A stretch of DNA of 23,382 nt from Streptosporangiaceae bacterium. GTDB taxonomy: Bacteria; Actinomycetota; Actinomycetes; Streptosporangiales; Streptosporangiaceae. The DNA lies in NCBI GenBank assembly GCA_025934635.1, contig JAICWX010000122.1, positions 1 through 23,382 of the forward strand, read 5' to 3'. Every line of letters begins with the position of its first letter. Position 1 is the first letter of the stretch. Both the position numbers and the translations under genes were made by a program. The notes below the pieces were generated by a model that saw only the letters and a list, made by a program, of their open reading frames with translations, was not told the DNA's origin and made no database searches. Positions 1 through 23,382 of the stretch are shown here, piece after piece.

Positions 1-802
1 ACATAACGATGCCGCGCGGGCCGCTGCGCGCGGCGTTGTGGGTCTCCTCGGTCATGTGCGCCGACGCGTCGAACCCGGTGAGCGTGTACTGGGCCAGCAG
101 CAGGCCGAGCAGCAGCACGTAGAACGTGCTGTTCCAGCCGGTGTTGTTGACGATGTGGCTGAACACATAGCTCGCCGACGCGTGCTTGGACGGCGCGAAG
201 GCCAGTACGGCCACGATGATCAGCACGCCGATGACGTGCCACCAGACGCTGATGTCGTTGAGCAGCGCGACCAGCTTGATGCCGAACTGGTTCATCAGCC
301 CGTGCACGAACAGCACGACGGCCAGGATCAGGATCGTCACCCAGTGCGCGGTGCTCACGCCCCACATCAGGTTCAGGAACGCGTTGATGAAGAACGCGCA
401 GCCGAAGTCGATGCCCGCCGTGACCGCGACCTGGCCGAGGAAGTTGAACCAGCCGGTGAACCAGGACCAGGCCGGGCCGTTCTTCCGGGCCAGCTTGGCC
501 GACCAGTAGTACAGGCCGCCCGCGGTGGGGAAGCTGGAGCAGACCTCGGCCATGGCCAGCCCGACCATCAGCGTGAACACGCCGACGATGGGCCAGCCCC
601 AGACGATGATGCCGGGGCCGCCGGTGTTCATGCCGTATCCGTACAGGGTCAGGCAGCCGGACAGGATCGAGATGATCGTGAACGAGACGGCGAAGTTGGA
701 GAACCCGGACATCCGCCGCATGAGTTCCTGTGCGTAGCCGAGCTCGTGCAGGCGTTGCTCGTCCTCGCTCGCCGTCGAGGCGGCGGCAATAGGGTCGGCC
801 AT
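1..802 (-). CDS. Amino acid/polyamine permease (APC superfamily), 3' end outside window
   Basis: Reading the minus strand from the ATG at 802 gives 267 residues with no stop before the window edge, so the C-terminal half is missing. The start is preceded by GGGAG five bases upstream. An acidic N-terminus of about 25 residues leads into the family segment LGYAQELMRRMSGFSNFAVS (about residues 21-40). Several hydrophobic helices follow, with the conserved stretch AEVCSSFPTAGGLYYW near residues 85-100, typical of the amino acid/choline transporter branch (GABA permease-like). It should sit in the cytoplasmic membrane and import an amine or amino acid by proton symport. It is the last visible gene behind a gamma-glutamyl hydrolase and a GntR regulator, which suggests putrescine, GABA or ethanolamine as substrate; that choice is inference. 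The 126-bp gap to the regulator carries its own promoter-like sequence. Confidence 0.9.
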   Translation of the reverse strand, partial: MADPIAAASTASEDEQRLHELGYAQELMRRMSGFSNFAVSFTIISILSGCLTLYGYGMNTGGPGIIVWGWPIVGVFTLMVGLAMAEVCSSFPTAGGLYYWSAKLARKNGPAWSWFTGWFNFLGQVAVTAGIDFGCAFFINAFLNLMWGVSTAHWVTILILAVVLFVHGLMNQFGIKLVALLNDISVWWHVIGVLIIVAVLAFAPSKHASASYVFSHIVNNTGWNSTFYVLLLGLLLAQYTLTGFDASAHMTEETHNAARSGPRGIVM

Positions 803-829
803 GCGATCTCCCTAGGGGAACCAGCACAT

Positions 830-889
830 ATGGATGAATGCGATCCATTGAATGAACGTATTCACCCACTGCGCCAGGGAGTGTGTCAA
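830..889 (-). promoter_or_regulatory. Candidate permease promoter with inverted repeat
   Basis: On the minus strand a perfect TTGACA lies at 889-884; no strong -10 hexamer sits at the ideal distance, the best being GTGAAT 18 bases on. Downstream, in the presumed leader, ATGGAT (830-835) and ATCCAT (843-848) form an inverted repeat with a 7-base spacer, and GAAT/ATTC arms lie just before it. The neighbouring FadR-type regulator is the natural candidate to bind here, but the match to a FadR-family operator is not clear. Confidence 0.35.
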
Positions 890-928
890 GAGTTGCGGCA
901 GCGGCGTTACATGCCTGCTACGCGGCTG

Positions 929-1666
929 TTACGCCGTCTCGCGGAGGAAGCCGCGCAGGAGAGCAGCCGTGCCGGCCACGTGTTCCTCCATCGCCCGCCG
1001 GGCGCGCTCGGGGTCGCCTGCCAGGATCGCGCGCACGATGGCGGCGTGCTGGTCGTTCGCGTGCTCCAGGTTGCGCTGGAGCATGGGGATGGCGTTGAGC
1101 AGGTCGACCAGCTGGACCCGGGCCTCGACCACGCTCGCGGTCAGCATCGGCGAGCCCGCCGCGTCGGCGATGGCCAGGTGCAGCCGGGTGTCGGCCGGCC
1201 GGTAGCCGGCCGGGTCGCAGGCGTTCACGGCGGCCAGGCACTCGGCCAGGTTCTCCCGGTGCTCCATGGTCAGGCTGGCCCGGGCCGCCATCTCGGCCGC
1301 GCCGGTCTCCACCACCCGGCGGAACGTCAGCGCGTCGTCGAGCTGGGTGCCCATGATCCGGGCGGCCCTGGTCAGCTCGTCGTGCACCATCGGCTCGGGC
1401 TGGCGCAGGATGAACGTGCCGCCGAACCGGCCGCGCTTGGTCTCGACGTACCCAGCGGCGGCCAGTTCGCGCAGCGCCTCGCGGAGGGTAATCCGGCTGA
1501 TGCCCAGCCTGCGGGTCAGTTCCCGTTCCGGCGGCAGCCGGTCACCCGGTGCGTAAACGCCCAGCTTGACCCCTTCGAGCAGCCGCTCGACGGTCTCCTC
1601 GAAGGCGTTCCCCGTCCGCACCGCACGGAAAACCGCCGCGGTAATAGCGGGCGATCCTCCCGGCAC
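929..1666 (-). CDS. GntR family regulator, FadR subfamily (FCD domain)
   Basis: A 245-residue DNA-binding repressor or activator. The GntR winged helix spans about residues 22-90 with the signature GDRLPPERELTRRLGISRIT (41-60) and LREALRELAAAGYVE. The FCD ligand-binding domain covers about 97-235; D159, H163, H207 and H229 match the Asp/His metal-binding set of this subfamily, so the effector probably binds next to a metal ion. The GTG at 1666 is chosen because AGGAG lies eight bases upstream. It sits between the gamma-glutamyl hydrolase (58 bp upstream) and the permease (126 bp downstream), all on the minus strand, and is most likely the local regulator of that catabolic set. The inducing ligand cannot be read from sequence. 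Confidence 0.92.
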   Translation of the reverse strand: MPGGSPAITAAVFRAVRTGNAFEETVERLLEGVKLGVYAPGDRLPPERELTRRLGISRITLREALRELAAAGYVETKRGRFGGTFILRQPEPMVHDELTRAARIMGTQLDDALTFRRVVETGAAEMAARASLTMEHRENLAECLAAVNACDPAGYRPADTRLHLAIADAAGSPMLTASVVEARVQLVDLLNAIPMLQRNLEHANDQHAAIVRAILAGDPERARRAMEEHVAGTAALLRGFLRETA

Positions 1667-1691
1667 GGGCTTGGCTCCTGAGCAACAAAGG

Positions 1692-1711
1692 CGTCGCCAC
1701 TTTTAGCGACG
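1692..1711 (-). promoter_or_regulatory. Short inverted repeat between hydrolase and GntR genes
   Basis: CGTCGC and GCGACG arms (6 bp) flank the AT-rich spacer CACTTTTA in the 58-bp gap. There is no U-run after it on the minus strand, so a terminator is unlikely; it could be a small processing hairpin or an operator for the adjacent GntR protein. The short arms make chance a real possibility. Confidence 0.25.
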
Positions 1712-1724
1712 TAATGCAGAAAGA

Positions 1725-2486
1725 CTAGATCATAGGCGCAAGCACCGTGTTGCGGGCGGCCGCCCGTTCGGCCGCCGCGCTCACCAGGGCGCCGAACACG
1801 CGCAGGTCGCTGCCCTGCTCAGGGTGCCACTGCACGCCCAGCAGGAAGCCGGAGAAACCGTCGAGCTCGGACGGCCCGGCCTCGACCGCCTCGATCGTGC
1901 CGTCCTGCTCCCAGGCCACCGCCTTGAGCCCGTCGCCGAGCAGGTCGACCGACTGGTGGTGCTTGGTCGGCACCTCGAAGACGTCGCCCCCGGTCAAGAT
2001 GGTGGCCAGCGTGCTGTCCGGGCTGATCCGCACGTGGTGCAGGCCGAACCCGCCCGGCGGCCCGTCGTGCCGCTCGTGCCCCTTCAGGTCGGGCACGTGC
2101 TGGTGCAGCGTGCCGCCCCGGCAGACGTTCAGGACCTGCATGCCGCGGCAGATGGCGAGCAGCGGCACCCCCTGCCGCAGCGCATGGCTGGTGACAGCGA
2201 GGTCCCAGGTGTCCCGGGCCGTCACGGGAACCTGCGTCCGCGGGTGCCGGGCCGCGCCGTACCGGACCGGGTCGATGTCCGGCCCGCCCGTGACCACCAG
2301 GCCGTCCAGGCCCGCGACGGTGGCGCTGGCCTCGTCGTCGTCGCCGCCCGGCGGCAGCAGCACCGCCCGGCCGCCGCTGCGCCGTACCGAGTCCACGTAC
2401 ACATAGGGAAGGACTGCGGCCCGGGCCGACCAGTTACGCCAGGACGCTTGATCCTCATATGTGGTTATGCCAATAACCGGCGTCAT
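1725..2486 (-). CDS. Gamma-glutamyl-gamma-aminobutyrate hydrolase family protein (peptidase C26, PuuD-like)
   Basis: A 253-residue class I glutamine-amidotransferase-fold hydrolase. The nucleophile elbow is LLAICRGMQ with C113, and the second catalytic block GVQWHPE supplies H221 and E223. The oxyanion region VVTGGPDIDP lies at about 64-73. PuuD-type enzymes cleave the gamma-glutamyl amide of gamma-glutamyl-GABA or related compounds, releasing glutamate and the free amine or acid in the cytoplasm. AAAGGGG sits four bases before the ATG at 2486. With a FadR-like regulator and a permease downstream it fits a gamma-glutamylation pathway as described for putrescine (PuuABCD in E. coli, GlnA3 in Streptomyces) or ethanolamine (GlnA4). 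The ligase and dehydrogenase expected in such a pathway are not in the window. Family assignment is firm; substrate is inferred. Confidence 0.93.
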   Translation of the reverse strand: MTPVIGITTYEDQASWRNWSARAAVLPYVYVDSVRRSGGRAVLLPPGGDDDEASATVAGLDGLVVTGGPDIDPVRYGAARHPRTQVPVTARDTWDLAVTSHALRQGVPLLAICRGMQVLNVCRGGTLHQHVPDLKGHERHDGPPGGFGLHHVRISPDSTLATILTGGDVFEVPTKHHQSVDLLGDGLKAVAWEQDGTIEAVEAGPSELDGFSGFLLGVQWHPEQGSDLRVFGALVSAAAERAAARNTVLAPMI

Positions 2487-2819
2487 AGTTCCCCTTTGAA
2501 CTGCCCCTCCGTGGCGCCGCTACCCCAGATAACCCAGGAAAACCAAAATCCTTTATTCCAAACGGGATGACGGTTCCCTGGTCACTTTCCGTGCTCGCGA
2601 CCGCGACGCTGACGTTGTGACGGGTGACGGTATTGGGAGTCAGGTTAGCAGTGTTTCATCCGGTGTTCCGGATGATCATCCAAGTAACAACCTGTGCTTG
2701 CAGGATAATCGATTGTATGGCCGTGATCGGTGGTTCGCGTGACGAACAGAGAAAACGGTGACTGAGAGTTAGTTTGGAGTACCCTGAGCGGGTCTGCCCC
2801 AAGTTAACCTGGTTCGTTC
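2487..2819. other. 333-bp non-coding gap with palindromes
   Basis: No convincing coding frame is present. The gap separates two minus-strand genes and is visibly poorer in GC than its neighbours. It contains overlapping palindromes at 2657-2681, a direct repeat GTGACGG/GTGACGG near 2617-2631, and CCTG/CAGG arms around 2701-2714. It should hold the promoter of the hydrolase operon; no clean -35/-10 pair was identified. Confidence 0.6.
2657..2681. promoter_or_regulatory. Overlapping palindromes, probable operator
   Basis: CATCCGG-TGTT-CCGGATG (2657-2674) is a perfect 7-bp inverted repeat. The perfect 12-bp palindrome GGATGATCATCC (2670-2681) overlaps its right arm. The pair lies about 170 bp upstream of the hydrolase start. 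The nested symmetry suits a dimeric regulator binding two overlapping sites; the GntR protein of the same operon or the MmyB-type regulator upstream are the local candidates. As RNA, the first repeat could also form a tetraloop hairpin. Confidence 0.5.
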
Positions 2820-3749
2820 TCAGTTCGTAAGGAGTTCACGGGCCCGGGCCTGGTGATCCGGCCAGCAGGGGAAGTGATGCTCGACCGGATCCGCGACGAG
2901 CCGTTCCATCGCCGCCCGGGTGACCTCGTTGTCCGGGGTGTAGACGACCATCCGGGTACCGGGCGTGGCCTGCACCGCGAAGCTGGTGGAGGTCATCTCC
3001 AGGTGCGGGTACAACGGATGCCGGAACACCTTGCGGTAGTACGGCGGGTGGGCCACGTCCTGGGTGGCCCACATGGCCGCGAACTCCGGGCTGGCCGCCT
3101 CGAGCCGCCGGATGAAGGCGGTCCAGGCCGGGTCGCCGACGTGATGCCCGTAGGCCGCGCGCAGCTGGGCCACCATCGCCGCCCGCTGGTCCTCCCGGTT
3201 CTCGATGACGTTGCAGCACTCGGCCCGGGAGAAGCAGTACAGCAGCGTGTTCCGGGCCGCGGGCGCGACCTGGGTGGTGCGCGGGAACAGCACCGCGTGG
3301 GCCGCGTTCCAGGCCAGGATGTCGAACCGCTCGGTCACCACGAAGGCCGGCATCGGGTTCAGCCCGTCCAGGATGACCTGGACCGGCGGCGGCAAGTGCG
3401 AGCCGGCCTGATCGGGCGGCGCCATGTCCGGCACCTCGGCCAGCTGGAACAGGTGCTGGCGCTCGGTCGTGTCCAGCCGCAGCGTCCGGGCCACCGCCTC
3501 GAGCACCTGGACGCTGGCCCGGATCGGGCGTCCCTGCTCCAGCCACGTGTACCAGGTCACGCCGACCCCGGCCAGCTGTGCCACTTCCTCGCGGCGCAGC
3601 CCGGCCGTCCGCCGCCGCGATCCGCCCGGCAGCCCGACATCCTCCGGCGTGACCCGCTCCCGGCGGCTCCGCAGGAAAGCCGCCAGCTCGCTCCGCCGCA
3701 GCGTGATGGCGTTCCCCCGGGTCCCCCCGTGGCCATTCGGCTCGCCCAT
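2820..3749 (-). CDS. XRE family regulator with MmyB-like ligand-binding domain
   Basis: A 309-residue transcription factor. The N-terminal HTH (about residues 15-90) contains RTAGLRREEVAQLAGVGVTW and YTWLEQGR, the hallmark of MmyB-type regulators. The C-terminal part holds the MLTR fold block PAFVVTERFDILAWNAAHAV and, near the end, the segment HPLYPHLEMTSTSFAVQA. The ATG at 3749 is preferred because AGGA lies seven bases upstream; a GTG two codons earlier at 3755 has almost no spacing to that site. It is transcribed away from the DHA2 efflux pump at 3851, and such pairs usually mean that the regulator represses the pump until a small ligand, often a fatty-acid-like compound, is bound. The ligand here is unknown. 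Confidence 0.92.
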   Translation of the reverse strand: MGEPNGHGGTRGNAITLRRSELAAFLRSRRERVTPEDVGLPGGSRRRTAGLRREEVAQLAGVGVTWYTWLEQGRPIRASVQVLEAVARTLRLDTTERQHLFQLAEVPDMAPPDQAGSHLPPPVQVILDGLNPMPAFVVTERFDILAWNAAHAVLFPRTTQVAPAARNTLLYCFSRAECCNVIENREDQRAAMVAQLRAAYGHHVGDPAWTAFIRRLEAASPEFAAMWATQDVAHPPYYRKVFRHPLYPHLEMTSTSFAVQATPGTRMVVYTPDNEVTRAAMERLVADPVEHHFPCWPDHQARARELLTN

Positions 3750-3794
3750 GTTCACATCCTGCCCGAGTCTCCGGCCTGGTTCCAGGTGGTGTCA

Positions 3795-3829
3795 GTACCA
3801 GGATAACCAGTGTCTAGGTACCTGGATAA
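3795..3829. promoter_or_regulatory. Paired direct repeats between MmyB regulator and efflux pump
   Basis: GTACCAGGATAA (3795-3806) and GTACCTGGATAA (3818-3829) differ at one position and are 23 bp apart, about two helical turns. Each contains half of a CCAGG/CCTGG inverted pair, and AGGTACCT is itself palindromic. A further CCTGG-TT-CCAGG dyad lies slightly left of them. The cluster occupies the whole 100-bp divergent promoter region, so it is the probable binding site of the MmyB-type regulator. Confidence 0.5.
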
Positions 3830-3850
3830 GAATGGCATCAGGCTGGATGC

Positions 3851-5362
3851 ATGACCAACATCTTGACCCGTGACTCCCGCGGCGGCCTGGGCTCCGGCTT
3901 TCCTGACGGCCGCGAGCGCCCGGTGCGTCCCGGTCTTGTCCTCGCCGTCGTCCTCATCGGGCAGTTCATGGCCGTGCTCGACGCCTCCATCGTCAACGTC
4001 GCCGCCCCCTCGATCCACGCTCACCTGGGCGCCTCGGGCGCCGGCCTGCAGCTCGTGGTGGCCGGCTACACCATCACCTACGCCGTGCTGCTGGTGACCG
4101 GCGCCCGGCTGGGCGACATCATCGGCCACCGCCGGGTGTTCCTGGCCGGGCTCGTCCTGTTCACGCTGGCCTCGCTCGGCTGCGGGCTGGCCGGCACCAC
4201 CGGCCTGCTGGTCGCCCTGCGCTTCGTTCAGGGGGCGGGCGCCGCGGTGATGATCCCGCAGGTGCTGAGCCTGATCCAGCGCACCCACGCGGGGCCGGCC
4301 CGGGCCCGCGCGATGAGCCGGTACTCCGCGGTGCTGGCCGGCGGCGCGGTGGCCGGCCAGCTGGCCGGCGGCCTGCTCATCAGCGCCAACCTGTTCGGCT
4401 CGGACTGGCGGCCGGTGTTCCTGGTCAACGTGCCCGTCGGCGTGATCCTGCTGGCGGTCGGCGCCCGGGCCCTGCCGCACGGCCAGGGCGAGCCCGGCCG
4501 GACCCTGGACCTGCCCGGCCTGGCCCTGCTGACCCCGGCCGTCCTCGCGCTCGTCCTCCCGCTGGTGCTCGGCCAGCCCGAGCACTGGCCGGCCTGGGGC
4601 TGGATCGCGATGGCCGCCAGCGTGCCGCTGGCCGTCGCCTTCGCCGCCGCCGAACGGCGGGCGGCCCGGGCCGGCGGTACCCCGCTGATCCCCGGCCGGG
4701 TGCTGCGGGTCCCCGGCGTGCCGGTGGCCATCGCCGCCCTGTTCACGGTCATGACCGTCTTCAGCGGGTTCTTCTTCACCCTCGCGCTGCACCTGCAGGA
4801 CGGCCTGGGCTACTCCCCGCTGCGGGCGGGCCTGACCTTCGCCCCCGCCGCGGTGACCTTCGCCCTGGTCAGCCTGAACTGGCGGCGCCTGCCGGCCCGG
4901 TCGCACGGCGCCGTGATCATCGGCGGCTTCGTCCTGTTCGCGGCCGCGATGGCCGGCCTGGCCTGGGCGGTACGCGACGGCGGCACCGGCGCCGTCGGCA
5001 TCTGCCTGCTCGGCGCGGTCAGCGGGGCCGGGATGGCAGCCGCGTTCAGCCCGTTGATGACCCGGGTCCTGCTCCGGGTCCCGGTCGAGCTAGCCGCCGA
5101 CGCCACCGGCGTCGTCGTCACCGTCAACCAGCTCGGCCTTCTCGTCGGCGTCGCCACCTTCGGCACCCTCTACCTCAACCTGGCCGGCCACCTGCCGGCC
5201 GCCGCCCCCGGCGCCCTCCCTGGCCCCGCCGCCCTAGCCGCCTTCCGCCACGCCTCCGCCCACGCCGAATCGCTCACCTTCCTAGCCCTAGCCGCCCTGG
5301 CCATCATCGGCGTCGCCCTCTCCGTCACCCACCTGATCGAACGCCGCGCGACCCCCGACTAA
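3851..5362 (+). CDS. DHA2 family MFS drug efflux transporter (EmrB/QacA type, 14 TM)
   Basis: A 503-residue proton-driven exporter of the cytoplasmic membrane. The family motif D1 is AVLDASIVNVAAPSI around residues 41-55, motif A is GARLGDIIGHRR (84-95), motif B is RFVQGAGAAVMIP, and the antiporter motif C lies near AVLAGGAVAGQLAGG. The hydrophobic profile fits 14 helices and the length is normal. The ATG at 3851 has only a weak GGCTGGA sequence upstream, so the start is less certain than the gene. It stands divergent from the MmyB-type regulator with repeated operator-like sequences between them. Substrates of DHA2 pumps (drugs, dyes, own secondary metabolites) cannot be predicted here. Confidence 0.93.
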   Translation: MTNILTRDSRGGLGSGFPDGRERPVRPGLVLAVVLIGQFMAVLDASIVNVAAPSIHAHLGASGAGLQLVVAGYTITYAVLLVTGARLGDIIGHRRVFLAGLVLFTLASLGCGLAGTTGLLVALRFVQGAGAAVMIPQVLSLIQRTHAGPARARAMSRYSAVLAGGAVAGQLAGGLLISANLFGSDWRPVFLVNVPVGVILLAVGARALPHGQGEPGRTLDLPGLALLTPAVLALVLPLVLGQPEHWPAWGWIAMAASVPLAVAFAAAERRAARAGGTPLIPGRVLRVPGVPVAIAALFTVMTVFSGFFFTLALHLQDGLGYSPLRAGLTFAPAAVTFALVSLNWRRLPARSHGAVIIGGFVLFAAAMAGLAWAVRDGGTGAVGICLLGAVSGAGMAAAFSPLMTRVLLRVPVELAADATGVVVTVNQLGLLVGVATFGTLYLNLAGHLPAAAPGALPGPAALAAFRHASAHAESLTFLALAALAIIGVALSVTHLIERRATPD

Positions 5363-5392
5363 CCCGGTCCCGCCGACCCCAAAGCCTGCGAG

Positions 5393-5438
5393 ATCGTGGG
5401 TATTTACCCCCCGTTTCTGAGGAGTAAATACCCACGAT
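5393..5438. terminator. Perfect 15-bp stem palindrome after the efflux gene
   Basis: ATCGTGGGTATTTAC (5393-5407) is exactly reverse-complemented by GTAAATACCCACGAT (5424-5438), with a 16-base loop. It starts 31 bp after the pump stop codon. The RNA stem would be very stable, and the symmetry makes it work on both strands, but no U-run follows. It may be a factor-independent terminator, an mRNA 3' end protector, or one copy of a dispersed intergenic repeat; the last could be seen only by searching the genome. Confidence 0.55.
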
Positions 5439-5544
5439 AATTCGTGAAAGCGAATCTGGGTCCGAATCATCGCGACGGGAGAAGCCCGGGCAGGGGCACG
5501 TCCAGGTTGCTCGGGTACATTCGGGGCTGCGGAAAGGAGTGGCG

Positions 5545-6141
5545 ATGGCCATCGTGGTGCTGGTGCTCTGGCTGTTCACCGCCGGAGCCGGGTTCTCCCT
5601 GCTGATATCCAGCAACCTCGGCCGCTCCCGCCCCTCGTGCGACAACACTCCCGCACCGGCCACAGTCGCGGCCCCTTCCTCGCTGGCCGCCCCTGCCACA
5701 TCGGCCGCCTCTGCCTCACCCGCCGCCCCTTCCTCGCCGGCCGGGCAGGCGCCGGCCGCGTCGAAGCGGGAACTGCGGCGGGCGGCGCGGCACCGGTTCG
5801 ATCCGCCGTCGCTGACCGCGGCCAGGCAGACCCCGATGGTGCCAGGACTGCGGTCGCTGCTGGAGTTCTCGCACCCGGCCCTGGCCATCACCGGCCTGGC
5901 TTTCTGGCTGGGCTTCACGCTCGTGCACAACCGCGCGCTCGGCTGGATCGCGTTCGGCCTGGTGACGGCGACGGTATGCCTGGGGCTGACCTGGTTCACG
6001 GCGAACGCCCGGGCGGCGCGGCGCCGGGACCGGGACGAGCCCGCCCCCTCGTTCGGCATCCGTCTTGTCGTCCTGCACGGCGGGGCCGCCGCGGTGACCT
6101 TCGTGCTGGCCGCCCTGACCGCCGTGGTCCTCAGCCATTAG
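5545..6141 (+). CDS. Hypothetical four-helix membrane protein with Ala/Pro/Ser linker
   Basis: A 198-residue protein not assigned to a named family. A first hydrophobic helix (residues 2-22) is followed by a low-complexity Ala/Ser/Pro linker (35-72), a basic stretch (74-84), then three more helices at about 110-128, 131-152 and 172-196. Histidines H110, H128 and H178 lie at or near helix ends, an arrangement sometimes seen in heme-binding membrane proteins, but nothing here proves cofactor binding. The ATG at 5545 is chosen because AAAGGAG ends five bases upstream; an in-frame GTG two codons earlier overlaps that site. It is separated from the pump by the long palindrome, so it is probably its own transcription unit. 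Confidence 0.75.
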   Translation: MAIVVLVLWLFTAGAGFSLLISSNLGRSRPSCDNTPAPATVAAPSSLAAPATSAASASPAAPSSPAGQAPAASKRELRRAARHRFDPPSLTAARQTPMVPGLRSLLEFSHPALAITGLAFWLGFTLVHNRALGWIAFGLVTATVCLGLTWFTANARAARRRDRDEPAPSFGIRLVVLHGGAAAVTFVLAALTAVVLSH

Positions 6142-6153
6142 GGCCGGGCGGGC

Positions 6154-6171
6154 GGCCACGCGAAAGTGGCC
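6154..6171 (+). terminator. Short GC-rich hairpin after the membrane protein gene
   Basis: GGCCAC (6154-6159) and GTGGCC (6166-6171) flank the loop GCGAAA, beginning 13 bp after the stop codon. A GC-rich 6-bp stem without a U-run is a common but weak form of actinomycete terminator. Confidence 0.35.
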
Positions 6172-6616
6172 AGTGCACCCGACCGCCTGCACGGATAGGG
6201 GGAGACGAGCGACCACTGAGCCTGGGAGCGTCTGGATTATTGACTCAGTGATCTCGGCCGTCGTGTGCACTGACCACTACCCATGACTACGAGCGGCGGC
6301 TCGTGCCGGCTCACCTGGAAAGCCCGTGTAAGCAGTCGGTAAGAAATTCCTCCCCCGGAGTTGAACCGATGCCCGCCGAGGGACGGTTACATGGACAAGT
6401 AGTCCTGTAGACGATCTTGTTCGTGCTGGCCGGCAAGCGGACGGGAGCCCCCGAGCCCTGGAAACCCCGAAGACCCCGGAAAGCCTGGCCCCCCAGGAGA
6501 TCCCGGAAGATCCGGATTCCCCGGAATCCGCGGCGACCCCGGGGCTCCTCGAAGGCGAGCCGTTCCCGGAGGATCGCGAGCCCGCGGACGATCCGGATCC
6601 GGAAGCCGCGGAAGCT

Positions 6617-6652
6617 CCCGAGCCCCCAGCCAGCCCCGAGCCCCCAGCCAGC
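6617..6652 (+). repeat. Two tandem 18-bp repeats (PEPPAS coding unit)
   Basis: CCCGAGCCCCCAGCCAGC occurs twice in direct succession (6617-6634, 6635-6652), with a partial third copy after it. In the GH127 frame each unit reads Pro-Glu-Pro-Pro-Ala-Ser. A length-preserving repeat in frame with the downstream enzyme is a mild argument that this stretch is or was translated. Confidence 0.7.
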
Positions 6653-6712
6653 CCCGGGACCGCCGGGGAGGCCGGATCCGAGGCACCTCGGCGATCGCCA
6701 GAAACGCCGAGA

Positions 6713-8668
6713 GTGCTGCGGCTTCCGCCGGGCATCAGCAGGCGGCGAGTGCTTTCCCTGCTCGGCGCCGGCACCGGAGCGCTGCTGGCCGGACAGGCCC
6801 TGGCCGGCGACGGGATCCCCCCGGCCGCCAGCGCCCCCGCGGTGTTCCGCAGTGAGCCGCCCCAGCCCAGCGGCTACGCCCCCGACGGCACCGCGGGCCG
6901 CGCCGCCGCGTTCCCGCTGAACAAGGTGAGCCTCCTCGACGGCCCCTTCCGCCTGAACCAGGCCAGGAACACTGCCTACCTCCTGTTCCTCGATCCCGAG
7001 CGGATGCTCCGCTCCTTCCGCCTCAACTACGGCGAGCCCTCGACCGCCGAACCCCTTGGCGGCTGGGAGAAGCCGGACTCGCTGATCCGCGGTCACATGA
7101 CCGGTCACCTGCTGTCCGGCCTGGCGCTGACCTACGCCAACACCGGCGACGAAGCCGCCCGGACCCGCGGCCGCTACCTGGTCAGCCAGCTCGCCGCCCT
7201 CCAGGCCAAGGCAAAAGACGCCGGCTTCCATCCCGGTTACCTGTCCGGCTTCCCCGAGCACTACTTCGACCTGCTCGAGCAGGGCAGCGGCCCGATCTGG
7301 TCGCCGTACTACATGATCCACAAGTACCTGGCCGGGATGATCGACCAGTACCAGCTGGCCGGCGACCAGCAGGCCCTGGGCGTCGCGATCAAGCTGGCCG
7401 ACTGGGTGGAGTGGCGCACGAACCCGGCGAGGATCTCGTACGACCATATGCAGGCGGTGCTGAACACCGAGTTCGGCGGCCTGCCCGAGGCCCTGGCCAA
7501 CCTCTACACGATCACCGGCCGGGAGCGCTACCTGGCCACCGCGCAGCGCTTCTACCACGCCGCGGTGCTCGATCCCCTGGCCGCGGGCGAAGACAACCTG
7601 CCCGGCCTGCAGGCCAACGTGACCACCCCCAAGATCATCGCCTGCCTGCGGATGTGGGAGGAGACCGGCAGCGGCACGTACCGCGACATCGCCCGCAACT
7701 TCTGGGACATCGTTACCGGCCATCACGTGTACGTCATCGGCGGGGTGGGCAACTACGAGCACTTCCAGCAGCCCGACACCGTAGCCGCCCAGCTGTCCAA
7801 CTTCACCTGCGAGAACTGCGTCAGCTACAACATGCTCAAGCTGACCCGGCTGCTCCACTTCCACCAGCCGCAGCGGGTGGACATGCTCGACTACTACGAG
7901 CGCACGCTGCTCAACCAGATGCTGGGGGAGCAGGACCCCGCCTCGCCGCACGGCTTCAACTGCTACTACACCGGCCTGTCGACGGGCGCCTACAAGCGCC
8001 AGCCGCTCAACTACTTCCCGCAGGGCAACCCGGGTATCTACGCCACCGACTGGGACACCTTCACCTGCGACACCGCCAGCGGCGTAGAGACCCAGGCCAA
8101 GTTCGCCGACACCATCTACAGCCGGGACGAGGACGGCGTCTACGTGAACCTGTTCGTCCCGTCCGAGGTGAACCTGGGAGACATCACGCTCAGGCAGGAC
8201 ACCAGGTTCCCCGACGACCCGGTCGTCCGGCTGTCGGTGGCGTCCGGCGCCGCCACCCTGACGCTGCGGGTCCGGGTGGCGAAGTGGGTGGCCAAGCCGC
8301 CCGTGGTCCGGCTCAACGGCGCGCCGGTCACGGGCCTTGCCGGCGCCTGGCCGAGCGGCTGGATCACGCTGCGGCGGCACTGGCGGGCGGGCGACCGGCT
8401 CGAGATCACCCTGCCGATGCAGCTAGCCGTCGAGCCGACCCCCGACCATCCGGAGGTGCAGGCGCTGACCTACGGCCCGGTCGTCCTCAGCGCCGTCCAC
8501 CCCCGCAACCCCGGCATGCTCACCCCGCAGCTCGAAATGGACTCGATCAGCCAGACGTCCGCCCCCCAGCTGACCTTCAACGCCGTCGCCAACCACCAGC
8601 CCGTCCACCTGCTTCCCATCGCCCGCGCCGCCCACGAGTACTACACCACCTACTTCCAGATGACCTGA
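6713..8668 (+). CDS. Tat-exported GH127-like (DUF1680) beta-L-arabinofuranosidase family protein
   Basis: 651 residues from the GTG at 6713. A twin-arginine signal (ISRRRVLSLLGAGTGALLAG, residues 8-27, cleavage probably after ALA) sends it out of the cell folded. The rest is an (alpha/alpha)-barrel with the family blocks SLLDGPF, IWSPYYMIHKYLAGMIDQY and SNFTCENCVSYNMLKLTRLL. In the characterised enzyme HypBA1 a Glu and three Cys bind zinc or act in catalysis; E367, C369 and C452 appear to be the counterparts here, while the usual Cys pair at the nucleophile is a single Cys (FTCDTASG), so activity and substrate may differ. GH127 members cut beta-L-arabinofuranosides, for example from plant glycoproteins. 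The start codon lacks a ribosome binding site and the frame stays open far upstream, so the true N-terminus may be longer. Confidence 0.85.
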   Translation: MLRLPPGISRRRVLSLLGAGTGALLAGQALAGDGIPPAASAPAVFRSEPPQPSGYAPDGTAGRAAAFPLNKVSLLDGPFRLNQARNTAYLLFLDPERMLRSFRLNYGEPSTAEPLGGWEKPDSLIRGHMTGHLLSGLALTYANTGDEAARTRGRYLVSQLAALQAKAKDAGFHPGYLSGFPEHYFDLLEQGSGPIWSPYYMIHKYLAGMIDQYQLAGDQQALGVAIKLADWVEWRTNPARISYDHMQAVLNTEFGGLPEALANLYTITGRERYLATAQRFYHAAVLDPLAAGEDNLPGLQANVTTPKIIACLRMWEETGSGTYRDIARNFWDIVTGHHVYVIGGVGNYEHFQQPDTVAAQLSNFTCENCVSYNMLKLTRLLHFHQPQRVDMLDYYERTLLNQMLGEQDPASPHGFNCYYTGLSTGAYKRQPLNYFPQGNPGIYATDWDTFTCDTASGVETQAKFADTIYSRDEDGVYVNLFVPSEVNLGDITLRQDTRFPDDPVVRLSVASGAATLTLRVRVAKWVAKPPVVRLNGAPVTGLAGAWPSGWITLRRHWRAGDRLEITLPMQLAVEPTPDHPEVQALTYGPVVLSAVHPRNPGMLTPQLEMDSISQTSAPQLTFNAVANHQPVHLLPIARAAHEYYTTYFQMT

Positions 8669-8734
8669 CCACGCCGACCAGGAGCCGCCGCGCCCGCCGA
8701 CTGCCGCTTCCAGTCACCTGCGGCCGCCCCTGTA

Positions 8735-8789
8735 ACGACATCGATGCTCCATCAATGTCGTCCCAGCAGCATCGATGCTCCATCGATGC
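8735..8789. promoter_or_regulatory. Two tandem long palindromes, probable operators
   Basis: Site 1 (8735-8761) has arms ACGACATCGATG and CATCAATGTCGT around CTC, matching at 11 of 12 positions. Site 2 (8769-8789) has arms GCATCGATG and CATCGATGC around CTC, a perfect 9-bp dyad. Their centres are 31 bp apart, about three helical turns, so dimers would bind the same DNA face. They lie about 100 bp downstream of the GH127 gene and about 100 bp upstream of a broken TetR gene that keeps a good ribosome binding site. Confidence 0.65.
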
Positions 8790-8888
8790 CGTTTGTGCCG
8801 ACTCCCGAGACGTCCCAGCTGACATCAGGCGCCCCACAGGCAGCACCCGTAGCTCAACGAGTGTAGTCTCAAGATCCGGGAGGTCACC

Positions 8889-9193
8889 ATGCCCGCGAAG
8901 CAGCTGACCAGGACCCGGCAGCGGAACCCGCGCGGCCAGGGCGAGCGGCTGCGCGACGACATCATCGAGGCGCTGACCCTGGCGACCGTGAACCACCTGT
9001 TCGCCGAGCTGATCAAGCGGCAGGACGCCCTCACCGAAACCGGTGCCCGTGCACGGGTGCTGGCCGGGGCCATGGTCTACTGCGAGTTCGGCCTCGCATC
9101 TCCCGCTCCAAGTTCCCCTGGCCCCCGCTCGAGCAGACCGTGCTCACCGCGGTCGGCGCCCTGCTCGACGCGGCCACCCCCGAAAACCTTTGA
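8889..9193 (+). pseudogene. Remnant of a TetR family regulator (internal deletion and frameshift)
   Basis: GGGAGG lies five bases before the ATG at 8889. The reading begins like a TetR N-terminus (PRGQGERLRDDIIEA, about residues 14-28), but the rest of the HTH and the following helices are absent. It jumps to what looks like the C-terminal ligand domain (NHLFAELIKRQDALTETG, then ARVLAGAMVYCEFGL). Around 9095 the frame shifts: the downstream frame continues naturally as SRSKFPWPPLEQTVLTAVGA and ends at the TGA at 9191-9193. In the unshifted frame the protein turns into Ser/Pro/Arg low complexity and stops at 9212. About 90-100 residues are missing relative to a normal TetR protein. TetR assignment is inferred from the short N-terminal block and the helix pattern. 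Confidence 0.55.
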
Positions 9194-9340
9194 CCCGAAC
9201 GAGCGAAGTTGACTGCCCCGGTACCCCCGCGAGCCAAAGGGCGCCGGCGCTGTCTGGACTGAGGAGCGAGGAGCTTGCGACGAGTGACGAGGGAAGGCAG
9301 CGCCTCAAGGGCGCCCGGAGGCGAGCGGGAAAACACTGAC

Positions 9341-10369
9341 GTGACCCGGCTGACGCCTTCCCCGCCGGTCACCGTGACCGACGCCGCCGAGGCGATCCAG
9401 GCCTGCTACGGCCTGGCCGGGAACCTGACCCGGCTCCCCGGCGAAGCCGACGACAACTTCCTCCTGGACAACGGAGGAGCGCGGTACGTCGTCAAGTTCG
9501 CCCACCTGCGCGCCGATCCCGCCGTCGTCGGCGTCCAGGTGAGGGTCCTGCGGCACATCGAGGCGGCCGCGCCCGCGCTGCCGGTGCCGCGGGTCCTGAT
9601 TCCGCTCGAACCGGCCGCTGACGGGGAGCCGTGGACAGTAGTACCCGACGGCCCGCTGCGCGGCCGGGTGGTGCACGCCCTCGGCTACCTCGACGGCCGC
9701 CTGCTCCGCTCGGTCCCCGCCGGCCCGCCGCTGCGCCGCGCCATGGGCGCCACCCTGGCCGAGCTCGGCCGGGCCCTGCGCGGCTTCGACGACCCGCTGG
9801 TGCACCGGCCGCTGCTATGGGACCTCGCCCAGCTACCCCAGCTCCGCCCGCTGGCCGCCGAACGTCCCCCCGGTCCCCGCACCGACCTGCTCATCACCCA
9901 GCTGACCCGGCTCACGACCGAGGTCTCGCCCCGGCTGGCCGCCCAGCGCACCCAGCTGCTGCACAACGACTTCAGCCCGGACAACACGCTGATCTCGGCC
10001 GACGGCGCCGCGGTCAGCGGGATCATCGACTTCGGCGACGTCACCGTCACCGCCCTGGTCAACGACGTCGCCATCGCGGTCGCCAACCTGATCGCCGACG
10101 ACGACCCGCTCGGTCCCGGGCTCGACCTGATCGCCGGGTATCACGCCGTCACGCCGCTCACCGCGGCCGAGCTCGGCCTGCTGCCCGACCTGATCCTGGG
10201 GCGCGTCGTGGCCCGGATCATCATCAGCGAATGGCGGGCCGGACGGTTCCCGGAGAACCGCGCCTACGTCCTGCGCAACACCCCCCGGGCGTGGGAACAG
10301 CTGGACCGGCTGCTTAGCATCGGCGCAGAGGAGACCGCCGCCCGCATCCAGGAGGCCACCCGTGCGTGA
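9341..10369 (+). CDS. APH-fold small-molecule kinase (phosphotransferase family)
   Basis: 342 residues from the GTG at 9341. The nucleotide-binding lysine is K52 in YVVKFAH, the catalytic loop is LLHNDFSPDN (H208, D210, N215) and the metal-binding Asp is D230 in GIIDFGD, so all kinase residues are present. An in-frame TTG at 9275 with GAGGAG upstream is a possible earlier start, but the 22 added residues look like leader. The last 8 bases overlap the PLP enzyme that follows, giving tight coupling. Kinases of this fold paired with class III aminotransferase-fold phospho-lyases are known from vertebrate hydroxylysine kinase/AGPHD1 and AGXT2L2. By analogy this one probably phosphorylates an amino alcohol (ethanolamine, hydroxylysine or similar) rather than an aminoglycoside. 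The substrate is inference. Confidence 0.85.
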   Translation: MTRLTPSPPVTVTDAAEAIQACYGLAGNLTRLPGEADDNFLLDNGGARYVVKFAHLRADPAVVGVQVRVLRHIEAAAPALPVPRVLIPLEPAADGEPWTVVPDGPLRGRVVHALGYLDGRLLRSVPAGPPLRRAMGATLAELGRALRGFDDPLVHRPLLWDLAQLPQLRPLAAERPPGPRTDLLITQLTRLTTEVSPRLAAQRTQLLHNDFSPDNTLISADGAAVSGIIDFGDVTVTALVNDVAIAVANLIADDDPLGPGLDLIAGYHAVTPLTAAELGLLPDLILGRVVARIIISEWRAGRFPENRAYVLRNTPRAWEQLDRLLSIGAEETAARIQEATRA

Positions 10370-11672
10370 CACCGCGACCATGGTCAACGGCTTCGACCCC
10401 TCATCCGTCGACGCCCTCGACCCCGAGCTGCGCACGATCGTCGAGCGCCGGGCCCGGCTGCTCGGCCCGGCCTACAAGCTCTTCTACCGCAACCCGGTGC
10501 GCATCGTCCGGGGCGAGGGCGTGCACCTGTACGACGCGGACGGCCAGGTCTACCTGGACGCCTACAACAACGTGCCGTCGGTCGGGCACTGCCACCCGCG
10601 GGTGGTGGAGGCGATCGCCCGGCAGGCGGCCACCCTGAACACCCACACCCGGTACGCCAGCGAGCTCATCCTGGACTACGCCGAGCGGCTGCTCGGCACC
10701 TACCCGGCCGGGATCGGGAACGTCATGTTCACCTGCACCGGCAGCGAGGCAGTCGACCTCGCGCTGCGCATCGCGCGCTTCTCCACCGGCGGCGACGGGG
10801 TCGTGATCACGGCCAACGCCTACCACGGGGTGACCGCGGCCGCGGCCGAGATATCGCCCAGCCTCGGCCCGGCCGTCCCGCTCGGCCGCGCGGTCTGGAC
10901 GGTGGCGGCGCCCGGCCCCGGCGACACGCACGAGTCGCTGGCCGGCCGGGTGCGGACGGCCATCGCCGACATGAACCGGCACGGCGTCCGGCTGGCCGCG
11001 TTCATCGCCGACACGCTGTTCTCCTCCGACGGGATCCGGCCGGAGCCGGCCGGGTTCCTGCGGCCGGCGGCCGACGCGGTGCGCGCGGCGGGCGGGGTGT
11101 TCATCGCCGACGAGGTCCAGCCCGGGTTCGGCCGCACCGGCGAGGCCATGTGGGGCTTCCAGCGGCACGGCGTCGAGCCCGACCTGGCCGTCATGGGCAA
11201 GCCCATGGGCAACGGCATGCCGATCGCCGGGGTGGCCGCCCGCCCGGAGATCCTCCAGGAGTTCGGCCACAAGATCAGGTACTTCAACACGTTCGGCGGG
11301 AACTCGGTGTGCGTCGCCGCCGCGGCCGCGGTCCTCGACGTCATCGAGACCGAAGGCCTGCGCGAGAACGCCCGGACCGTGGGCGGCTACCTGCGCGACG
11401 TCCTGGCCGGGATCGCCAGGGACGAGCCCCGGATCGGCGCCGTCCGCGCGTGCGGCCTCTACGCCGCCGTCGACTTCGTCCACCCCGGGACCGGCCAGCC
11501 TGACGGCGACGCCGCCCTGCGCGTCGTCAACGGCCTGCGCGAGCGCCGCGTCCTGATCAGTGCCACCGGCCCGGACGGCAGCAGCCTCAAGATCCGCCCC
11601 CCGCTCCCCTTCACCCACCCCAACGTCGACCAGCTCGCCGAAGCCCTCACCGCCACCCTCCCCACCCTCTGA
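10362..11672 (+). CDS. PLP-dependent class III aminotransferase-fold enzyme, probable O-phosphoamine phospho-lyase
   Basis: 436 residues. Fold-type I landmarks: the phosphate-binding block FTCTGSEAVDLALR (about 123-136), the cofactor Asp D250 in FIADEVQPGFGRTG, the Schiff-base Lys K280 in VMGKPMGNGMP, and FNTFGGNSVC (308-317). The N-terminal segment FYRNPVRIVRGEGVHLYDAD and AYNNVPSVGHCHP closely follow the ETNPPL/AGXT2L2 group, whose members eliminate phosphate and ammonia from phosphoethanolamine or phosphohydroxylysine; a bacterial member from Arthrobacter (A1RDF1) has been characterised. GGAGG six bases before the GTG at 10362, inside the kinase gene, supports this start. A true aminotransferase role remains possible. 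The kinase partner makes a phosphorylate-then-eliminate pathway the more economical reading. Confidence 0.88.
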   Translation: MRDTATMVNGFDPSSVDALDPELRTIVERRARLLGPAYKLFYRNPVRIVRGEGVHLYDADGQVYLDAYNNVPSVGHCHPRVVEAIARQAATLNTHTRYASELILDYAERLLGTYPAGIGNVMFTCTGSEAVDLALRIARFSTGGDGVVITANAYHGVTAAAAEISPSLGPAVPLGRAVWTVAAPGPGDTHESLAGRVRTAIADMNRHGVRLAAFIADTLFSSDGIRPEPAGFLRPAADAVRAAGGVFIADEVQPGFGRTGEAMWGFQRHGVEPDLAVMGKPMGNGMPIAGVAARPEILQEFGHKIRYFNTFGGNSVCVAAAAAVLDVIETEGLRENARTVGGYLRDVLAGIARDEPRIGAVRACGLYAAVDFVHPGTGQPDGDAALRVVNGLRERRVLISATGPDGSSLKIRPPLPFTHPNVDQLAEALTATLPTL

Positions 11673-11676
11673 ACAG

Positions 11677-11715
11677 CACCGCGGGCCCCTACCCGGAAGG
11701 TAAGGGCCCGCGGTG
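11677..11715. terminator. Bidirectional terminator between convergent genes
   Basis: CACCGCGGGCCC (11677-11688) pairs perfectly with GGGCCCGCGGTG (11704-11715). Inside, TACC (11690-11693) pairs with GGTA (11699-11702), leaving the loop CGGAA. It begins 4 bp after the phospho-lyase stop and ends 6 bp before the stop of the converging TIGR03086 gene, so it serves both strands. Confidence 0.85.
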
Positions 11716-11721
11716 GGAGAA

Positions 11722-12318
11722 CTACGCCGTCCAGGCGGGGGAGCGGCCGAGGTAGCACAGCAGCGCGGCCGCGTCGTCGGCGCCTGCCCCGGCCTCCAGG
11801 GCCGCCGCATAGGCGCCGTACTGCCGCAGCGGCTCGACGATGCCCTTGGCCACCGGGGTCAGCGCCCGGGCCAGCGCGGGGGTGAGCGGCGAGGCCTGCC
11901 CGGTCGCCACCGCGATGTCCCAGGCGTGAATCGCCGCGTCCAGCGCCGCCGCGGCGGCCGCGTCGGCGGGCGCCATCGGCCCGGCCGGCAGCGGGGTCGC
12001 CACCGGGCCGCCGTCGCCGCTGACCACGGCCCAGGCCGGCGCCGACGCCGCCAGCGCGGCCTCGGCGTAGGCCAGCGGCTCCGCGCCGAGCTGGCCCGAA
12101 GGCGCGAACGGGTTCTCGCCGGACGGCTCGGCGCCGGACACGACCGCCGCCCACACCTCCTGGTCGAGCGCCGCGTGCTGCAGCACCTGAGCGGCCGTCC
12201 ACTCGGAGCACGGCGTCGGGCGCGTCCAGCCGCCGTCCGGCACCCCGGCCACCGTGGCCGCCAGCGCGGCCCGCGCCTCGTCCAGCACGTCCCATCCGGT
12301 CCTGGTGATCTCGCTCAT
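11722..12318 (-). CDS. TIGR03086 family metal-binding protein (DinB-like fold)
   Basis: 198 residues from the ATG at 12318, chosen because GGAAGG ends nine bases upstream; two in-frame ATGs just before it overlap that site. The N-terminal four-helix bundle shows the family signature WTRPTPCSEWTAAQVLQHA with the metal-ligand His, and the second block AAIHAWDIAVATG supplies another His. The fold is that of DinB/mycothiol-dependent maleylpyruvate isomerases, which bind a divalent metal and often use mycothiol as cofactor in actinobacteria. It lies 46 bp downstream of the DHA2 pump on the same strand, so it is probably co-transcribed and could take part in thiol-dependent detoxification of the pumped compound; that link is inference. 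Confidence 0.85.
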   Translation of the reverse strand: MSEITRTGWDVLDEARAALAATVAGVPDGGWTRPTPCSEWTAAQVLQHAALDQEVWAAVVSGAEPSGENPFAPSGQLGAEPLAYAEAALAASAPAWAVVSGDGGPVATPLPAGPMAPADAAAAAALDAAIHAWDIAVATGQASPLTPALARALTPVAKGIVEPLRQYGAYAAALEAGAGADDAAALLCYLGRSPAWTA

Positions 12319-12364
12319 CTTCATCATCCTTCCCTGCTCACCGGCGTGAATCCTGGCGAATGGG

Positions 12365-13894
12365 TTACTGGGGTCCCTGCTGGTCCCGGGCCCGGCGCGG
12401 CAGCCCGAACCCGATCGCGAACGACCCGGCCAGCAGGACCGCCGTGGCCAGCGCCGTCCACTGCGCCGCGTGCAGGTAGACCGGCACGTGCTGGCCGCTG
12501 CCGCCGCTCCGCGAAGCCAGGGCGAAGAAGATCGCGCCGATCCCGGCGATGCCGAGCGACATGCCGAGCGAGTTGACCGTCTGCAGCACGCCGGAGGCCG
12601 AGCCCATCTCCCGCGGCCGGACGCCCGCCATCACGATGTCGAACAGCGGCACGAACACCATGCCCATCCCGATCCCGCCGATCACCATCGGGGCCAGCAG
12701 GTCCACGGTGGAGATGGCCGGGCCGGCACCGCGCAGCGCCGCGTAGATCCCGAGCAGCCCGGCCGTCTCGACGATCAGGCCGGCCTGCAGCACCCGGCGG
12801 CCCAGCTTGACCATCGTGATGCCGCCGATGGCGGAGCCGGCGAACGCGCCCGCCGCCCACGGCGCGGTGGTGACCGCCGAGTGCCAGGGGGTGAAGCCCA
12901 GCCCGTTCTGCAGGAACACATTGAAGATCATCACGATGCCGCCCAGCGACCCGGTGAACACGACGGAGAACACGATGCCCGCGGTGTACGGACGGTGCCG
13001 GAAGATGGACGGCTCGACCAGCGGGTCGCGGCCCGCGCGCTGCCGGCGCACCTGGTACCAGCCGAACCCGGCCAGCGCCAGCACGGCCCCCGCCATCATC
13101 GCGAACAGCCAGGCCGGCCAGCCCAGCGAGCGCCCCTGCGCCAGCGGGAAGACCAGGCCGAACATCGCCATCGCGGCCAGCGCCGCCCCCGGCAGGTCCA
13201 GCCGCGCCCGCCGCGCCGGACCCCCGCCGATGCCGGAGCCGGCCGCCGGGCCGGTGGCAGGCAGGGCCCGGGCGCCGAGCAGCAGCGCGGCCAGCCCGAC
13301 CGGCACGTTCACCGCGAAGATCGCCCGCCAGCCGCTGCCGAGCACGTTCAGGCTGATTAGGCCGCCTGACGCGATCGGGCCGAGCATCGCCGACAGGCCC
13401 ATTACCGGCCCGTAGACGCCGAACGCCTTGCCCATCTCGTGGGCCTCGAACATGTCCCTGATCAGGCCGAAGACCTGCGGCAGCATGACCGCCCCGAGCA
13501 GCCCCTGGACAGCCCGGGCGCCGATGAGCTCGGCCGCGTTCTGCGCCGCGGCGCACGCCGCCGAGGCCAGCACGAACCCGGCCATCCCGGTCAGCAGCAT
13601 CCGCCGCCGCCCGAAGATGTCACCCAGCCGGCCGCCGGTCAGCAGCCCGACCGCCATCGCCAGGGCGTAGGCAGCGGTGACCCACTCGATGACCGCGTAC
13701 GAGCCGCCCAGCTCGCGCCGGATCGTCGGCGCGGCGACCTGCGCGATGGTCGAGTCCAGCAGGTCCATGACCGCCGCCGTGACCACCGCGCCGAACGCCA
13801 CCCACCGCAGCTTCCGCCCCGCGCCTCCCGTGGCCCTTGCCTCCGCGTCCGCCGCCTCGTGGTCCGCGTGCGTGGTTTCCAGTGCTGATGACAT
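12365..13894 (-). CDS. DHA2 family MFS drug efflux transporter (second copy)
   Basis: 509 residues from the ATG at 13894, preferred over an upstream ATG at 13918 because GGGAGG lies six bases before it. Motif D1 is LLDSTIAQVAAPTI (about 45-58) and motif A GGRLGDIFGRRR (87-98); the hydrophobic pattern fits 14 helices. The first 25 residues are hydrophilic and rich in Ala, Glu and His. It should export hydrophobic drugs or metabolites with proton antiport. It is divergent from a TetR regulator across a 130-bp region full of GTTC/GAAC dyads, the classical layout of a ligand-induced efflux pump, and is followed by the TIGR03086 gene. It is clearly diverged from the other DHA2 pump in this window, so not a recent duplicate. 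Confidence 0.93.
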   Translation of the reverse strand: MSSALETTHADHEAADAEARATGGAGRKLRWVAFGAVVTAAVMDLLDSTIAQVAAPTIRRELGGSYAVIEWVTAAYALAMAVGLLTGGRLGDIFGRRRMLLTGMAGFVLASAACAAAQNAAELIGARAVQGLLGAVMLPQVFGLIRDMFEAHEMGKAFGVYGPVMGLSAMLGPIASGGLISLNVLGSGWRAIFAVNVPVGLAALLLGARALPATGPAAGSGIGGGPARRARLDLPGAALAAMAMFGLVFPLAQGRSLGWPAWLFAMMAGAVLALAGFGWYQVRRQRAGRDPLVEPSIFRHRPYTAGIVFSVVFTGSLGGIVMIFNVFLQNGLGFTPWHSAVTTAPWAAGAFAGSAIGGITMVKLGRRVLQAGLIVETAGLLGIYAALRGAGPAISTVDLLAPMVIGGIGMGMVFVPLFDIVMAGVRPREMGSASGVLQTVNSLGMSLGIAGIGAIFFALASRSGGSGQHVPVYLHAAQWTALATAVLLAGSFAIGFGLPRRARDQQGPQ

Positions 13895-13953
13895 CGGATG
13901 CCTCCCGTTGTCTTCCATTCGCTTTGTTCCGCCACCCGCTCCGGCGATCTATC

Positions 13954-14002
13954 GGAACAAAACCTTCTGTTCCAACTCTAACAGAACGGAATGGTTTGTT
14001 CC
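13954..14002. promoter_or_regulatory. Nested inverted repeats, probable TetR operators
   Basis: TTCTGTT (13965-13971) and AACAGAA (13980-13986) form a perfect inner dyad with an 8-base spacer. They are bracketed by GGAACAAAACC (13954-13964) and GGTTTGTTCC (13993-14002). GGAACA/TGTTCC (13954-13973) is a second perfect dyad using the left half. The cluster sits between the divergent pump and TetR genes and just upstream of the TetR -10 box, as expected for autoregulation. Confidence 0.65.
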
Positions 14003-14011
14003 AGCACTTGC

Positions 14012-14017
14012 TACACT
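14012..14017 (+). promoter_or_regulatory. -10 box of the TetR gene, probable leaderless transcript
   Basis: TACACT lies seven bases before the ATG at 14025, and there is no purine-rich ribosome binding site in between. Transcription would start at or next to the A of the start codon, giving a leaderless mRNA. No clear -35 hexamer is visible, which suits a promoter overlapped by operators. Confidence 0.5.
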
Positions 14018-14024
14018 CTTCTTC

Positions 14025-14717
14025 ATGACCGAGACGAATGCCCGGCCCGGCCGCCGCGGGGATGGCCAGCGGGGTCCGATGAGCGGCCGTCAGGCCGAAG
14101 CCGCCCGCAACGACCAGCGGATCCTGGACTCGGCCCGGGCGGTGTTCGTGGCCGACCCCGGCGCGCCGATCACCGCGGTGGCCAAGCACGCCGGCGTGGG
14201 CATCAGCGCGCTGTACACCCGCTACGCGAGCAAGGAGGAGCTTCTCCGCACGCTCTGCACCGACGGCCTGCTGGTCTTCGTGGCCGAGACCGAGGCCGCC
14301 CTGGCCCGGCTGCGGGCGGGCGAGGACCGCTGGCAGGTCTTCGCCGGCTACATGCGGAACCTGACCGACGCCGACACCAGCTCGCTGACCCGCGCCTTCG
14401 CCGGCAAGTTCGCCCCCACGCCGGAGATGTTCGCCCTGGCCACCCGGTCCAGTGAGCTCAGCGAGGAGCTGTTCGCCCTGGTCCGCGACGTGCTGCGGCC
14501 GGACCTGGCGCTGCACGACCTGTCGCTGTCGTTCGAGCTGGTCGCCGCGATCAAGGTCGCCGACCCGGTCCGGACCGCCGAACTGCGGCGGCGCTACCTG
14601 GCGCTCATCCTCGACGGGATGCGCGCCGGCGACCGCGGCGAGCTGCCCGGCTCACCCCCCGGCTGGCAGGAGATCAGCGAACGCTGGAACGCCGGCGAGC
14701 CCCGGACCCCCGGCTAG
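14025..14717 (+). CDS. TetR family transcriptional regulator
   Basis: 230 residues. The TetR HTH covers about residues 28-75: RILDSARAVFVADPGAPITA, VAKHAGVGISALYTRYASKE (recognition helix followed by the family Tyr-x-x-Tyr/Phe position). The C-terminal half is a helical ligand-binding domain of the SbtR-like type (FAGYMRNLTDADTSSLTRAF). The first 22 residues are a basic, Gly-rich arm. It is divergent from the DHA2 pump and almost certainly represses both itself and the pump through the nested dyads at 13954-14002. The gene ends 14 bp before the converging LigD-type gene; no hairpin is visible between them. Confidence 0.92.
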   Translation: MTETNARPGRRGDGQRGPMSGRQAEAARNDQRILDSARAVFVADPGAPITAVAKHAGVGISALYTRYASKEELLRTLCTDGLLVFVAETEAALARLRAGEDRWQVFAGYMRNLTDADTSSLTRAFAGKFAPTPEMFALATRSSELSEELFALVRDVLRPDLALHDLSLSFELVAAIKVADPVRTAELRRRYLALILDGMRAGDRGELPGSPPGWQEISERWNAGEPRTPG

Positions 14718-14731
14718 CCCCGGACCTCTCG

Positions 14732-15685
14732 CTAGCTCTGTGCTTCCCGGGCCCGCTTGCGCCGCTTGCCCTCGTGCATGGCCACCACCCGGGCCACCGG
14801 GATCGCCCGGCCCTCCTCCACCAGGTCGGCCGACAGCGCCTGCGGCGCGGGCAGCTCGCCCGCCCAGGCCGCGTGCGTGCCCAGCAGGCCGGGCACGCTG
14901 TGCACGGTGAAGTCCGCGGGCGTCACCGCGTCGACGTCGGCCCAGCGGACCGGGAACGAGACCTGCACCCCGGGCCGCACCCGCGGGCTGTAGGCCGCCG
15001 CCACCGTGGCCCCGTAGGCCCGCGTCGAGTCCAGGAACACCTTGCCCTCGCGGTCATCCTTGATGAAGGCCGTGGTGGCCAGCGCGGGATCGAGCCGCTC
15101 GGCCCGGGCCGCGATGGCCCGCGTGACCGCGGCCGCCTGCTCGGCATCGACCGAGGCATCCACCGGCACGAACACGTGCAGGCCCTTGGACCCGCTGGTC
15201 TTGACCGCCCCGGCCAGGCCCACCTCGTCCAGCGCCCGCCGGATCAGGTGCGCCGCCCCCACCGCCTGGCCGAACGGCCCGCCGGGCGGCGGGTCGATGT
15301 CCAGCACCAGATACGACGGCCGGTCCAGCTGCCCGGCCAGGCTCAGCGTCGCGTGGTACTCCACCGCCCGCTGGTTGGCCAGCCACAGCAGCGTCCGCCA
15401 GTCGTCGCACAGCGGGTACCTGACCTCCCGCCGGGACGACTCCGCCCACATGGTGAACGAGTCGATCCACGGCGGCGCGTAGTCCGGCAGGTTCTTCTGC
15501 ATGAACGGCTGCTGGCCGGCCCGCACCCGGATCACCGACAGCGGCCGTCCGCGCAGCCCGGGCAGGATCAGCCCGGACACCGCCTCCAGGTAATCCACCA
15601 GGTCCCGCTTGGTCGCCCCCGCCCCGTCGAACAGCGGGTCATCGAGATGGGTCAGCTTGATCCCATCCCGTTCCGCATCGCTCAT
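14732..15685 (-). CDS. ligD: Stand-alone LigD-type polymerase domain (archaeo-eukaryotic primase fold)
   Basis: 317 residues, the size of a polymerase domain alone; no ligase or 3'-phosphoesterase domain is attached. Catalytic metal ligands are D129 and D131 in LVLDIDPP and D219 in VFLD, and the nucleotide-binding motif KTSGSKGLHVF is at about 162-172. The N-terminal phosphate-recognition part includes PFMQKNLPDYAP. In mycobacterial and streptomycete non-homologous end joining, such domains fill gaps with ribonucleotides together with Ku and a ligase, which are not in this window. The ATG at 15685 has no visible ribosome binding site; TAGACC seven bases upstream could make the message leaderless. 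The C-terminal tail is short and basic (KRRKRAREA). Confidence 0.9.
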   Translation of the reverse strand: MSDAERDGIKLTHLDDPLFDGAGATKRDLVDYLEAVSGLILPGLRGRPLSVIRVRAGQQPFMQKNLPDYAPPWIDSFTMWAESSRREVRYPLCDDWRTLLWLANQRAVEYHATLSLAGQLDRPSYLVLDIDPPPGGPFGQAVGAAHLIRRALDEVGLAGAVKTSGSKGLHVFVPVDASVDAEQAAAVTRAIAARAERLDPALATTAFIKDDREGKVFLDSTRAYGATVAAAYSPRVRPGVQVSFPVRWADVDAVTPADFTVHSVPGLLGTHAAWAGELPAPQALSADLVEEGRAIPVARVVAMHEGKRRKRAREAQS

Positions 15686-15738
15686 GACTAACGGTCTATC
15701 ACGGCTACTGTGAGAACCGGCAGGAAGGAGCCGTGACG

Positions 15739-16362
15739 ATGGCGTTCAGCGGGTGGCCGGAAGAGGCCCTGGATTTCTACGACGGGCTCGCCGCCGACAA
15801 CACCAAGACCTACTGGACCAAGCACAAGGCCGTCTACACCGACCAGATCCTGGCGCCGATGACCGAGCTGACCGAGGAACTGGCCGCGGAGTTCGGCGAG
15901 CCGAAGATCTTCCGGCCGTACCGGGACATCAGGTTCAGCAAGGACAAGACCCCGTACAAGACGCACATCGGGGCGGTCGTCGGCGAGACCGGCTACGTCC
16001 AGCTGTCCGCCGAAGGGCTGGGCGCGGGCGCCGGGATGTGGGAGATGGACCCGGAGCAGCTAGCCCGCTACCGCGCGGCGGTCGCCAGCGACCGGCTCGG
16101 CCCCGAGCTCGAGCGGATCGCCGCCGGGCTGGAGCAGGCGGGCATCACCGTGCACGGGCACGGCGTGCTCAAGTCCGCGCCGCGCGGCTACCCGGCCGAC
16201 CACCCGCGCATCGCGCTGCTCCGCTACAAGGGGATAACCGCCTGGCAGCAGTGGCCCGCCGGCCCTTGGCTGGAAAGTGCCCAGGCCAGGGACCGCGTGT
16301 GTTCTTTCCTCCGAACGACCCGGCCCCTTTGCTCCTGGCTCGCCGACCACGTCCGGCGCTGA
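15739..16362 (+). CDS. DUF2461 domain protein (TIGR02453 family)
   Basis: 207 residues covering the whole family length: FSGWPEEALDFYDGLAADNT at the N-terminus, the core RPYRDIRFSKDKTPYKTHIG (about 55-74), GMWEMDPEQLARYR and the C-terminal RYKGITAWQQWP. The biochemical function of DUF2461 is not established. AAGGAG eight bases before the ATG at 15739 sets the start; a GTG two codons earlier is too close to it. It is divergent from the LigD-type gene with only 53 bp between, so the two may share regulation. Its last 303 bp are overlapped on the other strand by the MHYT gene. Confidence 0.9.
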   Translation: MAFSGWPEEALDFYDGLAADNTKTYWTKHKAVYTDQILAPMTELTEELAAEFGEPKIFRPYRDIRFSKDKTPYKTHIGAVVGETGYVQLSAEGLGAGAGMWEMDPEQLARYRAAVASDRLGPELERIAAGLEQAGITVHGHGVLKSAPRGYPADHPRIALLRYKGITAWQQWPAGPWLESAQARDRVCSFLRTTRPLCSWLADHVRR

Positions 16363-17391
16363 CGGCGCCACCGCAGCGGCTTGCCGGAGTAACGACTGGT
16401 CTCCGGGGGTGCTAGGCCGGCGCGGACGGAACAGGCTGCCCGGTTCTTCCTCGCCCGGCTGCCCGTGCCCGTTCGACTGGCCTTGCCCGTTCGAGTAACC
16501 CTGGCCGTTCGGGTAGCCGTTCCCGTTCGCGGACCCCTGGCCCCGCCAGGCCTGCTGGCCGGCCGGCTCCGGCCGGCCCTGGCCGGCGCGCCCCTGCGAC
16601 TCCTGCCGCGCCGCCTGACTCTGGCCGATCCGCTGCATCAGCGCGTTCTCCTCGATGATCTCGGCCGCCGTCGGCGACAGCGCGATCACCGCCGAGAAGA
16701 TGAACCCGAGGCTGCCCAGGCCGATGATCAGCGGCAGCAGGAAACCCGACGCACTGGCGGTAGCCGCGGTGCTCACCACCAGGCCCGGGGCGGCCTGCGC
16801 GTGTACCGCGGCCATGCCCGTGTAGTGCATGCCGTTGACCGCCACGCCCGCGATCAGGGACGCGATGAATGTGGACCAGACGCTGTCGAGCCGCAGCGCC
16901 ATCCACAGCGCCGCGGTCCCGGCGATCACCGCGATGATCACCGAGGCGGCGACGAGGCCCGGGTTGTAGCTCAGCGAGGCCTGTACCCGCACCGCACCCA
17001 TGCCGAGGTAGTGCATGCTGGCCACGCCGAGCCCGATGATCGTGCCGCCGAGCAGCAGCGGCCTGTTTCCCGCGCGGCTGAACCCGACGATGAAGATCCC
17101 GATCCCCACCACCAGCACCGCGATCACCATGGACAAGATGGTGAAGGGCACGTTGTAGCGGATGGGCTTGCCCGGGATGGCGAACCCGAGCATGGCGATG
17201 AAGTGCATCACCCAGATCCCGGTGGTGCCGATGGACAGGGCCGCCAGGGTCAGCCAGCGGGCCCGGGCCGCGCCCTGATAGGCCCGCGCCCGGGTCGTGC
17301 ACCGGAGCCCGAGGAAACAGCCCACGCACGACACCAGGTAAGAGAGGGCCGGGTTCAGGGCACCATTAGAGAAGTTACTGACGTGAATCAT
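16060..17391 (-). CDS. MHYT domain membrane sensor with Gly/Asn/Gln-rich tail
   Basis: 443 residues from the ATG at 17391 (GGGGGG nine bases upstream; in-frame GTG/ATG codons up to 17442 lie inside a palindrome). Seven hydrophobic helices contain three MHYT motifs, MHFIAM (62-67), MHYLGM (126-131) and MHYTGM (188-193). Their His and Met residues are proposed to bind copper and sense oxygen, CO or NO. No GGDEF, EAL or kinase domain follows, unlike many MHYT proteins. After residue 250 comes a disordered tail with repeats of the type YPNGQGYSNGQGQSNGHG (about 293-310). The frame then stays open through an Arg/Pro/Ala-rich segment lying antisense to DUF2461. Residues after about 343 are doubtful; the original stop may have been lost or the end may be a frameshift. 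Confidence 0.8.
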   Translation of the reverse strand: MIHVSNFSNGALNPALSYLVSCVGCFLGLRCTTRARAYQGAARARWLTLAALSIGTTGIWVMHFIAMLGFAIPGKPIRYNVPFTILSMVIAVLVVGIGIFIVGFSRAGNRPLLLGGTIIGLGVASMHYLGMGAVRVQASLSYNPGLVAASVIIAVIAGTAALWMALRLDSVWSTFIASLIAGVAVNGMHYTGMAAVHAQAAPGLVVSTAATASASGFLLPLIIGLGSLGFIFSAVIALSPTAAEIIEENALMQRIGQSQAARQESQGRAGQGRPEPAGQQAWRGQGSANGNGYPNGQGYSNGQGQSNGHGQPGEEEPGSLFRPRRPSTPGDQSLLRQAAAVAPSAPDVVGEPGAKGPGRSEERTHAVPGLGTFQPRAGGPLLPGGYPLVAEQRDARVVGRVAARRGLEHAVPVHGDARLLQPGGDPLELGAEPVAGDRRAVAG

Positions 17392-17413
17392 GCGAGGCCG
17401 CCCCCCTGGGCCG

Positions 17414-17434
17414 AATGGGACCATATGTCCCATT
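17414..17434. promoter_or_regulatory. 21-bp palindrome upstream of the MHYT gene
   Basis: AATGGGAC (17414-17421) and GTCCCATT (17427-17434) form a perfect 8-bp dyad around CATAT. It begins 23 bp before the chosen MHYT start and lies in the 235-bp divergent region shared with the DUF1707 gene. Length and symmetry suit a dimeric repressor; no regulator gene is adjacent, so the protein would be encoded elsewhere. Confidence 0.6.
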
Positions 17435-17565
17435 TGAACCACTATTACGGATGTATGGTATCGCCGCTGGTAGTCCGCGTGTGGGCTTTTTCGTCGCGTC
17501 GTGACCAGCGAAAACCTTGGGCGGGTTCCGGCGGGTCACGGCCGGGCTAAAGCGGCCCCGGCGGC

Positions 17566-17595
17566 TTGGATCACGCTCTGGCCCGGGCGTACCCT
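17566..17595 (+). promoter_or_regulatory. Candidate promoter of the DUF1707 gene
   Basis: TTGGAT (17566-17571) and TACCCT (17590-17595) are separated by 18 bp and lie 32 bp before the GTG start, a good fit to a housekeeping-type promoter in a GC-rich genome. Confidence 0.45.
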
Positions 17596-17626
17596 GGCTG
17601 AGCGACTCGCCGAGGAAGGACATCCC

Positions 17627-18271
17627 GTGACCGACCCTGACGACTCCCTCCGGGTCTCCGATGCCGAGCGGGAGCAGACCCTGCACGTCCTCGGCGACCA
17701 CGCCGCCGTCGGCCGGCTGACCCTGGACGAGCTCGAGGAGCGGTCCAGCCGGGCGCTGGCCGCCAAGACCCGCGGCGAGCTGGCCACCCTGACCGGTGAC
17801 CTCCCGGTGGAGCGGGACCAGGCCCGGCCCGCGCCCGCGCTGGCCAAGAAGCCGGTGCGCTGGATGGTCGCGATCATGTCCGGCTCGCAGCGGCGCGGCC
17901 GGTTCCGCGCGGTCGGCCGCATCAACGCCATCGCGATCATGGGCGGCGACGAGATCGACCTGCGCGAAGCCGAGATCGAGGGCGGCGAGCTGACCCTCAA
18001 CCTGGTCGCGGTCATGGGCGGCGCGACCATCTACGTCCCGGACTCGGTCGAGCTGGACGTCGGCGGCTTCTCCCTGATGGGCGGGAACACCGAATTCGGC
18101 TCCGACCGGCCGCCCCGCCCGGGCGCGCCGGTGATCAGGCTCCTCACCTGGAACCTGATGGGCGGCGCCACCATCTACCGGGTCCCGCCGCAGGCCCGCG
18201 GCCTGGGCCTGAAGGAAGCCCGCCGCCTGTCCAAGGCAGCCGGCCAGGGCGAGCTCCCCGCCCCCGGTTAG
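17627..18271 (+). CDS. DUF1707 and LiaF-like C-terminal domain protein
   Basis: 214 residues from the GTG at 17627, set by GGAAGGA six bases upstream. DUF1707 occupies about residues 6-60 (LRVSDAEREQTLHVLGDHAA, then GRLTLDELEERSSRALAAKT). The C-terminal part resembles the LiaF/cell-wall-active antibiotic response domain, with four Met-Gly-Gly turns: AIMGGDEIDL, AVMGGATIYVP, SLMGGNTEFG and LMGGATIYRVP. There is no transmembrane helix, so the protein is probably cytoplasmic or membrane-peripheral. In Firmicutes LiaF-type proteins restrain envelope-stress kinases; whether actinobacterial DUF1707 proteins do so is not established. It is divergent from the MHYT sensor, which may hint at a shared envelope role. 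Confidence 0.88.
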   Translation: MTDPDDSLRVSDAEREQTLHVLGDHAAVGRLTLDELEERSSRALAAKTRGELATLTGDLPVERDQARPAPALAKKPVRWMVAIMSGSQRRGRFRAVGRINAIAIMGGDEIDLREAEIEGGELTLNLVAVMGGATIYVPDSVELDVGGFSLMGGNTEFGSDRPPRPGAPVIRLLTWNLMGGATIYRVPPQARGLGLKEARRLSKAAGQGELPAPG

Positions 18272-18354
18272 CGTGCTTCCGCCCGGCCACGTGCCGCTGC
18301 AACCTGGCTGCAAGGCCCGGCAGGCACGATGACCGGGAGCACAGGGAGGCAACG

Positions 18355-18762
18355 ATGGCGAACACGCCGGTGATCGAGAAGTTCCTGCAGGCGATCGAGA
18401 CCGCGGCCATTCCCGGCTGCGACGCATGGAGCGCGGACGCGACGCTCGACGCGACGGTGCCCGGCTGGCGGCTGCACGCCGCCGGGCCCGACGCGATCCG
18501 GACCGAGTACGCCCGGTGGTTCGCCGACCCCGGCCACTTCGACGAACTGCGCCGCTATGCCGTCCAGGACGAGACCGCCGGGGGCGGGTCGGCCGAAATA
18601 GTCGAGTACACGCTCAGCTGGACGGAAAACGGCGTGCCGCACGCGGGACACCACCTGCACCTGCTGACGGTGCGCGACGACCGTATCGTGGCTGACATGG
18701 TCTTCTGCGGCGGCCGCTGGCCGGCCGCGCTGCTCGCCGAGATGGAGGCGGCCGGTGCCTGA
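18355..18762 (+). CDS. SnoaL-like / NTF2-fold protein
   Basis: 135 residues, a single cone-shaped alpha+beta barrel domain. Typical features are an N-terminal helix (VIEKFLQAIETA), an early Trp (DAWSADATLDATVPGW), the middle block DAIRTEYARWFADPGHF and the C-terminal strands GHHLHLLTVRDDRIVADMVF. GGGAGG five bases before the ATG fixes the start. SnoaL-like domains serve as cyclases, isomerases, hydrolases or plain binding proteins, so no reaction can be named. The last 8 bases overlap the next gene, making it the head of a three-gene translationally coupled unit with an APH-fold protein and a methyltransferase. Confidence 0.82.
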   Translation: MANTPVIEKFLQAIETAAIPGCDAWSADATLDATVPGWRLHAAGPDAIRTEYARWFADPGHFDELRRYAVQDETAGGGSAEIVEYTLSWTENGVPHAGHHLHLLTVRDDRIVADMVFCGGRWPAALLAEMEAAGA

Positions 18763-19744
18763 CCCGCGTCGGTATCGCGACGTGGCGGAGCTACTCGCGG
18801 GCGCGACCGGGCGGGCGGAGCTGGCCGGGGCTCCCGGCAAATCCGGGGCCACCCTGGAACGGGTGGCGATCGACGGCCAGGATTACGTGCTCAAGCACCT
18901 CGACCTGGCTAGCGACTGGACCATGCGGGTCTCGGGCTGCCTGCGCGGCGCGCCGCTGGTGCTCTGGGAACGCGGCATCCTGGCCCGCCTGCCCGGCTGC
19001 CTCAACCAGCCGATCGTCGGCGCAGCCCCGGAACCGGGCGGCTGCGCGCTGCTGATGCGCGACGTCACCAAATGGCTGGCGCCCGCCACCGACGAGCCCA
19101 TCCCGCCGGATCAGCACGCGCGCTTCCTGCGGCACATGGCCGCCCTGCACGCGGAGTTCTGGGACTGCGGAAGCGAGTTCGACGTCGTCCCCGCCATGCA
19201 CCGCTACCTGGAGCTGTCGCCGTGGATGGCCGAAGCGGAGGCCGCCGCGGGGTCGCCGCACCTGGTCCCGAAGCTGGTCGCGCAGGGCTGGCCGCTGCTG
19301 GCCGAAGTCGCCCCGGCCGCCGCCGCCGTGGTCACCCCGCTAGCGCACGACCCGGGTCCGCTGGTGGCGGCGCTGGCCGCGACGCCGCAGGCGTTCGTGC
19401 ACAGCAACTGGAAGCTCGATAACCTCGGCACCGACGACGAGGACCGCACGGTGCTGCTCGACTGGGAGCAGCCCGGCCGCGGCGCGCCGCTCAGCGACCT
19501 GGCCTGGTACCTGGCCATCAACTGCCGCCGGCTGCCGCAGTCCAAGGAAGACTCGATCGCCACCTACCGGGAAGCGCTCGAGGCTCGCGGCGTCGACACC
19601 GCCCCCTGGTGGGACCGCCAGCTGGCGCTGTGCCTGCTCGGCGCCCTGGTCCAGTTCGGCTGGGAAAAGGCCCTAGGCGGCTACGACGAGGAACTCGCAT
19701 GGTGGGAAACCAAAGCCCTAGCCGCCGCCCCCCTGCTGACCTGA
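18755..19744 (+). CDS. APH-fold phosphotransferase-like protein with altered catalytic loop
   Basis: 329 residues. Lys47 in YVLKHLD matches the nucleotide-binding lysine, and LLDWEQPG gives the metal-binding Asp (D236). The catalytic loop, normally His-Gly-Asp-x4-Asn, reads HSNWKLDN (216-223), so the catalytic Asp is Asn218 and the Gly is Ser217; the codons are AGC AAC. This is compatible with a pseudokinase or a ligand-binding protein, or with an unusual active site. The segment after it (SDLAWYLAINCRRLP) is normal for the subfamily. The GTG at 18755 has GGAGG about six bases upstream and overlaps the SnoaL-like gene by 8 bases; the 3' end overlaps the methyltransferase by 46 bases. Confidence 0.83.
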   Translation: MPDPRRYRDVAELLAGATGRAELAGAPGKSGATLERVAIDGQDYVLKHLDLASDWTMRVSGCLRGAPLVLWERGILARLPGCLNQPIVGAAPEPGGCALLMRDVTKWLAPATDEPIPPDQHARFLRHMAALHAEFWDCGSEFDVVPAMHRYLELSPWMAEAEAAAGSPHLVPKLVAQGWPLLAEVAPAAAAVVTPLAHDPGPLVAALAATPQAFVHSNWKLDNLGTDDEDRTVLLDWEQPGRGAPLSDLAWYLAINCRRLPQSKEDSIATYREALEARGVDTAPWWDRQLALCLLGALVQFGWEKALGGYDEELAWWETKALAAAPLLT

Positions 19745-20547
19745 TCCACGCCTACGACGCGGCGGCGGACGGCTGGGACGCAGGCCCCGGGCCGATGTAC
19801 GAGCCGCTGGCCCGAGCGCTGGTCGCGGCCGCCCCGGTATCATTGGCCGGATCCGTGGTGCTCGACCTCGGCGCGGGCACTGGCGTGGCCGGACGAGCGG
19901 CGCTGGCCGCAGGGGCCCACCACATGGTCGGCGCCGACCTGTCCGAGGCCATGCTGCGCCGCCATGCCCTCAAGGACGGTGCCTCGAAGGGCGGCGCCGT
20001 AAGCTGCCCGGTCGCCGCCGACGCGGTCGCGCTGCCGTTCCGCGACGATTGCTTCGACCTGGTGCTGGCCGCGTTCTGCCTCAACCACCTGAGCCGCCTC
20101 GCGGACGGACTGGCCGAGCTGCGGCGAGTCGGCGCGGCCATCGCCGCGAGCACGTTCGCACCGGGCTGGACGCACCCGGCTAAGGAGGCGGTCGACGAAG
20201 CCGCCCGCTCGTTCGGCTACCGCCCGCCGTCCTGGTACACGGCCCTCGCCCCGGGCGAGCGGGCCGCCGACCCGGACCTGCTCGCCGCGCACGCGTCCGC
20301 CGCCGGGTTCACCCGCGTCCAGGTCGCCGCCGTGGCCGTCCCGACCCCGATCGCGACCCCCGCCCAGCTGACCGCCTGGCGTCTGGGCATGGCCCACTAC
20401 GCCCCGTTCCTGCACACGCTGGACGCGCCGTCCCAGGTCGCAGTGCGGCACGCGGCCGAACAGGCCGTAACCGCGTCCGGAGCCACCGGCCCGCTAACCG
20501 TCGAGATGACAGTGCTCACTGCCCGGCGCCCTGCGTACCACAATTGA
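19699..20547 (+). CDS. Class I SAM-dependent methyltransferase
   Basis: 282 residues from the ATG at 19699, preceded by GAGGAA five bases upstream and lying inside the end of the kinase-like gene. Motif I for SAM binding is VVLDLGAGTGVAGRAAL (about 53-69), the acidic residue after strand 2 is D80 in VGADLSEAML, and motif IV is FDLVLAAFCLNHL (119-131). The C-terminal half is variable, with PAQLTAWRLGMAHYAP, and the acceptor cannot be deduced. Overlap with the two genes upstream suggests that the three products act on the same compound or together, possibly modifying a small metabolite. Confidence 0.88.
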   Translation: MVGNQSPSRRPPADLIHAYDAAADGWDAGPGPMYEPLARALVAAAPVSLAGSVVLDLGAGTGVAGRAALAAGAHHMVGADLSEAMLRRHALKDGASKGGAVSCPVAADAVALPFRDDCFDLVLAAFCLNHLSRLADGLAELRRVGAAIAASTFAPGWTHPAKEAVDEAARSFGYRPPSWYTALAPGERAADPDLLAAHASAAGFTRVQVAAVAVPTPIATPAQLTAWRLGMAHYAPFLHTLDAPSQVAVRHAAEQAVTASGATGPLTVEMTVLTARRPAYHN

Positions 20548-20584
20548 CCCGCCCACGACTGAGCCCAATCCGCGGCGTGGCTGA

Positions 20585-20719
20585 CTACCAGCTGGCCAGG
20601 ATCACCTGCGTGAACTTGTCCCACCAGGGCACGCGCTCACGGTGGCCATACTGCCTCAGGTGATCCTCGAGCAGGCCGGGATCGTCGGTGGCCATCCCGC
20701 ACTCGCATGCACGTAGCAC
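20585..20719 (-). CDS. Small C2H2 zinc-finger-like protein (44 residues)
   Basis: A short gene on the minus strand. The GTG at 20719 is preceded by AGGAGGAGG with a seven-base spacer, one of the best ribosome binding sites in the window. The N-terminal half reads CECGMATDDPGLLEDHL and then RQYGH, so C5, C7, H20 and H26 stand as Cys-x-Cys-x12-His-x5-His, close to a C2H2 finger with a hydrophobic core at L16, L17 and L21. The C-terminal half is rich in Trp (W32, W33, W44) and ends VILASW. It converges on the methyltransferase gene with 37 bp between stops. Zinc binding is inferred from spacing; the target (DNA, RNA or protein) is unknown. Confidence 0.65.
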   Translation of the reverse strand: MLRACECGMATDDPGLLEDHLRQYGHRERVPWWDKFTQVILASW

Positions 20720-21066
20720 CGCGATCCCTCCTCCTGCCGACTCATCTCTGATCAAATGGGCTGCCCCTGTGACACCCTGCCAGGCCGTAGCCGGCGTCGC
20801 CCGCGACGTGGCGGCGGAGGCCGCGACGTCGGCCAGGCGTCACGGGGAGTCCACCCGGGAGCCTCCGCGATGCCACTAAACGGGGTGGCGTCCCTGCCCG
20901 GTGACCACTCACCGGGGCTACTCCTGGTGAGGAGCGTCCTCGCGGAACGGGAGGGTGCAGTCTCGGCGCTGTGGATGAGCCCCGCGAGGGCCGCTCCCTC
21001 TGCCGCGCTGAACATCCGGGCCCGGCACGGGCCAGGATGACACCACGTGCGGGCAGCCTTGCGCCG
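20720..21066. other. 347-bp gap without a supported gene
   Basis: Open frames exist on both strands but have low-complexity Arg/Pro/Gly content and no ribosome binding site. The only structure seen is the hairpin at 20897-20916. The promoter of the small zinc-finger-like gene should lie in the left part. Confidence 0.5.
20897..20916. terminator. GC-rich hairpin downstream of the 97-residue gene
   Basis: CCCGGTGA (20897-20904) and TCACCGGG (20909-20916) form a perfect 8-bp stem with the tetraloop CCAC. It lies 150 bp after the end of the minus-strand gene at 21067 and upstream of the small zinc-finger-like gene. It has no U-run; terminator is the simplest reading, operator the alternative. 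Confidence 0.4.
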
Positions 21067-21360
21067 CTAGCCGGCTGCTTGCTCGGCAGCCCCGGCCGTT
21101 AGCTCGGCCCTGGCGGCGGCTGTATCGGCCTCGCGCTGGCGCCTGCGATCATCCTGCTCGGCTAGTACCGCGTCAAGCCTCGACCGCAACAGGGCCTTGA
21201 CCTCCGTGGAAAACGGCCTGCGCAGGGCGGCTTCCAGCCGGCTGCGCTCCCTCGCCAGTTCGCTGGTGGTCAGCTGGCCTATTTTGTGCTTCGGCTTCGC
21301 CGGGACCGCCTCCAGCGGCTCGGGGGCTTGCGATGGGGCTGCGGCGGTAGTGGCAGGCAT
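21067..21360 (-). CDS. Small coiled-coil hypothetical protein
   Basis: 97 residues. The first 25 are Ala/Pro-rich and disordered. From KHKIGQLTTSELARERSRLE (about 24-43) onward it is a highly charged amphipathic helix (ALLRSRLDAVLAEQDDRRRQ) ending in an Ala-rich tail. The segment around LTTSELARERSRLEAALRR is familiar from small unnamed actinobacterial proteins that are often encoded near XRE-DUF5753 regulators; no function is known. AAAGGA lies ten bases before the ATG at 21360. It is downstream of the XRE-DUF5753 gene on the same strand, and one copy of the 17-bp motif lies 96 bp before its start, so it may belong to the same regulon. Confidence 0.65.
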   Translation of the reverse strand: MPATTAAAPSQAPEPLEAVPAKPKHKIGQLTTSELARERSRLEAALRRPFSTEVKALLRSRLDAVLAEQDDRRRQREADTAAARAELTAGAAEQAAG

Positions 21361-21449
21361 CAGCTGGCGGTCCTTTGCAAGACGGGTGAGCGTGATTCGT
21401 TCGTATTGAAAGCGGTACCGCCAGTGAAGCCCAGCTCGCCGTGCTGGCG

Positions 21450-22307
21450 CTAGGTTGTTGCAGAATGTTGCAGATGTTGGGTGATCGCGTTGCTGATCAA
21501 TTCCCGGGCGCGGGAGCCGTAGACGGCGGACTGGCGGAGCTGATCGAATACCGTGGCGTACAGGGTGATCTCGTCCGGGCGGGTGATCTCCAGTCTGGCT
21601 GAGATCGTCTCGATGGTGACCCGCGCGTCGTCCCAGATCCAGAAGGGCACCTGAGCGACTGTGTATCGCTCCGCCATCGCCGGGATGATCCCGACGCTGA
21701 CGTTGGGCAGCTGCATTACCTCCTGCAAGTGCTCCAGTTGCGCTTTCATCACCTGCGGCGTGCCGAGGCGGGTCCGGAGCACCTGTTCGGCCAGTACGAC
21801 GATGAACCGGCGGCGGCCATCGTGCAGTATCTTCTGCCGGGCGAGCCTGGCCGCCGTGGCGGCCTCGGCGTCATTGGGCAGCCCGAGGAACCGTACCCAG
21901 TAGTTCATGATCTCCATCGAGTACTCGGCGGTGTGGAACAGGCCAGGCAGTGCTGTGTGCTCATAGATCCGGAACAGCTGGGTCCGCTCGTACCGCGATG
22001 CCGAGGACTCCTGGAGCTGGCGCATCCCCGCCCTGGCCTGGTGACGCCATTCGCGGTACATCGATTCGACCGTGCGGGCCATCGCGATCAGCTCGGGTAC
22101 CTGGCCGCTGGCGCCGCAGGCCGTGCACCACGCGCGGATCTCCGCGTCAGTGACGCTCTGCCGCCCGTTCTCGACGCGGCTGATCTTCGTGTGATGCAGC
22201 CCGGCAAGCCGGGCGAGTGCCCGACCGGTGAGGCTCGCTTCCTGGCGCAGCTCGCGGAGGCGAGCGCCGAACGCCTCTTTCGCCTGCTGAACGTCTTCGC
22301 CGGGCAC
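21450..22307 (-). CDS. XRE family regulator with DUF5753 (Scr1-type antitoxin-like)
   Basis: 285 residues. The HTH lies at about 14-60 (FGARLRELRQEASLTGRALA, then RLAGLHHTKISRVENGRQ). The DUF5753 domain follows from about residue 100 (RIYEHTALPGLFHTAEYSM, LARQKILHDGRRRFIVVLAE, VSVGIIPAM). The protein starts with GTG at 22307; a TACAAC box at 22319-22314 lies six bases before it without a ribosome binding site, so a second, leaderless transcript is plausible besides read-through from the DUF6879 gene. Regulators of this type are usually paired with a small DUF397 protein and have been described as toxin-antitoxin-like (Scr1/Scr2 in Streptomyces coelicolor). Here no DUF397 gene is present, and DUF6879 takes the neighbouring place. 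Confidence 0.9.
   Translation of the reverse strand: MPGEDVQQAKEAFGARLRELRQEASLTGRALARLAGLHHTKISRVENGRQSVTDAEIRAWCTACGASGQVPELIAMARTVESMYREWRHQARAGMRQLQESSASRYERTQLFRIYEHTALPGLFHTAEYSMEIMNYWVRFLGLPNDAEAATAARLARQKILHDGRRRFIVVLAEQVLRTRLGTPQVMKAQLEHLQEVMQLPNVSVGIIPAMAERYTVAQVPFWIWDDARVTIETISARLEITRPDEITLYATVFDQLRQSAVYGSRARELISNAITQHLQHSATT
21456..21472. promoter_or_regulatory. 17-bp direct-repeat motif, copy A
   Basis: TGTTGCAGAATGTTGCA contains two GTTGCA hexamers exactly 10 bp apart, one helical turn, with a third GTTG just after. It overlaps the last codons of the XRE-DUF5753 gene and lies upstream of the 97-residue gene. It differs at one base from copy B at 23058-23074. On the minus strand, TTGATC about 17 bp before ACATCT could form a weak promoter immediately upstream. 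Confidence 0.55.
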
Positions 22308-22319
22308 AGCGCCGTTGTA

Positions 22320-22841
22320 TCAGCTCAGGGCGGGTATGTACGCGTGGTGCGGGATGGACAGCGCCCACGCAGCCTCGAATGACGCCCGGCAGCGAGCAAT
22401 CAGAGCGGGATCGGTCCTGGCGGGCCGGTCAACGACCAGGCCGTTTCCGGTGAACACCATGAACACCAGCAACTCGTCATCGAACAGCCAGAAGTCGTTG
22501 CCGGGAAACATCAGCTCCGATGCACGGTCTCGGGGCACCCACCGGATGTCCTCTCCCGCATCAGCCATCGGCGCGGTAACGCTATGCGCCCAGCGCTGGT
22601 AGTCGCTCAGCGGTTCGGACACGACCCTGGCACGCCGGAAAACCTTCCCGGCCGCGGTGGCATCACGGATGAGCGTGCACCACGGCCGGAGCCAGCCGAG
22701 GTCATCAGGTTCACCTGCGGCCCACTTCGCCAGATGCGGGATCTCGGCGTCGGTGCCGTAGGAATCCCGCATCTCCAGATGCAGAGCCTCGCGTTTGACC
22801 TGCGGGAACAGGGCGGCGAACTCCGTGTACGGGAGCCCCAC
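22320..22841 (-). CDS. DUF6879 family protein
   Basis: 173 residues. Conserved-looking blocks are FFPQV-like FAALFPQVKREALHLEMRDS at the N-terminus, ARVVSEPLSDYQRWAHSVT (about 71-89), WVPRDRASELMFPGNDFWLF and the C-terminal FEAAWALSIPHHAYIP. The family is widespread in actinobacteria next to XRE-DUF5753 regulators, and its activity is not established. The GTG at 22841 shares its first base with the TAG of the 66-residue gene, and GGGAGG lies four bases upstream, so translation is coupled. The stop is 12 bp before the regulator start. By position it takes the role of the DUF397 effector in Scr1-type pairs; that is inference. Confidence 0.85.
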   Translation of the reverse strand: MGLPYTEFAALFPQVKREALHLEMRDSYGTDAEIPHLAKWAAGEPDDLGWLRPWCTLIRDATAAGKVFRRARVVSEPLSDYQRWAHSVTAPMADAGEDIRWVPRDRASELMFPGNDFWLFDDELLVFMVFTGNGLVVDRPARTDPALIARCRASFEAAWALSIPHHAYIPALS

Positions 22842-23041
22842 TAACCCTCCCGGAAGAAGGGAACGAGCCGGTCGGGGATTTCCACGACCGTCTCCCCTTC
22901 AGGGATGTTCATCTCGGTGAGCGCGGCGGGATCGGTCACGGCCCACCCCTGGACAAGCCAGCTGTCCCGGTCGGTCTTGTACAGGGTCGGGGACTGGTCC
23001 GGGACACTATCGGGATCCTTGGCGACGAACCTGATGCGCAT
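22841..23041 (-). CDS. Small conserved protein preceding DUF6879
   Basis: 66 residues, beginning MRIRFVAKDPDSVPDQSPTL and containing YKTDRDSWLVQGWAVTD and GETVVEIPDRLVPFF. The pattern (beta strands with YKTDR, VQGW and VVEIP) is typical of short proteins found beside DUF6879 and XRE genes in actinobacteria; no biochemical role is known. GAGGAGGAG precedes the ATG at 23041 by three to five bases. It is the first gene of the module, and its promoter region carries motif copy B, so it would be made first when the operon is derepressed. It could be a partner of the DUF6879 protein. Confidence 0.8.
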   Translation of the reverse strand: MRIRFVAKDPDSVPDQSPTLYKTDRDSWLVQGWAVTDPAALTEMNIPEGETVVEIPDRLVPFFREG

Positions 23042-23057
23042 GATCTCCTCCTCACAG

Positions 23058-23074
23058 TGTTGCAGAACGTTGCA
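23058..23074. promoter_or_regulatory. 17-bp direct-repeat motif, copy B (probable operator)
   Basis: TGTTGCAGAACGTTGCA holds two GTTGCA hexamers 10 bp apart. It lies 17 bp before the 66-residue gene and starts about 9 bp after the proposed -10 box at 23083-23088, so it would cover the transcription start. It differs from copy A by one base. The XRE-DUF5753 regulator encoded in the same operon is the obvious candidate to bind it. Confidence 0.6.
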
Positions 23075-23082
23075 CTCCAGGA

Positions 23083-23111
23083 AGCATCCACCGGAATAGG
23101 GAAGCCGTCAA
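23083..23111 (-). promoter_or_regulatory. Candidate promoter of the DUF6879 module
   Basis: On the minus strand, TTGACG (23111-23106) and GATGCT (23088-23083) are separated by 17 bp. The -35 box is strong and the -10 box moderate. The motif at 23058-23074 lies directly downstream. Confidence 0.45.
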
Positions 23112-23220
23112 GACGCAGCGGATCGTCCAGTGCCTCGAAGCTGACTAACGACCCCGCAGCGACCCCGCTGGCCAAACTCCAGGCCAACGCCATGAGCGGG
23201 GCGCAGGATCTCGTCGTCGA

Positions 23221-23382
23221 ATGGCGTCATCTGCGCCGGCGGCGTCGATCGGCTTGACGGGCGCGGTCCTGGTCGCCGCGACCGCGTACGGAAGCGGCAC
23301 GGTCATCGTGCTTACCGCAGTCACGATGCTCGTCATCGCGAACGTTTACCGCAGGCTGAACTTGTCGAATGCGAACACCGGG
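23221..23382 (+). CDS. Possible small membrane protein, 3' end outside window
   Basis: From the ATG at 23221 the frame is open to the window edge (54 codons). A short Ala/Ser N-terminus is followed by two hydrophobic stretches, LTGAVLVAATAYGSG and TVIVLTAVTMLVIANVY, then YRRLNLS, giving one or two transmembrane helices with a positive end. AGGA lies 12 bases upstream, too far for a good ribosome binding site. It is divergent from the DUF6879 module. Without the rest of the gene no family can be named. Confidence 0.4.
   Translation, partial: MASSAPAASIGLTGAVLVAATAYGSGTVIVLTAVTMLVIANVYRRLNLSNANTG

Follow-up and report, generated by a model that had tools for sequence, protein, structure and literature searches.

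Why does a near-identical 17-bp motif stand at both ends of a small regulatory module, and which protein could read it there? The question is raised by a locus in a 23,382-nucleotide stretch of DNA from a Streptosporangiaceae bacterium (contig JAICWX010000122.1), and this whole stretch is called the window here. In the answer that we consider probable, which is drawn from sequence comparison, the module would act as a local switch of the WhiJ kind: its XRE-DUF5753 regulator would repress its own operon at one copy of the motif (O1) and activate a neighbouring cargo gene at the other (O2), gated by p66 and DUF6879. A first-pass annotation of the window had already suggested an autoregulated module with a two-promoter regulon, and comparison of site conservation, geometry, locality and joint change with related loci speaks for such a local regulon. 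The features concerned are the following, with the more distant genes of the window at the end.

23111-23083, minus strand: probable operon promoter, with -35 TTGACG at 23111-23106, a 17-bp spacer and -10 GATGCT at 23088-23083, the latter assigned from spacing only
23058-23074, minus strand: site O1 (copy B), GCAAC-N5-GCAAC, 17 nt ahead of the p66 ATG and spanning the probable start of transcription
23041-22841, minus strand: p66, the first, small, conserved protein of the module, 66 residues
22841-22320, minus strand: DUF6879 (PF21806, E 1.9e-60), a single phospholipase-D-like domain without the HKD motif
22307-21450, minus strand: XRE-DUF5753 regulator (HTH_31 E 2.4e-16; DUF5753 E 2.5e-31), the probable binder of O1 and O2
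21456-21472, minus strand: site O2 (copy A), again a GCAAC direct repeat, within the 3' end of the XRE gene; the next gene is probably activated from here
21428-21423, minus strand: TTCACT, candidate -10 after O2 at the usual 28 nt, degenerate
21417-21412, minus strand: TACCGC, candidate -10 after O2, 11 bp beyond TTCACT
21360-21067, minus strand: p97, a 97-aa gene, candidate cargo controlled from O2
19609-20547: methyltransferase
9275-11672: APH-type phosphotransferase, then class III aminotransferase
6713-8668: GH127 arabinofuranosidase
3851-5362: MFS transporter
1725-2486: class-C26 peptidase/amidotransferase

The two 17-mers, TGTTGCAGAATGTTGCA at 21456-21472 and TGTTGCAGAACGTTGCA at 23058-23074, are the sole matches in the window at up to three mismatches, where chance gives a mean of 0.03 and two matches were found in none of 100 shuffles. 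The near-identical pair at the module ends that the annotation had described, with its one difference, is thus real. Read in the direction of the genes, O1 is TGCAACGTTCTGCAACA and O2 is TGCAACATTCTGCAACA, identical at 16 of 17 positions. The units had been described as GTTGCA, 10 bp apart; the spacing stands, and the core is more precisely a direct repeat in gene direction, GCAAC-N5-GCAAC, with a period of 10 bp. Copy A does lie upstream of p97, as had been noted, and it is also part of the XRE gene, whose final codons contain it; the distance from the start of its first GCAAC to the final base of the stop codon is 21 nt. At this distance from the end of the XRE gene's stop codon, 21-22 nt, exact repeats are also present in L004, L009, L012, and L038, and variant repeats occupy the same position in L003, L016, and L070.

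The gene order around these sites was examined in two sets of loci. Among 80 DUF6879 genome loci (the best 80 of 212), p66 is located directly 5' of DUF6879 in 73 and an XRE gene 3' of it in 77, and both neighbours flank it in 73, in agreement with the earlier statement that a p66-DUF6879 pair stands in the place of DUF397. In the second set, the 30 best DUF6879 places across 394 Actinomycetes genomes, a p66 profile match is found in 28 loci (exceptions L131 and L149) and a same-strand XRE gene downstream in 27, being absent from L122 and L125 and on the opposite strand in L141. Because the p66 and XRE neighbours recur in both sets, p66-DUF6879-XRE is a real three-gene unit. The annotated 1-base stop/start overlap is present as well, base 22841 being common to p66 and DUF6879. 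The p66 protein has 286 homologues at E <= 1e-3 and a structure model with a pLDDT of 89.9; p66 and p97 match no Pfam family at E <= 1, and p66 gives no match to the DUF397 profile (hhalign probability 0.4%). According to Pfam, the regulator carries HTH_31 at residues 12-69 and DUF5753 at residues 112-272, which is the N-terminal HTH plus DUF5753 arrangement of WhiJ-type proteins.

The conservation of O1 was scored in 73 regions upstream of p66, comprising 72 loci (from the best 80 of 212) and the window, with matches counted anywhere within 120 nt of p66; seven loci without p66 and L018, where no start codon was found, were left out. GCAAC-N5-GCAAC is present exactly in 45 of the 73 regions, compared to 0.01% of base shuffles, and with at most one mismatch in 59 (14 beyond the exact ones), compared to 0.6%; conservation upstream of homologous modules had been set in advance as a test of the motif. 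In 37 of the 45 regions with an exact pair, the p66 start is no more than 24 nt away; in the other eight the pair is a farther one, 72-80 nt upstream. A letter-free period test gave the same picture: a perfect 6-mer repeat at period 10 occurs in 51% of the 73 regions and in 1% of shuffles, whereas periods 8, 9, 11, and 12 give 0-3%. Moreover, TTGAC is found 28-44 nt before the repeat in 34 of 37 exact O1 sites, against a background of 0.9%, and in the window it starts 38 nt before the first GCAAC. Given a usual promoter spacer, the repeat would lie over the transcription start, as the annotation had placed copy B, and hence in a repressor position; O1 is probably the autorepression site of the p66-DUF6879-XRE operon. 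As a separate observation, an extra GCAAC pair is present 91-95 nt upstream of p66, and upstream of the operon promoter, in the Kribbella-type loci L039, L042, L046, L049, L051, L055, and L057, in two of which (L042 and L055) it accompanies the usual exact O1; this pair is possibly a third operator.

A second exact repeat pair, O2, was found in 50 of 81 sequences (the 80 loci, again the best 80 of 212, and the window), located on the same strand at or after the XRE gene end in 30 and upstream on the opposite strand in 20, never both. These 50 sites were picked by repeat and place alone. Nevertheless fixed promoter geometry follows them. The distance from the repeat to a TAnnnT box, usually TAnCGT, is exactly 28 nt at 45 of the 50 sites and 27-29 nt at 49, the sole exception being the window, and TTGA at the -35 distance occurs in only 5 of 65. 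At 26 of the 50 sites the -10 is followed, at a distance of 5-8 nt, by an ATG or GTG, which opens at least 40 codons in 21 of these 26, so that the genes linked to O2 often have leaderless starts. When up to three mismatches were allowed, the scan yielded 122 forward matches across whole loci, 67 of them in O2 places and covering 65 of the 81 sequences; a reversed-sequence control gave 6 in such places, all at three mismatches. The scan was empty in 16 of the 81 sequences, some of them broken or cut-off loci. In terms of promoter geometry, the layouts of O1 and O2 look opposite, repressor-like at the former and activator-like at the latter, which had not been foreseen in the annotation. Departure from the consensus is larger for O1 in 20 of 60 loci, larger for O2 in 5, and equal in 35; a stronger departure at O1 is expected if the activating site fills before the self-repressing one.

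From these layouts we infer a mechanism in which one XRE-DUF5753 protein would bind the same period-10 direct repeat at both sites. At O1, where the repeat is just downstream of the operon -10, binding would block transcription and lead to autorepression. At O2, where the repeat is at about -55 to -41 with a strong -10 and no usual -35, binding would recruit RNA polymerase and could thereby switch on the neighbouring cargo gene, which is often leaderless and which would be p97 in the window. The p66 and DUF6879 proteins, made together with the regulator, would most likely set its activity by contact, and for DUF6879 this contact could rest on its resemblance to the DUF5753 domain of the regulator itself, a role as proposed for BldB/DUF397 proteins with WhiJ.

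The window itself raises a doubt about its own O2. Since this is the one site of 50 without the usual -10, the control of p97 from O2 is uncertain, and p97 is a candidate for the cargo. A sizeable minority chance must be given to the view that O2 has decayed in the window, copy A being a leftover and p97 having its own promoter. The p97 ATG lies 96 nt past the repeat with no leaderless start, as would suit such decay; against it, the repeat core is intact, at 16 of 17 positions identical to O1, TACCGC is available 11 bp further on, and p97 belongs to a conserved family (103 homologues, none with a Pfam family). In other loci, the cargo was picked by a rough codon-position rule, which gave 44 genes at 60 O2 sites and no pick at 16, and some picks are surely wrong. 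The genes so obtained are small and variable. Their largest similarity group has four members, short proteins that end in a zinc-ribbon-like part (weak match to DZR) and probably have a membrane helix. In two Streptomyces loci, L075 and L113, the cargo matches DUF397 just above the cut-off of 24, at 24.5 and 25.2 bits.

A further issue is whether the sites are read by the regulator of the module or by some other factor, in which case O2 would serve an alternative sigma factor as its promoter (with CnTAnCGTC as a conserved extended -10) and a protein encoded elsewhere would bind the repeat. The O2 -10 is indeed conserved beyond plain TAnnnT, and the T at position 19, at about -36, is 98% conserved, both in keeping with a special sigma factor. 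However, O1 has the same repeat downstream of its -10, a place in which a sigma factor would have no need of it. In addition, the units of the two sites change together by module. All four units are GCAAG in the Streptomyces loci L062, L068, L073, and L076 and GCACA in the Streptomyces loci L064 and L077, and three of four agree in L069 and L079, also Streptomyces; because these species are related, the eight loci represent perhaps two or three events. One locus, L033, counts against strict matching, its O1 units both being GCAAT and its O2 units both GCAAC; moreover, L064, L068, and L077 have an O2 repeat that no TAnCGT follows at the usual distance. The recognition helix of the regulator is mostly H-F/Y-T-R/K-V-S in GCAAC modules, S-E-S-K-S-S in 4 of 5 GCAAG modules, and H-H-A/S-K-T-S for GCACA, a correspondence that is confounded with phylogeny. 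By eye, a TATTC-N5-TATTC repeat, also of period 10, seemingly replaces GCAAC in the modules of L129, L132, L133, and L135.

The genomic distribution of the sites also bears on an outside reader. An O2 pattern of 16 fixed bases has six matches in six of the 394 genomes and none when reversed. One is the query locus L038, and four of the other five are just after an XRE gene of the module kind, three of these four having DUF6879 in the examined stretch; in L088 the XRE frame is interrupted and DUF6879 is absent from that stretch, and in L086 neither XRE nor DUF6879 is found there. In 41 genomes with modules, the pattern has 31 matches in 25 genomes (reversed pattern, 0), and all 30 that were examined adjoin a module, one of them being the module's O1 and one (L096) lying at an XRE gene only. 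The annotation had proposed a genome search for the motif; in ten related genomes TGCAACNNTCTGCAACA occurs in only two, once each and both times as O1. The bare GCAACN5GCAAC is common, with 143 matches in the ten genomes vs 91 for the reversed pattern, and two same-strand GCAAC pairs about 1.6 kb apart are present in seven of the ten by hand count. Matches beside modules, together with the paired copies, make the regulon look local, and we regard reading by another factor as unlikely. Judged from genome counts, the GCAAC version is one branch, with the O2 pattern in 6 of 394 genomes vs DUF6879 above its Pfam cut-off in 105 of 394. On another contig than L003, genome G002 contains two further GCAAC sites 1.6 kb apart (L082; C8:31652-33264), which suggests a second module of the same kind.

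The paired copies flank the module at a distance of about 1.6 kb, in the window as in the seven genomes, and might also be taken for the recombination ends of a mobile cassette instead of operators. The two copies of one locus have different spacers, 20 of 50 second sites are divergent, and each site has a fixed promoter geometry particular to it, all of which render such an origin extremely improbable.

The regulatory reading is further contrasted with that of a type II toxin-antitoxin system, which had been mentioned as an option in the annotation and in which DUF6879 or p66 would be the toxin, the XRE protein would serve as antitoxin and autorepressor, and O2 would merely add a neighbour. 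The autorepressor-like O1 is compatible with it, though such a placement is not specific to toxin-antitoxin systems, and so are the presence of DUF6879 relatives on 93 of 72,556 plasmid records and the fact that some genomes have more than one copy, with as many as 8 matches in G094. XRE-DUF397 pairs were also once proposed as such systems, in the accessible part of PMC2701414. In disagreement with it are the three genes, the second, activator-like site, and the accessible accounts of related XRE-DUF397 pairs as regulators of antibiotic production (PMC6262351, PMC10364602). Furthermore, DUF6879 has a phospholipase-D fold and differs from the phospholipase D family (Nuc, PLD3, Zucchini, FAM83B) in that HxKx4D is found in none of 59 members; hydrolysis by the known phospholipase D route is thus not expected, and the toxin-antitoxin reading appears quite improbable. 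Comparison of profiles, on which the likeness rests, indicates that DUF6879 resembles the regulator's own DUF5753 domain. It differs from the archaeal regulators TrmB and TrmBL2 in being a separate protein without a DNA-binding domain.

For a switch controlled by the regulator itself, the nearest known system, by analogy, is WhiJ9-BldB9-IosA of Streptomyces venezuelae. In the accessible part of the report (PMC10294661), WhiJ9 binds three direct repeats with the consensus CGXXCTCAAC, 113 bp upstream of the iosA start, and is needed for activation of this leaderless neighbour; inactive WhiJ9 raises its own transcription twofold, which was read as autorepression, and the outcome is under the control of a small, non-DNA-binding partner protein. 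The module, known here from its sequence, shares with this system, as far as described there, an XRE regulator of the WhiJ kind, direct repeats, and a leaderless neighbour. It differs in its partners, p66 and DUF6879 vs a DUF397 protein, in having O2 at about -48 with fixed spacing vs 113 bp upstream of iosA, and in its split operator, O1 being a separate second copy before the operon. Scr1/Scr2 and other XRE-DUF397 pairs resemble the module in placing an XRE regulator beside a small partner gene and differ in gene order, partners, and operator, within the accessible text (PMC6262351, PMC10364602), where a keyword search for an operator motif in the Scr1/Scr2 papers returned nothing. The period-10 repeat is not prominent upstream of 14 DUF397-linked XRE genes, 11 more having been dropped because no start could be placed. 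In the open literature searched, whose coverage leaves most subscription papers outside, DUF6879 is unnamed and the O1/O2 layout is not described in the text accessible.

In a broader and more tentative view, to which we give about the weight of one possibility among several, the module could be a portable switch with a promoter at its edge: the border promoter at O2, downstream or divergent, dependent on the activator and often leaderless, would command whichever gene adjoins it. DUF6879 would then be a free-standing, catalytically dead, phospholipase-D-like relative of the DUF5753 sensor domain that gates the regulator together with p66, perhaps on a small ligand. The layout of the module provides DUF6879 with a concrete role that can be put to the test, and it predicts the DNA letters that each regulator should read. 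From sequence, the targets of numerous modules of this type can likewise be read. In addition, p66-DUF6879-XRE offers a simpler case for how partners of the BldB/DUF397 type control WhiJ-type regulators.

Some minor observations concern the module proteins and their carriers. The p66 protein has double length (123-128 aa, with two similar halves) in L016, L021, L025, L059, L060, and L061. Among the named relatives closest to p66 and p97, several come from Streptosporangiaceae or Trebonia MAGs, and one Streptosporangiaceae MAG has homologues of p66 and p97, under the tags VFQ68_29690 and VFQ68_29705, with equal lengths of contig given for the two. In 11 of 15 listed plasmid rows (H2-H8, H10, H12-H14), the DUF6879 match is about 14 kb or less from one end of the record, which would fit a position close to the termini of linear Streptomyces plasmids. 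One phage record contains a DUF6879 relative, gene 30 of Streptomyces phage Kromp (MH744420.1, 25436-25921), with 42% identity.
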